Assembly (NCBI GenBank): GCA_026225115.1
Contig: JAMFSE010000055.1
Span: 1-64,000 of the forward strand
Source: Rhodovastum atsumiense
Lineage (GTDB): Bacteria; Pseudomonadota; Alphaproteobacteria; Acetobacterales; Acetobacteraceae
Direction: 5' to 3'
Length of the DNA: 64,000 nucleotides
Below the pieces are notes generated by a model, which was not told the origin of the DNA, made no database searches, and saw only the letters and a program-made list of their open reading frames with translations. Made by a program: the position numbers and the translations under genes. Position 1 is the stretch's first letter. Every line of letters begins with the position of its first letter. Shown in pieces: positions 1-64,000 of this stretch.

Positions 1-2
1 AA

Positions 3-647
3 GTGTTGATGTTCCCGACACGCGATGGCCGCTTCTGGGAATACGAGAAACTCGGCATCTTTGATCGCCTTGCCGGCAAGGTAGATGCCGGACAACTCCA
101 GCTTTACTGCATTGAGGGCCTGGCGCCCGAGACGTTCTACAACGGCCACCGCCATCCGGCAGACCGCATCCGCCGGCATGCCGTGTTCGAGGAATATGTT
201 CTGAACGAGGTTCTGCCGTTGATGGCGCAGACCAATGATCACGATTGCACCATCGCCATGGGCTGTAGCCTGGGTGCATTCCAGGCGGCCAACTTGGTGC
301 TTCGGCATCCCCATCTGTTCCGCAAACTGGCCGCCTTCTCCGGCCGGTACGATCTCACAATGCAGGTTGAATGCTTCAGCGATCTATTCGAAGGATATTA
401 TTGCGACGACATTTATTTCCACACGCCCACGCATTTTCTACCGGGACTGAATTGCCCTTGGCGATTGGCCAGTCTGCGCCAGGTTGATATCGTTTTAACG
501 GTCGGGATGGCCGATCCCTTCTTCGACAACAACCGGCATCTCAGCCGCCTCCTGGATCAGAAAGGCGTTCACCATCAGATTTATTTCTGGGACGGGCGCG
601 CCCATCGCGCAGGCGCATGGCGCGAGATGGCCTCGCTGTATATCTAA
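3..647 (+). CDS. Putative esterase, alpha/beta-hydrolase fold (5' truncated)
   Basis: The reading frame is open to the window edge, so the true start is probably upstream and the 214 residues seen are a C-terminal part. The nucleophile elbow GCSLGAF (serine about residue 89) fits the putative-esterase branch of alpha/beta hydrolases. The acid and histidine of the triad are probably the Asp in GMADPFF (about residue 172) and the His in DGRAHRAGAW near the end. This family includes carboxylesterases and polysaccharide-linked esterases; the substrate cannot be read from sequence. It ends about 100 bp before, and convergent with, the XRE-cupin regulator gene. Fold assignment is firm; the exact reaction is unknown. 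Confidence 0.75.
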   Translation: MLMFPTRDGRFWEYEKLGIFDRLAGKVDAGQLQLYCIEGLAPETFYNGHRHPADRIRRHAVFEEYVLNEVLPLMAQTNDHDCTIAMGCSLGAFQAANLVLRHPHLFRKLAAFSGRYDLTMQVECFSDLFEGYYCDDIYFHTPTHFLPGLNCPWRLASLRQVDIVLTVGMADPFFDNNRHLSRLLDQKGVHHQIYFWDGRAHRAGAWREMASLYI

Positions 648-662
648 TCCCTGACGACAGGC

Positions 663-750
663 GATGGGGTGTCACCCACAGAGCTTCGGCCGGACCAGCA
701 CCCCAGGCCCAAATTAACAGAAGTTTTTGCTTCTTTTGCAAAAGAAGCCC
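663..750. repeat. Compound palindromic intergenic repeat, copy A (likely two-way terminator)
   Basis: It lies between two convergent genes. Positions 729-748 form a perfect 20-nt palindrome (GCTTCTTTTG/CAAAAGAAGC). To its left is a G/C-rich dyad (GGGGTG at 665-670 against CACCCC at 699-704). Read on the minus strand, the segment GCAAAAACTTCTGTTA followed by TTTGGGCCTGGGG matches the other three copies in the window. This copy has only one of the two A/T-armed outer hairpins. The T-runs beside the hairpin suit intrinsic termination in both directions. Confidence 0.75.
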
Positions 751-754
751 TTCC

Positions 755-1486
755 TTACTGCGCTGGATCGCGGGCGTAGGTGATGATTGAGAGATAGGTC
801 ATCGGCTTGGTGAGAAGTTTTTCCGGGCCGTGCGGGGCGGCGGAGTCGAAGAGCAAAGCGTCGCCGGGGGTTAGGTGGTAGGATTGGTCGCCGTGGCGGT
901 ACACCACTTCGCCGGTCAGCATGTAGATGAATTCCGTGCCCTCGTGCTGGAAGGCCGGATAGGGGGCGGCGTCCTTGTGCAAGGTGATGAGATAGGGCTC
1001 CACCACGACCGCGCCGCCCAAAGCGTGGCCGAGCAGGCTGTATTGGTGGCCGGCTTTGGTGCCGCGGCGCTCGATGACGACGCCGGAGCCTTTTTTGACG
1101 TAGGAGCAGTCGCGCTTTTCCTCGAAGGTGGAGAAGAAGGTGGTGAGCGGGACGTTCAGCGCATTGGCAAGGGCCTGCAGGCTGGCCAAGGAGGGGGAAA
1201 TTTGCCCGTTTTCGATTTTGGACAGCATGCCGCCGGAAAGGCTGGCGGCGGCGGCGAGTTCGGAGACGGTGATACCGACCCGGCGGCGGAGCTGGCGGAC
1301 CTGAACCCCGATTGCCTGTTCCAGCGACATGTCCGAGACGCCGGCGGCGTTGGAGCCGGTGGCGTAATCCTCAACCGGCAGTCCGGCCAAGCGCAACGCT
1401 TCCGGCAAGGGCGCCTTGATGACTTTGGCTGGTTTGGGGGCTGGTTTGGGCTTGGACGAGGTTTTGAGTTGCGCGGGTGCAGCCAT
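755..1486 (-). CDS. XRE-family transcriptional regulator with C-terminal cupin domain
   Basis: 243 residues: a Lys/Pro/Ala-rich N-terminal extension (about 1-50), a lambda-Cro/XRE helix-turn-helix (about 58-115, with SELAAAASLSGGMLSKIENGQISPSLASLQALANAL), and a small cupin barrel (about 160-235, with QHEGTEF, TGEV and SAAPHGPE). XRE-cupin proteins usually repress or activate neighbouring catabolic operons, with the cupin pocket sensing a small ligand. It is the last gene of the minus-strand methylated-amine cluster, 64 bp after dmmA, so it probably controls that cluster; a shared inverted repeat before soxB and folD is the best candidate target. The ATG has a good AAGGAG ribosome site. The ligand is not known. 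Confidence 0.88.
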   Translation of the reverse strand: MAAPAQLKTSSKPKPAPKPAKVIKAPLPEALRLAGLPVEDYATGSNAAGVSDMSLEQAIGVQVRQLRRRVGITVSELAAAASLSGGMLSKIENGQISPSLASLQALANALNVPLTTFFSTFEEKRDCSYVKKGSGVVIERRGTKAGHQYSLLGHALGGAVVVEPYLITLHKDAAPYPAFQHEGTEFIYMLTGEVVYRHGDQSYHLTPGDALLFDSAAPHGPEKLLTKPMTYLSIITYARDPAQ

Positions 1487-1550
1487 GCTCAGGACTCCTT
1501 ACAACCTTACTATGCCGATATCCGCCGGAAACCCCAACTGAAATGACTGT

Positions 1551-2606
1551 TTAAAGACTCGTCTGGTCCGGCTGGGTTCCGGAGCTCAGGATTTCGCCGT
1601 CATCGAAGGGGGCGAGGTAGTCGATGATCATCTGGCGGTAGCGCGGCATGCCCTTGTATTCGACGATTTCGGGGTGCAGGTCGCGCAGGACCCGGTGCAT
1701 GCGTTTGGCGTATTTTTTTACCCGCACCAGTTCTTCCAAGCGGATGAGATAGCCGCGGATGCCGAACAGAATGGCGTTGCTGCGGGGCAGCCGCGTCAGG
1801 GTTTGCAGCTCGACGCGCAGGCACATTTTCTCGCGGATATTCTCCGGCGTGATGGTGGCTTTGTCCGGGCCCCAGAGGGGGTAGTTTTCGGGTGAGGTGT
1901 CAAGCCGCGGGTTGACCGTCAGCGTCCAGTTCAGGCGGCGCACCGGCTTGCCGTACTGCAGGCGGAGCAAATAGGCGAGTGCGCGGTCGAAGACGCCGAG
2001 TTCATGGGCGACCGGAACCGGGCCGTGCCATTCATGGAAGCTCATGCCTAGGTCGAAATTGAGCGACCAGTCCGCCTGCGAGGTGACCATGCCGCCGTCC
2101 ATGTACAGGTTGTTGTCGCGGTGGTCCTGGATGGTGAAGTCGCCCTGGACCTGGCGGGTTATGTATTCGAAGGGCGGGTATGGGAGGGTTTCGGGTTGGC
2201 CGAAGCTGAAGGTCTGGTCGATGCCGAGCGGGTGATTTTGCCAGCGCCAAATGTCGCCGTCCTTGGTCAGCGTGAACAGGGTGGGATAGTCTTTCGCCAG
2301 GCTCTCCATGAGAAGTTCCAGCGTGTCCCATTCCGCTTCCATCATATGCGGCAGGACCTGGCAGCGGGCGGGGTCGTCGATGAGGGTGAGTGCGCGGTCA
2401 TGGCATTCGCCGATGTAATGCTCGTCGATGTCGAAGGCGGCGGTGAAGGCCTCGGTGGGGCCGCCCGGGACATGCGGTTCGATGTTGACGGCGTACATAT
2501 AGACGTCTTCAGGGAACGGGAACGGGAAGCGCAGGATTGCCGCGTCAGAATTGCGGGTCGAGAAATCGCCGCGGAAGGTTTCGGTTGGTTTCAGCGTGAT
2601 GTTCAT
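1551..2606 (-). CDS. dmmA: Dimethylamine monooxygenase / heme-dependent oxidative N-demethylase, large subunit (DUF3445)
   Basis: 351 residues of the DUF3445 family. This is the catalytic subunit of bacterial dimethylamine monooxygenase (DmmDABC) and of the heme-dependent oxidative N-demethylase, which convert dimethylamine to monomethylamine plus formaldehyde using O2 and reductant. The family-typical block runs through the middle (HRDNNLYMDGGMVTSQADWS, about residues 162-181, then LRVELQTLTRLPRSNAILFGIRGYL near 269-293). The gene starts 3 bp after dmmB ends and completes the set D-C-B-A. The call rests on both family and the full four-gene context. The amine actually used (dimethylamine or another secondary amine) is an inference. 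Confidence 0.85.
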   Translation of the reverse strand: MNITLKPTETFRGDFSTRNSDAAILRFPFPFPEDVYMYAVNIEPHVPGGPTEAFTAAFDIDEHYIGECHDRALTLIDDPARCQVLPHMMEAEWDTLELLMESLAKDYPTLFTLTKDGDIWRWQNHPLGIDQTFSFGQPETLPYPPFEYITRQVQGDFTIQDHRDNNLYMDGGMVTSQADWSLNFDLGMSFHEWHGPVPVAHELGVFDRALAYLLRLQYGKPVRRLNWTLTVNPRLDTSPENYPLWGPDKATITPENIREKMCLRVELQTLTRLPRSNAILFGIRGYLIRLEELVRVKKYAKRMHRVLRDLHPEIVEYKGMPRYRQMIIDYLAPFDDGEILSSGTQPDQTSL

Positions 2607-2609
2607 ACT

Positions 2610-3533
2610 TCAAAAATCCAGCACAAGTTCGGGGGTTTTTGCGCGGCTGACGCAGGTCATGATGGATTTTCCGGCGGCGCGCGCGGCGGCGGAGAGGTAG
2701 TGGTCGTGATGGTCGGGCAGGCCACCGAGCACCGGCAGTTCGCAAACCCCGCAGGCACCGCCACGGCACATGCGGGGCGGTGCCAGGCCGGCGTCTTCCA
2801 GGGCTTCTAGCAAAGTCTGGTCCTCGGCCACATGCAGCTCCATTGCGCTGCGGGCGAGTTTCACGATGAAGGAGGCGCCGCCGGTGGCGCCGCCAAAACT
2901 TTCTTCGTGGATTTTTGCATCCGGCCAGCCGATTCTTTTGGCGGCCGCGATCGTCACATCCATGAAGGCTTCGGGGCCGCAGACATAGAGATGGGTGTTG
3001 AGTTTCTGCGCGCTCAGCAATGTCATAAGGTCCAGCGAATTGCGGCTGCCGTGCAAAGTGATGTTTGGCGCCTTGGGCAGAAGCGGCCGGAAGACTTCCT
3101 GCTCATCGAGCTTGCAGCAGTGATGCAGTTCAAAGGCGGCGTTTTGCCGCTGCAGGACCGGCAGGTAGGACAAAAACGGCGTAATGCCGATGCCGGCCGA
3201 AAGCAGCAGATGTTTTTGCGCGGCGCGCGCGATGGGAAAGAGATTTGCCGGACCGGAAATTTCCAGCAGCTGCCCGGGTTCGGCGTGATCATGCAGCCAG
3301 GCCGAGCCGCCGCGGGACTGCGCGACCCGGCGGACGATAATTTCATATTGCCGACGGCCGGCGCCGGAGACCAGCGAGTAGGCATTTTTCCAAACCCTGC
3401 CGGGTCCCGGAATTTCCAGCAGGATAAAAGCGCCGGCGGCGCCGGCCGGAAAACTATCTTCCGCATCCGGCGCCAGAGTGATGTGCTTGATGGTTGCAGA
3501 TAATGACCGGATGTTTTGGATGCGTGCCTTCAT
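2610..3533 (-). CDS. dmmB: Dimethylamine monooxygenase reductase subunit (flavin/NAD(P)H/2Fe-2S)
   Basis: 307 residues laid out like phthalate-dioxygenase reductase: a ferredoxin-reductase flavin domain (about 1-100, with NAYSLVS), a nicotinamide domain (about 105-215, with SAGIGITPFLSYL and VCGPEAF), and a C-terminal plant-type ferredoxin whose ligands sit in CRGGACGVC plus the Cys of IMTCVSRA. It feeds electrons from NAD(P)H to DmmA. The frame is open further upstream, but the ATG at 3531-3533 overlaps the dmmC stop by 4 bp and gives the normal N-terminus (MKARIQNIRSL), so I use it. Function as reductase is secure; partner by context. Confidence 0.87.
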   Translation of the reverse strand: MKARIQNIRSLSATIKHITLAPDAEDSFPAGAAGAFILLEIPGPGRVWKNAYSLVSGAGRRQYEIIVRRVAQSRGGSAWLHDHAEPGQLLEISGPANLFPIARAAQKHLLLSAGIGITPFLSYLPVLQRQNAAFELHHCCKLDEQEVFRPLLPKAPNITLHGSRNSLDLMTLLSAQKLNTHLYVCGPEAFMDVTIAAAKRIGWPDAKIHEESFGGATGGASFIVKLARSAMELHVAEDQTLLEALEDAGLAPPRMCRGGACGVCELPVLGGLPDHHDHYLSAAARAAGKSIMTCVSRAKTPELVLDF

Positions 3534-4096
3534 GGGTAGATCACTTCGATCTCTGGAATTTCGTTGGGAACTTCCGCGTCCACCATGACCCCCATGAAAG
3601 CGGCCAGGCGGCGGGAGAAATGATCGCGCACGAAAAGCCGGGCGCCGCAGGCGCGGCAGGTGGCGATATTGGCGACCGCGTCCTCGTTCATGCTTTTGCA
3701 ATGGGTGCAGTAGACTCGCCGGCGCAGACTGCCTGCCTGGGTGAGAAAGATTTCATCTTTTCCAAGGCCGGCGGCGCGCGCGGTGTTGGCGACATCCCAT
3801 AAGAACGCCTCGGTGCCGGCAGCATATAGCCGCAGCCCGACGGGTTCGCGGGCCAGATGGAAGGATAGATGCGAGAGTAGATCGGCAACCGAACGGAATG
3901 CGCGGCTGCCGGATGGGCTGGCGGCAATGCCGCGGGCGATGCGGGCGACCACCCAGATTTCGATGTTCGAGAGCGCGAGGTTGGCTTCAATCGTGTCCTG
4001 CGGCAGGGCTTCAAGGTCAGTGACGATCAGATGCGCCCTGCCCTGCGGGTCGATGCGTAGTTTTTCGTAAATGGGGCGGCTTTTGTTCAACCCCAT
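3530..4096 (-). CDS. dmmC: Dimethylamine monooxygenase gamma subunit
   Basis: 188 residues. The C-terminal third has a zinc-ribbon-like set of cysteines (CTHC at about 129-132 and CRACG at about 147-151), matching the small DmmC subunit that always sits with DmmA and DmmB. Its precise role in the complex is not established. It is placed between dmmD (3 bp upstream) and dmmB (4-bp overlap), so the four genes must be translated from one message. The N-terminal half, with TDLEALPQDTIEANLALSNIEIW, has no catalytic motif I recognise. Confidence 0.8.
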   Translation of the reverse strand: MGLNKSRPIYEKLRIDPQGRAHLIVTDLEALPQDTIEANLALSNIEIWVVARIARGIAASPSGSRAFRSVADLLSHLSFHLAREPVGLRLYAAGTEAFLWDVANTARAAGLGKDEIFLTQAGSLRRRVYCTHCKSMNEDAVANIATCRACGARLFVRDHFSRRLAAFMGVMVDAEVPNEIPEIEVIYP

Positions 4097-4099
4097 CGA

Positions 4100-5233
4100 T
4101 CAGCCGACCACCGTGCGCTTGGTTTTTTTCGGGTCGTCGAATGGCAGGGTGTGGGCGATGGCCTGGACTGTGCCGGATTTACCGTGGACCGAAATTTTAC
4201 TGCCCTGGACGGCAAACTCCACGTCCATACGGGCGATTGCCATGGATTTTCCGGTCAGCGTCGAGACCATCGGGCAGGTGATGACGCCGATTTTACGGTC
4301 GATGGCATAGAGCAGATCGCCGGGCTCGGCGGCTTGATCGCTGTCCAGCAGCACGCCGAAGATTTTGAACCGTTCCTTGCCCTGCAGGCGGTAATGTTCC
4401 TCGGCGCCGCGAAAGCCGGTCTTGCCGGGGCTGACCGTGAAATCCAGGCCCAGTTCCCAGAGCGTATCGCCGTAAGGCTCGTCCTCGAACGGATACATTT
4501 CGGAGTTATCGTAGGGATAGAACAGCAGATAGCTTTCGGTGCGCAGCAGATCGAGTGCTGTGAAGGCGCAGGGGATGATGCCCAATGCAGCGCCCTCTTC
4601 CAGGATGGTGTCCCAGATCTCACCGGCATCCTCGGCCTTGCAGAAAATCTCGTAGCCGCGTTCGCCGGTGTAGCCGGTGCGGGAAATCATTACGGATTTT
4701 TTGAACAGGGTGGTCTGCATGTGATGGAAATATTTCAGGTCTCGGATGCCGGGGACGTGATTCGCCAGATAGTCCACGGCCAATGGGCCTTGCAGCGAGA
4801 GGTCCAGCAAATCATCGTCGAACACCATGGCGACGTTGCGGCCGGCGGCTGCCGCGGTTAGCGCCTGGTGCGCGGCGCCGGAGCCATGCACCACGAACCA
4901 GCTGTTCGGGCCGGTGCGGTAGAGAATGCCGTCATCGGCGAATTTGCCGGCCTCATTCAAAAAACATGCATAGGCGGAGCGGCCGGGCGTGATTTTGGAA
5001 ACATCGCGGGTGGTAAGATAATCCAGCACGGCCGAGGCGTGCGGGCCGACCAAATGCACCTTCTTCAGACCCGATACATCCATCAGCCCCGCTTTGGTGC
5101 GGATGGCAACATGGTGCGAGGACAGATCGCTCTCATAGGTCCAGGCAGTCGGCATCCCGTTCCAGTCTTCGAGCTTCGAGCCAAGGGCCCGGTGCCGATC
5201 CCCCAGAACCGCAAACCGCCAGGATTTTGTCAT
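4100..5233 (-). CDS. dmmD: GcvT-like aminomethyltransferase of the dimethylamine monooxygenase cluster
   Basis: 377 residues of the glycine-cleavage T-protein/YgfZ fold: N-terminal folate-binding domain (SGLKKVHLVGPHASAVLDYLTTRDVSK), middle part with SRTGYTGERGYEIF and C-terminal barrel near 330-370. DmmD proteins accompany DmmABC and are thought to pass the released C1 unit to tetrahydrofolate as 5,10-methylene-THF. That fits the next gene upstream, folD, which uses exactly this product, only 10 bp away. It is not the housekeeping GcvT: no gcvH or gcvP is nearby and dmmC follows after 3 bp. Alternative reading: a general demethylase using folate. Confidence 0.82.
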   Translation of the reverse strand: MTKSWRFAVLGDRHRALGSKLEDWNGMPTAWTYESDLSSHHVAIRTKAGLMDVSGLKKVHLVGPHASAVLDYLTTRDVSKITPGRSAYACFLNEAGKFADDGILYRTGPNSWFVVHGSGAAHQALTAAAAGRNVAMVFDDDLLDLSLQGPLAVDYLANHVPGIRDLKYFHHMQTTLFKKSVMISRTGYTGERGYEIFCKAEDAGEIWDTILEEGAALGIIPCAFTALDLLRTESYLLFYPYDNSEMYPFEDEPYGDTLWELGLDFTVSPGKTGFRGAEEHYRLQGKERFKIFGVLLDSDQAAEPGDLLYAIDRKIGVITCPMVSTLTGKSMAIARMDVEFAVQGSKISVHGKSGTVQAIAHTLPFDDPKKTKRTVVG

Positions 5234-5243
5234 ACGAAACCTT

Positions 5244-6143
5244 TCATGAAATGCCGGCCTGCGGCGGCGCCGCGATATTTAAAATTCGGCGGGCTGCCGT
5301 TACCGTATTGCGCAGCAGGCAGGCGATGGTCATCGGGCCGACGCCGCCGGGGACCGGGGTGATGAAGCCGGCGATGCCTTGCGCCTCGGCAAAGGCCACA
5401 TCGCCGACTAGTCTGGATTTGCCCTCGGCGGTTTCAATGCGGTTGATGCCGACATCGATCACGGTGGCGCCTGGTTTGATCCAATCGCCCTTGATCATCT
5501 CGACCTTGCCGACCGCCGCGACCAGGATATCGGCACGGCGGCAAACCTCGGCCAGATTGCGGGTGCGCGAATGCGCCATCGTTACGGTGCAGTTCTGTTG
5601 CAGCAGCAATTGCGCTATGGGCCTGCCGACCAGATTGGAGCGTCCGACCACCACGGCTTCCAGCCCGCTCATCGCCGGCAGAATATCCTTCAACAGCAGC
5701 AGGCAGCCCAAGGGCGTGCAGGGCACCAGACCGGGCAGCCCAGCGGCAAGGCGCCCGGCGTTGACGACGTGCAGCCCGTCCACGTCCTTATCCGGGTCGA
5801 TGCAGGCAATCACCGCATCGGCGTCGAGATGGCCGGGCAAGGGCAGCTGCACCAGAATGCCGTGCACCGCACGGTCTTCATTCAGTGCTGCCACCAATCC
5901 CAGTAAATCAGCCTGCGAAACATCCGCCGGCAGTTTGTGCTCAAAGGACTGCATGCCCGCCGCTACGGTCTGCCTGCCCTTGTTGCGCACATAGACCTGG
6001 CTGGCGGGGTCCTCGCCCACCAGCACCACCGCCAGGCCCGGCTGCAGCCCATGCGCCGCCTTCAGCCCCGCCACTTCTTCGGTGATTTCGAGAAGCAGCT
6101 TGGCGGCAAAGGCTTTGCCATCAATGCGTTGCGTGTCGACCAA
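5244..6143 (-). CDS. folD: Methylenetetrahydrofolate dehydrogenase / methenyltetrahydrofolate cyclohydrolase
   Basis: 299 residues of bifunctional FolD, which oxidises 5,10-methylene-THF with NAD(P)+ and hydrolyses the methenyl form to 10-formyl-THF. Diagnostic parts are YVRNKGR (catalytic Lys), [15 protein letters not shown], the nucleotide loop [11 protein letters not shown] and [10 protein letters not shown] near the end. The start is a TTG at 6141-6143 with GGAGGG about 8 bp upstream; no ATG fits the conserved N-terminus better. In this position it links DmmD and Sox-derived methylene-THF to PurU. The 76-bp leader carries the inverted repeat shared with the soxB leader, so folD-dmmDCBA may have its own regulated promoter. 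Confidence 0.93.
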
Positions 6144-6159
6144 TGGTGGCCCTCCAATG

Positions 6160-6207
6160 CATTCTTCTCAGTTAAAGAAGATAATTAAAAAGAATAAAGC
6201 CTGTCAA
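6160..6207 (-). promoter_or_regulatory. Candidate promoter and operator of folD-dmmDCBA
   Basis: On the minus strand TTGACA (complement of 6202-6207) is a perfect -35, followed by A/T-rich DNA in the -10 position. An inverted repeat TATTCTT (complement of 6190-6196) and AAGAATG (complement of 6160-6166), separated by 23 nt, covers the presumed -10 and start. The same pair with the same 23-nt spacing and nearly the same distance from TTGACA lies before soxB. Binding by the XRE-cupin regulator is an inference. Confidence 0.6.
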
Positions 6208-6219
6208 CGCCCAATGACG

Positions 6220-7083
6220 TTACGGCGTGAATACCACCGTTTTCGAGCCATTGAGAATGACCCGATGCTCCAGGTGGTATTTTATCGCGCGCGCCAGAAC
6301 ACGGCGCTCGATGTCCCGGCCTTTGGTGACCAGCTCATCCGGCGTGTCGTGATGGCTGATGCGTTCCACATCCTGCTCGATGATCGGTCCCTCATCCAGA
6401 TCCGTGGTGACGTAATGGGCGGTGGCGCCAATAAGTTTCACGCCGCGCGAATGCGCCTGATGATAGGGCTTGGCGCCCTTGAACCCCGGCAGAAAGGAAT
6501 GGTGGATGTTGATGCAGCGGCCGTTCAGCTTCGCCGTCAGCGCGTCGGACAGCACCTGCATGTAGCGCGCCAGCACCACCAGATCCGCATTCAGCTCTTT
6601 CGCCAGCGACCAGATCTGGCCCTCCTGCTCCATCTTCGTGTCTTTGGAGATCGGCAAATGATGGAAGGGAATGCCGCAGAAATCGATGTTGGTGAAATGC
6701 TCGGCGCCATGGTTGGAAACGATCGCGACCGGCGTCATCGGCAACTCGCCGATCCGCCAGCGATAGATCAGATCCACAAGGCAATGGTCGAATTTCGATA
6801 CCAGCAGCATGACGCGCTGGGGCGCGGATTGATCGTTCAGCTTCCAAGAAATTTTGAAGGGTTCGGCAACCGTAGCCAGCCCCGCCTGCAACGCCGCGAT
6901 ATCGGCGCCGCCGGAGGCAACATCAAAAGCAATGCGTGCGAAAAATTTACCGGTCTCGGAATCATCAAACTGCTGCGCCTCGCGAATGTCGCCCCCATTT
7001 TCGAACAAATAGGTGGAAACCGCGGCCACAATGCCGGGACGGTTAATGCAGGAAAGGGTGAGAACGAAACGCGCTTTTGACAT
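6220..7083 (-). CDS. purU: Formyltetrahydrofolate deformylase
   Basis: 287 residues: N-terminal ACT domain (about 1-85, with [21 protein letters not shown]) and a C-terminal formyltransferase fold (about 90-287). The catalytic Asn/His/Asp set is visible in [10 protein letters not shown] and DLDEGPI. PurU hydrolyses 10-formyl-THF to formate and free THF. Beside sarcosine oxidase and demethylase genes its usual job is to keep THF cycling while methyl carbon is dumped as formate. No formate dehydrogenase is encoded in the window. It starts after repeat copy B and ends 76 bp before folD. Confidence 0.93.
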
Positions 7084-7101
7084 TTTAGGATCCTAAGGGA
7101 A

Positions 7102-7236
7102 GACAAGCAGTTCTTTTTTGAAAAAAGAACCAAAAAACTTCTTTTAATCTGGGGCATGGGCTGTGGCGCGGCCAACGCCCCAGGCCCAGATGAACAAAAG
7201 TTTTTTGCGCCGGTTTTTTTCAAAAAAGCGGCTACT
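7102..7236. repeat. Compound palindromic intergenic repeat, copy B (complete form)
   Basis: This is the fullest copy and shows the plan: outer hairpin 1 (7110-7130, GTTCTTTTTT/AAAAAAGAAC around one G), then CAAAAAACTTCTTTT, a G/C-rich central dyad (TCTGGGGCATGGGC ... GCCCCAGGCCCAGA), AAAAGTTTTTTG, and outer hairpin 2 (GCCGGTTTTTT with AAAAAAGCGGC). The whole is itself an inverted repeat, so it could fold as a three-armed cruciform or RNA cloverleaf. Unlike the other copies it lies between codirectional genes (soxG and purU), where it might reduce read-through. Confidence 0.78.
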
Positions 7237-7239
7237 TCG

Positions 7240-7782
7240 CTAAAAATTACATGCTTCAACTAAAGCCTTATACAATGTTTCGGCATAGCTTCGAAAGCAG
7301 GATAGTTCGAAGCCTTCGAGGCTGCGCCAGATTTGAATTGGGATATGTCCAGCGAGCGTTGCTGCTGTGGCGTCAATCGGGAAGCTGCTGGGGTGCAGGT
7401 CGATTGGGAGTAGTTTCGCCAAGGCGTCGCGGGCGGCGGGGCCGGTGATTTGGAGGATGGTGCGGCCGTCGCTTTGGTCGGTGATTGCAGCCAGGCCGTT
7501 GGCGGTTTGAGCGAGGGTTATGTCGAAATCCGGGACCTCGTTGTCTGCGACCGCCAGGAATTTCTCCGGGCCGGTCCAGAGGTAGAGGACGGCGTTATGG
7601 CGCGATTGTTTGCCGGGGGGTGGCAGGGTCAGACCGAGCGCATGCTGTAACGGCGTCAGGCAGTCTTTGAAGGCCGCGATGCTGGCGATGCTGCGGTGTG
7701 GCGGCAGCGTCACGGCGGCGTTGCCGGTGCTGGTTTCGGCTGGTGCGAATGGGGGGGCTGCGAGGCGTGCTATATCAACCAC
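7240..7782 (-). CDS. soxG: Sarcosine oxidase / N-methylglutamate dehydrogenase gamma-type subunit
   Basis: 180 residues, the usual size of SoxG. The fold is a distant relative of GcvT-like domains (central PGKQSRHNAVLYLWTGPEKFLAVADNE, then DQSDGRTILQITGPAARDALAKLLPIDL). It is a structural subunit of the heterotetramer and has no cofactor motif of its own. It overlaps the end of soxA by 8 bp and is the last gene of soxBDAG, followed by a repeat and purU. MgdD of N-methylglutamate dehydrogenase belongs to the same family and cannot be told apart here. Confidence 0.82.
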   Translation of the reverse strand: MVDIARLAAPPFAPAETSTGNAAVTLPPHRSIASIAAFKDCLTPLQHALGLTLPPPGKQSRHNAVLYLWTGPEKFLAVADNEVPDFDITLAQTANGLAAITDQSDGRTILQITGPAARDALAKLLPIDLHPSSFPIDATAATLAGHIPIQIWRSLEGFELSCFRSYAETLYKALVEACNF

Positions 7783-10663
7783 GCAATCTTACTCCTTCCG
7801 GGTCGTAGAATACCGGGTGAACGATTTCGGCGAGCAGGTCGCCGTTGCGTACCGGGTCATAGACCCGGATGATCTCGCCTAGGCGCGACGGGCCATGGGC
7901 CAGCAGGCCGAGGCCGACCCAATGCAAGAGGCTCGGCGAATAGGCAACGGAGGTGACGAAGCCCTGGTCGTTTTTCGCCACGGCTTCGGCGCCTGGGGGC
8001 AATAGATGGCTGCCGGCGCGCAGGCGGTCGGCGCGGTTGACCGGACGCAGACCGATCAGGGTTGGGCGGTTCGGATCGGTGAGTGCAGGGCGCGCCGCCA
8101 TGGCGCGGCCGATAAAATCCTTTTTCTGCGACAGCAGTTTTGCCATGCCGAGGTCATGCGCCGTGGTCTGGCCGTTCAGCTCATTGCCGGCGGGGTGGCC
8201 CTTTTCGATGCGCATGACGCCGAGCGCTTCGGTGCCGTAGGGGGTGATGCCGAAGGGCTCGCCCGCCTGCATCAATTTTTGCGCCAGCGCATTGCCGAAG
8301 CCAGCGGGAACCGCGAGTTCATAGGCCAGTTCACCAGAAAATGAGAGGCGGAACAGCCGGGCGCGAAGGCCATCGCAGATGGTGAGTTCTTGCGCGCCCA
8401 TATAGGGCAGCGTTTCGTTTGAGATATCAAATTGCGGGTCGACAATGCTGCGCAGGGTGTCGCGGGAATTGGGGCCGGCGATTGCGATTTGCGCCCATTG
8501 GTCGGTGACCGAGATAAATCTAACATCCAGTTCCGGCCATAGCCATTGATGGCAGAATTCGAGATGTTGGAAAATCTTGCCGGCGTTGGCGGTGGTGGTG
8601 GTCATGAGGTAATGGGTATCGCCGAGGCGCGTGGTGGTGCCGTCATCCATCACGAAGCCGTCTTCGCGCAGCATTAGGCCGTAGCGCGCGCGGCCGAGTT
8701 TCAGGTTGTCCCAGCCATTGGTGTAGACGCGTTCAAGGAATTTTGCGGCATCCCTGCCCTGGATGTCGATTTTGCCGAGCGTGGTTACGTCGCAAATGCC
8801 GACATTATTGCGTACGGCCGTCACCTCGCGGGTGACGATTTGCAGCCAGTCCGTCTCGCCTGGTTTGGGGAAATACTGGGCGCGGAGCCACATGCCGGCG
8901 TCGACGAAAACGGCGTTTTTGGCCGTTGCCCATTGATGCGTCGGCGTCAGCCGGCGGGGCTTGAAATGCTGGCCGCGATGCGCGCCGGCCAGCGCGCCCA
9001 ATGCCACCGGCGTGTAGGGCGGGCGGAAGCGGGTGGTGCCGGTTTGCTCGATCGACTTCGCGGTGATTTCGGCCATCAGGCCCAGGCCGTTGACGTTTGC
9101 CGTGCGGCCTTGGTCGGTTGCCATGCCAAGCGTGGTGTAGCGTTTCAGATGCTCGACGGAGGTGAAGCCTTCCTGCTTCGCCAGCTTCACATCGTTGGCC
9201 GTTACGTCGTTCTGAAAATCCACGAAGGCTTTGCCGGTGGCGCCGCGCACCTGCCATAGCGGCTGGGTTGCGGGATTGGTGAAATCCCCTGCGGCGGCGC
9301 CGGTGACCTGCATTCCGGGCGGCAGCGATCCTGGGATGAAAGCGGCGATTTTCTCATCCCAGACCGGCTTGCCGTCCAGATGTGAGGTGAGCTGCAGCGC
9401 CGGGTTCCAGCCGCCGGACATTGCGAGCAAATCGCAATCCAGTTTCACCACACCGCCGTCGGCCGGGATGATTTCCACGCCGGTTACCGCAAGCCGGCCA
9501 AGGGTCGTTTTTATTGCAGCACCCGTATATACGGTGGCCCCGCAGGCCGTCGCGGCCTGGCGCAAAGCTGCGGAGATTTCCGCGCGCGGGTCGACATAGG
9601 CTGCAACGGCGATGTTGGCATCCCGCAAGGCCGCCAGCGTACCCGCGACTTCATCGTTATTTGCAAACACCACGGCTTTTTTGCCGGGGGCGACGCCGAA
9701 GCGGTGGATGTAGCGGCTAACCGCGCCGCTTAGCATCGCGCCCGGGCGGTCGTTATTGCCGAATACCAAAGGCCGTTCGGTGGCGCCAGTTGCCAGCACG
9801 CTGGTTTTGGCGATGATTTTCCAATAACGCTGCCGGGGCTGGTGCGGCGCCGGTTTCAGAAGATGGTCCGCTACGCGTTCAACCGCGCCATAGGTGCCGC
9901 CGTCATAGACGCCGAAGACGGTGGTGCGGCGTAGGATTTTCAGCTCGGGATATGCCTGCAGTTCGGCAATCCGTTCGGCCAGGCTTGCGGATTCTCCGAT
10001 GGCGCGGCCGCCGAGGACGAAGTCCTCATCGCAGAGAATGACGCGGCTGCCGCTGCGGGCGGCTTGCAGCGCCGCCGCTATGCCTGCCTCACCGCCGCCG
10101 ATGACCAGCACGTCGCAAAAAGCCGTGGATTTTTCGTAGATGTCGGGATCGGGCAACCCTGCGGCGCGGCCGAGGCCGGCGGCGCGGCGGATCAGCGGCT
10201 CGTAGATTTTCTCCCAGAAGGAGGCCGGCCACATGAAGGTTTTATAGTAGAACCCCGCCGCGAAAATAGGCGATAGCAGTGAGTTTACCTCAAGCAGATC
10301 GAATTTCAGCGACGGGAAGCGGTGCTGGCTGGTGGCCTGCAGACCGTCGTAGAGTTCCGCGACAGTTGCCTTGGTGTTCGGCTCGCGCCTGGCGCCGTCA
10401 CGCAATTCCACCAGGGCGTTCGGCTCTTCCGAACCGGCGGTGAGGATGCCGCGCGGCCGGTGGTATTTGAAGCTGCGCCCGACCAGCCGGATGCCGTTGG
10501 CGAGCAAGGCCGATGCCAGTGTATCGCCGGCGTAGCCGCGGTAGGTTTTGCCGTCGAATACGAACAGCCGGGCCTCGCCACGGTCGATCACGCCGCCGGT
10601 GGGCAGACGGAACGGCTGCGGGCTGCGCTGCGCGGCATCGAAATGGTCGGTTTTCTGCAGCAC
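7775..10663 (-). CDS. soxA: Sarcosine oxidase alpha-type subunit (NAD/FAD and GcvT-like domains)
   Basis: 962 residues. In order: an N-terminal ferredoxin-like domain (about 20-95), a dinucleotide-binding oxidoreductase domain with GGGEAG at 189-194, and a C-terminal GcvT-type folate domain (about 580-955, with NNVGICDVTTLGKIDIQGRDAAKFLERVYTN and GTEALGVMRIEKG). In the heterotetramer this subunit passes the methyl group, released at the beta-subunit flavin, to THF as methylene-THF. The GTG start (10661-10663) overlaps the soxD TAG by one base. Length is slightly below the typical 980-1000. An N-methylglutamate dehydrogenase subunit (MgdC) is the main alternative. Confidence 0.9.
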   Translation of the reverse strand: MLQKTDHFDAAQRSPQPFRLPTGGVIDRGEARLFVFDGKTYRGYAGDTLASALLANGIRLVGRSFKYHRPRGILTAGSEEPNALVELRDGARREPNTKATVAELYDGLQATSQHRFPSLKFDLLEVNSLLSPIFAAGFYYKTFMWPASFWEKIYEPLIRRAAGLGRAAGLPDPDIYEKSTAFCDVLVIGGGEAGIAAALQAARSGSRVILCDEDFVLGGRAIGESASLAERIAELQAYPELKILRRTTVFGVYDGGTYGAVERVADHLLKPAPHQPRQRYWKIIAKTSVLATGATERPLVFGNNDRPGAMLSGAVSRYIHRFGVAPGKKAVVFANNDEVAGTLAALRDANIAVAAYVDPRAEISAALRQAATACGATVYTGAAIKTTLGRLAVTGVEIIPADGGVVKLDCDLLAMSGGWNPALQLTSHLDGKPVWDEKIAAFIPGSLPPGMQVTGAAAGDFTNPATQPLWQVRGATGKAFVDFQNDVTANDVKLAKQEGFTSVEHLKRYTTLGMATDQGRTANVNGLGLMAEITAKSIEQTGTTRFRPPYTPVALGALAGAHRGQHFKPRRLTPTHQWATAKNAVFVDAGMWLRAQYFPKPGETDWLQIVTREVTAVRNNVGICDVTTLGKIDIQGRDAAKFLERVYTNGWDNLKLGRARYGLMLREDGFVMDDGTTTRLGDTHYLMTTTTANAGKIFQHLEFCHQWLWPELDVRFISVTDQWAQIAIAGPNSRDTLRSIVDPQFDISNETLPYMGAQELTICDGLRARLFRLSFSGELAYELAVPAGFGNALAQKLMQAGEPFGITPYGTEALGVMRIEKGHPAGNELNGQTTAHDLGMAKLLSQKKDFIGRAMAARPALTDPNRPTLIGLRPVNRADRLRAGSHLLPPGAEAVAKNDQGFVTSVAYSPSLLHWVGLGLLAHGPSRLGEIIRVYDPVRNGDLLAEIVHPVFYDPEGVRLRG

Positions 10664-10947
10664 TAGGACGGCTCCATCCGCGCCAGGGCGACGCTGCGCG
10701 CCAATTCCACCCGGGCGATCGCATGGGTTCGCAAATCCCGTGTCACCACCAGCCAGGATTGGCAGCCGGATGCGTGGTACCAGAGCTCGCGATGCAGGCC
10801 GGAGGGGTTTTCCCGCAAATACACATAATCGATCCAGGCCGCGTTTGGCCCGGCACCGCCGTCGCGCGGCCGGGTTACCGTTGCATCGCCGTGATAGGCG
10901 AATTCCTCCGAGCCGCGTTCACCGCAATAGGGACAATTGATGCGCAT
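10663..10947 (-). CDS. soxD: Sarcosine oxidase delta-type subunit (zinc-binding)
   Basis: 94 residues, the usual SoxD length. The N-terminal MRINCPYCGER carries the first zinc cysteines; the remaining ligands are probably the His/Cys of WYHASGCQSW (about residues 57-66). SoxD is a small structural zinc subunit of the heterotetramer. It is fused by context: it begins directly after soxB (no spacer) and its stop overlaps the soxA start by one base, so stoichiometric co-translation is likely. Confidence 0.9.
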   Translation of the reverse strand: MRINCPYCGERGSEEFAYHGDATVTRPRDGGAGPNAAWIDYVYLRENPSGLHRELWYHASGCQSWLVVTRDLRTHAIARVELARSVALARMEPS

Positions 10948-12207
10948 TTAATGCAGGTTCGGCTGTGCGCCGACCCCCTTCTCGTCAATTACATAGCCGG
11001 CTGCGAAACGGTCCAGCCGATAGGCGGCGGCCACTTCATGCGGCTCATCGCGCGCCAGCAGATGCGCGAAACACCAGCCGGATGCCGGTGTGGCCTTGAA
11101 GCCGCCGTAACACCAGCCGGCGTTCAGATAGAGGCCCTGGACCGGCGTTTTGTCGATGATCGGGCTGCCGTCCATCGACATGTCCATGATGCCGCCCCAA
11201 TGCCGCAGCAGCCGCTGCCGGCCGAGCATCGGCATCAATGCCATGCCGCCTTCGCACACATCCTCGATGGTCGGCAGATTGCCGCGCTGGGCGTAGGAAT
11301 TATAGCCGTCGATATCGCCGCCGAATACCAAACCGCCTTTATCTGACTGCGAAATATAGAAATGCCCGGCGCCGAAGGTGATGACGTTGTCGATCAGCGG
11401 CTGCAGCCCTTCGGTGACGAACGCCTGCAATGCGTGGCTTTCGATCGGCAGGCGCAATCCGGCCATTGCCGCTACCTGCGAAGAATGGCCGGCACAGGCC
11501 AGGCCGACTTTGCCGGCGCCAATAAAGCCGCGTGTGGTTTCGACGCCAAGCACGCGGCCGGCCTGCTGGCGGATGCCGGTGACTTCGCAATTCTGAATGA
11601 TGTCGACGCCGAGGCGATCGGCCGCGCGCGCGTAGCCCCAGGCCACCGCATCGTGGCGCACCGTGCCGCCGCGTTTTTGCAAAAGCCCCCCCTGGATGGG
11701 GAAGCGCGCGTTTTTGTAATCGAGATACGGCACCATTTTTTTCACGGCAGCGAGATCAAGCAGTTCGGAATCGATCCCGTGCAGCCGCATGGAATTGCCG
11801 CGGCGCGCATAGGCGTCGCGCTGGGCGTCTGTATGGCACAGGTTCAATACCCCGCGCTGGCTCACCATCGCGTTGTAATTGATATCCTGCTCCAGCCCTT
11901 CCCATAGTTTCATCGACCATTCGTAGAACGGCGCATTGCCGGGCAGCATGTAATTGGAGCGCACGATGGTGGTATTGCGGCCGACATTGCCGCCGCCGAT
12001 CCAGCCCTTTTCCACCACCGCGATGCGCCCGACCGCATGGTGGCGCGCCAGGTAATAGGCGGCCGCCAGCCCATGGCCGCCGCCGCCGACACTGACCACA
12101 TCATATTTCGGCGCAGGGATCGCATCGCGCCAGGCCGGACCCCAGCCGCTATGGCCGCGCAAAGCCTCCGCGATCACCGAGAAGATCGAGTATCGTGAAA
12201 AACCCAT
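10948..12207 (-). CDS. soxB: Sarcosine oxidase beta-type subunit (flavoprotein)
   Basis: 419 residues of the DAO family. The FAD motif GGGGHGLAAAYYLA is at 41-54 and is followed by WIGGGNVGRNTTIVRSNY. TVRHDAVAW contains His185 at the place where heterotetrameric sarcosine oxidases attach FMN covalently. The C-terminus has GWCYGGFKATPASGW, the flavin-contact block of this branch. It oxidises an N-methyl amino acid to the amino acid plus a methylene unit. It is the first gene of the cluster, 20 nt after an A/T-rich leader that carries a perfect TTGACA. MgdA (N-methylglutamate dehydrogenase) is the same family; context with dmm genes makes it a real alternative. Confidence 0.9.
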   Translation of the reverse strand: MGFSRYSIFSVIAEALRGHSGWGPAWRDAIPAPKYDVVSVGGGGHGLAAAYYLARHHAVGRIAVVEKGWIGGGNVGRNTTIVRSNYMLPGNAPFYEWSMKLWEGLEQDINYNAMVSQRGVLNLCHTDAQRDAYARRGNSMRLHGIDSELLDLAAVKKMVPYLDYKNARFPIQGGLLQKRGGTVRHDAVAWGYARAADRLGVDIIQNCEVTGIRQQAGRVLGVETTRGFIGAGKVGLACAGHSSQVAAMAGLRLPIESHALQAFVTEGLQPLIDNVITFGAGHFYISQSDKGGLVFGGDIDGYNSYAQRGNLPTIEDVCEGGMALMPMLGRQRLLRHWGGIMDMSMDGSPIIDKTPVQGLYLNAGWCYGGFKATPASGWCFAHLLARDEPHEVAAAYRLDRFAAGYVIDEKGVGAQPNLH

Positions 12208-12228
12208 GCTGCGCCACGGCCTATAAAT

Positions 12229-12277
12229 TATTCTTAAAAAGAAAATACATTAATACACAAGAATACTTTTATGTCAA
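12229..12277 (-). promoter_or_regulatory. Candidate promoter and operator of the soxBDAG operon
   Basis: On the minus strand TTGACA (complement of 12272-12277) and TATTAA (complement of 12250-12255) are 16 nt apart, a good housekeeping promoter. The inverted repeat TATTCTT (complement of 12259-12265) and AAGAATA (complement of 12229-12235), 23 nt apart, brackets the -10. The folD leader has the same repeat at the same spacing. Regulation by the XRE-cupin protein is inferred. Confidence 0.65.
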
Positions 12278-12312
12278 ACCGCAGGCCAGGTGCATTAGGG
12301 CGGAAAAGCGCT

Positions 12313-13161
12313 TCAAATCTCGATAATACCAGGCACGAATTGCAGGGCTTTTGGCCCGTCATGCCCGACATAGCCGCGCGGGGCCGAGACCAGGGGAATG
12401 CCGCCGATGACGCTTTCATGCCGGAAATGCGTGTGACCATGGATCCATAAATCGAGACTGTCGTGGCTGAACTGGCCGATGATTTCCGAGCCATAGGCCG
12501 GCGCGATCGGCCCGACGCGCCGGCCGAGCACCTGGCCGCAGGGCGCGTGGTGGGTGACGATGACGCGCTTGACGCCGGGTTCGGTCGCGGCGAGTTCGGC
12601 ATGCAGCCAGGCCAGGGATTCTGCATGAAATTTGCGGGTTTTGCCGGGCAGCAATGGATATTGATCGAGGTCGATATAGCGGTAATCGTTCATCATCCGG
12701 TGGGCATTCTTCATTGCAGTTTCCGGTTCACCGTGCAGGGCAAAATCCGTCCAAAGCGAGCAGCCCAGCAGTTTTATTTTCTCACCGTTCGCGAAAGTGA
12801 AACTTGCCGCTTTGTTTTCGAGAAACCGCACGCGCTTGGCGCTTTTTCGGGTTTCAATGAGGGCCGGTAGAATTGTTGCAATATCATTATGGTAATATTC
12901 ATGATTGCCTGCCACCATCACCACCGGCGCGTCGAGATATTCACCCACCTGTTCGCCGTAGACGACGCCGCGCAGGCCGTTATGGATATCGCCGGCGAGC
13001 ACCACCAGATCGATCTTGCCGACATCGTTGAGCATCGGCCCGCGGGTGGGGTGGCGCGGCGTGTTGCGGTGGCGCGCCAGAAAATCCGCCCAGCCCGGTA
13101 TAGCCAGCCGATAGCTCTCCATCTCCAGATGGAGATCGCTCATATATAGAATCCGCGTCAC
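12313..13161 (-). CDS. Calcineurin-like metallophosphoesterase
   Basis: 282 residues with all five metal motifs in order: SDLHLE (about 7-12), GDIHNG, GNHEYY, THHAP and GHTHF. These bind two metal ions and hydrolyse phosphomono- or diesters; the substrate is not evident. The longest open frame starts earlier, but the GTG at 13159-13161 overlaps the kinase gene's TGA by 4 bp and begins the conserved VTRILYMSDLHLE segment, so I take it as the start. Coupling to a Ser/Thr kinase and a PP2C-like domain suggests a phosphorylation-related job, which is an inference from context. Confidence 0.87.
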   Translation of the reverse strand: MTRILYMSDLHLEMESYRLAIPGWADFLARHRNTPRHPTRGPMLNDVGKIDLVVLAGDIHNGLRGVVYGEQVGEYLDAPVVMVAGNHEYYHNDIATILPALIETRKSAKRVRFLENKAASFTFANGEKIKLLGCSLWTDFALHGEPETAMKNAHRMMNDYRYIDLDQYPLLPGKTRKFHAESLAWLHAELAATEPGVKRVIVTHHAPCGQVLGRRVGPIAPAYGSEIIGQFSHDSLDLWIHGHTHFRHESVIGGIPLVSAPRGYVGHDGPKALQFVPGIIEI

Positions 13162-14813
13162 AGCAGCGCGCGCGCCAGCAGGAAAAAGAAACCGATGGCG
13201 AAGGCAGCCGTCGCTGTCTTCCATATTTGCAACTGGCTCGGCTGAAAGCGGCGGTTGGAGGGGGTGTCCTCCGCCCCGCTGACCAGCCCTTCATAGAGCG
13301 ACTTCGCCATCTCGCCGGCGTCCGCGAAACGCTGCGACGGCTCGGGCGACAAAGCGATTTGCAGGGTTTTCCCAATCCAGCTTGGCAGCTCCGGCCGCAG
13401 GCGGCAGAGCGGTACGGGTTCGCGCTGGCCGAAAGGATAGGCGCCGCCTGAGAACATCCGGTAGATGGTCACCGCCAGCGAATACACCTCGCTGCGCGCA
13501 TTGGCCTGGGTGCCACGCAGCAGCTCCGGCGCCATGTAGCGCAGGGTGCCGCCAGGTTTCACCGCATCGCGAAGGTCGATGCCGGGCAGGTAAGCCAGGC
13601 CGAGGTCCAGCAGCTTCACCTCGTTATTGTCGAGCAGCATGATGTTATCGGGCTTCAGGTCCCGATGCACGATCTGGATTGCCGCCAGATCCTGCACCGC
13701 CTCGCATAGTTTGAGCGCGATGCCGACGCCGTCCGGCAGGTTGAACGGGGGCGGGCGGATGAGGCGCGCTTCCAGCGTTTCACCGCGATAATACGGCATC
13801 ACCAGATACAGGCTGCTGCGCCGCTCCGGCGCCAGTTCGAAATAGCGCGCTACGTTATTGCCGCGCACGGTGCTGCCGATCCAGGCCTCGCGCATGAAGC
13901 CGGCAGAGAATATTTCGTCCTGCAGCATCGCCGGCAGCGGGATTTTCAATACGACTTCGCGATTCTCGACGGTATCATGCGCTATTTTCAAAATCGTGTA
14001 GCGGCCGCGATACACCGTTTTGCCGATAACGAAGCCATCCCATACATCGCCTTCGCGCGGCGCCGGCCGCAGCGGCAAATCCGCGAGATCGCCATGTTTG
14101 GCCGGCGTATTCCCCGGCGCGCCCAGTACATCCAGCACGACCGCCACGACGTCGGCGGCCGGCGGCAGCTGCAGATCGAACGCCGCCAGCACGACGTCGG
14201 ACGACAGGGAATTCAGGCCGCTGATCAGCAGAAAGCGGTCGCCGAGCTGAGCTTCCACTTCCTCAAAATCGACGGAAATTTCGAGATCGAGTCCGATTGC
14301 GCGGACCAGCTCGGCCTTGCCGCCGACGATCGTGCGGCGATCGTCCCGCATCAGCGGCGTCACCTCCCCGCCCCGCAAGCGATACAGCCGGCCGCTGCCG
14401 ATATGCACCACCCCGACCGAATCGCCGTAGAACAGCAGGGCCGTCAGCGATACCGGCGCCAGATGCCGGCTGTTGCCAGCTACCGTCTGGCCGTACAGCC
14501 AGTCATTGATAGAGGTGAGCGCCAGATGCGCCGCGCGTTTGGTGCCGAGCGTGCGGCGCGCGCCGAAATAGCCTTCGGCAAAGCTGTGCACGACCAGCTG
14601 CGCCGCTTCATTGGCGCCTTTGGCGCCCGCTTCCGCGGCATTGCCGGTTTCATGCCCGCGCGCCAGCGCCGCGATCAGCCCGCGTTCCGGATGGCCGAAG
14701 GCGCTGCCCTCATAAACCGCGTAGAACCGCCGCGACTGCTGCTGCGGCGCGCTTGCGGCAAAGCCGGTTGCGATCTGCCAGCCGCCGCTGAGGAGCGGGG
14801 TTTCACTCTCCAC
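13158..14813 (-). CDS. PP2C-like domain fused to a membrane-anchored Ser/Thr protein kinase
   Basis: 551 residues. Residues 1-235 have the PP2C phosphatase fold but lack key metal ligands: the usual VxDGMGG is YEGSAFG (34-40) and the later GD is GSGR (139-142), so catalysis by this half is doubtful. Residues 262-505 are a Hanks-type kinase with lysine in VVLK (290), HRDLKPDN (383-390), DLG in place of DFG (403-405) and APE (428-430). A single C-terminal membrane helix (about 531-549) anchors it with both domains in the cytoplasm. The GTG start overlaps the adenosyltransferase gene by 11 bp; the phosphoesterase follows with a 4-bp overlap. Confidence 0.9.
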   Translation of the reverse strand: MESETPLLSGGWQIATGFAASAPQQQSRRFYAVYEGSAFGHPERGLIAALARGHETGNAAEAGAKGANEAAQLVVHSFAEGYFGARRTLGTKRAAHLALTSINDWLYGQTVAGNSRHLAPVSLTALLFYGDSVGVVHIGSGRLYRLRGGEVTPLMRDDRRTIVGGKAELVRAIGLDLEISVDFEEVEAQLGDRFLLISGLNSLSSDVVLAAFDLQLPPAADVVAVVLDVLGAPGNTPAKHGDLADLPLRPAPREGDVWDGFVIGKTVYRGRYTILKIAHDTVENREVVLKIPLPAMLQDEIFSAGFMREAWIGSTVRGNNVARYFELAPERRSSLYLVMPYYRGETLEARLIRPPPFNLPDGVGIALKLCEAVQDLAAIQIVHRDLKPDNIMLLDNNEVKLLDLGLAYLPGIDLRDAVKPGGTLRYMAPELLRGTQANARSEVYSLAVTIYRMFSGGAYPFGQREPVPLCRLRPELPSWIGKTLQIALSPEPSQRFADAGEMAKSLYEGLVSGAEDTPSNRRFQPSQLQIWKTATAAFAIGFFFLLARALL

Positions 14814-15378
14814 GATTTGCCGCCGGTACCCATAATACGTCGTTAGCGCCCTTGTCGTTCAGGTAGCGTGACATCACGAACAGCAGATCCGACAGCCGGT
14901 TCAGATAGACCAGCACCAGCCGGTTGACCGGTTCATCCGCCGCCGCCAGCAGCCCGACCAGCACGCGCTCCGCCCGGCGCACCACGGTGCGCGCCTGGTG
15001 CAAAAATGCCCCCGCCATGGTGCCGCCCGGCAGTACGAAGGAGTTGAGCGGCGCGAGCTCGGCGTTCATCCGGTCGATCTGCTGTTCCAGCCAGTCAACC
15101 TGCGCCTGGGTGACGCGCAAGGCCGCGTGTTCCGGGTTCTCGACGATGGGCACGCATAGATCCGCGCCGATATCGAACAGGTCGTTCTGGATGCGCGCGA
15201 GCACCGCGTTCTCGGGTCCCTCGACATATAGCCGCACGATTCCAAGGACGGCATTTGCCTCATCCACCTCGCCATAGCTTGCGACACGGGCAGAGGATTT
15301 CGCCACCCGGCTGCCGTCGCCCAGCGAAGTCTCGCCCGTATCGCCGCCGCGGGTGTAGATTTTTGTCAGTTTCACCAT
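14803..15378 (-). CDS. pduO: ATP:cob(I)alamin adenosyltransferase, PduO type
   Basis: 191 residues from the ATG at 15376-15378. The N-terminal KIYTRGGDTGETSLGDGSRV is the ATP-binding signature of the PduO/MMAB class, and the second signature (RTVVRRAERVLVGLL, then YLNRLSDLLFVMSRYLN) is intact. The enzyme makes adenosylcobalamin in the cytoplasm. The open frame extends 22 codons further upstream with no conserved residues. No B12 synthesis or B12-dependent gene is nearby; instead it overlaps a protein kinase gene by 11 bp, an uncommon neighbour. Confidence 0.92.
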   Translation of the reverse strand: MVKLTKIYTRGGDTGETSLGDGSRVAKSSARVASYGEVDEANAVLGIVRLYVEGPENAVLARIQNDLFDIGADLCVPIVENPEHAALRVTQAQVDWLEQQIDRMNAELAPLNSFVLPGGTMAGAFLHQARTVVRRAERVLVGLLAAADEPVNRLVLVYLNRLSDLLFVMSRYLNDKGANDVLWVPAANRGE

Positions 15379-15474
15379 GGCCTGATTGAGCCTGTTGATC
15401 GCCCGGCTGTAAACCCTCTTGCGCAAACGCCGGCAAACATTCACGCGCGATCATTTGCAAGCCATAGTAAGACC

Positions 15475-16962
15475 ATGGAAACGACCATGAACAGCCCGTT
15501 GGCACTGTTACTGATTGCAACAATCCTGATTTTTTTCCCCGTGGTCGCGGTCTCAGGGATTCGCGGGAAATGGCCGTTATGGCTCCGCGCGGTCTGGGCG
15601 ATCGGCATTTTTGGCCTGCTTACGGTTATCCTGCGCAAGCTGCTCGGCTCGCCGCTGCAACCACATTATTTCGAAGCCGTACCGGCCGTCGCGTTCTGGC
15701 AGAGGCTGGTTGAGGCCGGCTGGTGGCTCTCGGCCGCGCGCGGGGCGATCGCGCTGATGCGGGTGATCGTCAAGCTCGAACACCGGCCGCGTGAAACCCA
15801 GATCATCTCCGACCTCGTCGCAGGCGGGATCTACATCGCAACCGGTCTCGCCATTGTCGATTTTGTATTTGCCGTGCCGATCGGCGGTCTGGTCGCCACT
15901 TCCGGCATCATCGCGATCGTTCTGGGCCTGGCGCTGCAAAGCACGTTGGCCGATGTGTTCTCCGGCGTCGCCGTGGGGTTGGAACGGGCATACCGCGCTG
16001 GAGATTTGATCTGGGTGGAAGGCGAGATCGAAGGCCAGGTTGTGCAGGTGACCTGGCGTTCGACGCAGATTGCGACCGGCCAGAACAATATCGCCATTGT
16101 GCCGAATAGCGTCATGGCCAAGGCCCGCATCATTAACCGCAGCCGGCCGAGCCCGGTCCGTGGCGCCAGCATCACGGTGCGGCTTGACCCCGGAATCCCG
16201 CCCGAGACATGCGAGGCGGCATTGATTGCAGCGGCAAGGTCCTGCGCGATGTTGCTGAACCATCCGGCGCCGGAAGTCGCCTGCACCGAGCTGAATGGCG
16301 ATGGCTGCAACTATCAACTCAGTTTCTCCGTCGCCTCCAGCAGTTTGATGACCAAGGCGCAGAATCAGTTGCTCACCGCGGTGCATCGCCATCTGCGCGC
16401 CAGCGGCATTGCCCTGTCGGTCGAAGGTCAGACCACCATCCCCGCACCTCCCGCCCCGACGCCGGCCGAGATGTTGGAGAAATCCGACCTGTTCGGGATG
16501 GTCGAGCGGGAGCAACGCGATCTGCTCGCCAGCCATTTCGAGACTCTCAATTTACAGACAGGGGACGCCCTGATCCGTCAGGGCGCCGAACCGGATGCGC
16601 TTTATGTCATTGCCTCCGGTGCGGTGGAGGTGGCGGTCGCAGCAGCATCGGGCCCGCCGCGCATTGTCAACCACATGCAGCCGGGGGAAAGCATTGGCGC
16701 CATCGGCCTGATCACCGGCGCAAAATACGCCGCCACCGCGACAGCACTGACGCCGGTAAAAGTCTACCGGCTAAATAAGGATGCGCTCGCCGAGGCGCTC
16801 CGCGCGCAGCCGCTGCTGGTCAAGGGACTGGAGGTTCTGGCAGAGCGGGGCCAGCTGGCGCTCCGGCGCGACGCCGCGGCTTGCGAGGAGGACCGGCACG
16901 GCCATGCCGACACATTCCTGCCGCGGCTTCGCACGCTGATCCAGGTGCTGCAGAGCCGCTGA
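15475..16962 (+). CDS. Mechanosensitive channel of the MscS family with C-terminal cyclic-nucleotide-binding domain
   Basis: 495 residues. Hydrophobic segments at about 5-25, 34-54, 75-100 and 118-165 precede the MscS pore helix and beta domain (ALQSTLADVFSGVAVGLERAYRAGDLIWVEGEIEGQVVQVTWRST). The C-terminal part (about 335-470) is a CRP-type cNMP-binding domain (LIRQGAEPDALYVIASGAVEV, PGESIGAIGLITG). Such fusions are a known MscS subclass in which ligand binding may tune gating. It is divergent from the adenosyltransferase operon. An ATG 12 bp downstream (15487) is an equally good start, as neither has a strong ribosome site. Confidence 0.88.
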   Translation: METTMNSPLALLLIATILIFFPVVAVSGIRGKWPLWLRAVWAIGIFGLLTVILRKLLGSPLQPHYFEAVPAVAFWQRLVEAGWWLSAARGAIALMRVIVKLEHRPRETQIISDLVAGGIYIATGLAIVDFVFAVPIGGLVATSGIIAIVLGLALQSTLADVFSGVAVGLERAYRAGDLIWVEGEIEGQVVQVTWRSTQIATGQNNIAIVPNSVMAKARIINRSRPSPVRGASITVRLDPGIPPETCEAALIAAARSCAMLLNHPAPEVACTELNGDGCNYQLSFSVASSSLMTKAQNQLLTAVHRHLRASGIALSVEGQTTIPAPPAPTPAEMLEKSDLFGMVEREQRDLLASHFETLNLQTGDALIRQGAEPDALYVIASGAVEVAVAAASGPPRIVNHMQPGESIGAIGLITGAKYAATATALTPVKVYRLNKDALAEALRAQPLLVKGLEVLAERGQLALRRDAAACEEDRHGHADTFLPRLRTLIQVLQSR

Positions 16963-17245
16963 GGGCCCGGGGTTGCGGGCGCCGCATGAATATTCTGCTT
17001 GACATAAATGAGCCGTTTTTCATGGAATTGTTTTCTTGTTGATGAAACCAACAACGAACTGCATTTTTGTCTAGCCTAGCGGCAATGCGTCCGCTGATAT
17101 TCCTGACGCGAATGGCCGGCATTCCAAAAGCCATTGTTGTGCAACGGCAATAAAAAGTCGGAGCTTTGCGCAGCGACGGACCCGGATTATCTCCCTTTAA
17201 GGCCGTTTAAGGCCGCGCCGCTCAAAACATCTGGAGCGTTTCATC
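16963..17245. other. Intergenic region without a recognisable gene
   Basis: 283 bp between the MscS-type gene and the frameshifted secreted-protein gene. It holds a TTGACA at 16999-17004 on the plus strand without a clear -10, and a small inverted repeat TTGTTG/CAACAA (17036-17041 and 17049-17054). A direct pair of TTTAAGGCCG (about 17196 and 17206) lies just before the next gene. No ORF with family resemblance or clear RNA structure was seen. Confidence 0.4.
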
Positions 17246-17621
17246 GTGAAATATGTGCTTTCCTCCATGCTCGCCGCAGGGTTCGCAGCTGGGGTAATAT
17301 GTTCGGTAACGCCTGCCGCGCGGGCTGCAACGTCAATGCCTGCGCCGATCGTTCAACCAGCGCCGGGCGCCAATATCATCCTGGCGGCGGATGGGTGCGG
17401 ACCCGGCTGGTATCGGGGGCCTTACGGCGCCTGCCATGCATTCGGCACCGGCCCGTATTCGGGTGGCTATTGGGTCCGCGGCAGTATTACCGGCCGTATT
17501 ACGCCTATAACGGCTATTTTACTTACAACGGCTGCCCGGCCGGCTATTGGCGCGGGCCCCTGGGGGCGCCTGCCGCGACACGCCATATCACGGCCCGCTG
17601 CCGGGCGGCGGCTACCAATAA
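17246..17621 (+). pseudogene. Small secreted Gly/Tyr-rich protein (GCG_CRPN-like), broken by two frameshifts
   Basis: A GTG start gives a signal peptide (MKYVLSSMLAAGFAAGVICS, then ARA) and a mature part with CGPGWYRGPYGACHAF, the hallmark of short exported proteins with cysteine plus Gly/Pro/Tyr repeats. The reading then shifts twice. The Tyr-rich RQYYRPYYAYNGYF and CPAGYWRGPLG continue in a second frame from about 17475, and the natural ending CRDTPYHGPLPGGGYQ with TAA (17619-17621) lies in a third. Each shift is explained by one missing base near a C or G run. The function of the family is unknown. This may be a real pseudogene or two sequencing indels. Confidence 0.65.
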
Positions 17622-17639
17622 GGCCGGGGCGGCCTGGCG

Positions 17640-18125
17640 CTACTCCTGGTCTTCGGCCGGTGCGGAATTGAGAAGTATGTAGCGCTCGATACCGACCAGC
17701 TTGATGAGGTCAAACTGGCGGTCAAGGAAATCGACATGTTCCTCCTCGCTGCTCAGAATATGCTCGGCGAGGTCGCGGGTAACGTAATCGCGGACGGTCT
17801 CGCAATAGGCGATGGTTTCGCGCAGATCGAGGAGGGCTTTTTCTTCCAGGTCGAGATCGGCTTTTAGAATCTCCTCGACCGTTTCACCCACCGCGACGTT
17901 GTTGAGGCGCTGCATGTTCGGCAGGCCGCCTAGGAAGAGGATGCGCTTGATGACCTCATCGGCGTGCTTCATCTCATCGATGGATTCCGAATATTCGTAC
18001 TTGCCGAGCTTGGTCACACCCCAATGCTGCAGGATGCGGGCGTGCAGAAAATACTGATTGATCGCCGTCAGCTCATTGGTGAGGATTGTGTTCAGATGTT
18101 CGATTACGATCGGATCGCGCAGCAT
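17640..18125 (-). CDS. bfr: Bacterioferritin
   Basis: 161 residues from the ATG at 18123-18125. This start (a GTG 9 bp earlier is possible) puts all key residues at their canonical numbers: di-iron ligands Glu18, Glu51 and His54, heme ligand Met52 in DEMKHADEV, and Glu/His in SSEEEHVDF near 127-130. The protein forms a 24-mer shell that oxidises and stores iron. The next gene upstream on the same strand is bfd, its electron-delivering ferredoxin, 70 bp away. A 29-bp palindrome upstream of bfd suggests iron control of the pair. Confidence 0.95.
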   Translation of the reverse strand: MLRDPIVIEHLNTILTNELTAINQYFLHARILQHWGVTKLGKYEYSESIDEMKHADEVIKRILFLGGLPNMQRLNNVAVGETVEEILKADLDLEEKALLDLRETIAYCETVRDYVTRDLAEHILSSEEEHVDFLDRQFDLIKLVGIERYILLNSAPAEDQE

Positions 18126-18195
18126 CGGGGTCACCCTGAAATGTTATCACGTCGGTATAGGGCTGGCCCCGGCGGGCGTCGAGGCGGGACGCGGG

Positions 18196-18393
18196 CTACT
18201 TCACGCCTTGGGGCAAAGCTTCGAAGCTAGCACAATGATTCTGCAGCATTTCTTTTACAACCGTGAGGCATTTTCCGCATTTGGTCCGGCAACCACAGGC
18301 AGCGTGGACGTCCTCGGGGCGCTGGTTCGGATTCGCGGCAATGGCATCTTTGAGGCGACGGTCGGTAAGCGCATTGCAGATGCAGATATACAT
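18196..18393 (-). CDS. bfd: Bacterioferritin-associated [2Fe-2S] ferredoxin
   Basis: 65 residues. The four cluster cysteines are visible as CIC (4 and 6) and CRTKCGKC (35-42), the BFD-type fer2 pattern. Bfd binds bacterioferritin and reduces its heme so that stored iron can be released. It is codirectional with bfr, just upstream, so the two are probably one operon for iron storage and mobilisation. The gene is small and A/T-rich only in its leader, which holds the palindrome at 18424-18452. Confidence 0.93.
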   Translation of the reverse strand: MYICICNALTDRRLKDAIAANPNQRPEDVHAACGCRTKCGKCLTVVKEMLQNHCASFEALPQGVK

Positions 18394-18423
18394 GACGAAT
18401 CCCTTTGTTGGACCCGGTTCTTA

Positions 18424-18452
18424 ATGCAACTGCGATTTATTCGCAATTGCAT
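18424..18452. promoter_or_regulatory. 29-bp palindrome upstream of bfd-bfr, Fur-family-like operator
   Basis: ATGCAACTGCGA (18424-18435) and TCGCAATTGCAT (18441-18452) are inverted repeats matching at 11 of 12 positions around TTTAT. The TGCAA...TTGCA and TGCGA...TCGCA layout resembles alphaproteobacterial Fur/Mur sites. It sits about 30 bp before the bfd start on the minus strand, the expected place for an iron-responsive operator. The regulator identity is inferred. Confidence 0.6.
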
Positions 18453-18495
18453 TTTTGGCATAACCGACATGTTTCCGGTTATTTTATGTGGCGTT

Positions 18496-21400
18496 TCAGA
18501 CGTCCTCGACCAGTTCCACTCCGGGAACCATTTTCATCGCCTGCGCCAGCCGGGGCGAGACGTTGAACATGCCTGGCAGGATCACATCGAGGCTGCGTTC
18601 CAGGCCGATTTTCGGTACCAGCGTTACACGCCCCCTGCCCTTGCCCTCGCGGTCCAGAAGGGCGCGGATATGCGGCAGCGATTCCGTGCGGTCCAGCCAG
18701 ATGCGCAGGCCAGCCCCTGCCCGCGAGGCTGCTTCGTCCAGCGAACTCACCTCCTGCGCGGTGATGCGCAGGCTCTCGCCGTCCATGCGCAGATCGGCAC
18801 TTACCAGCAGGGCATTGCCGTCCAGGATCAGGTCGCGCGAGCGGTTCAGCACCTCGGAGAACAAGGTGACCTCGAAGCTGCCCACCATGTCGGAGAGGGT
18901 CACCCACATCATCCGGCTGCCGGTGCGGGTGATGCGTTCCTTCTTGCCGGTCACCGTGCCGGCGAGTTTTACACGCGCGCCGTTCTGGGCCCAGCGCTCA
19001 ATGGCGGTGCTCGCCACCACGCCGAGGCGCTTGAGCGCCACAGCGTACATGTCCAGCGGATGCGCGCTGATATGGAAGCCGATGACTTCGGCCTCGAAGC
19101 TGAGGCGTTCGGTCTGTGGCCAGTCGGCGATTTGCGGCAGGCGCAGCGGCTCCGGCTCGGCGCCGCCGAACAGGCCTATCTGGCCCGATTGCCGCTCCTC
19201 CGCCTCGCTCTGCGCGCGCCGGACGATCATCTCGGCGGCCGCAAAAACCTGGGCGCGGTTGGCGCACATGGAATCGAACGCGCCGGCTTTGGCGAGGATT
19301 TCGATCTGGCCCTTGGCAACGCTGGCAGCATCCACGCGGGTGACGAAATCGGCAAAATCCTTAAAGGGTTTTGCGGCCCGGGCTGCGACGATCTGCTCCA
19401 TTGCCGCGAAGCCGACGCGTTTGATCGCGCCCAAGGCGTAGCGGATGGCGAGCTGACCGTTCTCCTGCCGCTCCACCGTGAAATCGGGGCCCGACGCGTT
19501 GATGTCGGGCGCCAGCACCTCGATCCCCATGCGCATCGCATCCTGGCGCAGGCTTGCGAGTTTTTCGGTGTTTGCGGCGGCGAGACTCATACAGGCGGCG
19601 AGGAAAGGCACCGGGTAATTCGCACGCAGATAGGCGGTTTGGTAGGAGACCAGCGCGTAGGCGGCGGCGTGGGATTTGTTAAAACCGTAATCGGCGAATT
19701 TTTCCATCAGTTCGAAAACTTCAACGGCCTTGGCTTCGGTAAAGCCTTTGGCGATGGCGCCGTCCAGGAAGATTTTGCGTTGCGCGTCCATCTCCGAGCG
19801 GATTTTTTTACCCATGGCACGGCGGAGCAGATCGGCGCCCGCCAGCGAATAGCCGGCCATGATCTGGGCGATCTGCATCACCTGTTCCTGATAGACCATG
19901 ACGCCGTAGGTCTCCCCCAGCACCTCGGCCAGCGCCGGGTGCGGCGGCTCCCAGGCCTCGCCGCGCTTGCGGGCGCAGAAGGTGGGAATATTCGCCATTG
20001 GGCCGGGACGAGTCAAAGCCTGGATCGCCACCAGTTCTTCGAATCTATCCGGGCGCAATTGCATCAGCGCGCCCCGGAACAGCTGGGTTTCGAAGGTGAA
20101 CACGCCGCCGGTGTCGCCGCGGGAAATCATCTCGTAGGTTTTGGCGTCATCCAGCGGGATTTTCGTAAGATCGAAGACGATGCCTTGATCTTTCAGAAAC
20201 TTCATGGCGCGGTCCAGGACCGTGAGGGTGGTGAGGCCGAGGAAGTCGAATTTTACCAGCCCGGCCTGCTCGACATATTTCATCGAGTATTGGGTGACGA
20301 GCAGATCCGAGCGCGGGTCTTTATACAGCGGCACCAGCTGGTTCAGCGGCCGGTCACCGATGACCACGCCGGCGGCGTGCGTGCTGGCGTGGCGGTAGAG
20401 GCCTTCCAGCTGCAGGGCGATTTCCATCAGCCGGCGCAGGCCCTCGTCGCTGTCGCGCAATTCCTGCAGTTTGGGTTCGCCGTCGATTGCCTGCTGCAGG
20501 GTTACCGGTTTTGCCGGATTGTTCGGGATCAGCTCGGCCACCCGGTTGACCTGGCCGTAGGGCAGGCCCAGCACCCGGCCGACGTCGCGCACCGCGGCGC
20601 GGGCCTGGAGTTTTCCAAAAGTGATGATCTGGGCGACGCGGTCGGCGCCGTATTCGCGGGTGACATAGGCGATCACCTCGTCGCGGCGTTCCTGGCAGAA
20701 ATCGATGTCGAAATCCGGCATCGAGACGCGTTCGGGATTTAAAAAGCGTTCAAACAGCAGGCCGAATTTGATCGGGTCCAGATCGGTGATCAGCAGCGCC
20801 CAGGCGACGACCGAGCCGGCGCCGGAGCCGCGGCCGGGGCCCACCGGGATTTGCTGCGCCTTCGCCCATTGAATGAAATCGGCGACGATGAGGAAGTAGC
20901 CGGGGAAGCCCATGTTGACGATGACGTCGAGCTCGAAGGTCAGGCGCTCGCGGTAGGGTTTACGGGCGTCCTCCGGCATTTCCAGCACGTCCAGCCGGCC
21001 TTCCAGTCCTTCGGCCGCCATGGCGCGAATGGTCTCGGCTTCCGTGGTGCCAAAGCGAACTTTTGGACAGGTCGGCAGCAGCGGCTTGCTGGTCTCTGCC
21101 ATGGCCGCGCAGCTCTGCGCGATGGCCAAGGTGTTGTCGCAAGCTTCCGGCAAATCAGCGAACAGCTCGCGCATCAGGGCGGCGGGTTTGAACCAGTGTT
21201 CAGGGGTTACCCGCCTGCGGTCTTTTTCCGCCAGAACGCGGCTATCGGCGATGCAGAGCAGAGCGTCATGCGCTTCAACCATGCCGGGGGTTGCGAAGAA
21301 GCACTCATTGGTTGCGACCAGTGGGATTTGGTGGCGGTCTGCGAGGTTGATCAAACCCGGTTCCACCGCCAGTTCGAGGCGCGTGCTGTGGCGCTGGAGT

Positions 21401-21900
21401 TCCATGCCGATGTGGTTGGGACCGAAGGCTTCCTGCAATTCGGCGAGGTAAGCTTCGGCCTCGCCGAGCTGGCCCTCGGCCAGAAGGCGGCCGAGCGGGC
21501 CGGCGGCGCCGCCGGTGAGCAGAAACAGCCCTTCCGCGTGCGAGAACAGCTCTTCGAAATTTATTTGCGGGGTTTGAAGGGCGTCGGATTTCAGGAAGCT
21601 GATGGACGATAGTTTTTGCAGATTGGCGAAGCCGGCTGGGGTCTGGGCCAGCAGCACGATGTTATCGGCGCTGGTTTTATGGGTAACGGCCAGCTGACAG
21701 CCGATGATGGGTTGCACGCCCTTGCCGACACAGTATTGCGAGAATTCCAGCGCGCCGAACAGGTTGGACGTATCGGTGATGGCGACCGCCGGCATGCCCA
21801 TTTCTCGCGCAAGAGCCGGGATTTTATCGACCTTGATGGCGCCTTCCGAAAGCGAGTAGGCGGAATGGACGCGAAGATGGACGAATTTTTGGTCCGGCAT
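18496..21900 (-). CDS. dnaE: DNA polymerase III alpha subunit
   Basis: 1134 residues, normal for DnaE1. The N-terminal PHP domain starts at HLRVHSAYSLSEGAIKV. The polymerase core shows GPGRGSGAGSVVAWAL and the catalytic aspartates in PDFDIDF, then the fingers and beta-clamp region. The C-terminal OB fold is at about 990-1065 (VKLAGTVTGKKERITRTG). It is the replicative polymerase. The long open frame on the opposite strand here is a shadow. It stands alone between the bfd-bfr leader and truA. Confidence 0.97.
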   Translation of the reverse strand: MPDQKFVHLRVHSAYSLSEGAIKVDKIPALAREMGMPAVAITDTSNLFGALEFSQYCVGKGVQPIIGCQLAVTHKTSADNIVLLAQTPAGFANLQKLSSISFLKSDALQTPQINFEELFSHAEGLFLLTGGAAGPLGRLLAEGQLGEAEAYLAELQEAFGPNHIGMELQRHSTRLELAVEPGLINLADRHQIPLVATNECFFATPGMVEAHDALLCIADSRVLAEKDRRRVTPEHWFKPAALMRELFADLPEACDNTLAIAQSCAAMAETSKPLLPTCPKVRFGTTEAETIRAMAAEGLEGRLDVLEMPEDARKPYRERLTFELDVIVNMGFPGYFLIVADFIQWAKAQQIPVGPGRGSGAGSVVAWALLITDLDPIKFGLLFERFLNPERVSMPDFDIDFCQERRDEVIAYVTREYGADRVAQIITFGKLQARAAVRDVGRVLGLPYGQVNRVAELIPNNPAKPVTLQQAIDGEPKLQELRDSDEGLRRLMEIALQLEGLYRHASTHAAGVVIGDRPLNQLVPLYKDPRSDLLVTQYSMKYVEQAGLVKFDFLGLTTLTVLDRAMKFLKDQGIVFDLTKIPLDDAKTYEMISRGDTGGVFTFETQLFRGALMQLRPDRFEELVAIQALTRPGPMANIPTFCARKRGEAWEPPHPALAEVLGETYGVMVYQEQVMQIAQIMAGYSLAGADLLRRAMGKKIRSEMDAQRKIFLDGAIAKGFTEAKAVEVFELMEKFADYGFNKSHAAAYALVSYQTAYLRANYPVPFLAACMSLAAANTEKLASLRQDAMRMGIEVLAPDINASGPDFTVERQENGQLAIRYALGAIKRVGFAAMEQIVAARAAKPFKDFADFVTRVDAASVAKGQIEILAKAGAFDSMCANRAQVFAAAEMIVRRAQSEAEERQSGQIGLFGGAEPEPLRLPQIADWPQTERLSFEAEVIGFHISAHPLDMYAVALKRLGVVASTAIERWAQNGARVKLAGTVTGKKERITRTGSRMMWVTLSDMVGSFEVTLFSEVLNRSRDLILDGNALLVSADLRMDGESLRITAQEVSSLDEAASRAGAGLRIWLDRTESLPHIRALLDREGKGRGRVTLVPKIGLERSLDVILPGMFNVSPRLAQAMKMVPGVELVEDV

Positions 21901-21956
21901 GGCGACTCCTGGCGGGTGTTCATTCTGACCTCGGGCCCCGGGATTGGCCAGTTGAA

Positions 21957-22718
21957 TTATGCTTCAAATTGCAGCGGCGGATCGTAGCCGATGCTGACAA
22001 GATACAGGCCGCCAGCCGGCGCGGTGGGGCCGGCAGCGGCGCGGGACTTGGCGGCGAGTGCCTCGGGTATGGCGGATTCTGGCCATCTTCCTTGACCCAC
22101 CAGTTTCAGCGAGCCGACCATGTTGCGGACCTGGTGGTGCAGGAAGCTGCGGGCGACGGCGTTGATAATCAAATGGTCGCCCTGGCGCTCGACGGTGAGC
22201 GCATCCAGCGTCCGCCAGGGCGATTTGGCCTGGCAGGCGGAGGCCCGGAACGAGGAGAAATCATGGTGGCCGACCAGGGTCTGGGCGGCACGGTGCATGG
22301 CCGCGTCATCCAGGTCTGCCTTTACATGCCAGACCCGGTTTTCCTCGATGCTGGGCCAAGCGGGACGGTTGGAGATGACGTAGCGGTAGCTGCGCCGGAC
22401 GGCGGAGAAGCGGGCATTCCAGTCCGGCGGCGCCGGGGTGGCGCGTAGCACCACCACCGGATGCGGTTTCATATGGTAGTTCAGCGCCTCACGGATGCGG
22501 CTGGGGGAGAAATTCGCTGGCAAATCGAGCATGGCGATCTGGGCGAGCGCATGGACCCCGGCATCGGTGCGGCCGGAGGCGGTGACCGCAGGAATTTCGC
22601 CCCCGCGCAGATGGGCGGCCGCTTCCTCGATCACCTGCTGGATGGAAACACCGTGCTTTTGCCGCTGCCAACCCATGAAGGGGGTACCATCATATTCTAG
22701 TTCTATCGCCCAAAGCAT
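21957..22718 (-). CDS. truA: tRNA pseudouridine(38-40) synthase
   Basis: 253 residues from the ATG at 22716-22718, which starts the conserved LWAIELEYDGTPFMGWQRQ. The catalytic aspartate is in SGRTDAGVHALAQ, and RSFLHHQVRNMVGSL near the C-terminus is the second signature. TruA modifies U38-U40 of tRNA anticodon stems. It follows fmt by 5 bp on the same strand, a common fmt-truA pairing in alphaproteobacteria. The longer upstream open frame runs into fmt and is not used. Confidence 0.95.
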   Translation of the reverse strand: MLWAIELEYDGTPFMGWQRQKHGVSIQQVIEEAAAHLRGGEIPAVTASGRTDAGVHALAQIAMLDLPANFSPSRIREALNYHMKPHPVVVLRATPAPPDWNARFSAVRRSYRYVISNRPAWPSIEENRVWHVKADLDDAAMHRAAQTLVGHHDFSSFRASACQAKSPWRTLDALTVERQGDHLIINAVARSFLHHQVRNMVGSLKLVGQGRWPESAIPEALAAKSRAAAGPTAPAGGLYLVSIGYDPPLQFEA

Positions 22719-22723
22719 TGAAA

Positions 22724-23626
22724 TTAAAATATTTTTATATCTGGGTTGATTTGGTAGCCACGCAGGAATTCGGACGTGCTCATGGCCGCTTTGCCGGCGC
22801 GCTGGAGCCGGGTCGGGCGCAGAGCGTGCTCGCCGCAAGCGATGGTGAACTGGTCGTCCAGTAGAACGCCTGGGGTGCCTTCGGCTTTGACGACGTCGGC
22901 GGAGATGATTTTGATTACGTCGTCGCCCAGCAGCAGCAGGCTTCCGGGCCAGGGATGCTGGGCGCGGATCTGGCGCTCCAACTCGGCGGCGGGCTTGGTG
23001 AAGTTGAGGCGGGCATCCTCGCGCGAGAGTTTCGGGGCGTAGGTCGAAAGTTCGCCGTTTTGCGGCACCGGCGCAGAGGGGTGGTTGAGTTCCTCCACGA
23101 TCAGCCGGGCGCCGATTTCGGCCAGGCGGTCGTGCAGGTCGGCGGCGGTGTCTTTGGGCCCGATCGGCGTGGTCTGGGCGCGCAGCATCGCGCCGGTGTC
23201 CAACCCGGCGTCCATTTGCATGATGGTGATGCCGGTCTCGGAATCGCCTGCCAGAATGGCGGCCTGGATGGGGGCGGCGCCGCGCCAGCGCGGCAGCAGG
23301 CTGGCATGGATGTTGAGGCAGCCCTTTTTGGGCGCGGCCAGGATGGGTTCGGGCAGGATCAGCCCATAGGCGGCGATGACGGCGGCATCGAGATTGAGGG
23401 CGGCAAAATATTCCTGCTCCTCGATATTGTTCCGCAGCCGTTTAGGCGTACGCACAGGCAGGCCAAGTTCGAGGGCCGTTTTATGGACCGGACAGAAATT
23501 CTCGCGCTGGCCGCGGCCGGCGGGCTTCGGCGGTTGGGCATAAACCGCGGCGATCTCATGCAAGGCGGCCAGCGCGCGCAGGGCGCCGGTTGCGAATTCG
23601 GGCGAGCCCATGAAGGCTAGGCGCAT
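22724..23626 (-). CDS. fmt: Methionyl-tRNA formyltransferase
   Basis: 300 residues from the ATG at 23624-23626 (MRLAFMGSPEFATGALRAL). The formyl-donor site has the Asn/His/Asp set in LNIHASLLPRWRGAAPI and DAGLDTGAML. The C-terminal tRNA-binding domain (about 205-300) includes AQHPWPGS. It formylates initiator Met-tRNA using 10-formyl-THF. It is paired with truA; the partner peptide deformylase gene (def) is 3.4 kb away rather than adjacent, which is the more usual arrangement. Confidence 0.95.
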   Translation of the reverse strand: MRLAFMGSPEFATGALRALAALHEIAAVYAQPPKPAGRGQRENFCPVHKTALELGLPVRTPKRLRNNIEEQEYFAALNLDAAVIAAYGLILPEPILAAPKKGCLNIHASLLPRWRGAAPIQAAILAGDSETGITIMQMDAGLDTGAMLRAQTTPIGPKDTAADLHDRLAEIGARLIVEELNHPSAPVPQNGELSTYAPKLSREDARLNFTKPAAELERQIRAQHPWPGSLLLLGDDVIKIISADVVKAEGTPGVLLDDQFTIACGEHALRPTRLQRAGKAAMSTSEFLRGYQINPDIKIF

Positions 23627-23711
23627 GGATTTGCAGCTTGGTTGAGCGCTTGGTGGAGCATGGCTCCGTTGACCCGCTTCGGCGCGGATCGTCAAGGGAT
23701 GGGTTCAGGTC

Positions 23712-24761
23712 TCAGACAAGCAGTTCCTGATAGACGTCAGCGGTTTCCTGGGTGACGCGATCCAGGGACAGTTTTTCGATATTTATTTGCGAATTTGCTC
23801 TTGCTTGCGCCAGAGTTTCGGGATTTTGCAGCAACGGCAGCAGTACCTCCGCCAGCAGGTCAGGCCGGCGGGGCGGAACCAGGATGCCGGCCTTACCGCC
23901 TTCCACCATTTCCGGGATGCCGCCGACCCGGGTTGCGACGATGGCGCAGCCGGCTTCCCGGGCTTCCGACAAAACCAGCCCGGCCGGTTCGGCGTGCGAG
24001 GCGAGGACGAAGATATCGCCGCCGAGAAGATAAGGCCTGGGATCGGCCATGTGACCGCAGAAGGTGACGCGGCCTGGGGCTTGCGCCGCGGCCAGGCTTT
24101 CGTATTCCGACTGAAACGGGCCGCTGCCGATGAGGTATAGATGCGTCTGCGGATTAATTTTCGAGACGATACCGAAAGCGTTGATCAGATCATCCACCCC
24201 TTTCCGGGGATGCAAGCCGCCCACGAACATTATCGCCGGGCGCTGCAAGGCCAGCGGCGGCGGAAACGGCCGCGGAAAGCGGGGCGAGCCGATGGTGCCG
24301 TTCAGCACGGTGCGCATTTTTTTTGGCGATATCCCGCGCTCGATCATCGCCTGGCTAACCGCCTCGCTGACGCCGATGACCCGTTGGCCTAGCCCCATCA
24401 GGATGGAGCTGCGCTGAAATTCGTTATGCACGCTGGTGACCAGTTTGAAGCCGGAAATCGGCCGCAACATCGCCGCGATGACGGCGCTGGTCATCATATG
24501 CGCATGCACGATATCCGGCCGGATGCGGCGGATGGCTTTATGGGTTTTGGCCAGAGCCGCCAGAATGATTGCAGGTTTGCGCGCCTGGTCGACGGTGACG
24601 TGTTCAACGCCATATTGTGCCAGCAGCGCATCGAACCCGCCGCCGCCGCTGCAGACATAGACCTGATGCCCCTGTTTGGCCTGGGTGCAGGCGAGGTCGA
24701 CCATTGCGCATACGTGACCGTTTGCGGGCACCGTGTGGTTCAGAATGTGGAGAATCCTCAT
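23712..24761 (-). CDS. Glycosyltransferase, GT4 family
   Basis: 349 residues from the ATG at 24759-24761, preceded by a strong AGGAGG. N-terminal acceptor domain (MRILHILNHTVPANGHVCAM) and C-terminal nucleotide-sugar domain with FVGGLHPRKGVDDLINA, FCGHMADPRPYL, ASHAEPAGLVLSEAREAGCAIVATRVGGIPEMVE. The EPAGLVLSEA block is the GT4 EX7E signature. It probably adds a hexose to a surface polysaccharide or lipid, but no other polysaccharide genes are nearby, so the acceptor is unknown. It is divergent from the OsmC gene with an 81-bp spacer. Confidence 0.87.
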   Translation of the reverse strand: MRILHILNHTVPANGHVCAMVDLACTQAKQGHQVYVCSGGGGFDALLAQYGVEHVTVDQARKPAIILAALAKTHKAIRRIRPDIVHAHMMTSAVIAAMLRPISGFKLVTSVHNEFQRSSILMGLGQRVIGVSEAVSQAMIERGISPKKMRTVLNGTIGSPRFPRPFPPPLALQRPAIMFVGGLHPRKGVDDLINAFGIVSKINPQTHLYLIGSGPFQSEYESLAAAQAPGRVTFCGHMADPRPYLLGGDIFVLASHAEPAGLVLSEAREAGCAIVATRVGGIPEMVEGGKAGILVPPRRPDLLAEVLLPLLQNPETLAQARANSQINIEKLSLDRVTQETADVYQELLV

Positions 24762-24842
24762 GGGCCTCCTTATTGCGTATTGTGACGGGCTCCGCGAGGG
24801 CCGAGCTTGTCCGCATTTCACCGCCATGGCAGCCTGGCGGTG

Positions 24843-25295
24843 ATGGCAAAACATAGCGCCGACATCAGCTGGAAGTTGAGCGAGGCCGAGGATTTTCCGA
24901 AAGGGCGATACAGCCGCGGCCATGAAATTGCGTTCGACGGCGGCATTACTTTGCCCGCTTCCGCCTCACCGCATGTGGTCGGCAAATGGGCGGTTGAGGC
25001 GGCGGTGGACCCGGAAGAGCTGCTGGTGGCGGCACTTTCCAGCTGCCATATGCTGAGTTTCCTGCATATCGCGCGCCTCGCCGGGTTTACGGCGCTCAAG
25101 TATCGCGACCATGCGGAAGGGACAATGGAAGAGATTGCCCCAGGCCGCCACGCGGTGACGAAAGTGTCGTTGCAACCGCAGATCGAGTGGCAAGGCACGC
25201 CGCCGGATAAAGCCAGGCTGGATGCGATGCATCACGAGGCGCATGAGGTCTGCTACATCGCCAATTCAATGCGCGCTGAGGTAACGATTATTTGA
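24843..25295 (+). CDS. OsmC-family protein (peroxide-reducing type)
   Basis: 150 residues from the ATG at 24843. The redox cysteines are in ALSSCHMLSFLH (about 65-76) and HEVCYIANS (about 133-141), spaced as in OsmC/Ohr thiol peroxidases; the order and the GKWAVEAAVDPEELLVAALSSC segment are closer to the general OsmC branch than to Ohr. Such proteins reduce organic hydroperoxides in the cytoplasm. It ends 8 bp before the convergent glutathione-transferase gene. A frame extension to 24807 has no conserved residues. Confidence 0.88.
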   Translation: MAKHSADISWKLSEAEDFPKGRYSRGHEIAFDGGITLPASASPHVVGKWAVEAAVDPEELLVAALSSCHMLSFLHIARLAGFTALKYRDHAEGTMEEIAPGRHAVTKVSLQPQIEWQGTPPDKARLDAMHHEAHEVCYIANSMRAEVTII

Positions 25296-25302
25296 GAGAA
25301 AA

Positions 25303-25929
25303 CTACCCCTCGGGCTTGGCCAGCAGGGCGTCGTCCATCGCCGCGGCGCGGATGGCGGCGGGGCGGGAGCTGATACGTTCCCAGTATTGGACGAATTCCG
25401 GGCGTTTATCGATGGTGCCAAAGCGCAGGCCGAAGCCGATTTGGCTGCCGGCATAGACATCGGCGGCGGTGAATGCCTCGCCGGCGAGGTAGGGCGATGA
25501 GGTCACCGCCTGTTCGAGCGCGTTCAGCACCGCGGCCAGGCTGCCGTAGCCGGCGGTGCGGTCCTTGCCGGGCGCCAGTTCGAACCCAAGCTGCTTGTTG
25601 GTGACGGCCGCTTCAACCGGACCGGCGGCAAAGAACAGCCAGCGGTAATAGGCAGCGCGGGCTTGGCCGGGGGGCGGCGCCAGACCGGCTTGCGGGAAGG
25701 CGTCGGCCAAATAGGCGCAAATCGCCGCGCATTCGGTGACCACTACATCGCCATGGGTGAGCGCAGGTATTTTGCCCATCGGATTGATGGCTAGATAAGC
25801 CGGCGCCTTTAGCGTGGTCGCGTAGTCCAGCAATACGACTTCGTAAGGCTGGCTGATCTCCTCCATCATCCACCGGGCGATACGGCCACGCGACATCGGA
25901 TTCGTATATAAAACCAGATCGTCGCTCAT
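25303..25929 (-). CDS. Glutathione S-transferase family protein
   Basis: 208 residues. N-terminal thioredoxin fold with YTNPMSRGRIARWMMEE (Ser/Arg active-site region), INPMGKIPAL (cis-proline) and VVTECAAICAYLADAF (glutathione-binding TE motif shifted to TEC). The C-terminal helical domain is complete (GEAFTAADVYAGSQIGFGL). The substrate is not predictable. It faces OsmC convergently and shares no promoter with it. Confidence 0.88.
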   Translation of the reverse strand: MSDDLVLYTNPMSRGRIARWMMEEISQPYEVVLLDYATTLKAPAYLAINPMGKIPALTHGDVVVTECAAICAYLADAFPQAGLAPPPGQARAAYYRWLFFAAGPVEAAVTNKQLGFELAPGKDRTAGYGSLAAVLNALEQAVTSSPYLAGEAFTAADVYAGSQIGFGLRFGTIDKRPEFVQYWERISSRPAAIRAAAMDDALLAKPEG

Positions 25930-26026
25930 TGGATTTGTCCTCTACGGCGTTTTTTCCTTACGCGGACCCTGCTCCATTCTGCTGAAGTCGAACAGCCGGA
26001 AACGCTGATTTCCGGCTGTATTATCG

Positions 26027-26281
26027 TTAATGCACCAGGTTCGGCACCATGTCGTGCTGGATGATCGCGGCCTGGGCAAGCGAGGCGTCGGAGGCGATTG
26101 CCATCGGCGTGCCGTCGGCGGCGTGGATGGCGAAGGCCGGACCTTTTTCCGTCATGATCGGCTTGACGAAGGCGATCTCCTCCATCCCCAGGGTCGCAAG
26201 TTCGGCGGTGGAGATGTGGTGAATATCGAATACAGCCCCCGGCAGGATCTGAGCGGAGCCGTCATGTGTTTTTAGGTCCAT
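26027..26281 (-). CDS. DUF1150 family protein
   Basis: 84 residues matching the small DUF1150 family, which is found next to Hsp20 genes in alphaproteobacteria; function unknown. Recognisable parts are ELATLGMEEIAFVKPI and GPAFAIHAADGTPMAIASD. It lies 109 bp downstream of the Hsp20 gene on the same strand, so it is probably in the same heat-shock transcript. Between them is a perfect palindrome at 26316-26329. Confidence 0.85.
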   Translation of the reverse strand: MDLKTHDGSAQILPGAVFDIHHISTAELATLGMEEIAFVKPIMTEKGPAFAIHAADGTPMAIASDASLAQAAIIQHDMVPNLVH

Positions 26282-26315
26282 TTTTTTAACCTTTCAGCGC
26301 CAAGTTTTTTGTGAG

Positions 26316-26329
26316 GAGCTTCGAAGCTC
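26316..26329. promoter_or_regulatory. 14-bp palindrome between the Hsp20 and DUF1150 genes
   Basis: GAGCTTCGAAGCTC is perfectly self-complementary. Read on the minus strand it is followed after a few bases by an A-run, not a T-run, so it is a poor minus-strand terminator. It could be an RNA processing hairpin or an operator. Confidence 0.35.
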
Positions 26330-26390
26330 TTTTCGGTTTTAGCAGGGAGAATGATGCGTTAGGCGAGGTTAAGCGCGGCAGCCGATTTAA

Positions 26391-26864
26391 TCAGGTATCC
26401 GGACAGCTCGACTTTCCGTCGACCGTCCGAGTCGGGCCTACCGAAGTCTTCGTCTGGCCCTTGGTGATCGGGATTGTCTTCACCACCGGCTGCGGCACCG
26501 GCCGCACGAGGTCGACATGCAACAACCCATTATCGAGCCAGGCGCCTTTGACATCGATTCCTTCGGCAATGACAAACGCCCGCTGGAACTGCCTGGCGGC
26601 AATCCCCCGGTGCAGAAACACCCGGCCATGCCCGTCGTCAGTCTGCCTGCCACGTATTACCAATTGGTTGTCTTCGAGGGTAATCTGCAGGTCATCCATG
26701 GTAAAACCCGCGACCGCGAGCGTAATGCGCAGCGAAATCGGGCTTAATTGCTCAATATTATAGGGCGGGTAGCCGTCGGACGAGGTTTTGGCGGCCCGTT
26801 CGATCATTTGCTCGAGATGGTCGAACCCCAGAAACATCGGCGAAGTGAAAACACGCGTATTCAT
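26391..26864 (-). CDS. Small heat-shock protein, Hsp20/alpha-crystallin family
   Basis: 157 residues from the ATG at 26862-26864 (MNTRVFTSPMF), which has GGGGGAG 7 bp upstream. The alpha-crystallin domain spans about 33-125 (YNIEQLSPISLRITLAVAGFTMDDLQITLEDNQLVIRGRQ ... AFVIAEGIDVKGAWLDNGLLHVDLVRP), close to IbpA of alphaproteobacteria. It holds unfolding proteins in the cytoplasm for refolding. The 5' leader contains a 7-bp inverted repeat that might act in temperature control. Confidence 0.92.
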   Translation of the reverse strand: MNTRVFTSPMFLGFDHLEQMIERAAKTSSDGYPPYNIEQLSPISLRITLAVAGFTMDDLQITLEDNQLVIRGRQTDDGHGRVFLHRGIAARQFQRAFVIAEGIDVKGAWLDNGLLHVDLVRPVPQPVVKTIPITKGQTKTSVGPTRTVDGKSSCPDT

Positions 26865-26915
26865 CAGTTGGCTCCCCCAATTGAGCGAAGCAGGCACCGG
26901 CCCCGACCTCGGCAA

Positions 26916-26942
26916 CCGATCTATCCCATGTTGTCAGATCGG
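26916..26942 (-). promoter_or_regulatory. Inverted repeat in the Hsp20 leader
   Basis: CCGATCT (26916-26922) and AGATCGG (26936-26942) pair perfectly around 13 nt, starting 52 bp before the Hsp20 ATG. It may be an operator or part of a leader hairpin; Hsp20 leaders in alphaproteobacteria often fold as RNA thermometers. It does not pair directly with the ribosome site by eye. Confidence 0.3.
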
Positions 26943-26998
26943 CCAGGGGTTGCAAGGGGAGAATTGATCTGCAGCCATACCAGCGTTAAAGCCGTGAC

Positions 26999-27544
26999 AT
27001 GTTAGTTACAGATGCCGAAACCCTGCCCAAGCCCTTGCCGATCCTGATCGTGCCGGACCCGACCCTGCGCAAAACCGCGCGCGCCGTTACCCCGGCGGAT
27101 GCCGAAGCCGTCCGCTCGCTGATCCCGGCAATGTTCTCCACCATGTACAAGGCGCCCGGCATCGGCCTCGCCGCCCCGCAGGTTGGATCGCTGCTGCGCG
27201 TCATCGTGATCGATATCGCGCCCGACAAAACCCCCTCCCCGATCGCGCTGGTCAACCCGGAAGTGGTCGCCAAATCCGACGAGCTCGCCACCCGCGAGGA
27301 AGGCTGCCTCTCCCTGCCCGACCAATATGCCGAAGTAACCCGCCCGGCCCGGGTGAAAGTGCGCTACCAGGACGAGCAAGGCATCAAACGCGAAATCGAA
27401 GGCGACGGCCTGCTCGCCGCCTGCCTGCAGCACGAAATCGACCATTTGAACGGCGTGCTGTTCGTGGACTACCTCTCATCCCTGAAGCGCAACATGCTGC
27501 TGCGGAAGCTGGCCAAGGATCAGAAGGAGAGGCGCGGAAGGTAA
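26999..27544 (+). CDS. def: Peptide deformylase
   Basis: 181 residues with all three metal motifs: GIGLAAPQVG (about 53-62), EEGCLSLP (Cys ligand) and LQHEIDHLNG (two His and the catalytic Glu). It removes the formyl group from new proteins, completing the cycle that begins with Fmt, encoded 3.4 kb away. It is divergent from the Hsp20 gene and convergent with the hydratase gene, with repeat copy C between. Confidence 0.96.
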   Translation: MLVTDAETLPKPLPILIVPDPTLRKTARAVTPADAEAVRSLIPAMFSTMYKAPGIGLAAPQVGSLLRVIVIDIAPDKTPSPIALVNPEVVAKSDELATREEGCLSLPDQYAEVTRPARVKVRYQDEQGIKREIEGDGLLAACLQHEIDHLNGVLFVDYLSSLKRNMLLRKLAKDQKERRGR

Positions 27545-27678
27545 GGAAAGAAGGCGCTTTTTGAAAAAAGCGCCGCAAAAAACTTTTGTTACTCTGGGCC
27601 ATGGGCATTGGAGATGCCACCGCCCATTGCGTAGAATACAAAGTTTTTTTGCTTCTTTTTGTTCACAAAAAGAAGTGC
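27545..27678. repeat. Compound palindromic intergenic repeat, copy C (likely two-way terminator)
   Basis: Outer hairpin 1 is GGCGCTTTTT with AAAAAGCGCC (27553-27574); then GCAAAAAACTTTTGTT, a central dyad with CTGGGCCATGGGC, AAAGTTTTTTTG, and outer hairpin 2, CTTCTTTTTG/CAAAAAGAAG (27652-27675). It fills the space between the convergent def and hydratase genes. The hairpins flanked by T- and A-runs suit termination on both strands. Confidence 0.78.
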
Positions 27679-27682
27679 TTGC

Positions 27683-28432
27683 CTAAGCTACAAATAATAC
27701 TTCCACAGCGCCCAGGTCTTCGAATTCCACTTCGAAGCGGTCGCCTGGTTGCAGGAACCGGATGCCGGTGCAGCTGCCTGTTGTTACGATCTGGCCGGCT
27801 TTGATGCCGTCTTGCTGGCGAAGCATGTTTACCAGCGCGACCGCGACGCCGACCGGGTCCCCGATGGGGTGGCCGCCGATCTGCTGCAGGACCTGTTCGC
27901 CATTTACCCAGGCTTTTACGCGCAAATTGGCGATATCCAGCGGCCGCCAGTTGGTCAGTTCCGGGCCCCGAATGAGCGCGCCGTTCATCAGGCAGTCCGC
28001 CAGCTGCTCCAGCGCCGGCCGCAATTTTGGTTGGCGGTAGCGGCCGGAGACGATTTCAATCGCGGCCATGGCCGATACCGCCTGCACGACTTCGGCGCGG
28101 GAATAATCCTCTTCCTGCGCCGGCAGGTCGCGTAGAAAGCGGAACGCGATTTCGCCTTCGACGCCGTTATGCGACGGATCGTTTGCGGCGATCCGCGCCG
28201 GACTCTCAAAGATCCGGCTGGCATAGATCAGCCCGCGCACATTCGGGCCGCCGGATGGTGCGTTGGCCTTGAATGCGCCGGCGGCTTCGCCCAGCGCCGC
28301 CGCCACGCTGTCCTGAATGCCGTGCGCTTGCGCGACGCTGGACGGCGTCGCGTTCAGCGCCTCGATCAGATCGGCACCGCGGTGCACGCCGGCCAATAGA
28401 CCGATTGCCGCCGCCATTTCGTCATCGGTCAT
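27683..28432 (-). CDS. 2-keto-4-pentenoate hydratase-type enzyme (FAH fold)
   Basis: 249 residues of the MhpD/2-oxopent-4-enoate hydratase group of the fumarylacetoacetate-hydrolase fold. Visible parts are GVEGEIAFRFLRDLP (metal-binding Glu residues), AIEIVSGRY and the C-terminal GSCTGIRFLQPGDRFEVEFEDLG. Relatives hydrate or decarboxylate 2-keto acids from aromatic ring cleavage, but no ring-cleavage genes are in the window. It follows the flavin oxidoreductase gene by 14 bp on the same strand, so the two are probably cotranscribed. Substrate unknown. Confidence 0.82.
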   Translation of the reverse strand: MTDDEMAAAIGLLAGVHRGADLIEALNATPSSVAQAHGIQDSVAAALGEAAGAFKANAPSGGPNVRGLIYASRIFESPARIAANDPSHNGVEGEIAFRFLRDLPAQEEDYSRAEVVQAVSAMAAIEIVSGRYRQPKLRPALEQLADCLMNGALIRGPELTNWRPLDIANLRVKAWVNGEQVLQQIGGHPIGDPVGVAVALVNMLRQQDGIKAGQIVTTGSCTGIRFLQPGDRFEVEFEDLGAVEVLFVA

Positions 28433-28446
28433 TTTCAGCCTTGCAT

Positions 28447-29424
<978 letters not shown>

Positions 29425-29455
29425 TTATTGCTCTTTCGACTGGATGTTTCGTGCC

Positions 29456-29480
29456 ATAGTTAACTCAACGTAGTTAACTA
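29456..29480. promoter_or_regulatory. Twin AGTTAACT boxes, candidate operator
   Basis: Two identical palindromic 8-mers, AGTTAACT at 29458-29465 and 29472-29479, are 14 bp apart, with matching flanking T and A (TAGTTAACT, TAGTTAACTA). They lie in the short gap before the nitronate-monooxygenase gene on the minus strand. The layout resembles a tandem site for a TetR- or MarR-type dimer; no such regulator gene is in the window. Confidence 0.55.
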
Positions 29481-29490
29481 TTAGCGCGAC

Positions 29491-30264
29491 TTACTCCGCG
29501 CGCCAAATTCCTTTCCGCTTTTCGATGAAGGCGGCCATGCCTTCCTGCTTGTCGGCGGTGGCGGCGAGGCCGTTGAACAGTCTGCGCTCGAACAGAAGGC
29601 CGGTGCCAAGGGTGCTCTCAAAGGCGACGTTGACCATCTCCTTATTGGCGATGGCGGCCAAAGGCGGCATTTCGGCGATGGTTTTTGCCTGTTTCAGCGC
29701 GACTTCCAAAAGTTCCGCAGCGGGGACAACCTCCGCCACCAGGCTGGCGCGCTCGGCCTCGGCTGCGTCCATCATGCGGCCGGTCAGGCACATCTGCATG
29801 GATTTCGCTTTGCCGACAGCGCGGGTCAGGCGCTGCGAGCCGCCCATGCCTGGGGCGACGCCGAGCTTAATCTCAGGCTGGCCGAATTTCGCGGTATCGG
29901 CGGCGATGATAAAATCGGCCATCATGGCCAGTTCGCAGCCGCCGCCCAAAGCGAAGCCGGAGACCGCGGCGATCCAGGGTTTGCGGGTTGCGGTGACCTT
30001 CTCGAATCCGGCGAAGAAATTCTCGCCGAACATGGCGGCAAATCCCTTGTCCTGCATCTCCTTGATGTCGGCGCCGGCGGCGAAGGCTTTTTCGCTGCCG
30101 GTCAGCACCAGGCAGCGCTGGCCGGGGTCGGAATCATAGGCGGCGAAAGCGACAATGAGATCGGCCAGTACCTGGCTGTTGAGCGCGTTCAGCGCTTGCG
30201 GCCGGTTGAGACGCACCAAAGTGACGGCGCCGTGCTGTTCGACGAGAATGGTTTCAAAGGTCAT
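29491..30264 (-). CDS. Enoyl-CoA hydratase/isomerase family protein
   Basis: 257 residues from the ATG at 30262-30264 ([29 protein letters not shown]). The crotonase oxyanion loops are [15 protein letters not shown] and [17 protein letters not shown]; both catalytic glutamates (in [13 protein letters not shown] and the region before it) are present, typical of true enoyl-CoA hydratases of the PaaF type. Pathway: beta-oxidation or phenylacetate-like degradation. The frame is open for 78 more codons upstream, but these overlap the next crotonase gene and are not conserved. Confidence 0.9.
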
Positions 30265-30292
30265 CGGTTTGCTCCGCTTGATGCGATGGGGG

Positions 30293-31087
30293 TTATACTG
30301 CCCGGAAATCCGGTTTGCGCTTGGCGAGGAAGGCGGCCATGCCTTCCTTGCCTTCCGGATCGCGACCGCCGGCGGCGATGCCGCGGGATTCCAGCTCCAG
30401 ATGTTCTTCCAATGCGTTGCCAAAACTGGACAGCAGCAGGTTGCGGGAGCGGCCGAGCGCGCGGGTGGCGGAATTGGCCAGTTGCCCGGCCACGTCATCG
30501 GCTGCCGCCATCAGCGCATCGTCCGCCACGACCCGGCTGATGAGCCCGATTTCAACGGCTTCCGCGGCCGAGACCCGATTGTTCAACAGGGTCATTTCCT
30601 GCGCGCGGCGCAGGCCGATCAGCCGCGGCAGCAGCCAGGTGGCACCGCCGTCCGGACTCAGACCAATTGCCGTATAGGCCATGGTGAAATGCGCCGACTG
30701 CGCCGCAATCGCGATGTCGCCCAGCAGCGAAAAACTGAGGCCGGCGCCCGCCGCCGGGCCGTTGACGGCAGTCACCATTGGTTTATCCATGCGCGAGAAT
30801 CTCGAGACGGCGCTGTGGATATAGGCGGTGATTTCTTTCAGCAGAAACGGGACTTTCTCGCCGGCGCCGGCAAATCCGCTGATATCGCCGCCGGCGCAGA
30901 ACAACCGGCCGGTGCCGGTGAGCAATACGCAACGAATGCTGTCGTCTTCATCACATTCGATTGCCGCTTCCATTAGGGCACGCGCCAGCGGGATGTCGAT
31001 GGCATTGCCGGCTTTCGGGCGGTTCAGCGTCAGCCGCGCAATGCCGTTTTCACGCGTGATGAGCAGCGGGGCTTCAGACTCGCTCAT
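30293..31087 (-). CDS. Enoyl-CoA hydratase/isomerase family protein (PaaG-like)
   Basis: 264 residues of the crotonase fold: [16 protein letters not shown] and [21 protein letters not shown] form the oxyanion hole, and [22 protein letters not shown] holds the second active-site region with Asp, as in PaaG/isomerase-like members. It is 28 bp upstream of the other crotonase gene on the same strand, so the two form a unit. Possible role: isomerisation or hydration of unsaturated acyl-CoA. No thiolase or dehydrogenase gene accompanies them. Confidence 0.88.
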
Positions 31088-31146
31088 ATACTAGGCTCTC
31101 CGGTTGGCGCTGACGTTTACCTAAAGGGCATAGCTCAGGCGCGGCG

Positions 31147-32583
31147 TTATTGCCAACCTCCGCCGAGCGCCTTGAAGACCGCGATCTGGTCCTGCACCAG
31201 TGCGGCGTCCGACTGCGCGACCGCGCCATTAGCCAACACCACGGTCGTCTCGGCGTTCAGCAGATCGAGATTGCTGATGCCGCCGGCCGAGAATTCATCC
31301 TGCGCCAACGCAAATTCATGCTGGGCTTCGGACTGCGCCGCGGCCAAAGCCGCATGGTGATCGAGCTCCGCCCGATAGGTCGCCAGCGCCTGCTCGGTTT
31401 CCTTCAATGCCTCAAGAACCACCGAATCATAGCTTGCGACAGCGGCGCGCTGGCTGGCTTTGGCCTGCGCCAGCCGCGCCAGCGGTCCCGCCATGTTCGG
31501 GAAGCTCCAGCTGATGGCCGGGCCGACGCCCCAGACCAGGCCATTATTCGAGCCCAACATGTTGATCTGGCTGGCGGCACCCCCGTAGAATCCCGTCAGC
31601 GTCACGCGCGGAAACAGATCCGCGGTCGCCACGCCGACATTGGCCAAGGCAGCCGCAAGCTTGCGGTCGGCCTCCCGGATATCGGGGCGGCGCTGCAATA
31701 ATGCCGCGCCGTCGCCGACCGGGATCAAAGCGATCAACTGCGGCGGGGTCGCGCAGTTTTCCACGGAAAACGGTGCGTTCTGCGGCGTCTCGCCCAGCAG
31801 GTCGGCCAGTTCGAAGACGGCGGCGCGGCGGGCGCCTTCGAGCGGCGGCAGCGTAGCGCGGGTTTGCGAGACCAGAACCTGCGAGCGCACTACGTCGAAT
31901 TCCGAGCCGGCGCCGGCGTCGAACTGCTGCTGGACAATCTGCTGCTGCTTGCCGACCAGATCGAGCGAGGCGTTTGCGACCGCGAGCTCTTCGCCGAGCG
32001 TGCAGACCTGGCCGTAGGCGCGAGCGGTTTCCGCCGCGATCGTCACCCGCAGATCCGCATTGGCCGCCGCTACCGCTTCGGCATTGTCGCGCGCCGCCTC
32101 GATCGTGCGCCGGACATGGCCGAACAGATCGAGCTCATAGGAAACGTCGAGTGTTGAGTCGAAAAGCCAGGTCGTCTTCGGCTTATGGCCGCCGATTTCG
32201 AGAATTTCATTGGTGACGGGATCCCGCCCATAGGTCGCGCCGAACGTGGCGTCGGTCTGCGGCAGCAAGGCGTTGCGCGCGCCTTCATATTCCGCGCGCG
32301 AGGCCGCCAGATTGTCTTCCGCCGCCTGCAGGTCGGTGTTGGCGGCGAAGGCCTGGACGATCAGCCCGTTTAGCACCGGATCATTGTAGAGGCGCCACCA
32401 ATCGTTCTGCACCGGCGCGTTGCTGGTCATGGTGGCGGATGCGGAAACGAAGGGGGCTGCGGCGCCCTTTGGCGGCGTCGGCGGCGCGTAATTCGGGCCG
32501 AGCGCACAGGAGGTCACGGCAAGCAGCGAAAGGGAGGATAGACAGTTTCTTGCGGCCATGAAACGAACCGCCCGCCGGATCAT
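31147..32583 (-). CDS. Outer-membrane efflux lipoprotein, NodT/OprM family
   Basis: 478 residues. The signal peptide ends in a lipobox (LLAVTSC, Cys about residue 27), followed by ALGPNYAPPTPP, the usual start of NodT-type proteins. Two repeats of the OEP helical domain fill the rest (LQAAEDNLAASRAEYEGARNALLPQTDA, DREADRKLAAALANVGVATADLFPRVTLTGFYG). It forms the exit duct of a three-part pump with the two genes just upstream; its ATG overlaps the permease stop by 4 bp. Confidence 0.93.
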   Translation of the reverse strand: MIRRAVRFMAARNCLSSLSLLAVTSCALGPNYAPPTPPKGAAAPFVSASATMTSNAPVQNDWWRLYNDPVLNGLIVQAFAANTDLQAAEDNLAASRAEYEGARNALLPQTDATFGATYGRDPVTNEILEIGGHKPKTTWLFDSTLDVSYELDLFGHVRRTIEAARDNAEAVAAANADLRVTIAAETARAYGQVCTLGEELAVANASLDLVGKQQQIVQQQFDAGAGSEFDVVRSQVLVSQTRATLPPLEGARRAAVFELADLLGETPQNAPFSVENCATPPQLIALIPVGDGAALLQRRPDIREADRKLAAALANVGVATADLFPRVTLTGFYGGAASQINMLGSNNGLVWGVGPAISWSFPNMAGPLARLAQAKASQRAAVASYDSVVLEALKETEQALATYRAELDHHAALAAAQSEAQHEFALAQDEFSAGGISNLDLLNAETTVVLANGAVAQSDAALVQDQIAVFKALGGGWQ

Positions 32584-34169
32584 TCGGCGTGCTCTCGATG
32601 AAAAATCGGCACGTATGAGGCGGGGGTGCGGGGCGGCGGTGGCAGGATGATGGCCAGGATCACCAGCCCGACCCCGGCAACCATCGCCACGCCGACGAAA
32701 CTATCTATCGTCGCCTGGGTGGTTGCCACCACCCGCACGACATTTCCGAGAAGTGCGGGGGCCGCCGTTATCGGATGGTCGCCGCGCGCGACGACATGGC
32801 CGTAAATCGCCAGGCGATGCTGCACATTGAGCGTGCCGCGCTGCAAATGTTGGCCAATGAGGTTGGAGGCGCGCTGCTCACGCAGCCGCGCCATGGTGGC
32901 GATGAAGGCCGTGCCGACCTCGCCGCCGAACAGCCGGGCGGTTTGCAGCATGGCGCCGAAGGTCAGGGCCTCCCGCAGGCGCAGATTTAGCACGCCGACG
33001 AAAACCATGCCTGAAAGCGCGAAACTCTGGCCTACCGCCTGCAATAATTGCGACGGCAGAAACTGATCGGAGCCCCAGCCTGGGGTGAGCGAATAGGCGA
33101 CGCTCATGCAGGCGTAGCCGACCAGACAGAGGCCGGCGCCGGCGGTGATGCGGGGGTCGAAACGCCGCAGCATCAACGCGGCGAACGGACAGATGATCAG
33201 CTGCGGCGCCGCGATCCAGATCAAGGTGTCGCCAACCTGCAAAGCGCGGAAGCCGCGGACGCCACCCAAATAATAGGGGATGAGAAATGCGGTGGAGAGG
33301 ATGGTAAGCCGCAGGATGCTGATATTTAGCAGCAGTAGAGGGATTGGCCAGCGGAATGCGGCTTTAAAATCCAGCCAGGGAAACGGGGTTGTGACCTCAT
33401 GGATGACGAAGGCCACCAGCATGATCACCCCGGCAAGCAGCAGCCCCCAGATCAGGCCGGAATTCAGCCAATCCAACCGGTTGCCCTGGTCGAGTGCGGC
33501 ATAGATCAACGCAAAGCCGATCCCGTAGCTGGCTAGACCATAGACGTCACGGTGAATGTCGTTCGGCGGCGGCTGGTGTTTAACGCCCCAGCGCAGGCAG
33601 CCATACATCCCCAAAGCCAGCGGCACGTTCTGCCAGAAGACCCAATGCCAGGAGAGATTTTCGTCATACCAGCCTTCCAGCGAGGCCGAGATATTCAGCG
33701 AGAGTTCAAGGTTGAGCGCATAGAGCGCAATGCCATAGGCCCAGAGGCGCATCGGCATCACCCGCAGAATGAAACTCAAAGTAAGCGGAATGAAGCAGCC
33801 GGAGCCGAGGCCGCTGATGAATTGCAGGACCAGGAGGGTGGACAGGTTCAACGAGAACGGGGTGATGGCTGAGCTGATGGCAAAGACCATCGCGGCGATC
33901 ATCAAAATCCGCCGCGGCCCGTAGATGCTGCCGATCCATACGGCGAAGGGCGTCACCAGCATCTGCGCCGCCGTAAAGGAGGTTGTGATCCAGGCGCCTT
34001 CGTCGAAGCCGGCATGCACGGCGCCGCGAATATCGGTAAGGCCGAAGTTAGAGAGCCTGCCGGTCAGCGTGGAGATGAAGGTGCCGAGCAACACCGCGGT
34101 CAGACCCAGCCAGGGGATCGGAGCCTCAGGCAACGCGGCGGGCGTGGCCGGCCCGGCGGCGGCACTCAC
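32580..34169 (-). CDS. emrB: Major-facilitator drug exporter, DHA2 (EmrB) family
   Basis: 529 residues with about 14 membrane helices. The N-terminal TFISTLTGRLSNFGLTDIRGAVHAGFDEGAWITTSFTAAQMLVTPFAVWIG matches the DHA2 pattern, with a long C-terminal loop before the last helix (AMVAGVGLVILAIIL). It is the proton-driven inner-membrane pump; the adaptor and outer-membrane partners are encoded on either side with 4-bp overlaps. The GTG start is fixed by that overlap. Substrates (drugs, acids or phenolics) are not evident. Confidence 0.92.
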   Translation of the reverse strand: MSAAAGPATPAALPEAPIPWLGLTAVLLGTFISTLTGRLSNFGLTDIRGAVHAGFDEGAWITTSFTAAQMLVTPFAVWIGSIYGPRRILMIAAMVFAISSAITPFSLNLSTLLVLQFISGLGSGCFIPLTLSFILRVMPMRLWAYGIALYALNLELSLNISASLEGWYDENLSWHWVFWQNVPLALGMYGCLRWGVKHQPPPNDIHRDVYGLASYGIGFALIYAALDQGNRLDWLNSGLIWGLLLAGVIMLVAFVIHEVTTPFPWLDFKAAFRWPIPLLLLNISILRLTILSTAFLIPYYLGGVRGFRALQVGDTLIWIAAPQLIICPFAALMLRRFDPRITAGAGLCLVGYACMSVAYSLTPGWGSDQFLPSQLLQAVGQSFALSGMVFVGVLNLRLREALTFGAMLQTARLFGGEVGTAFIATMARLREQRASNLIGQHLQRGTLNVQHRLAIYGHVVARGDHPITAAPALLGNVVRVVATTQATIDSFVGVAMVAGVGLVILAIILPPPPRTPASYVPIFHREHAE

Positions 34170-35260
34170 GGGCGCTGGCCGTTGGGCAGAACCGTGTCGA
34201 TCGTCGGGATGGCCGACATGCCGGGGAGCAGCCGGCCGGCCAGTCCACCCTGATCGTCAATGGCGATTTTCACGGCGATGCGCTGGACGATTTTGGTGAA
34301 ATTGCCGGTGGCGTTATCCGGCGGCAGCAAAGCGAGTTCGGAGCCCGAAGCCGGCGATATCGCCACCACATGGCCGCGCAGCCGGTGCCCGGGAAACGGA
34401 TCGACCGTGATTGTTGCGGCATCGCCGATCACCACATGGGTGAGCGAGGTTTCCTTGTAATTGGCGATCACCCAGACCAGCGGCAGCTGCGCCAGCGTGG
34501 TGACCTGCGTGCCGGCGGCGATGAACTGACCCGGCAGCACCTGCCGGATGCTGATGACGCCGTCCGTGGGTGCGGTGATCATTGTGTAGCCGAGGTCGAT
34601 TTCCGCCAGTGTCAGCGATGCATTCGCGGCAGCCAAAGCGGCCTGGGCCTGCTTCATCTGGGGGGTTAGAAGATCGATCTGCCGGGCAACGGCCTCCACC
34701 TCCGCGCGGTTCTGCGCCAGCAATGCCGCCAGCTGGGCGTGCGTGGTCTCGATCCGTTCCACTTGTTCCTGCGAGGAGGAACCGGAACTGAGCAACCGTG
34801 ATTGCCGGGCGACATCGCGGCCGCCCTGGGTGAAGTTCGCTTCTGCCGCTGCAACGACTGCCTGGGCTGCCAGCAGATTGGCCTGCAGCAATGGCCGCTG
34901 CGCCTGCACGGTTTCCACCTGCGCCTCGGCCGAGGCGACGTTGGCCTGCGCCTGGGCGACGGCGGCGCGATAATTAGCGTCGTTGATCTGGACAATCAGC
35001 TGGCCGGCGCGGACATGGGCGTAATCCTGCACCGGAACGCTTTGCACATAGCCCGCGACCTGAGCGCTGAGCGGGGTGAGATCGGTTTGCAGATAGGCGT
35101 CCTCGGTGGTCTGGTAGCGGGATTCGCCCTGCCAGCGATTCCATTGCGTGAAGCAAAAATACAGGACCAGCGCCGCCAGGACGAAACTGAGTATCCGCCA
35201 GACCAGTCCGGGTATGTGGGGAAATTTCCATCTCGGCGGCGGCTCAGCGGGTAACGCCAT
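34166..35260 (-). CDS. emrA: Membrane-fusion protein of an Emr-type exporter (HlyD family)
   Basis: 364 residues: short cytoplasmic N-terminus, one membrane helix (about 17-36, ILSFVLAALVLYFCFTQW), lipoyl-like halves (DLTPLSAQVAGYVQSVPVQDYAHVRAGQLI and TDGVISIRQVLPGQFIAAGT) separated by a long coiled coil (about 95-200). It bridges EmrB to the outer-membrane duct across the periplasm. As first gene of the emrA-emrB-nodT operon it follows a TTGACA-type promoter at 35328-35356. No local repressor gene (MarR/TetR) is present. Confidence 0.92.
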   Translation of the reverse strand: MALPAEPPPRWKFPHIPGLVWRILSFVLAALVLYFCFTQWNRWQGESRYQTTEDAYLQTDLTPLSAQVAGYVQSVPVQDYAHVRAGQLIVQINDANYRAAVAQAQANVASAEAQVETVQAQRPLLQANLLAAQAVVAAAEANFTQGGRDVARQSRLLSSGSSSQEQVERIETTHAQLAALLAQNRAEVEAVARQIDLLTPQMKQAQAALAAANASLTLAEIDLGYTMITAPTDGVISIRQVLPGQFIAAGTQVTTLAQLPLVWVIANYKETSLTHVVIGDAATITVDPFPGHRLRGHVVAISPASGSELALLPPDNATGNFTKIVQRIAVKIAIDDQGGLAGRLLPGMSAIPTIDTVLPNGQRP

Positions 35261-35327
35261 ATCTTACTCCCTCCGCGCTTACATGCCCCGGCATCGGCCG
35301 CGACGCCGCCGTAATCTTCTCTCCATA

Positions 35328-35356
35328 ATTAGCTTGCGAATGGCCACCGTTGTCAA
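35328..35356 (-). promoter_or_regulatory. Candidate promoter of the emrAB-nodT operon
   Basis: On the minus strand TTGACA (complement of 35351-35356) and GCTAAT (complement of 35328-35333) are 17 nt apart, ending about 68 bp before the emrA start. The -35 is perfect and the -10 is moderate. Confidence 0.45.
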
Positions 35357-35475
35357 CGCGCCAAATGCCCAGCCAGAGGAATCTGACCAGGCATTCGGCG
35401 GCTGCTAATGATGGCTACGAGATCGGGCGCCGCTCCTGCCAGGCTGTGGCGCCTAGCCCGGCAGCGGGTCAAAAA

Positions 35476-35673
35476 TTACATATGGTTGACTGGGTCGCTG
35501 GCTGGAAAGCTCTCCTCGCCTGCGGCATCCACATCCGCATGCGCCTTTCTTTCGGCAATGATCTCCTCCGCCTTAAGCCAGAAGGTGGTTTCCTCACCCT
35601 CCGGAGAACCGGCCTCCTGCCACAATGCGTAGGCGCATTCCCGAATTTCCTGTTCTTCCGAAGTGTCGGACAT
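35476..35673 (-). CDS. DUF2934 domain protein
   Basis: 65 residues of the DUF2934 family: IRECAYALWQEAGSPEGEETTFWLKAEEII is the whole domain (about 9-39), followed by an acidic tail (ASDPVNHM). These small soluble proteins are common in rhizobia and acetic-acid bacteria, often near stress genes; no function is known. It stands alone between the pump operon leader and a 324-bp non-coding stretch. Confidence 0.85.
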   Translation of the reverse strand: MSDTSEEQEIRECAYALWQEAGSPEGEETTFWLKAEEIIAERKAHADVDAAGEESFPASDPVNHM

Positions 35674-35997
35674 TTCTCATTTTCCTTTCTGGCAGGCCGG
35701 TTTCAGGACGTGTTCGTGAGCGGCGCGCATTGTTAATGCCATGTGGGCGCCTGCGCGCTGATTTAAAGTTTTGGATGCCGGCGGCGAACCGCGAGAAGCA
35801 GCGCGCGCAATGTCATAATTTCGTTATACAGCCTGCGGATTTTTGGAAACCAAGCGGCGAGCCCCTGTCCGGATAATGTTGCCGTTTTAATTTTCGGTGG
35901 GACCAGGAGCCTAGCTTGCAAAGTTTTAATCCGCCTCCCCATTTTTAAATCTCAGCGCCGTCCAACTTTACCCCTGGTGAACTAGCGGTGGAGCAGC
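35674..35997. other. Intergenic region, no gene found
   Basis: 324 bp between the divergent DUF2934 gene and the duplicated-membrane-protein operon. It is more A/T-rich on its right half (about 35880-35960). I see no conserved ORF, RNA gene or strong dyad; the promoter of the plus-strand operon must lie here but no clear -35/-10 pair stands out. Confidence 0.4.
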
Positions 35998-36906
35998 ATG
36001 GCGCGTTCGAAAACCCTCGCCGGCCAGGATAGAGCGGTTGCACGGCCGCGTGCAGCGCAGCTGGCGCCGCAGGACGCTGGCAAGCGGGCAACGGTTAAAG
36101 CGGCGCAACGGCTTAACCGTAGCTCGGGCATTTTGGCGGCATCGGTTTTGATGGATAGCGCGGTTGAGCATTACCGCGGCGACTTTCAGAACCGGGCGAT
36201 GATTACGCCAATTCTGACATCACTGGTCGCACTCGCCGCTAGTCTGCACGGGCATGGCGATGATGCGGCCGGCAAGCACCATGCGCGTAGTTCGATCTTT
36301 TGGTTGACCGCTGCGACTGGCCTCGCCGGGACCGGTTTTCATTTATACAATGTCACCAAAAAACCCGGCGGGTTTTGCTGGCAGAATCTGTTTTATTCGG
36401 CCCCGCTCGGCGCGCCGGCGGCGATTGGGCTGTCCGGATTATTTGGCCTGCTGGCTGAACGGGTGCGCGACACGGCGCCGGCTGAAAACCCGAGACTGCT
36501 GGGACAAAGTGCCGGCCGCATGCTGGGGCTGACCACAGCACTCAGCCTGCTTGGCACCACCGGTGAGGCCGGGCTGCTGCATTTTCGCGGCGCATTTCAA
36601 AATCCGGCAATGTTTTTGCCGGTGACGCTGCCGCCCACGGCGGCGATGCTAATGGCTAGGGCGGCTGTCGGCGACGCCCGCAAGAACCACCGGTTCACGC
36701 GGTTCTGGCTGGGGCTTACCTCCGCTATGGGCATTGCGGGCGTTGGTTTCCATATTTTCGGCGTGTCGCGCGCCATGGGCGGCTGGCGTAACTGGCGGCA
36801 GAACATGGTGGATGGACCACCGATCCCTGCCCCGCCCAGTTTTGTCGGCCTGGCACTGGCCGGCCTTGCTTCCCTCGCGCTGATGCGCGCGCACCCTGAT
36901 GATTAG
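35998..36906 (+). CDS. Membrane protein of unknown function with an internal duplication
   Basis: 302 residues: a basic, disordered-looking N-terminus (1-40) and about six to eight hydrophobic segments. Two halves repeat at a constant offset of 137 residues: HYRGDFQNRAM (58-68) against HFRGAFQNPAM (195-205); LAGTGFH (109-115) against IAGVGFH (246-252); GGF..WQN (124-130) against GGW..WRQN (261-269). His58/His195 and His115/His252 are thus conserved in both halves and could bind a cofactor such as heme. I do not recognise the family. It is 6 bp before a thiamine-diphosphate enzyme gene and heads that operon. ATG with GGAG upstream. Confidence 0.75.
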   Translation: MARSKTLAGQDRAVARPRAAQLAPQDAGKRATVKAAQRLNRSSGILAASVLMDSAVEHYRGDFQNRAMITPILTSLVALAASLHGHGDDAAGKHHARSSIFWLTAATGLAGTGFHLYNVTKKPGGFCWQNLFYSAPLGAPAAIGLSGLFGLLAERVRDTAPAENPRLLGQSAGRMLGLTTALSLLGTTGEAGLLHFRGAFQNPAMFLPVTLPPTAAMLMARAAVGDARKNHRFTRFWLGLTSAMGIAGVGFHIFGVSRAMGGWRNWRQNMVDGPPIPAPPSFVGLALAGLASLALMRAHPDD

Positions 36907-36912
36907 GAGCAG

Positions 36913-38706
36913 ATGATGGCCCAAAATGTTTCGGAATTTGTGTGGAAGCGGCTGTCGGAATGGGGATTGAGCCGGGTTTTCGGCTATCCCGGAGACGGCG
37001 TCGGCGGCCTTGATATCGCGCTCGAGAAAGCTGCTGAATATATGCATTATGTCCAGGTCCGGCACGAGGAGATGGCGGCGTTCATGGCCTCCGGCCATGC
37101 CAAGTTCACCGGCCAGCCGGGGCTTTGCTATGCGACCTCCGGCCCGGGGGCGATCCATCTTCTGACCGGGCTGTACGATGCCAAACTGGATCACACCCCG
37201 GTGGTGGCGTTGATCGGCCAGCAGGCGCGCATCTCGCTCGGCGCCAGCTATCAGCAGGAGGTGGATCTGCAAAACCTGTTCAGCGACGTCACCGAATATG
37301 TGATGACGGCGAGTGTGCCTGGACAGGTCCGGCATATGATCGACCGCGCGGTGCGCATCGCCAGTTCGAAGCGTTGCGTTACCTGCGTCATTCTGCCCAA
37401 TGATCTGCAATTGCTGCCCTATGAAGACCCGCCGAATACCCATGGCGCCACCCATACCGGCATTGGCTACGCCATGCCGGCGCTGACGCCAGACGATGCA
37501 TTATTGCAGCAGGCAGCCGATGTTTTGAACGCCGGCAAAAAGATCGGCATTCTGGTGGGCGCCGGGGCTTTGCACGCCACCGATGAGATAATGGCCACCG
37601 CCGAACGGCTGGGCGCCGGCGTTGCCAAGGCCTTGCTGGGCAAGGCGGCGGTGCCGGATGATGTGCCTTATGTCACCGGCTCGCTCGGCCTGCTCGGCAG
37701 CAAGCCCAGCTGGGATATGCTCAAGGGCTGCGATGTTTTTTTCATGATCGGTTCGGCCTTTCCCTATTCGGAATTTTTGCCGGAGCCGGGCAAGGCACGC
37801 GGCGTGCAGATCGATATCGACCCGGCGAATCTGTCGCTGCGCTACCCGATGGAAATCAACATGGTCGGCGATAGCGCCACCACCTTGCGCAAATTGCTGC
37901 CGCTGTTGCAGCAGAAGACGGATTTGAGTTGGCGCGACGAGATTGAGAATAATGTTATTAAATGGTGGGAACTGCTGGAGAAGCGCGCCATGCATCCGGC
38001 CGATCCAATCAATCCGCAGCGGGTGTTCTGGGAGTTGTCGCCGAAACTTCCCGAGAACTGCATCATGACAGGTGATTCTGGTTCCGTCGCCAATTGGTAT
38101 GCGCGGGATATAAAAATGCGGCGTGGTATGAAAGGCTCGCTGTCCGGCGGGCTTGCGTCGCTGGGTGCCGGGACACCGTATGCGATTGCCGCGAAATTTG
38201 CTTTTCCGGAGCGCACCGTCATCGCCTTCATGGGGGATGGGGCGATGCAGATGAACGGCATCAATGAGATGATCACGGTGAAGAAATACTGGCGGCAATG
38301 GTCCAGTCCGAAATTCATTGTCCTGGTGCTCAACAACCAGGATTTGAACCAGGTGACCTGGGAGGAACGGGTGCAGCTGGGCGAAGGCAAGACGGAGTCC
38401 ACGCAGGCGATTCCGGATATGCCGTATCATAAATATGCGGAACTGCTTGGCCTGAAGGGGGTCTATTGTGATGATCCCGAAAAGCTTTCCGCCGCCTGGG
38501 ACGAGGCGCTGAACGCCGACCGGCCGGTGATTTTGGAAGTGCGCACCGACCCGAACGTGCCGCCGCTGCCGCCGCATATTACGTTCAAGGATGCGAAGAA
38601 TTTTCTGTCGATGCTGCCGAAGGAGCCCGAGCTCGCCAGTGTGCTGAAAGAGAGCGCGCGCGAAATGCTGGCCGGCGTGTTGCCGGGCAAGGGCAAAACG
38701 GAGTGA
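36913..38706 (+). CDS. Thiamine-diphosphate-dependent enzyme (acetolactate synthase/pyruvate oxidase-like)
   Basis: 597 residues in three domains: Pyr domain with the catalytic Glu in RHEEMAAF (about 50-57) and ATSGPGAIHLLTGLYDAKLD; central domain (about 195-340); PP domain with the ThDP motif GDGAMQMNGINEMIT ending in NNQDLNQ (about 442-475). The family includes acetolactate synthase, pyruvate oxidase and related decarboxylases; the C-terminus gives no clear lipid-activation helix, so the reaction is open. It shares a GTGA overlap with the next gene, tying it to an FAD-dependent dehydrogenase pair and a lactonase. Confidence 0.88.
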   Translation: MMAQNVSEFVWKRLSEWGLSRVFGYPGDGVGGLDIALEKAAEYMHYVQVRHEEMAAFMASGHAKFTGQPGLCYATSGPGAIHLLTGLYDAKLDHTPVVALIGQQARISLGASYQQEVDLQNLFSDVTEYVMTASVPGQVRHMIDRAVRIASSKRCVTCVILPNDLQLLPYEDPPNTHGATHTGIGYAMPALTPDDALLQQAADVLNAGKKIGILVGAGALHATDEIMATAERLGAGVAKALLGKAAVPDDVPYVTGSLGLLGSKPSWDMLKGCDVFFMIGSAFPYSEFLPEPGKARGVQIDIDPANLSLRYPMEINMVGDSATTLRKLLPLLQQKTDLSWRDEIENNVIKWWELLEKRAMHPADPINPQRVFWELSPKLPENCIMTGDSGSVANWYARDIKMRRGMKGSLSGGLASLGAGTPYAIAAKFAFPERTVIAFMGDGAMQMNGINEMITVKKYWRQWSSPKFIVLVLNNQDLNQVTWEERVQLGEGKTESTQAIPDMPYHKYAELLGLKGVYCDDPEKLSAAWDEALNADRPVILEVRTDPNVPPLPPHITFKDAKNFLSMLPKEPELASVLKESAREMLAGVLPGKGKTE

Positions 38707-39344
38707 CCAACCGCTTTCCCGGATATGACGTGCTTTCGAAACGTGAAGGCATGTCTTGGAACGATCCGACACGCCAAGCGATCGATGAACGGATTTCGGT
38801 AAAGGACGAGCCATTATTTTTTACAATTCAGGAATATCGGATTCTGCAGGCGCTGTGCGATCGGATTTTGCCGCAGGCTGAGGGGGAGGTTAAAATTCCG
38901 CTCGCCGCGCATGTGGACCGGCATCTGCAAATCAACGGCGCCTCCGGCACACGCTATGAACCCATGCCGTATGACGGAGACGCGTGGAAAATCGGGCTGG
39001 CTGCCTTGGATGCGGAAGCGCGAGAGAACTATGGCGTTCCCTTCTATGACCTTTGGCCGGAAAATGCGGACGCGCTGCTGACCCGTTGTCAGAACGGCGA
39101 GCTTGACAACGCCGCATGGCAAAATGTGCCGCCGGCGTTGTTTTTCAAGCGGCGCATCCTCGCCGAAATTCCCTCGGCCTTTTATGCGCAGCCTGCGGGC
39201 TGGAGCGAGATAGGGTTCGGCGGGCCGGCCAGTCCGCGCGGTTATGTCCGCATGCAGGCCGACCGGCGGGATCCCTGGGAGGCGGCTGAAGCCTATCCCG
39301 GAGACGGCGGCCGGACCGCGAAGATAAATGCAAAAATTCGCTGA
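38703..39344 (+). CDS. Gluconate 2-dehydrogenase subunit 3-like protein
   Basis: 213 residues of the subunit-3 family that chaperones or anchors membrane GMC dehydrogenases. FTIQEYRILQALCDRILPQ and AHVDRHLQI are typical, as is PSAFYAQPAGWSEIGFGGPASPRGYVR near the C-terminus. Most relatives carry a Tat signal; none is visible here, so export of the complex is uncertain. The start is GTG, overlapping the previous stop by 4 bp; the end overlaps the GMC gene by 17 bp. Confidence 0.87.
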   Translation: MTNRFPGYDVLSKREGMSWNDPTRQAIDERISVKDEPLFFTIQEYRILQALCDRILPQAEGEVKIPLAAHVDRHLQINGASGTRYEPMPYDGDAWKIGLAALDAEARENYGVPFYDLWPENADALLTRCQNGELDNAAWQNVPPALFFKRRILAEIPSAFYAQPAGWSEIGFGGPASPRGYVRMQADRRDPWEAAEAYPGDGGRTAKINAKIR

Positions 39345-40998
39345 GCTGCACAACGCCGAACCGAGGGCCGCGAATGGCCGCGCGCCGGATGTGATGGTGC
39401 CAGGCGGCTGGCTGCCAATGCGCGAATACCGCCAGGATGAGGAGGTGGATTTCGTTATCATCGGCACCGGCGCCGGCGGCGGCACGCTGGCCGCAAGACT
39501 CGCGGAGCAGGGTTTTTCCGTCATAGCTTTGGAAGCCGGGTCGTATTTTCGTCCCCTGGATGATTTCGCCTCCGATGAGACCGAGCAGAACAAATTATAC
39601 TGGCTGGATCGGCGGATTTGCGAGGGCGAAAACGCACTGACCATGGGCGGCAAAAATAGCGGCAAAGCCGTTGGCGGCAGCATGGTGCATTTCGCCATGG
39701 TCTCGCTGCGGTTTCGCCCGGAATGGTTTAAAAGCCGCAGTCAGCTCGGTTATGGCGCGGACTGGCCGCTCGACTGGCAGGAGATGTGGAAATATTACGG
39801 CGAGGTCGAGCGCGATTTGAGCATTTCGGGACCGGTTACCTACCCATGGGGACCTAAACGCCCGCGCTACCCGTACCGCGCGCATGAGGTAAATGCCGCC
39901 GGCATGCTGCTGGCCAAAGGCTGCGAGGCGCTCGGCTATGATTGGACCGAGACCCCGCTTGCGACCGTCTCCGCCCCGCGCGGGAAATCGCCGCCTTGCG
40001 TCTATCGCGGATTTTGCCGGTTTGGCTGTTCGACCAACGCCAAGCAAAGCACGCTGAATACGTATTTGCCGCGGGCGCTGGCGGCCGGTGCGGAAATCCG
40101 CGATCTGGCAATGGCGGGGCGCATTGAAGTGAACGGCGGCCGGACGACCGGCAGCGGCCGGGCGACGGGTGTGCATTATCATCGTGAAAATAAGTGGCAT
40201 TTTCAGCGCGCCCGTAATGTGGTGGTCGCCGGCTATGCGATTGAGACGCCGCGGCTGTTGCTGAATTCGGCGAGTGATCAATATCCGGATGGTCTTGCCA
40301 ATTCCTCCGGCCTGGTCGGCAAGAATTTGATGACGCAAAGCAATCAGGCGGTGTTCGGCAAAATGGATGAGGAGGTGCGTTGGTATAAGGGCCCGCCTTC
40401 GCTGACCATTACGGAGCACTGGAATTACGAGGACAGAGGCAAGGATTTTTTTGGCGGCTATTGCTGGATGGCGCAGGGCCCGCTGCCGATTGAATGGGCT
40501 TCGATCCAGACCGGTGCACGCGGGCTGTGGGGTGCAAAACTGCGCGAGGAAATGACCCATTACAACCATCAGGTCGGGCTGAAAATGGTCGGTGAAATGC
40601 TGCCCGATGAGCGTAACCGGGTAACCCTCGCCGATGAGACCGATCAGTATGGATTGAAGATTGCCCGCATCAGCTATTCCTGGCTGGATAACGACCGGCG
40701 CATGGTTAATCATGCGCTGAAGCAGATGCGCATGAGCCTGGATGCGATTGGTGCCAAGGATATTTTTGAGCAGAAGGATGATACCAATCATCTGGCCGGG
40801 ACCGCCCGAATGGGTTTCGATCGTGAAACCAGTGTCGTGAATGCTGATTGCCGGAGCTGGGATATTCCGAATTTATGGGTCTGCGACGGCTCCGTGTTTC
40901 CCACCACCGGCGGCGTCAATCCTTCGCTCACCATTCAGGCGATCGCGCTTCGGACCGCCGACCGGATCAAAATGCTGGCGGCGCGGGGGGAGCTATGA
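39328..40998 (+). CDS. GMC-family FAD oxidoreductase
   Basis: 556 residues. The FAD fold VDFVIIGTGAGGGTLAARLAEQGFSVIALEAG begins at about 38. A cysteine-bearing insert CVYRGFCRFGCSTNAKQS resembles that of gluconate/sorbitol dehydrogenases. The catalytic His is in NHLAGTARMG (about 489) and the Asn in GGVNPSLT (about 531). It likely oxidises a sugar or polyol with subunit 3. The cytochrome c subunit normal for gluconate 2-dehydrogenase is missing from the operon, so the electron acceptor is unclear. Confidence 0.9.
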   Translation: MQKFAELHNAEPRAANGRAPDVMVPGGWLPMREYRQDEEVDFVIIGTGAGGGTLAARLAEQGFSVIALEAGSYFRPLDDFASDETEQNKLYWLDRRICEGENALTMGGKNSGKAVGGSMVHFAMVSLRFRPEWFKSRSQLGYGADWPLDWQEMWKYYGEVERDLSISGPVTYPWGPKRPRYPYRAHEVNAAGMLLAKGCEALGYDWTETPLATVSAPRGKSPPCVYRGFCRFGCSTNAKQSTLNTYLPRALAAGAEIRDLAMAGRIEVNGGRTTGSGRATGVHYHRENKWHFQRARNVVVAGYAIETPRLLLNSASDQYPDGLANSSGLVGKNLMTQSNQAVFGKMDEEVRWYKGPPSLTITEHWNYEDRGKDFFGGYCWMAQGPLPIEWASIQTGARGLWGAKLREEMTHYNHQVGLKMVGEMLPDERNRVTLADETDQYGLKIARISYSWLDNDRRMVNHALKQMRMSLDAIGAKDIFEQKDDTNHLAGTARMGFDRETSVVNADCRSWDIPNLWVCDGSVFPTTGGVNPSLTIQAIALRTADRIKMLAARGEL

Positions 40999-41876
40999 AT
41001 ATCGAACTGGTACTGGACGCAAAGGCCATCATTGGGGAATCGCCGCTCTGGGTGCCGCCTGAAAATTCTTTGTACTGGGCAGACATCAAGGCGCCGGCGC
41101 TGCATCGGCTGAACCTTGCCAATGGCGAGCAGAAGCATTGGCCGCTGACGGCGGATATCGGCGGGTTCGCGCTGGATGGCCATGGCCGCGCGATGGTTGC
41201 GTTGCGCAATGGGCTGTATTGGCTGGATCTCGTCTCGAACGATCTCACGCTGCTGGCGCCCGCACCTTTCGACCCGAAACTGATTCGGTTTAATGAGACT
41301 GCCTGCGACAGCACCGGCCGCTTCTGGATTGGGGTGATGACGGACCCGGCCCCCGGCGTGCAGACCAATGCCGAGGCCATGTTGTACAGCTTCAGTGAGA
41401 TGGAAGGCCTGGTGGCGCACAGGGATTTCACCTATCTAACCAATGGCATGGCGTTCAACGCCGCGGAGACGGAATTCTATCTCTCACATAGCCACGCGCG
41501 CAAGATCTACAAATTCGTCTATGACAAATCCGCCGGAAAAATCGGCGCGCGGCGGGAGTTCGCCGCGCTCGGCAAGGATACCCCCGGTATTCCGGACGGT
41601 GCTGCCTTGGATGCGGCGGAAAACTACTGGTGCGCCATTCATGGCGGCGGCCGTCTGCACCGCTACACGCCGGGCGGCACACTTGCCGAGGAGATTTTTC
41701 TGCCGGTGAGCCAGCCGACCATGTGCTGCTTTGCCGGGACAAATCTCGACGAGCTTTACATTACAAGCGCCCGGGAAAAACTCAGCCCTGAAGATCTCGC
41801 GCGGGAACCCTATGCCGGCGGTCTCTTCCGTATCAGGCCCGGCGTTGCCGGGCAGCCTAAAAATTGGCGGGTCTGA
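40995..41876 (+). CDS. SMP-30/gluconolactonase family lactonase
   Basis: 293 residues from the ATG that overlaps the GMC stop (ATGA). A six-bladed propeller with metal ligands: Glu in IIGESPLW (about 14), Asn in RFNETACDSTGRFWIG, Asn in TYLTNGMAF and Asp in GIPDGAALDAAENYWCAIHGGGRL. These enzymes hydrolyse sugar lactones. Position directly after a GMC dehydrogenase fits a two-step route: sugar to lactone, lactone to acid. Sugar unknown. Confidence 0.9.
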   Translation: MNIELVLDAKAIIGESPLWVPPENSLYWADIKAPALHRLNLANGEQKHWPLTADIGGFALDGHGRAMVALRNGLYWLDLVSNDLTLLAPAPFDPKLIRFNETACDSTGRFWIGVMTDPAPGVQTNAEAMLYSFSEMEGLVAHRDFTYLTNGMAFNAAETEFYLSHSHARKIYKFVYDKSAGKIGARREFAALGKDTPGIPDGAALDAAENYWCAIHGGGRLHRYTPGGTLAEEIFLPVSQPTMCCFAGTNLDELYITSAREKLSPEDLAREPYAGGLFRIRPGVAGQPKNWRV

Positions 41877-41883
41877 CGGCCAG

Positions 41884-42592
41884 GTGGCACAAATCCGGAT
41901 TGGCATTTCCGGCTGGACCTATGCGCCGTGGCGCGGCGTGTTCTACCCTGAGGGGTTGAAGCATAAAAATGAGCTTGCCTTTGCCGCATCGAAATTCCGC
42001 ACCATCGAAATCAACGGCACATTTTATGGAACACAAAACCCGCGAGCTATTTGAAATGGTTCTAAGCGACCCCGGAGGATTTTGTCTTCTCTGTCAAGGC
42101 GCCGCGTTATCTCACGCATGTTTCGCGCCTGCGGAACGCAGCCGAACCGCTTGCCAGGTTGCGGCCGCGCGGCATGGCTTGCCGGAGACCAGCGTCTGGC
42201 TGGAGATTGATAAAAGCGCCCGCTGCGGCATGCGGTGGAAATCCGCAATGAGAGTTTCCGCGATAAGGATCAAGCTTCTGCGGCAATATAACATTGCGTT
42301 AGTATGGGCCGATACTGTCGAATGGCCGCGGCTGATGGAAGTAACGAGCAATTTCATTTATTGCCGCCTGCACGGGTCCGAAAAGCTCTATGCAAGCGGA
42401 TATGGCGCCAGGGCACTGGATGACGGGGAGCGCCGGGTGCGGTTTTAGGCGAAAGGCGATGAGCCCAAGGGCGCAGAACGCATCGGCGGCCCAGCCAGGC
42501 CCCGCAAATCCGGCCTTGACGTATTTTTATATTTCGATAACGATATAACTTTGGAGGCGCCAAAAAATGCGGCGGCGCGGCGTGCGCGTTAA
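41884..42592 (+). pseudogene. DUF72 protein, degraded
   Basis: It starts well (GTG, then AQIRIGISGWTYAPWRGVFYP and TIEINGTFYGTQNP) but is then broken by several lesions. A one-base loss at about 42041 moves the reading to a frame where TAA (about 42062) interrupts ...SYLKWF and TPEDFVFSVKAPRYLTHVSRLRNAAEP; some 100 codons appear deleted after that; further shifts occur around 42195-42290 before the tail NIALVWADTVEWPRLMEVTSNF. A TAG at 42446-42448 interrupts the end, which continues in frame to DVFLYFDNDI and the TAA at 42590-42592. The family is of uncertain function. The many lesions rule out simple sequencing error. Confidence 0.8.
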
Positions 42593-42713
42593 AGAAATTT
42601 CATTCTTTCGAAAGATATTTTCTTTTTCATTTTGTCGATAAACCGATTTCAACTGTGATTCTGATCACTGTCTATCTGGAATTTCATTTCAATGACCGGT
42701 AGTATCGATACCA

Positions 42714-45700
42714 ATGTCCAAGACTATCGACTCGCTTGAGCTGCCGGTAAACGACGCGCCACCCTGGCTGCAAGGGCCCGGCGAAGTTCGCAGGCTGATG
42801 CTGGCCTGCGACTGGAATGCGACGCCGCTTGGCCCGCCGGCCAGCTGGCCTGAAAGCCTGCGCGCTGTCGTCCGGGTTATGCTGACATCCCGATTTGCCA
42901 TGTGGATGGCCTGGGGTCCGGAACTGACCTTCCTGTGCAACGACGCCTATCTGCCAACGGTCGGCCTGCGGCGTGATTGGGTAATCGGCAGCCGGTCGGA
43001 TAAGGTATGGGCGGAGATCTGGCCGGATATCAGCCCCCGGATTTCGCATGTGCTCACCACCGGCGAGGCGACCTGGGATGAGGCGCTGTTGTTGCATCTG
43101 GAGCGCAGCGGCTTCGCCGAAGAGACCTATCACACATTTTCATACTCGCCGCTGGCCGATGATGAAGGTGTGACGAGCGGCATGCTATGCGTGGTGGCCG
43201 AGGTGACCGAACGGGAGATTGGCGAGCGCCAGTTGAACACGCTGCGCGATGTCGGCAGCAGGCTCGCCGCGGCGTCTTCCCGCGCCGAGGTAATGGCGAG
43301 TTTGGAGACCAGCCTTAAGGCCGGCGCGCAAGATCTGCCGTTCGCTTTGGTTTATCTAGCGGATGCGGCAGGCGCACTCCAGCTCACCGCCGTGCATGAT
43401 GCAGATGGGCATATCGGCTCGGCCCATCATGGCGAACTCACCGGGCCGGCCGCCTGGCAACTTGCCGCGGCGGGTAAGGGGGCGCCGATTCTGGTCGATC
43501 TCGAACGAGATTCGGACCGGCAAAAAAATCCGGAATTCTTCGATCGCCCGCGGCAGGCCGTGGTCTCTTCGATCGCCCGGGCGGAGGGTGGGGATGCCGT
43601 CGGCTATCTGGTCACCGGCCTCAATCCGCACCGCATGTTCGATTCCGGCTACCAGGGTTTTGTCGAACTGCTCACAGCGCAGATCGCGGCCGCGATTGCG
43701 CGTGCCGATGAATATGACCGCGCCCGGGAACGGGCCGAGGCGCTGGCTGAAATCGATCGCGCCAAAACCGCTTTCTTCTCGAATGTCTCGCATGAGTTCC
43801 GTACGCCGCTGACGCTGATGCTGGGGCCGCTTGAGGATGCGCTGGCGACGGAGAACCTGCCCGCTGCCCAGCGCGAGCAGCTGGAAATGGCGCATAGGAA
43901 TGCGCTGCGCTTGCTGCGCCTGGTGAATTCTCTGCTTGATTTTTCGCGCATCGAGGCGGGGCGGGTGCAGGCGCTGTACCGGCCGACGGATCTGCCTGCC
44001 CTGACCGCGGATCTCACCTCTTCCTTCCGCGCCGCCACCAACAAAGCGGGGCTGGAACTGACCGTTGAGATGCCGGCGTTGAGCCAGCCGGTCTATGTCG
44101 ATCGCGACATGTGGGAGAAGATTGTTCTCAACCTTTTGTCAAATGCTTTCAAATTTACCTTTGAAGGTGGGATCAAGGTTGCGTTACGCGAACATGATGG
44201 CGAAGTCGAGCTCACCGTGCGCGACACCGGGACCGGCATTGCAGCTGACCAGATCGAGAAGCTTTTCGATCGCTTCCATCGAGTCGAAGGTGCCAAGGGC
44301 CGGAGCTTTGAGGGCTCGGGCATCGGCCTTGCGCTGGTGCGTGAGCTGGTGGGGCTGCATAAGGGCCGCATTTCTGTGGCAAGCGTTGAGGGTTCCGGCT
44401 CCGTCTTTACCGTGACCCTGCCGCTTGGCGCTGCGCATTTGCCGCCGGCACAGGTTCTGAAGGATGGCTTGCAGATCCTGCAGGTTTCGCAGTCTCAAAC
44501 CTTTGTCGAAGAGGCGCTACGCTGGCTGCCCGGTAATGCCGAAATATATCTGGATGCCGAGGCGCCGCGCGAATTTGGCCTGGGCGCCGCGGAGCCGGGG
44601 ATTGCCGAACGGCGATATGTTGTGCTCGCCGACGATAACGCCGATCTACGCGACTATATTTGCCGGCTGCTGGTCGGTCATGGCTACGAGGTGGAACCGG
44701 TGGGGGATGGCGAGGCTGCCCTTGCGGCGCTGCGCAACCGGCGGCCGGATATTCTCGTCACCGATGTGATGATGCCGCTGCTCGATGGATTTGGCCTGCT
44801 TCGGGCGGTGCGCGAAGACGCCGCCTTGCGAGACCTGCCGGTGGTGATGCTTTCAGCACGCGCCGGCGACGAGGCGAAGGTGGAAGGCCTGGACTCCGGC
44901 GCCGATGATTACCTCACCAAGCCCTTTTCCAGCCGCGAGTTGCTGGCGCGGATCGCTGCCAATATTGCCATGGCGCGGCTGCGGCGCGATGCTGCGGAGG
45001 CAGTGCGCGCTAGCGAAGTGAAAGCACTTGAGCAGGCCGAACGCGTGCAGCTAGCGCTGGATGCCGGCGCTATTATCGGTACCTGGATCTGGAATGTTAA
45101 GACCGATCGCGTGTTTGGCGATGAGTTATTCGCGCGTGCCTTCGACGTCGATCCGGAGCGCTCGCGTAGCGGCGTCTCGCTGGCGGAGGTAGCCGCTTCC
45201 ATCCATGCGGAGGATCGAGACCGGGTTGTAGGCGAGATCGGCGAGGCGTTGCAGCGCGGCGGCCCGTTTCGCAGCGAATATCGGGTTCGCCAGCATGACG
45301 GCGTGTATCGCTGGATTGAAGCCAATGGCCGCGTTGATCTGGACGCCAATGGCGAAGCCATCAGATCCCCTGGCGTGCTGATTGAAATTGAGCACCGGCG
45401 CGCGATCGAGGCCGAGTTGCGGGACCTGAACCAGGCGCTGGAAGATCGCGTACAGGCGGCCATCGCGCAGCGCGAGAAGGCCGAGGAGGCGTTGCGCCAG
45501 TCACAGAAGATGGAAGCAGTCGGCCAACTGACAGGCGGGATCGCGCATGATTTCAATAATCTGCTCACCGGTATTTACGGCAGCCTTCAAATGCTCGAGA
45601 CCCGGGTGGCGCAGGGGCGGCTGGATGCGATTCCGCGCTATATCGACGCGGCGCAGGGGGCGGCGAAGCGAGCGGCGGCGCTGACGCAAAGATTGCTCGC

Positions 45701-46634
45701 GTTCTCCCGGCGGCAAACGCTGGATCCCAAGCCGACGAATGTAAACCGGCTGATTTCCGATATGGAAGAGCTGATTCGCCGCACGGGTGGCCCGGATATC
45801 AGTGTGGAGGTGGTCGGTGCGGTTGGCCTGTGGCCGGTGCTGATCGACCAGAACCAGCTGGAAAACGCGCTGCTTAACCTTTGCATCAATGCGCGCGACG
45901 CGATGCCGGACGGCGGCAGGCTGACGATTGAGACCGCGAATCGATGGCTTGATGGAACCGCCGGCAAAGAACGCGATCTGCCGCCGGGCCAATATGTCTC
46001 GCTGTGCGTGACCGACACCGGGACCGGCATGTCGAAGGAAACGGCGGAGCGGATTTTCGAGCCGTTTTTTACCACCAAGCCGCTTGGGCAGGGAACCGGG
46101 CTTGGCCTGTCGATGATCTACGGTTTTGTGCGGCAGTCCAACGGCCAAGTGCGGGTTTATTCCGAGCTTGGGGCCGGCACGACGATGTGCATCTACATGC
46201 CGCGCTACCATGGTGAGACGCCTACCGATGCCGTCGTCGAGGATGCGGCCGGTTTTGAGAGCGGGTTTGGTGAGACCGTTCTGGTGATAGACGATGAGCC
46301 GACCGTGCGGTTGCTGCTGGTGGATTTGCTGCAGGATGCCGGCTACCGGGTGCTGGAGGCCGGCGACGGCGTTGCCGGTTTGAAAATTCTGCAATCGGAT
46401 ATCCGCATTGATTTGCTGATCACCGATGTCGGGTTGCCGGGCGGAATGAACGGGCGGCAGGTGGCGGATGCTGCGAGGGTTATCCGCACCACGCTCAAAG
46501 TGCTGTTCATCACCGGCTATGCGGAGAATGCCATCATCGGCAATGGTCATCTGGAGCCGGGTATGCAGGTCATCACCAAGCCTTTTTCCATGGAGGCGAT
46601 CGCCACGAAAGTAAGGGACATGATCGACCAATGA
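42714..46634 (+). CDS. Double hybrid sensor histidine kinase
   Basis: 1306 residues, with no membrane helix seen. In order: PAS-like domain (about 25-165), GAF-like domain (about 175-325), first kinase with SHEFRTPL (about 360) and NLLSNAFKF (about 472), receiver 1 (about 635-750, phosphoaspartate in LVTDVMMP, about 683), PAS (about 775-900), second kinase of the HisKA type with GGIAHDFNNLL (about 941) and NLCINARDAMP (about 1056), and receiver 2 (about 1190-1305, TDVGLPG). The two kinase modules belong to different subfamilies. No output regulator gene is nearby. The leader holds palindromes CTTTCGAAAG (42605-42614) and GTATCGATAC (42702-42711). Confidence 0.92.
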   Translation: MSKTIDSLELPVNDAPPWLQGPGEVRRLMLACDWNATPLGPPASWPESLRAVVRVMLTSRFAMWMAWGPELTFLCNDAYLPTVGLRRDWVIGSRSDKVWAEIWPDISPRISHVLTTGEATWDEALLLHLERSGFAEETYHTFSYSPLADDEGVTSGMLCVVAEVTEREIGERQLNTLRDVGSRLAAASSRAEVMASLETSLKAGAQDLPFALVYLADAAGALQLTAVHDADGHIGSAHHGELTGPAAWQLAAAGKGAPILVDLERDSDRQKNPEFFDRPRQAVVSSIARAEGGDAVGYLVTGLNPHRMFDSGYQGFVELLTAQIAAAIARADEYDRARERAEALAEIDRAKTAFFSNVSHEFRTPLTLMLGPLEDALATENLPAAQREQLEMAHRNALRLLRLVNSLLDFSRIEAGRVQALYRPTDLPALTADLTSSFRAATNKAGLELTVEMPALSQPVYVDRDMWEKIVLNLLSNAFKFTFEGGIKVALREHDGEVELTVRDTGTGIAADQIEKLFDRFHRVEGAKGRSFEGSGIGLALVRELVGLHKGRISVASVEGSGSVFTVTLPLGAAHLPPAQVLKDGLQILQVSQSQTFVEEALRWLPGNAEIYLDAEAPREFGLGAAEPGIAERRYVVLADDNADLRDYICRLLVGHGYEVEPVGDGEAALAALRNRRPDILVTDVMMPLLDGFGLLRAVREDAALRDLPVVMLSARAGDEAKVEGLDSGADDYLTKPFSSRELLARIAANIAMARLRRDAAEAVRASEVKALEQAERVQLALDAGAIIGTWIWNVKTDRVFGDELFARAFDVDPERSRSGVSLAEVAASIHAEDRDRVVGEIGEALQRGGPFRSEYRVRQHDGVYRWIEANGRVDLDANGEAIRSPGVLIEIEHRRAIEAELRDLNQALEDRVQAAIAQREKAEEALRQSQKMEAVGQLTGGIAHDFNNLLTGIYGSLQMLETRVAQGRLDAIPRYIDAAQGAAKRAAALTQRLLAFSRRQTLDPKPTNVNRLISDMEELIRRTGGPDISVEVVGAVGLWPVLIDQNQLENALLNLCINARDAMPDGGRLTIETANRWLDGTAGKERDLPPGQYVSLCVTDTGTGMSKETAERIFEPFFTTKPLGQGTGLGLSMIYGFVRQSNGQVRVYSELGAGTTMCIYMPRYHGETPTDAVVEDAAGFESGFGETVLVIDDEPTVRLLLVDLLQDAGYRVLEAGDGVAGLKILQSDIRIDLLITDVGLPGGMNGRQVADAARVIRTTLKVLFITGYAENAIIGNGHLEPGMQVITKPFSMEAIATKVRDMIDQ

Positions 46635-46674
46635 GTTCGGATGCACGGGGGTCGGCCGCGCCTGGAATTCCGTT

Positions 46675-47085
46675 CTACGGGCTTGGTGCCGCCACGACAA
46701 CGGCGGCGATCGAGCTTTGGGCCGGCGCCAGTTTCAGCGCCTGCTCCGTGGGAACGCCGGCTGCTTGCAAAACCTGATCGATCGGCCGGAACAGCAGACT
46801 GACTTTTCCATCCTCCCTCCGCCGCACCAGCAATTTTAAAGGCAGATCCAATGCGGCATCCGGATTTGCCAGCATGATGGGTGTGCCGCCCTTGGGATGG
46901 CCGTAGATAAGGACGATTGTCGGCGGCATTTCCAGACCAAATTCCTGCGCCGCCGCCGCATGATCGATGCGCGCAAAAAGCTTCAGCCCAGCTTGCGCGA
47001 TCGCCGAGGTCAGGCGCGCAACCGTGACTTCGAAATCATAGGCGCTGATTTTTTCCTGATAGGCACTGTCCAAAAGCTTCTCCAT
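46675..47085 (-). CDS. DUF302 domain protein
   Basis: 136 residues. The DUF302 fold covers about 15-125: SAYDFEVTVARLTSAIAQAGLKLFARIDHAAAAQEFGLEMPPTIVLIYGHPKGGTPIM. Function is not established; members are often near metal or redox genes. It lies 15 bp after the quinone-oxidoreductase gene on the same strand, so is probably its partner in one transcript, and ends convergent with the histidine-kinase gene. Confidence 0.85.
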   Translation of the reverse strand: MEKLLDSAYQEKISAYDFEVTVARLTSAIAQAGLKLFARIDHAAAAQEFGLEMPPTIVLIYGHPKGGTPIMLANPDAALDLPLKLLVRRREDGKVSLLFRPIDQVLQAAGVPTEQALKLAPAQSSIAAVVVAAPSP

Positions 47086-47100
47086 CCTACCCTCCTTTTC

Positions 47101-48075
47101 TTAAATGATGTCGACAACGAGCTTGCCATTTGCACCTAAAGCCAGCGCCGCATGCGCGGCCTCGACTTCCACAAGAGAAAAAAACCTGGGATCAACGCGC
47201 GGCTGCAATTTACCGGCTTCAGCCAGAATTGCGGCCTCGGCGAGGATTTCGCCGTGACGCGCCCTGCCCTCTCCGCTGAGCAGCGGCATCAGCGTGAACA
47301 CGCCGGAATACGTTGCCGCCTTGAAGGATAACGGAGCCAGGGCATGCGTGCCCCAGCCGAGGCAGCTGACGACATGGCCAAATTTCGCGACCGCTTCGAA
47401 AGAGGCGTCCAAAACGCCTCCTCCGACGGTGTCGTAAACAATCTCAAAGCCCCTGCCTTCGGTAAACTGCAGTTTCTGCTCGGCGACCGGCAAGTCTCTG
47501 GGGACCAGGCTGGCGCCGAGCGAATGGATGTAGCCTGCGTTGGCGGGACGGTCGGTTGCGAACACCTTTGCCCCAAGCGCATGTGCAATCTGCACCGCCA
47601 TATGGCCAACCCCGCCGGAGCCGCCTTGCACCAGCACGGTTTGGCCTGCTTTGCCCCGTGCTCGGTCCACCAGACCTTCCCAGGCGGTGATAACAGCCAG
47701 CGGCATCGCGGCCGCTTCACGCATCGATAGATTTTTCGGCTTCAGCGCCAGCAAATCTGCAGCCACCGCCGCAAACTCGGCAAGCGAACCCTGCACGCCG
47801 CCGACGCCGCCAGTCATACCATACACCGCGTCACCCTGTTTAAAACGGTCAACGCCGGGGCCAGCCTCCTCCACCACCCCTGCCATGTCGATGCCGACGA
47901 TCGCCGGCAAGGCATGCCGCGCGTGGCCGGCGGCGCCGGCACGGATTTTGGCATCCAGCGGGTTCACGCCGCTGGCATTAATCCGCACCAGTACCTGACC
48001 CGGGCCAGGCGCCGGCCGGTCAATTTCCGCCAGCCGGAACGGCCCATTAGGGAAGTCCAATACGATTGCCTTCAT
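47101..48075 (-). CDS. Zinc-independent quinone oxidoreductase (MDR superfamily)
   Basis: 324 residues from the ATG at 48073-48075. GroES-like half (VRINASGVNPLDAKIRAG, IVGIDMAGVVEEAG) and nucleotide half with VLVQGGSGGVGHMAVQIAHALGAKVFATD, the AXXGXXG-type motif of quinone reductases. Catalytic zinc ligands of true alcohol dehydrogenases are absent. It would reduce quinones or enones with NADPH. It is divergent from the AraC regulator gene with a 129-bp spacer, so that regulator probably controls it. Confidence 0.9.
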   Translation of the reverse strand: MKAIVLDFPNGPFRLAEIDRPAPGPGQVLVRINASGVNPLDAKIRAGAAGHARHALPAIVGIDMAGVVEEAGPGVDRFKQGDAVYGMTGGVGGVQGSLAEFAAVAADLLALKPKNLSMREAAAMPLAVITAWEGLVDRARGKAGQTVLVQGGSGGVGHMAVQIAHALGAKVFATDRPANAGYIHSLGASLVPRDLPVAEQKLQFTEGRGFEIVYDTVGGGVLDASFEAVAKFGHVVSCLGWGTHALAPLSFKAATYSGVFTLMPLLSGEGRARHGEILAEAAILAEAGKLQPRVDPRFFSLVEVEAAHAALALGANGKLVVDII

Positions 48076-48204
48076 CTTCTGCCCGGCCCTGTTCATCATT
48101 TGCGCGGTCTTTCCAATATCCGTAGGCTCAAGCTAGACCGGAAGGACCGCTGGCGAGATGGCAGAACGGGGCAAAAAATCGTTTATGCGGATCAAATCGC
48201 CATC

Positions 48205-49140
48205 ATGAATGGCGTGGATGCCTTCGCCGGTATTGCGCCGCTGCTCCGCGTACGGCCCGAACTGCAGGCGCTCTGTAATTTCGGCGTGAAATGGGCAGCG
48301 CCGCATGATTTGGAGGAGGCCGGCTGGGCACCCTTCCATGTCGTCACCCATGGCGAGTGCCAGCTGGATACGCATGAGGCGCGGGGAATTACGCTAGGCA
48401 CCGGGGATATCGCCGTGCTGCCGCATGGCGATCGGCATACCGTCAAGGCGAGGACGGAGTTTACGGAGCCAGGCGGTCCGATTGTCAGCCGAAACTTAAG
48501 CAACGGCCTGACCCTGAAAACCAATGTCACCGGCGAGCCGGATACCCAGCTCATCTGCGGCAGGTTCAAATTTGAACAATCCCGCGACAACATGGTGCTG
48601 GCGGGCCTCCCGGCGGTCGTCATTGTCGAGCAATCCTACGGCCCGCAGGCCGCGCGGATCGCCCGGCTGGTTGCCGCCATGCGCGAGGAACTGGACGAGG
48701 ACGGGGCCGGCTCGGTGGCGGTCGCGGCGGATCTGGCAACCGCGATCATCACCATCGTGCTGCGGGTGCACTTTGAGAAGACCCAGGCCAAAGCCGGCAT
48801 CATCGCGCTGCTGGCACATCGGCAGACCGGCCGGGCCGTCACCGCCATGCTGGGCGACCCCAAGCGGGATTGGACGCTGGATGAGCTTGCGGCGCTTGCC
48901 GGCGCCTCCCGCGCGACCTTCGTGCGGCTATTTCAGAAAACCGGCGGCAGCGCCCCCCTCGCCTTTTTGAGTGAGCTCCGGCTCAGCCTGGCGCATCGGC
49001 GGCTGGTTTCAAGCCGGGCGCCGCTGGCCGATATCGCGGACGCCGCGGGCTACCAATCCGAGAGCGCGTTCAGCCGCGCCTATAAAACCCGCTTCGGCCA
49101 ATCGCCCGGTGCGGCACGCAAAATCCAATCTCCACCCTGA
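48205..49140 (+). CDS. AraC-family transcriptional regulator
   Basis: 311 residues from the ATG at 48205 (MNGVDAF). N-terminal cupin sensor of the CupinC6 type (about 10-180, with HGECQLDTHEARGITLGTGDIAVLPHGDRH) and C-terminal double helix-turn-helix (about 210-305: LDELAALAGASRATFVRLFQKTGGSAPLAFL, LADIADAAGYQSESAFSRAYKTRFGQSP). The frame is open a further 97 codons but they run into the opposite gene. It is divergent from the quinone oxidoreductase-DUF302 pair, the usual layout for its target. Confidence 0.92.
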   Translation: MNGVDAFAGIAPLLRVRPELQALCNFGVKWAAPHDLEEAGWAPFHVVTHGECQLDTHEARGITLGTGDIAVLPHGDRHTVKARTEFTEPGGPIVSRNLSNGLTLKTNVTGEPDTQLICGRFKFEQSRDNMVLAGLPAVVIVEQSYGPQAARIARLVAAMREELDEDGAGSVAVAADLATAIITIVLRVHFEKTQAKAGIIALLAHRQTGRAVTAMLGDPKRDWTLDELAALAGASRATFVRLFQKTGGSAPLAFLSELRLSLAHRRLVSSRAPLADIADAAGYQSESAFSRAYKTRFGQSPGAARKIQSPP

Positions 49141-49177
49141 GCATGGCGGCGCGCGGGGAATCTGCGATACTGACCCA

Positions 49178-49864
49178 ATGAAAATCATTATATTCGGCGC
49201 AACCGGAATGGTGGGACAGGGCGTGTTGCGCGAATGCTTGCGCGATCCGAATATAAATCTGGTCCTCACCGTCGGCCGCACGGCGACACATGTGTCGAAC
49301 AGTAAGCTGCGAGAGATCGAACATGCGGATCTTTGGAATTACGGCGCGATCGAAACCGAGCTTACCGGGTTCGACGCCTGCTTCTTCTGCCTCGGCGTTT
49401 CTTCCGGCGGTATGAAGCCGGGCGCATATGCGCATATGACCTTTGATTTGACAATGGCGGCGGCGCAGACCTTATGCCGGCTGAATCCGGAAATGGTATT
49501 CACCTACGTCACCGGCGCCGGAGCGGATACGACGGAGCAAGGTTCCAGCATGTGGGCGCGCGTTAAAGGCCGGACGGAAAATGCACTGCTTCGCTTGCCG
49601 TTCAAGGCAGCCTACATGTTTCGCCCCGGCGTAATCCGGCCGCTGCACGGCATACGCTCAAAAACCCCAGCCTATCGTATCGGCTATGTGTTCATGGCCC
49701 CGGTCTTGCCCTTTCTGCAATGGGCGTTTCCAGCCGCCGTCGCCACAACGGAAACACTGGGACTGGCGATGATCGAGGTTGCCAAACATGGATCGCCAAA
49801 ATCCATTCTTGAAGCTTCGGATATTCTCGTCCTCACCCGCGCGGCAAAAGGCCGAGCCGCATGA
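49178..49864 (+). CDS. NAD(P)H-binding Rossmann protein (epimerase-like)
   Basis: 228 residues from the ATG at 49178. The N-terminus MKIIIFGATGMVGQGVLREC is the GxxGxxG nucleotide site of atypical short-chain dehydrogenases; FCLGVSSGGMKPGAYAHMTFDLTMAAA follows. The classical YxxxK is not obvious, so it may be a binding rather than catalytic member. It is 37 bp after the AraC gene and overlaps the DUF1543 gene by 4 bp. Confidence 0.85.
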   Translation: MKIIIFGATGMVGQGVLRECLRDPNINLVLTVGRTATHVSNSKLREIEHADLWNYGAIETELTGFDACFFCLGVSSGGMKPGAYAHMTFDLTMAAAQTLCRLNPEMVFTYVTGAGADTTEQGSSMWARVKGRTENALLRLPFKAAYMFRPGVIRPLHGIRSKTPAYRIGYVFMAPVLPFLQWAFPAAVATTETLGLAMIEVAKHGSPKSILEASDILVLTRAAKGRAA

Positions 49865-50412
49865 GCAACAAGCTGTTTGCCGTCGTTCTCGGTGGGCGCG
49901 CACCCAAGTGCAATACCGAGCTGCATGACGTCGTCTTCGCCATCGCGGGGAGCATCGAAGCAACGTACGAACAGCTCATGGACCAATGGTTGGGAGACCT
50001 TCCCGGCCTGCATCTTGATTCCTGGGTGGAGCTGGACATTGTCGATGGCTATGAAGTCGAGATTTCCGATCATGCCGCCCCCAGCGGCAAGCAACTCTAT
50101 TTCGTCAATCTGGGCGCCTATGCAGATGGCATCTTTGGCGAGCTGCATGCCAATTATTTTCTCGTTGCAAATGACAAACAGGAAGCTAAATCACGCGCCA
50201 AGGCGATGGCACCGAAAATGCTGCAGGGACCGGTGCATACGGATGACCTGCACGAAGTAGATGATTGCATCGCGGTGGAATGTCCTGGACGGCATATCGC
50301 GCTGAAAACTTCGAACGAGGTCCGGGAAATACAGCCGGTGAATGGCTATCATATCATTCCGGAGGCCATGATTCGGGGTTATCTGGCACGCAGGAATTTA
50401 TCGTCAATATAG
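49861..50412 (+). CDS. DUF1543 domain protein
   Basis: 183 residues of the DUF1543 family. The domain appears twice: KLFAVVLGGRAPKCNTELHDVVFAIAGSIE at the N-terminus and LYFVNLGAYADGIFGELHANYFLVANDKQEAKSRAKA in the middle, both with the LGG/LG-E-H pattern. Function unknown. Its ATG overlaps the stop of the preceding gene, so the two are translationally coupled. Confidence 0.85.
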   Translation: MSNKLFAVVLGGRAPKCNTELHDVVFAIAGSIEATYEQLMDQWLGDLPGLHLDSWVELDIVDGYEVEISDHAAPSGKQLYFVNLGAYADGIFGELHANYFLVANDKQEAKSRAKAMAPKMLQGPVHTDDLHEVDDCIAVECPGRHIALKTSNEVREIQPVNGYHIIPEAMIRGYLARRNLSSI

Positions 50413-50505
50413 TATTGGCTCCATTTTGCCGATCGCAAGCGGCTCTATGAAATTTATGCTGCGCTGCGCATAATTCGGCGGCGACGACAGCAGAAGGAAT
50501 TATTC

Positions 50506-51153
50506 ATGGATAAAGCACCGAGCGAACGCACCAGGGTCAAGCGTTACAACCATCTGGCGAAATATGACGCTGAAACGATCCACGGCATTCTCGATGCGAT
50601 GCCGATGTGCAGCGTCGGCTACGTGTTCGAGGGCAAGCCCGTCGTCACCCCCACCATGCAATGGCGAGACGGCAATATGATTTACTGGCACGGCTCGTCC
50701 GCCAGCCGCATGCTGCGCGCAGTCGCAACGCATCAGGTCTGTGTCTGCGTCTCGATCGTCGACGCGCTGGTGCTTGCCCGTTCGGCCTACAACTATAACC
50801 TCAACCACCGCTCGGTGATGGTATTCGGCGAGGCGCGGCAAATTACGGATGACCAGGAGAAACGCCACCAGCTGGAGAATTTTGTGAACAAGGTCATCCC
50901 CGGTCAGTGGGACCGCTTGCGCCCGGTCCACGAAAAGGAATTGAAGGCAACAACGCTGATGTCGCTGGAAATCTCCGAGGCTTCCGCGAAACTCCGGACG
51001 GGCCATACGGAAGACGACGAAGAAGACTATGCATTTCCGGTCTGGTGCGGGTTGGTGCCGGTCAGCTTCAACATCGCCGCCCCCATCGCCGACCCACGTA
51101 ACCTACCGGGCCTGGAGATGCCGGAGGAGGTGCTGGCGTTCAAGTTAGGCTGA
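50506..51153 (+). CDS. Pyridoxamine 5'-phosphate oxidase-like FMN-binding protein
   Basis: 215 residues of the split-barrel flavin fold. The FMN region is MPMCSVGYVFEGKPVVTPTMQWRDGNMIYWHGSSASRMLRA, then HRSVMVFGEARQI. The C-terminal half (EDYAFPVWCGLVPV) is typical of the branch once called nitroimidazole resistance-like. It is not PdxH itself. ATG with GAAGGA 8 bp upstream. It stands 94 bp after the DUF1543 gene and is convergent with the permease, with repeat copy D between. Confidence 0.85.
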   Translation: MDKAPSERTRVKRYNHLAKYDAETIHGILDAMPMCSVGYVFEGKPVVTPTMQWRDGNMIYWHGSSASRMLRAVATHQVCVCVSIVDALVLARSAYNYNLNHRSVMVFGEARQITDDQEKRHQLENFVNKVIPGQWDRLRPVHEKELKATTLMSLEISEASAKLRTGHTEDDEEDYAFPVWCGLVPVSFNIAAPIADPRNLPGLEMPEEVLAFKLG

Positions 51154-51170
51154 AGCTGAAGGCAAGAATC

Positions 51171-51360
51171 AAGTAACTTCTTTTCTGAAGAAAAGAAGCA
51201 AAAGACTTTTATGAATCTGGTTCATGGGCGCTGTCCGCGACAACGCCCATAAACCAGCATAATAAAGTTTTTTGCGCAGCTGGCGTCCCGATGACTGAGC
51301 AGCGGAGCTGCGAAGTCTGAATCGGGCCGCCCGATAATCTTCAAAAAAGCGCTGCTTCCT
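51171..51360. repeat. Compound palindromic intergenic repeat, copy D (interrupted form)
   Basis: Outer hairpin 1 is CTTCTTTTCT with AGAAAAGAAG (51177-51198). The central dyad pairs TGGTTCATGGGCG with CGCCCATAAACCA. After AAAGTTTTTTGCGC about 64 bp of unrelated sequence precede CAAAAAAGCGC, so the left arm of hairpin 2 is replaced or interrupted. It separates the convergent PNPOx-like and permease genes. Confidence 0.72.
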
Positions 51361-51363
51361 TGT

Positions 51364-52917
51364 TTATTCGTTATGGCCGATAATGCCGGGGTCCGGTACG
51401 CCCTGGTAGACCAGGCGGCCGATCTTATCGAACTTAGCGGGGTCAGCCTTTTTCATGTAGAAGGCGTAGAGCAGGCCGAACACCACGACTGCGAGATCGA
51501 TCCACGGGATATACGCCGCGAAGGCGAAGCCGCCGCCGAGAAACGCCATGTTCGATATGCAGAGGTAGACGACATAGACCTGCGCGACGAAGGCCAGGAT
51601 CGGCGCCAGTAGCGTCGTCCACCAGTGATGGTCCTCGGGGTGCTCACGGCGGAAATAGACGACGATTGCGACCGAGACGATTGCCTGGGCGGAGAGAATG
51701 ATAATGGTGCCGAGCAACGCCATCAGCCCGTAGAGTTCGCCGTAGGCCTGGGTGGCCGCGTTATTGCTGCCGGCAAACACGGCGAAGGCGATGATGATCA
51801 GTGCCGCGACAATGGATTGCAGGAAGGATGCATTATACGGCGTCTTGTAATGTTTATGGGTGCGGCCGAACGCAGCCGGAATGATTTGCTCCCGGCCGAG
51901 CGAGTACAGGTAGCGCGAGGTGGTATTATGAAACGCCATGCCGCAGGCAAAGGAGCCGGTCAGAATGAGGTAGCTCATCAATACCGCGACCCAGGGTGAG
52001 ACCAGTTTCGTTGCGGTATCGAAGAAGAATGTCGCGGAGCTGTTCTGCGCCTCGCCGATTGCGGCATCGATATTCGCAAAGCCGGACTGCGCCGCCCAGC
52101 AGGTGATGGTGTAGAGAACACCGAGGAACAACACGGAGATATAGAGCGAAAGCGGCACGATGCGCTTTGGATCTTTAGATTCCTCGGCGTAGTTCGGCGC
52201 CATCTCAAAGCCTACCCAGGACCAGAAGGCAAAAAACAGGCCAATGCCGGCGGCGCCGGCGGCAAGCTTGTCATGGGCCGGGAATCCTTGAAACGCGGCC
52301 ATCGGGTTCAGCGCCGCGGCCTGCACCACCGCGCCATGACCGCTATGCGCGAAGATGCCGGCATCGAATACGACGAGGATGACGACCTCGGCGACCAATG
52401 CCACGCCCAGCACGGCGGAGGACACCTTGATGTCAAAATAGGTCAGCACGGCGATGACCGCGACCATGCCGAGTGCGAGCACCGGCCAAGGCATGTTGAT
52501 CCCGAACAGCGCCTGCAGTTTCAGGTTGGCGAAGTAGGCAAACCCGCCGCATAGGGAAGGTTCGAACACCGCATAGGCGACAACGGACCCAAATCCCATT
52601 GCCATGCCTAGCTCGCGTCCGAGACCCTGGCTGATGAATGAATAGAATCCGCCCACGGCGGTGACCTTGGATGCCATTGCGGCGTAGCCGACGGAAAAAA
52701 TAAGCAGAATAACCGTGGCAACCAGAAACGCCGCCGGCGCCCCGATACCATTGCCATTGCCTACGACGATCGGCACATTCAGTAACATGGCGGTGATCGG
52801 CGCCGATCCGGTGAGGGTGAGAAACAGAACGCCGATCAGGCCTACCGCTTTGCTGTGCAGCAGATCGACATCCTTGCGGCTGGTGACGTCGAGTCCGGTT
52901 GGGGTGGTGTCACTCAT
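51364..52917 (-). CDS. APC-family amino-acid permease
   Basis: 517 residues with about 12 membrane helices, starting at the ATG at 52915-52917 (a TTG one codon earlier is less likely). Recognisable parts: LIGVLFLTLTGSAPITAMLLNVPIVVGNGNGIGAPAAF, FFAFWSWVGFEMAPNYAEESKDPKRIVPLSL (the APC consensus) and NTTSRYLYSLGREQIIPAAFGRTHKHYKTPYNA. It imports an amino acid or amine; substrate unknown. The damaged MocR gene, divergent and 365 bp away, may once have regulated it. Confidence 0.9.
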   Translation of the reverse strand: MSDTTPTGLDVTSRKDVDLLHSKAVGLIGVLFLTLTGSAPITAMLLNVPIVVGNGNGIGAPAAFLVATVILLIFSVGYAAMASKVTAVGGFYSFISQGLGRELGMAMGFGSVVAYAVFEPSLCGGFAYFANLKLQALFGINMPWPVLALGMVAVIAVLTYFDIKVSSAVLGVALVAEVVILVVFDAGIFAHSGHGAVVQAAALNPMAAFQGFPAHDKLAAGAAGIGLFFAFWSWVGFEMAPNYAEESKDPKRIVPLSLYISVLFLGVLYTITCWAAQSGFANIDAAIGEAQNSSATFFFDTATKLVSPWVAVLMSYLILTGSFACGMAFHNTTSRYLYSLGREQIIPAAFGRTHKHYKTPYNASFLQSIVAALIIIAFAVFAGSNNAATQAYGELYGLMALLGTIIILSAQAIVSVAIVVYFRREHPEDHHWWTTLLAPILAFVAQVYVVYLCISNMAFLGGGFAFAAYIPWIDLAVVVFGLLYAFYMKKADPAKFDKIGRLVYQGVPDPGIIGHNE

Positions 52918-53282
52918 CAAGATCTCCCAGATTAGTGGAACAATTTATTATTTTGACTAGTAATCCATCATAAAATAGGTCCAATCCAATATATTGGGTG
53001 GAGCCAAAGGCGTTTTTTGCCCAAAATCTTGTCTTTTTCCGCGTAGCGCGTCCAATTGCAGTCATTCTGACAGGTTTATAGTCAAAATCGCCGCCGCTAG
53101 AACGCTTTAGACCGAAAGCCTCTCAATTTGCTAAGATTGGGCCATTTCTTTTCCCAGTGTCAAGATTTTCTCTTTCCCGGAAGCCTTTGTTTTCAGTATG
53201 ATGCGCTTCCGTCACAGCTAACAACCTCTGTGGGCTGTTTTTTGAGATGCAGAACACCCGCTTAATTAGGGCCATTTAGCAT
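52918..53282. other. Intergenic region with a terminator-like hairpin
   Basis: 365 bp between the permease and the broken MocR gene. It is A/T-rich near the permease, with the palindrome CCAATATATTGG (52986-52997). At 53214-53218 and 53234-53238 ACAGC and GCTGT pair and are followed by six T (53238-53243), as in a plus-strand terminator, although no plus-strand gene precedes it. It may end a small RNA or a leader. Confidence 0.35.
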
Positions 53283-53980
53283 TTGGGGCTGAGCATCCCG
53301 ATTGTGCTGCGACGCGATCTCGACGCGACATTGCAGGAGCAAATCTACCGGCAGGTCCGGCACGGCATTCTGGTCGGAAGCTTCCGGCCGGGCCTGAAAC
53401 TCCCTTCCACTCGAGATCTCGCGAAGGAGCTTGGTGTCTCACGCAATACCGTCGCGCTGGCTTTCGACTGGCTGACCTCGGAAGGCTATGTGGAATGCAA
53501 AACCGGCGCCGGAACATTCGTGGCGGGATATCTTCCCGAACGCGCCCTAAACGTGCCGCTCCTCCCCCTTCGGACGGTGTCAGGCAGCACGAGGCCGCGC
53601 GCGCCGGTCACCTTTACCGGCCGCATGCCGGCGGCGGTAGGACAAGACAGGCCAAGACCGGCCTATGATTTCTGGCCCGCCGGGATTTGCTGGCCGCCTG
53701 CCTGAAGAATTATTTCGGAATAGAAATAAAACTGAGCGGCTCGGATGCCGGCATGCATATGATGTGGACGTTGCCCGATACGATGCCCGATGCAATCAGC
53801 GTCGCCGCCGGCGCCGCGCGCTACGATGTCGGTATTTATCCGTTGCCGGCGATCGGCGCCCGCAGCTTTGCCAAAATCACCGCCGCCGAGCGCGGCCTCA
53901 TCCTTGGATACTCATCTTTAAGCCCGAAAGAAATCACCGCCGGCATCGGGTTACTTGCGAAAGCTGTTGCCCGGCTGTAG
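53283..53980 (+). pseudogene. MocR/PdxR-type regulator with its aminotransferase domain mostly deleted
   Basis: The N-terminal 110 residues are an intact GntR winged helix (IYRQVRHGILVGSFRPGLKLPSTRDLAKELGVSRNTVALAFDWLTSEGYVECKTGAGTFVAG) plus linker up to RPAYDFWPAG, where the PLP-dependent aminotransferase domain should begin. The reading then meets TGA at 53703-53705. In another frame from about 53684 the very end of that domain follows (RDLLAACLKNYFGIEIKLSGSDAGMHMMW to the stop at 53978-53980). About 230-250 residues including the PLP lysine are gone. A 140-residue DNA-binding fragment could still be made. Likely start TTG at 53283. Confidence 0.82.
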
Positions 53981-53991
53981 AGTGTAAGCGC

Positions 53992-55611
53992 TTACCGGGT
54001 TAGCTTGGCGCCCAAGCCTTTTTGCGCACCATCAAACGCATCCGCGACACTGTGATATGAGCGCGCGTCACTTGCCAGGTCTTTGCCGTTCGCAGCGGTG
54101 AGCAGATCGCGGATGTGATCCCTCACCCGCGCCAAAAGCAGCGTGCGGCCATGTTTCGTCAGGCGCGCGTCGCAGTCCAAAAGCGCGTCCAATGCGGTGC
54201 TGTCCAAATCAGGGCTTTCTTCCAGCGACAGAATAACGAATTTCACCGCCGGCTCCGCCTCGGCCTGATACACGATCGTCGTCAGCACCTGCTCGGCATT
54301 GGCAAAAAACAAAGGCTCCGCCGGCCGCACCACCAGAATACCGGGATCGGTTTGCGTATCGGAATGACGCGTGAGGTTGACGAAATCATGCGTCCCGGCG
54401 ATCCGCCCCAGCCGTTCGACACGGGTTCCCGCGAACCGCTGCACCAGCGCCAGCAGCGAAAGACCAACGGCAACCATCATGCCATCGAGAACGCCCAGAA
54501 AAATCACGGCAACGACCGCCGCGGCCGCGACATACTGGTCGCGCCTTATGCGCCAAAGCCGAAGCAATGGCGCCGGATTCAGGTTATGAAAAAGCGATGC
54601 GATGACGACGGCGGCCAGCACCGGCGATGGCAGCAACGCAACCAGCGGCCGGCCAAACAGCACCAGCGCAAGCAGCACCGTCATGGCGCTTAACCCGGCA
54701 AACTTACTCTGCGCCCCCGCCGTTTCCGCCGCCGAGGAAGCGGAGAACCCGGCGCCCACCGGCATTCCCTGCAACAGCCCGGCCGCAACATTGGCGCATC
54801 CCAATGCCAACAGTTCCCGGTTCGCAACCACCGCGTCGCCATGCCGCAGCGCCAGGCCGCGAATCGAACTCCAGGATTCCGCGAACAGGATCAGAAACAG
54901 CGGCAGCGCCAGTTCCAGCACCTGCGTCCAAGCGCCCAGTGACAGACTTGGCCAGGAAAAATGCGGCAGCGCCATCGCGATCTTCCCAACCAGCATGACA
55001 TGCCATGCGGGCAGATTAACGGTCAGCGACAGCACCACGCCAAGCCCAAGCACCAACGCCGCCGCCGGCAAGCCGCGAACCCGCTGCAGCCCGAACAGCG
55101 CGCCCAAAGCAACCACGCCGATCAGCATCGATACCGGCTGCCACTGGCTGATATGGGTCAACAAATGCCAAAGCAGCGGCAGCACGCCTAGGCCCGGACC
55201 GGGCACGCCGGTGATCGCCGGCAACTGCTTGGCCGTAATGGTGATGGCGATGCCAAAGCTGAAGCCCAGCAGAACGGGGCGCGAAATGAAACTGGATAGC
55301 GCGCCGGCCCGCGCCACGCCTGCGGCTAGAAAGCAAAATCCTGCCGCCAGTACAGCGGCTTCCGCGATCGCGGCAGATTGCGGGGCTCCGCCCTGCATCG
55401 AGATGACCAGCGCCGCCAGAATCGCGGCGGATGAGGATGTCGGCGCCACCATCGCAAACCGCGAGCACCCGAATATCGCATATACGCCCAGACCCACGAT
55501 GGTCGCAACGATTGCATGATCCGGCGAAAGCCCGGCGATCGCGGCATAGGCGATTGCCGAAGGCAGCAACAGGCCGGCGACTGAAAATCCGGCCAAGCCA
55601 TCACGGATCAT
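53992..55611 (-). CDS. SulP-family anion transporter with STAS domain
   Basis: 539 residues from the ATG at 55609-55611; a GTG at 55632 that overlaps the upstream gene is a possible alternative. About ten to twelve membrane helices (IRDGLAGFSVAGLLLPSAIAYAAIAGLSPDHAIVATIVGLGVYAIFGCSR) precede a C-terminal cytoplasmic STAS domain (about 425-525, LRLEESPDLDSTALDALL-like block). It moves sulfate, bicarbonate or another anion. It follows the ParB-like gene by 2 bp. Confidence 0.92.
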   Translation of the reverse strand: MIRDGLAGFSVAGLLLPSAIAYAAIAGLSPDHAIVATIVGLGVYAIFGCSRFAMVAPTSSSAAILAALVISMQGGAPQSAAIAEAAVLAAGFCFLAAGVARAGALSSFISRPVLLGFSFGIAITITAKQLPAITGVPGPGLGVLPLLWHLLTHISQWQPVSMLIGVVALGALFGLQRVRGLPAAALVLGLGVVLSLTVNLPAWHVMLVGKIAMALPHFSWPSLSLGAWTQVLELALPLFLILFAESWSSIRGLALRHGDAVVANRELLALGCANVAAGLLQGMPVGAGFSASSAAETAGAQSKFAGLSAMTVLLALVLFGRPLVALLPSPVLAAVVIASLFHNLNPAPLLRLWRIRRDQYVAAAAVVAVIFLGVLDGMMVAVGLSLLALVQRFAGTRVERLGRIAGTHDFVNLTRHSDTQTDPGILVVRPAEPLFFANAEQVLTTIVYQAEAEPAVKFVILSLEESPDLDSTALDALLDCDARLTKHGRTLLLARVRDHIRDLLTAANGKDLASDARSYHSVADAFDGAQKGLGAKLTR

Positions 55612-55613
55612 GG

Positions 55614-56225
55614 TCAGCTGGTCGGTCCGCACCAGCCCGGCAGGTAATCGGCTTCGGAAGTTTTCGCCAAACGCAGCGCCGTATCAAGCGCCACATCCGG
55701 CTCGGCCGCCACTTGCTTGTGTTTGATCCGGCGGCGCAGAAAATCCGCCCAAAGGAACTCGCTGAACGGCGCGCTGTCCTTGGCATAGCCGCCGGCGCGG
55801 CGCAGCGCTCCGGCCAGGCTCCGATAGGGATCATCGACCAGCCCTTCGACATGCTTCGGCAGGTCCTCGTGATCGCGCCGCTTGCCCTTCTGGTCGTAGA
55901 GATGCGTCCAGGAGCAGTTATCGAGATAGACCCAGAAAGCCGCTTTCTCTAAACGGGAAAGATCGGCCACCACCGTAATCGCCACTTCCGTCACGCCCTC
56001 ATCGAATAGCGCGCGTGCCAAATGGTGGTGATCGATCAGATAATAATGATTTTGCGGGCCCTGCACGACCGGGATCAGATGCTTCCCCAGAAACGACGCT
56101 TTCTTGCCCTGCGCCCGCCATTCGGCACGTTTTTCCTCGACCTCGCGCAGCCCAACAGTGATCTGAGTCGGCCGCAGATCATCGATCGCGGCGGTTTGTA
56201 ACCGTGGCTCGCGCGTGAAGTTCAT
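55614..56225 (-). CDS. ParB-like nuclease-fold protein (PF08857 type)
   Basis: 203 residues. The ParB-like core is IDDLRPTQITVGLREVEEKRAEWR ... FLGKHLIPVVQGPQNHYYLIDHHHLARALFDEGV (about 14-85), with the HHH run of this subfamily; no helix-turn-helix for DNA partitioning follows. So this is not the chromosome-segregation ParB. Its biochemical role is unknown. It is codirectional with the SulP gene, 2 bp upstream, and the coupling may be functional. Confidence 0.85.
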   Translation of the reverse strand: MNFTREPRLQTAAIDDLRPTQITVGLREVEEKRAEWRAQGKKASFLGKHLIPVVQGPQNHYYLIDHHHLARALFDEGVTEVAITVVADLSRLEKAAFWVYLDNCSWTHLYDQKGKRRDHEDLPKHVEGLVDDPYRSLAGALRRAGGYAKDSAPFSEFLWADFLRRRIKHKQVAAEPDVALDTALRLAKTSEADYLPGWCGPTS

Positions 56226-56317
56226 TTTATTGGCTTATGGCGAGGCGTTTTGCATGGTATTATGGCTGATAAATCGCCTTTGGACCTGTTGTCCAGCAGG
56301 ATTGAATTTTTAACGCT

Positions 56318-56402
56318 TGGTGCGGGCGGTCGGAATCGAACCGACACTCCTTGCGGAACCGGATTTTGAGTCCGGCGCGTCTACCAGTTCCACCACGCCC
56401 GC
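56318..56402 (-). tRNA. tRNA-Leu (anticodon CAA)
   Basis: The minus strand reads GCGGGCG (complement of 56396-56402) pairing with CGCCCGC near the 3' end, discriminator A, and an encoded CCA (complement of 56318-56320). The anticodon stem-loop GGACTCAAAATCC gives CAA. A class II long variable arm and GGTTCGATTCC T-loop are present. 85 nt. Confidence 0.95.
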
Positions 56403-56531
56403 ATCTGCCAAATCAGGCAGGCTAGGCGTTACGCGATAGGGTCGTGAAAATCAACCAGTCCGAGCGCACAACCGGTATTTCACCCAGGCATTGTCATTCC
56501 ATATCGGGTTGGCTATAGCCGGGCACACTGG

Positions 56532-56607
56532 TCCCGAATAGCTCAGCTGGTAGAGCAAGCGACTGTTAATCGCTCGGTCGTTGGTTCGAGTCCAACTTCG
56601 GGAGCCA
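56532..56607 (+). tRNA. tRNA-Asn (anticodon GTT)
   Basis: 76 nt. Acceptor TCCCGAA pairs with TTCGGGA; D-arm GCTCAGCTGGTAGAGC; anticodon loop CTGTTAA with GTT; T-arm TTGGTTCGAGTCCAA; encoded CCA at 56605-56607. It abuts the prophage and may be its integration site. Confidence 0.96.
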
Positions 56608-56769
56608 GTAAAATCAATGAGTTATCAGATAATAATGCCAAGCTCCGGAACCGTGGGAATGTTCCCCGGTGGCTGTTCATCCACGGCGGACTGCCTCGCC
56701 TGCACATCCAAGCGGCCTCGAAACGCCAGATTCTATGAGTTTCTTTAGTCACACAAGCGGGGCGCCGCT

Positions 56770-57258
56770 CTATAAATCAGCCGTTCTGAAAACCTGTGCC
56801 TCGGACAGACGGCGGCGCAGAAGCCCTGCCATCACCTTGCCACCGGCCTGGTCCCAGCGCTCAAATTGCTCCGCGGCCGATGCATACTGCCTTTCGTTAA
56901 TCATTCGTAACAGTGTTGATGACTTAAAACTCCCCGCTCCGACATTATAGACAAAGTCCATCACGGCAGCGATTTCATGCACCGTCATCGGCGCCGCGAT
57001 CTCAGCGGCAATTGTATGGAAAGCCCGGTACATATCGCGCATCGCAAGGTCGCAGGCTTCATTGTAGGAAATAGCCGGCGTCTCCGGCGTCACAGGCATC
57101 TCATTGGCGTCCAGGGTCGACCCGAAGCCAAAAGCCCATGGCTCTGCCCCGGTTCCGGGATCAGGATAGGGGTTCGCCTCAAACCCCTCAAATTGTCTGG
57201 CCATCGGCAGCGCGATTTGCACAGCCTGCTTAATCTGAGTATCCGCAAATTCAACCAT
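56770..57258 (-). CDS. Phage endolysin (T4-type lysozyme, GH24)
   Basis: 162 residues from the ATG at 57256-57258 (MVEFADTQIKQ). The catalytic Glu24 is in FEGFEANPYPDPGTG and Asp33 lies nine residues later, as in T4 lysozyme; the Thr of GFGST (48) completes the site with a longer loop than usual. VMDFVYNVGAGSFKSSTLLRMIN is the helical domain. It cuts peptidoglycan at the end of infection. No signal peptide, so it needs a holin. It is the last gene of the lysis cassette. Confidence 0.92.
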   Translation of the reverse strand: MVEFADTQIKQAVQIALPMARQFEGFEANPYPDPGTGAEPWAFGFGSTLDANEMPVTPETPAISYNEACDLAMRDMYRAFHTIAAEIAAPMTVHEIAAVMDFVYNVGAGSFKSSTLLRMINERQYASAAEQFERWDQAGGKVMAGLLRRRLSEAQVFRTADL

Positions 57259-57281
57259 GAAACTAAATCCCGAGCTAATGT

Positions 57282-57569
57282 TTATTGTTGCGTGGCGGCT
57301 ATGGCGCCTACGTCCAAATGGCATTCATCATCATTGATCTTCAGGCGGACCAGATAATCCGCTGCGGTGCTTTGCATCCTGCCGGCCGGGACTGGTGGCG
57401 GCGCCGCAACCGTCAATAGCGCGGCCGGCACCGTCACGCGTTCAATCTCGCTTCTGGTAACCACGGTTGGTGCAGGCGAGCGCGCGCATGCTGCCAGACA
57501 AAGCATCCCGACGATGCCGAGGTTTGCATTCCGGGCCCAGAGCTGGGCTCGCTTTTGTTTTCGTTTCAT
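57282..57569 (-). CDS. Phage outer-membrane spanin lipoprotein candidate (Rz1-like)
   Basis: 95 residues from the ATG at 57567-57569 (MKRKQKRAQLW). Basic start, hydrophobic stretch GIVGMLCLAAC with the lipobox Cys, then a Pro/Ala/Val-rich region (RSPAPTVV, VAAPPPVPAG), as in Rz1-type proteins. It follows and overlaps the Rz-like gene by 4 bp. It would join the inner spanin across the periplasm during lysis. Assignment rests on features and order rather than on conserved residues. Confidence 0.6.
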   Translation of the reverse strand: MKRKQKRAQLWARNANLGIVGMLCLAACARSPAPTVVTRSEIERVTVPAALLTVAAPPPVPAGRMQSTAADYLVRLKINDDECHLDVGAIAATQQ

Positions 57570-57952
57570 GGGTTTCCTTTCGCCAGTGCGTCGAAGGCAG
57601 ACGCCAATACCGGCGCATCGGGCGCGTCGTTGCCGGCGTGCGCAGCCTGCGCGACGATCTGACTGGAAAGCGCCGTCTCCCACGCCCCAGCCTGGGTATT
57701 TTTCGCCGCAAGCTGTGCTTCCGCCGTATTCGCTTTGGCATCCGCCTGCGCCAGATCGGATGCAGCAACGGCATCCGCGCTGGCAGCCGCCAGAAGATCA
57801 TTTTTCTGTTGTGCCGCCAGCGCCAATTTTTCTGCATCGGCGGCACCAATTTCAAATTTCCGGCCGGTGTAGCACCCAGCCGAAAAGCACAGCACCGCCG
57901 CAACAAGATACGGCCAAATCCTCTTCAGAATCGGCATCAAAACTACGAACAT
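57566..57952 (-). CDS. Phage inner-membrane spanin candidate (Rz-like)
   Basis: 128 residues from the ATG at 57950-57952. One N-terminal membrane helix (WPYLVAAVLCFSAGCYTG) followed by a long Ala/Asp/Lys-rich helix (about 35-100) suited to a coiled coil, like inner spanins. It sits between the holin candidate (2 bp upstream) and the Rz1-like gene (4-bp overlap). No sequence signature beyond this architecture was recognised. Confidence 0.6.
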   Translation of the reverse strand: MFVVLMPILKRIWPYLVAAVLCFSAGCYTGRKFEIGAADAEKLALAAQQKNDLLAAASADAVAASDLAQADAKANTAEAQLAAKNTQAGAWETALSSQIVAQAAHAGNDAPDAPVLASAFDALAKGNP

Positions 57953-57953
57953 T

Positions 57954-58244
57954 TCATCCTCCACATCTCGCCTTGATGCCCATCGCAACGGTGATGGCCG
58001 CCAATACCGAACCCGCTGAGCCAAAAAGCACCGCAGCCGCATTTGAAAACGCGACCGGCTCCCAGGAATGATGACGGAGCACGACATCATAGATTTCCAG
58101 CATGAGAAAAATTTCGAGCGTGATGACAAATAAAATGCCGATTCCAACAGCGAGCACAGCCATTTCATCTGCGCACATGCCATCCGGCGCCTTGAAGAGC
58201 TCGGCAATAAACCTGTTCATGGCATCAGCAACCAACCGCGGCAT
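57954..58244 (-). CDS. Phage holin candidate
   Basis: 96 residues from the ATG at 58242-58244. Two membrane helices (about 26-48, EMAVLAVGIGILFVITLEIFLMLEIY, and about 65-90, SNAAAVLFGSAGSVLAAITVAMGI) joined by a short polar loop, as in small class II holins. It precedes the spanin genes and follows the tail-fibre gene. A later ATG (58220) is possible. The role is inferred from topology and place. Confidence 0.55.
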   Translation of the reverse strand: MPRLVADAMNRFIAELFKAPDGMCADEMAVLAVGIGILFVITLEIFLMLEIYDVVLRHHSWEPVAFSNAAAVLFGSAGSVLAAITVAMGIKARCGG

Positions 58245-58276
58245 CCGGCGCGAAAGGAAAATTCCTGCGCCATCGC

Positions 58277-59710
58277 TCAGGCCTCCTCGACAATGATCTC
58301 CATGAATGAACTCTGGATCGTGAAGTCTGACCCACCTCCACCGGTTCGAATTTGATGGACGAATGTGACGGCCGAGCCTGGCGCATAGGTACCCGACGTC
58401 AAAATTGTATCCGCAGTCCCCCAAGTATCTCCCACGGCCAATGCCGTCACCAGCGAGGCGTTGCCAATATAATTATTCGTTCCACCGATTAAAATGTTCT
58501 GAAAATTCTGCCGGACGTTTGCCGCCGTCGCCGTCCCTTCGCCAACCAGCCTAACGTTAGCTCGGAATGCGCCGCTTTTGCTTGCGGCCGGAAACCGGAC
58601 CAGCAGACTCTCGATTGTATAGGTCGTGCTATTGCTCGGCGCGCTGATGATGCCCGACTGTGACACATCATAGAATGGCCGTACGGGAAATTGCGAAACA
58701 TTCACAGCGTGAGATAACGCCGTCCCGGCAGCAACATTCACCGAACCCGAGCCAGACTCCATTAAATGAAAACTGCCAGATAGAATGACCCCGCCATAAG
58801 ACCAGTCCGCCTGAATCTCACCGCCTGAAAGCGTTACCCCGCCCTGCAAAACAGCAAGGTTCGGGAGTCCATTTATCGTAATGAACGTCGCCGCGGTATT
58901 GGTTTCGGCCGCCTTGAAGGTCAGCCACATCCCATCCTGATATGAAGTGACTACCGGCGCCAGCGACAAGGTAATGATATTCGGGCTGCCGCCCGCAGCC
59001 GCATAATTCGTCGACCCGCTCTGAATAATTTCTGTCAAACCTTCCACCGAGTTAATGAACGGTGCGCCCGGTGCCATTTCAATTTGCGCATCAACCGTCT
59101 GCGTATCGCCGTTGTTGATCGTGACAACATATAGCGCCACATAACCGGCCGGTGTTGACGGCGTCGTTTGGGTACCGGTCAGCGCCGGCGTTCCCGCCGT
59201 TGCCTGAACCTGAACTGTATCCTGCCGGGTGGTAACCTGAGCGACGGCATTATTCGCCGGCCCGCTGAATGGCTGCGACGGCGTTGCGGCATTATAATAG
59301 GGCAATACGGATTGATTGACGTCCTGCTCAACGAAAGCGGCGGAAATCAGATAATTCGTCGAATAGCCGGCCGAGACCGGTGCCGCATTGGCAAGACCAA
59401 GGTTTACGCCGGTCGAAAGAATTCCGGTTTTCAATACGTTCGTCGCGGTATCTGTTCCAAGCACGCCATAGGCTGTCGGGTCCGTCTCCTGGTAGGAAAA
59501 CAGAAAGCCCCGCCCGACGTTTATGGCGAATACCGATCCGCTTACCGCGGTACTCGAAACGGCCGTCACGGCCAAGCCGGAGACCTGGGTGCTTTGTCCA
59601 AGTATCGCCTCAGCAACCGCACCAACGCCAATCATGGCGTGTTTGCTGATCGACAAAAAATCTTCAACGCGTGGCAAAGCGCCCGCATAGCTTATTACGC
59701 GATCGGTCAT
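58277..59710 (-). CDS. Phage tail fibre / side-tail protein
   Basis: 477 residues, rich in Ser, Thr, Gly, Ala and Val with few charges, as in beta-helical fibre proteins. The N-terminal RVISYAGALPRVEDFLSISKHAMIGVGAVAEAILGQ probably attaches to the baseplate; the C-terminus (HQIRTGGGGSDFTIQSSFMEIIVEEA) is probably the receptor-facing part. No close family is recognised. It is the last structural gene before the lysis cassette. Confidence 0.72.
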   Translation of the reverse strand: MTDRVISYAGALPRVEDFLSISKHAMIGVGAVAEAILGQSTQVSGLAVTAVSSTAVSGSVFAINVGRGFLFSYQETDPTAYGVLGTDTATNVLKTGILSTGVNLGLANAAPVSAGYSTNYLISAAFVEQDVNQSVLPYYNAATPSQPFSGPANNAVAQVTTRQDTVQVQATAGTPALTGTQTTPSTPAGYVALYVVTINNGDTQTVDAQIEMAPGAPFINSVEGLTEIIQSGSTNYAAAGGSPNIITLSLAPVVTSYQDGMWLTFKAAETNTAATFITINGLPNLAVLQGGVTLSGGEIQADWSYGGVILSGSFHLMESGSGSVNVAAGTALSHAVNVSQFPVRPFYDVSQSGIISAPSNSTTYTIESLLVRFPAASKSGAFRANVRLVGEGTATAANVRQNFQNILIGGTNNYIGNASLVTALAVGDTWGTADTILTSGTYAPGSAVTFVHQIRTGGGGSDFTIQSSFMEIIVEEA

Positions 59711-59816
59711 GAAAAAGCTCCGTTAGAGCGGCATCCGGCTAAATGGAATCATTTGACCGCATAAAGTTGTCCGCTAAAATAATGACATATGTTCGCAGCA
59801 GCGAACGTTAGACCTG

Positions 59817-60668
59817 TCAGGTAATTTGGGTCCAGGCGATGTAGCCAACCGGCATCCACGCTGCGATTTGCTGATAAATAATTGAATTCGTAATCGAGCC
59901 TGGCACCAATTCCGGATCCACAAATACCAGCATCCCCCCCCCCGCGCCCGGCACGCTCTGCGATGCAAACCCATACCCGCCGCCCGTCGCTGGTGCGGCT
60001 TGCGTTGATATGCCACCTTGATTTTCGAAAGTATAATAGCCGGTCAAGGGCGCTTCGATCGTGATAAATATCTGGCACGGCAACGCCATTGAACCCCACA
60101 GCCCTGCGCCGCTCTCCCCCGCACCGTCATAAAGGGCAAACGCCCCGCCGCCGGCATCGGGGTTGCTCTGCGTCGCCCAGCCGCCGGTCTGTGCCACGTT
60201 ATTGGGTTGAAATATGTTCGGGATATTGCCGGTGAGCTGTCGCAGCATGGAAATCATGCCGCTCTGGGTGCCGCGAGGCGCCGTCAGATTGTATTTTAGC
60301 CTCGCAGAATAATCGGAATCCAATTCATATTCCAGCCGAGGCAATGCATTGCCAAGAAAATCCTGGGAAGCCAGGTCCAGAAAAGCCCCGTTCGCCGACG
60401 CAATACGCTGCTGAGCCTTTGCGAATAATATCAATCCATAAATAAGCGAGAACATCAGCGCCGGCGCCTGCAACACAGCATTCAGGCGTGGCGCCGCAGC
60501 TGGAAACCAGCCACCCGGCAAAAGCCGCAGCAACCGGCCGGTAAAATCCGCGGAGTCATAAACCGGAAGAATAACGGTGGTCAGAACGCCGTCGTTATTT
60601 TGAACCTGAAAATCGACGGTTTGCCCGGTCGGCAGTTTCGCAATGGTGCTCGAAACAATGCTGTTCAT
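59817..60668 (-). CDS. Phage baseplate protein (position and size like Mu gp48)
   Basis: 283 residues. It overlaps the start region of the baseplate-J gene's end by one base and precedes the fibre gene, the position of the tail-fibre-connecting baseplate protein in Mu/P2-like phages. The part from about 50-110 (TGRLLRLLPGGWFPAAAPRLNAVLQAPALMFSLIYGLILFAKAQQR) resembles that class; the C-terminal half is Gly-rich (AGGGAFALYDGAGESGAGLWGS). In the 106 bp after it is a hairpin GTTCGC/GCGAAC (59791-59806). Confidence 0.6.
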   Translation of the reverse strand: MNSIVSSTIAKLPTGQTVDFQVQNNDGVLTTVILPVYDSADFTGRLLRLLPGGWFPAAAPRLNAVLQAPALMFSLIYGLILFAKAQQRIASANGAFLDLASQDFLGNALPRLEYELDSDYSARLKYNLTAPRGTQSGMISMLRQLTGNIPNIFQPNNVAQTGGWATQSNPDAGGGAFALYDGAGESGAGLWGSMALPCQIFITIEAPLTGYYTFENQGGISTQAAPATGGGYGFASQSVPGAGGGMLVFVDPELVPGSITNSIIYQQIAAWMPVGYIAWTQIT

Positions 60669-61825
60669 CAGCTCACCGTCACGGTATTGGCGCGCACCAC
60701 CGTGCCGGGGGCACCGCCAATATCCGTCGTTGCGCCATTCAACGTCACGCTCGACACATTCGTCACATTCGCCGATGCGCCATACGCGATTTTAATAAGC
60801 GCGCTATAGGGCAGCGGTGCGGGCGCTGCCACGGTCGCCACCGGAAGTGCCGCTATATACGCGGTAATCGCCGCAGTCACCAACGGAACAGCAGCGGCCT
60901 TCTGTACCGGTGTAGCGCAGGTAATCGTCAGCGCGACATCCGCGGAGACCACCGGGGCCTGCACAACGGCACAAAGCGCCCCAAGCGCCAACATCGAAGG
61001 CCCGGTCGCCGCCGCAGCAACCGCCGCCAGCACCGCGCCCGGCGTGGCACCGCTGCCATCATCCACCGCGATCACGCCATAACCCGGTGCAAACCCGCCG
61101 CCCACCGCCTGCACGCCGGAAAGCACCGCACAGGTCAGGCTCTGCGCCACACCAAGCACCGCAGATTGCAACGCAATCGGGGTCGCCTTGGCGAGTGACG
61201 TCAGGAAAAGGCCAAACCGGAATTTGAAAGCGGTATCACTCTCAGCATTCAAACCATCGGTAAACGCCGCCGCATTCGTGACCGTATCCACATAGGGAAT
61301 ATTGCTGGTCACCAGGCCGAGCGCACCGGCAATGATATTGCCCGCGGCGCCGACCACGCTATTCTGTACAGTTGCCGTAATGCTGACGACGCCCGCCGGA
61401 ATGACATACGCGTAGGCGGAGGCCGAATAAGCCGGTTGCGTCGTGTCGGCAATAAGCACAAAACTCTGCGTGCCATCGGTGGTTTTTATCGTCGACCCGA
61501 CCTGAATTACCGCCTGCTGAGCAGCACTGTACCGGGCAAATGTCACCTCGCCCGTCGCCGGCGTCCCGGCAATGCGAATAAAGCCAAAATCGGCGCAGAA
61601 CGAATCGCAATCGCTGCCCGAACATGTTGCCAGCCGCGCCGCGCTCAACACTTGTGTCGCCAACCATTGCAGCCACAAATACACCCCGGCGCAAGCATTG
61701 CCAAAGGCCAGCATTGCAGAGCCCGGATTCATCGAAATCGTGAACCCGCCCGCCGCCGCAGCCCCCTGAACCGCCGCAGTGAGTGTAGCAACAACCTGGC
61801 TTTTTGTCTGAAGCGAAAGCTGCAT
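60668..61825 (-). CDS. Phage baseplate J-like protein
   Basis: 385 residues of the baseplate J/gp47 family: an Ala-rich N-terminus, GTPATGEVTFARYSAAQQAVIQVGSTIKTTDGTQSFVLI and AGNIIAGALGLVTSNIPYVDTVTNAAAFTDGLNAESDTAFKFRFGLFL, the core of the family (about 80-215). It forms the baseplate wedge. It is immediately after the W/gp46-like gene, with a one-base gap. Confidence 0.88.
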   Translation of the reverse strand: MQLSLQTKSQVVATLTAAVQGAAAAGGFTISMNPGSAMLAFGNACAGVYLWLQWLATQVLSAARLATCSGSDCDSFCADFGFIRIAGTPATGEVTFARYSAAQQAVIQVGSTIKTTDGTQSFVLIADTTQPAYSASAYAYVIPAGVVSITATVQNSVVGAAGNIIAGALGLVTSNIPYVDTVTNAAAFTDGLNAESDTAFKFRFGLFLTSLAKATPIALQSAVLGVAQSLTCAVLSGVQAVGGGFAPGYGVIAVDDGSGATPGAVLAAVAAAATGPSMLALGALCAVVQAPVVSADVALTITCATPVQKAAAVPLVTAAITAYIAALPVATVAAPAPLPYSALIKIAYGASANVTNVSSVTLNGATTDIGGAPGTVVRANTVTVS

Positions 61826-61826
61826 A

Positions 61827-62186
61827 TCAATCCCCCAGGGGCAATGTCAGAATTTGACTTTGCCCAGTAGTCGCATCCGTATAGGTAATGGCAACGGTGA
61901 TAACGGTCCCATTTTGCGTCGCCGTAACCGCCGGATTTGGCAATTGCGCAACACTCGCCTCCTGAAAGATCTGCGAGAGAATAGCGTTCGTTATTGCCGT
62001 TAAATTTACCGGTTGGCCGACGAACTGCCCGAGCCCGGCGCCATATGTCTGATTCCAAATGTCAGCACCCGCCGCAGTGAGCAGCCGCTTGATCAAATGC
62101 TGCTGCGTTTGGTCCGCGACGTATAACAAATCCCCGCCGGCGCTGAGGTCTATGTCGGCACCGTACACATGTGAAATATCGCCCAT
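61827..62186 (-). CDS. Phage baseplate wedge protein (gp46 / W, gp25-like)
   Basis: 119 residues. DIDLSAGGDLLYVADQTQQHLIKRLLTAAGADIWNQTYGAGLGQFVG matches the gp25/W-type lysozyme-like wedge family, with the conserved loop before the GxGL segment. It links the hub-spike to the baseplate J protein. It lies 3 bp after the spike gene. Confidence 0.78.
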   Translation of the reverse strand: MGDISHVYGADIDLSAGGDLLYVADQTQQHLIKRLLTAAGADIWNQTYGAGLGQFVGQPVNLTAITNAILSQIFQEASVAQLPNPAVTATQNGTVITVAITYTDATTGQSQILTLPLGD

Positions 62187-62189
62187 ATC

Positions 62190-62774
62190 CTATCCTTGCG
62201 GTTCGCCGGTCTGCGTTCGCGGATTTCCACCCGGAATATAAGCGTGCGTATGCGGGGTAAACGCGATGCCCGCGGTCGTCGTTTCCACGGAGACGTTCAG
62301 CGAACCGGTAACGTTCACGGTTGCATCCGCCCCATCCGGCGCCGAAATATTCAATGTCGGCGTTATGACCGAGATAACCCCGCCGGCCTGTAGATAAAAT
62401 CGCGCGCCAGTTTCGTTTTCAATCAAAATCTCGCCTGCTTGCGCGCCAGACGGCGCCGGGTCCACGTCCGAGAAGAAGAACCCTGTTATTACCCAGTTCT
62501 GCGCGTCGCCAACCTCCGGCTGAATAAACGCCTGCGCACCGATCATCGGCGGCATTAAAACGCGCCAACCGGCGCCCAGATACCCGGCAGCGCTCGATAG
62601 TACGGGAATCCAGCCGGTTTCAGGCGGCGTGCCATCCGCCGGATTCCACGGCATGATCTGCACCTTGGCCATCGGCGGATTCGCCTGCCAGCTGGTGACA
62701 ATACCGGATCGGTTGGCCGCTGAAAGCGAAGCAATCGCCGCTATTTCCCGGCGTTGCGCATCGGTGAAACTCAT
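62190..62774 (-). CDS. Phage baseplate assembly protein V (spike)
   Basis: 194 residues of the gpV/gp45 family. OB-fold part (about 15-110: GIVTSWQANPPMAKVQIMPWNPADGTPPETGWIPVLSS ... FIQPEVGDAQNWVITGFFFSD) and a C-terminal beta-prism (DGADATVNVTGSLNVSVETTTAGIAFTPHTHAYIPGG). The HTHAYIPGG ending, with His ligands for an iron tip, is typical of contractile-tail spikes. Overlaps the hub gene by 4 bp. Confidence 0.9.
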   Translation of the reverse strand: MSFTDAQRREIAAIASLSAANRSGIVTSWQANPPMAKVQIMPWNPADGTPPETGWIPVLSSAAGYLGAGWRVLMPPMIGAQAFIQPEVGDAQNWVITGFFFSDVDPAPSGAQAGEILIENETGARFYLQAGGVISVITPTLNISAPDGADATVNVTGSLNVSVETTTAGIAFTPHTHAYIPGGNPRTQTGEPQG

Positions 62775-63886
62775 TGCACACCGCCTAATGCCTGCCCGCT
62801 GTTATCGTCGTATATGTCCAGCGGCGAAGAGACCTTTGCCTCCACGAAAGTCACCGCACCAAATTCCGTCGCCAACTCGTAAGTTACGGCCAAGGGGAAA
62901 TAAGTCATATCATAATCCGTCCCGGTCCCGGATACCTGAATAAGCGTCTGCGGATCCATCAGCGCCAGGGACGGTATCGTCACTCTCGCATATCTCTCGT
63001 GCTGGGAAATATCCAACGCCAGCTGCTGTGCCTTGGCCAAACATTGCGCTTGGCTCAAGTTCGGTACCTCATACAAATAAATGGACGGCTTCAGCGTCTT
63101 ATCAACACTCTCATCCCTGGTTTTGGTCCGAACCGTCGACGTTACCGTGGTCTTTTTCCGGCTATTCCACGACTTGACGGTCACGATCACATCACGGGCG
63201 TAGGTCATATGCCGCTCGAGAACGAGGCCGGTCACACCGGCGACAAGCAGACCATTGGAATTGCGCGTCAGCTCCACCGGATAGGTTGGCGGGTTCGCAC
63301 GTTGCGGATTGAAATAAAGCGTCGTCCCGAAAACATAGGGAATAATTCCCTCCGCCTCTCCCAGCCTGCAGAGCAGATCCCATTCATTCGTCACCTGAGA
63401 AAAATCGCCACTACTGGTTTCGTCATGGTCAACATCGTAGATTCGTCCAACAATTGTCGCCGTCGGCGTGATGCTGCCCTGCAGTCCGTGCTCAGCGGCG
63501 ATCTGCCCCGCAATCTCGCTGGCGGTCTGGTTCCTATACGTCGCTGCAATTCTGCTGTCGATCAACCCGCCTGCCAAATCCCGGCCGGCCACTGAGATCG
63601 TATTGGCAATAGCGTCGTATATCTGACTATCTGCATTTCCAATTATCATTGGAAAAAATATTGATCCATCAACAGATAGCTCAATCGAGACAAGGATTGT
63701 CTTATTTGCCGTCGCGGCCCACCACGAAGCCGGAAATGCATCGCTCGGAACAAAGCCCTTCACAAAGCAATAGCCGGCAATCCGATAAGCATTGGCCTGC
63801 GTAATGCTTACTTTGCTAACCCCATCTAAAACAGACCCATTCACCGTCACCCGAAATCTGGGATAGTTCAGAACGCTCTGGCTCAT
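62771..63886 (-). CDS. Phage tail hub protein (gpD / Mu gp44-like)
   Basis: 371 residues. The N-terminus (YPRFRVTVNGSVLDGVSKVSITQ) and the block SVAGRDLAGGLIDSRI, then TASEIAGQIAAEHGL, are those of the late-control gpD/hub family of contractile tails. A middle part (WDLLCRLGEAEGIIPYVFGTTLYF) completes the beta-rich hub. It carries the spike protein V, encoded next. Its ATG overlaps the previous (partial) gene by 4 bp. Confidence 0.85.
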   Translation of the reverse strand: MSQSVLNYPRFRVTVNGSVLDGVSKVSITQANAYRIAGYCFVKGFVPSDAFPASWWAATANKTILVSIELSVDGSIFFPMIIGNADSQIYDAIANTISVAGRDLAGGLIDSRIAATYRNQTASEIAGQIAAEHGLQGSITPTATIVGRIYDVDHDETSSGDFSQVTNEWDLLCRLGEAEGIIPYVFGTTLYFNPQRANPPTYPVELTRNSNGLLVAGVTGLVLERHMTYARDVIVTVKSWNSRKKTTVTSTVRTKTRDESVDKTLKPSIYLYEVPNLSQAQCLAKAQQLALDISQHERYARVTIPSLALMDPQTLIQVSGTGTDYDMTYFPLAVTYELATEFGAVTFVEAKVSSPLDIYDDNSGQALGGVQ

Positions 63887-64000
63887 CTACGGCGATCATT
63901 TTCTGGCTTAGCAAGATAGACATATAGCATCGCGATCTCACCCAGGCTCATCGTTATGGTTTCCTCAGGCCGGATCATGCGCCGTGCAAAATACACCATG
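63883..64000 (-). CDS. Phage protein, C-terminal part only
   Basis: At least 38 codons are open from the window edge (with RRMIRPEETITMSLGEIAMLYVYLAKPENDRRR at the end) to TGA at 63883-63885, overlapping the hub gene start by 4 bp. An ATG at the very edge could even be its start, but the gene is probably longer. In similar phages a tail-tube-end or DNA-circulation protein gene sits here; the segment is too short to name. Confidence 0.5.
   Translation of the reverse strand, partial: MVYFARRMIRPEETITMSLGEIAMLYVYLAKPENDRRR

Follow-up and report, generated by a model that had tools for sequence, protein, structure and literature searches.

The window analysed here is a stretch of 64,000 nucleotides from Rhodovastum atsumiense (contig JAMFSE010000055.1, positions 1 to 64,000). 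It carries an operon in which genes for a membrane protein, a ThDP-dependent enzyme, a Gluconate_2-dh3 subunit, a GMC dehydrogenase and a lactonase follow one another in this order, the neighbours overlapping or leaving a few bases between them (Table 1). A preliminary description had placed the membrane gene at the head of an operon whose dehydrogenase lacks its normal cytochrome. Our analysis confirmed this: the gene is the first of the operon, and the locus belongs to a class without Tat signal or linked cytochrome c. Divergent genes for an MFS exporter and a HlyD-type membrane fusion protein lie upstream of the operon, and a HlyD/TolC pair is found upstream in Granulicella (L116) too.

Table 1. 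Coordinates of the features discussed; positions without a locus (L) or genome (G) label are those of the window.
Feature	Coordinates	Strand	Basis and remarks
MFS exporter and HlyD-type membrane fusion protein	32580..35260	-	EmrAB-like
Membrane-protein gene	35998..36906	+	302 aa; 8 predicted TM helices, two pseudo-repeats of 4
Repeat 1 (residues 33-163)	36094..36486	+	hhalign and BLASTP versus repeat 2; repeat profile E 3.7e-45
Asp53 to His58, acid-x4-His, repeat 1	36154..36171	+	Asp53 77/78, Glu57 78/78, His58 78/78
His115, TM3	36340..36342	+	78/78
Repeat 2 (residues 166-302)	36493..36903	+	hhalign and BLASTP; repeat profile E 5.6e-52; modelled alone, pLDDT 91.5
Glu190 to His195, acid-x4-His, repeat 2	36565..36582	+	both residues 78/78
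His252, TM7	36751..36753	+	78/78
ThDP-dependent enzyme, NF006129/PRK08273 family (pyruvate oxidase-like)	36913..38706	+	family match; in 68/80 loci
Gluconate_2-dh3 (gamma/'hitchhiker') subunit	38703..39344	+	PF13618 E 1e-21; no Tat/Sec signal (N-termini)
GMC dehydrogenase (alpha subunit)	39328..40998	+	homologue of 8hdd/6a2u glucose dehydrogenase and 7w2j fructose dehydrogenase
Cys224, Cys230, Cys234 of the GMC subunit	39997..40029	+	align with B. cepacia GDH Cys212/218/222, 3Fe-4S ligands
SMP-30/gluconolactonase-type lactonase	40995..41876	+	PF08450 E 2e-66; start codon overlaps the GMC stop
Broken-looking membrane genes	G126:C1:775820-776644; G159:C13:52012-52749		same-family genomes
VKOR-like gene	L118 4544-4942; L120 4553-4942		VKOR E 4e-5 (D7000 copy), below the curated cut-off
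Gluconate_2-dh3/GMC fusion	L118 5389-7986		865 aa; Deinococcus sp. D7000
Gene annotated as sensory rhodopsin transducer	L119 4160-4537; L118 8049-8435; L120 8100-8486		adjoins the operon
cyoABCD-like (bo3-like) quinol oxidase cluster	L040 13650-17604		Acidisoma; after the GMC gene

Homologues showed that the open reading frame of the membrane protein is real and conserved. The 3.67-Mb draft genome holds a single copy of the gene, and no additional copies of the repeat were found elsewhere in it with the repeat profile. The protein from the window matched nothing in Pfam or NCBIfam, none of 78 family members reached a curated cut-off of Pfam (best E 0.0099), and PDB sequence searches with the protein and its alignment gave no match. 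No sequence kinship to cytochrome b or quinone-site families was found in these three collections. Public records label the protein 'hypothetical protein', and no account of the gene was found in the searched literature.

The membrane protein is built of two similar halves. In a self-comparison scan, the offset of 137 gave 35 ungapped identities, the highest value among all offsets from 60 to 229, while 300 shuffles reached at most 34 at any offset. BLASTP aligned the N half with the C half (E 7.6e-16, 35% identity over 115 aa), and hhalign aligned the profiles of the two halves with a probability of 99% (E 7e-18). The two-half architecture with an offset of 137 residues, first read from the letters alone, is thus borne out, also by the separate half profiles that had been proposed as a check. 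The further claim, that three motifs recur exactly 137 residues later without gaps, was right in part. By residue count the spacing is exactly 137 for HYRGDFQNRAM/HFRGAFQNPAM, for AGTGFH/AGVGFH and for Gly124/Gly261, but in the tail of the third motif it is 138 (Trp128/Trp266) and 139 (Asn130/Asn269), because repeat 2 has a small insertion that appears as a gap in the hhalign alignment.

AlphaFold2, with a 78-sequence alignment as input, modelled the protein with a pLDDT of 90 and a pTM of 0.87. The helices of the model (residues 24-59, 66-86, 95-121, 138-157, 172-196, 203-224, 232-259 and 281-298) were taken as eight TM helices, and two short helices were seen at 128-134 and 263-272. The C half modelled alone formed the same up-down four-helix bundle. 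The paired histidines had been described as sitting at the ends of membrane helices. In the AlphaFold model this applies to His58 and His195, which occupy the last turn of TM1 and TM5, but not to His115 and His252, which lie 6-7 residues ahead of the ends of TM3 and TM7. TM1 and TM3 are parallel in such a bundle; counted from the helix starts, residue 115 is at about the level of residues 58-66, and residue 252-253 at about that of 195-203. A helix-facing calculation oriented His115 and His252 to the conserved face of TM3 and TM7 (16 and 10 degrees off). His58 and His195, at their helix-end positions, were 61 and 119 degrees off and do not clearly point towards the bundle interior.

The two faces of the protein differ in their content of lysine and arginine (15.2 versus 7.5 K+R per sequence, and 12.2 versus 4.5 in the variable columns alone). 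From this distribution the histidine face was placed outside, and all four histidines are predicted to lie on the extracytoplasmic (periplasmic) side. With Foldseek, neither the full model nor the half had a match under E 0.001. VIA-align likenesses of the full model to 3d19, GGCX, VKOR and p22phox were rejected, since VIA-align states scores of this level for unrelated helical bundles. Those of the half to copper storage proteins and de novo heme bundles were at the same level, and no kinship was inferred.

Whether the histidines are conserved in homologues had been fixed beforehand as a critical test. His58, His115, His195 and His252 are all invariant, both in 28/28 same-family homologues and in 78/78 wider homologues from alpha-, beta- and gammaproteobacteria. 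Glu57, Glu190 and Arg197 are also unchanged in all 78, and near-invariant Arg/Pro/Gly loops accompany the invariant histidines and acids in both copies. Every repeat has its own [DE]-x4-H ... H set (Asp53/Glu190, His58/His195 and His115/His252). Two histidines of the cytoplasmic side, His84 (74/78) and His94 (70/78), are not invariant, so no second, membrane-bridging cofactor is evident.

Association with GMC dehydrogenases had been fixed as the other critical test. Across many genera, 77/80 loci have Gluconate_2-dh3 linked to the membrane gene and 74/80 have GMC; the exceptions are contig edges, save one locus (L063) with the membrane gene alone. A GMC orthologue occurs in 28/200 family genomes, all 28 of which have the membrane gene, and except at contig ends no intact membrane gene was seen without a GMC orthologue among these 200. 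The linkage extends to Acidobacteriota, Deinococcota and Actinomycetota. Two same-family genomes carry a membrane gene that seems broken, with an internal stop and fragments in different frames.

Gluconate_2-dh3 directly follows the membrane gene in most loci; the two are separated by the ThDP gene in the window and its closest relatives. The ThDP enzyme (NF006129) is found within 10 kb of the membrane gene in 68/80 loci, with an enolase-superfamily dehydratase between the two in many, and an aldose epimerase is also among the operon neighbours. The lactonase, the dehydratase and the epimerase suggest that the substrate is a sugar or sugar acid. The GMC gene of Acidisoma is followed by a cyoABCD-like quinol oxidase cluster, recognised by reading of its sequence rather than by family search, and related heme-copper oxidase genes lie nearby in further loci.

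The enzyme that accompanies the membrane protein has well-studied relatives. In the FAD-GDH of B. cepacia, electrons pass from FAD through a 3Fe-4S cluster (Cys212, Cys218 and Cys222) to a triheme cytochrome c subunit, and the Tat signal is borne by the gamma subunit (PMC6719666, PMC9727119). The 3Fe-4S cluster and the heme of the partner subunit are 7-8 A apart (PMC9727119). The GMC protein of the window aligns with PDB 8hdd at E 2e-45. The three cysteines of its C-x5-C-x3-C triad are present in 75, 74 and 73 of 75 sequences, and from these kept ligands a 3Fe-4S cluster is predicted for the GMC proteins of the window class.

Sixty family genomes yielded 45 Gluconate_2-dh3 loci above the cut-off, and all of these were sorted by their partner genes. 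In 22 of them, the N-terminus of the subunit is Tat-type and about 2 kb downstream lies a gene for cytochrome c, triheme in 21 loci and monoheme in L177. Another 12 form the class of the window, with neither Tat signal nor cytochrome c; 5 of these 12 were assigned from search coordinates and N-terminus data rather than from renewed locus sequence. The membrane gene is linked in 11 of the 12, and in the remaining genome (G041) it is on another contig. The other 11 loci form a third clade with neither partner gene. No locus of the 45 combines a cytochrome c gene with the membrane gene. The gamma subunit of the window class starts with RxPGYDVLxKRxxxSWN, without twin-arginine or hydrophobic signal, and no linked CxxCH cytochrome was found in this class. 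CxxCH motifs in the vicinity were considered as the missing cytochrome and dismissed, as they are scattered and none adjoins the operon. Each class groups together in the GMC tree, and the two classes without Tat signal are neighbours; this tree is midpoint-rooted, and the support printed for the window-class node (0.17) is unreliable after rooting.

The third clade (L179-L189) consists of cytoplasmic Gluconate_2-dh3/GMC pairs with a four-cysteine cluster, CxxCGxCHxGC. The CxxCH in these GMC proteins is part of this cluster and was discarded as a heme motif. No cytochrome c or membrane partner gene was found within about 4.5 kb of these pairs, which indicates that such enzymes can work without a membrane partner.

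More distant relatives were found beyond the proteobacteria. Plasmid-borne relatives in Granulicella (Acidobacteriota) and Deinococcus peraridilitoris retain all four histidines; a match in Embleya was set aside, being fragmentary and without a readable operon. Proteins of 154-157 residues with only one repeat occur in Deinococcus sp. D7000, Deinococcus AJ005 and Frondihabitans (Actinomycetota). They contain the acid at -5, the His, a Gly-rich stretch followed by a second His, and GPPxxAP, and both half profiles recognise those of Deinococcus (E about 1e-22 for D7000). Since such single-repeat relatives exist, the tandem form most likely arose by duplication and fusion of a unit like the Deinococcus/Frondihabitans type. 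In Deinococcus sp. D7000, Gluconate_2-dh3 and GMC are fused in a single protein, which supports that the two act as one complex. In two Deinococcus plasmids, the gene immediately before the single-unit gene encodes a VKOR-like protein of 129-132 aa with a CxxC motif; this other membrane redox protein might be a partner. A gene annotated as sensory rhodopsin transducer adjoins the operon in Nitrobacter and Deinococcus plasmids.

Taken together, our results suggest that the membrane protein is probably the anchor and electron-exit subunit of the GMC/Gluconate_2-dh3 dehydrogenase, where it would replace cytochrome c. The dehydrogenase would be a cytoplasm-facing FAD/3Fe-4S enzyme formed by the GMC and Gluconate_2-dh3 subunits. 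The membrane protein would form a complex with it, tether it to the membrane and take up its electrons, passing them on to the respiratory chain, presumably to quinone. This role would parallel that of the triheme cytochrome c in the related periplasmic complexes. The reading is supported by the strict linkage, the absence of Tat signal and cytochrome c, the kept Fe-S cysteines and the partition of the loci, and the quinol oxidase cluster of Acidisoma was counted in its favour. Within it, a putative bis-His heme b in each four-helix unit and a heme-free quinone site appear about equally probable; the heme b idea draws on the model, which would put the histidines of TM1 and TM3 level with each other in the membrane.

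The position of the histidines is the main difficulty. If they are outside, and given that the dehydrogenase lacks an export signal, it is not obvious how electrons could pass directly from the Fe-S cluster to the histidines, and the distance of the histidines from the cytoplasmic cluster was counted against a simple heme relay. Either the predicted topology is wrong, or there is an unrecognised path for electrons or quinone, or the protein has another role at the outer face. The proposal of the preliminary description, that the membrane protein might stand in for the missing cytochrome as electron acceptor, gained support from the partition of the loci, but the predicted periplasmic position of the histidines and the partnerless sister clade speak against it.

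The same two points favour a more modest function, in which the protein only anchors or assembles the Gluconate_2-dh3/GMC enzyme and electrons leave otherwise, from the 3Fe-4S cluster directly to quinone or to a soluble acceptor. We consider this unlikely. A mere anchor would have no use for four invariant histidines together with invariant acids and near-invariant Arg/Pro/Gly loops on the side facing away from the enzyme, and these residues are repeated in both copies and kept by the single-repeat relatives. Still less probable is that the protein moves the dehydrogenase's substrate or product across the membrane, as a transporter or channel. Repeated helix sets are common in transporters, conserved polar residues lie close to one membrane face and the gene sits within a sugar-oxidation operon, but there is no likeness to a transporter family by sequence (Pfam, NCBIfam, PDB), and a protein that pairs with one enzyme clade and never co-occurs with the cytochrome c subunit is better explained as a subunit. 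It is similarly improbable that the acid/His/His sets of the two repeats, one acid and two histidines in each, form a putative di-iron or copper site reacting with oxygen or quinone instead of binding heme: in structural comparisons of the whole model, the soluble two-bundle metalloprotein 3d19 scored highest (Z 11.2, rmsd 4.7 A, 240 aligned), but this Z falls in the range that VIA-align states for unrelated helical bundles.

Beyond the reading as anchor and electron-exit subunit, we tentatively propose that the protein represents an undescribed membrane redox family. Its four-helix acid-x4-His...His unit may bind heme b or quinone and carry electrons from a cytoplasmic GMC/3Fe-4S dehydrogenase to the respiratory chain without cytochrome c. 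The family would span the single unit of Deinococcus and an actinomycete and the fused tandem duplicate of proteobacteria. Single-unit and fused forms stand beside the same enzyme, so that both the duplication origin and the function of the four histidines can be tested directly.

Membrane subunits with conserved histidines that sit beside a peripheral Fe-S dehydrogenase are known in the NarI, FdnI and SdhC/D types. The membrane protein of the window is likened to these cytochrome b subunits in role, by analogy only; unlike them, it has its invariant histidines on one face only, and no sequence match connects it with them. The stand-alone cytoplasmic Gluconate_2-dh3/GMC pairs resemble the window system in having a cysteine cluster but no Tat signal or cytochrome c. 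They differ in their four cysteines, against three, and in the absence of a neighbouring gene for a membrane partner.

The importance of three-subunit FAD dehydrogenase complexes lies both in acetic acid bacteria and in their use as enzymes of glucose sensors; the exit for their electrons is regarded as a triheme cytochrome c. In a whole clade, which has relatives in four phyla, this triheme subunit appears to have been swapped for an unannotated, duplicated membrane protein, and the clade appears to work on the cytoplasmic side. As judged by sequence comparison, the enzyme part is already known in kind, and the membrane part is without an entry in Pfam, NCBIfam or PDB. The system stands apart from the classical triheme type in two defining features, the Tat signal and the triheme cytochrome c. 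With the triheme FAD complexes (B. cepacia FAD-GDH, fructose dehydrogenase, gluconate 2-dehydrogenase and sorbitol dehydrogenase) it shares a GMC alpha subunit with Fe-S-ligand cysteines and a Gluconate_2-dh3 gamma subunit; unlike them, it has a gamma subunit without Tat signal and, with no cytochrome c gene, a linked 8-TM protein.
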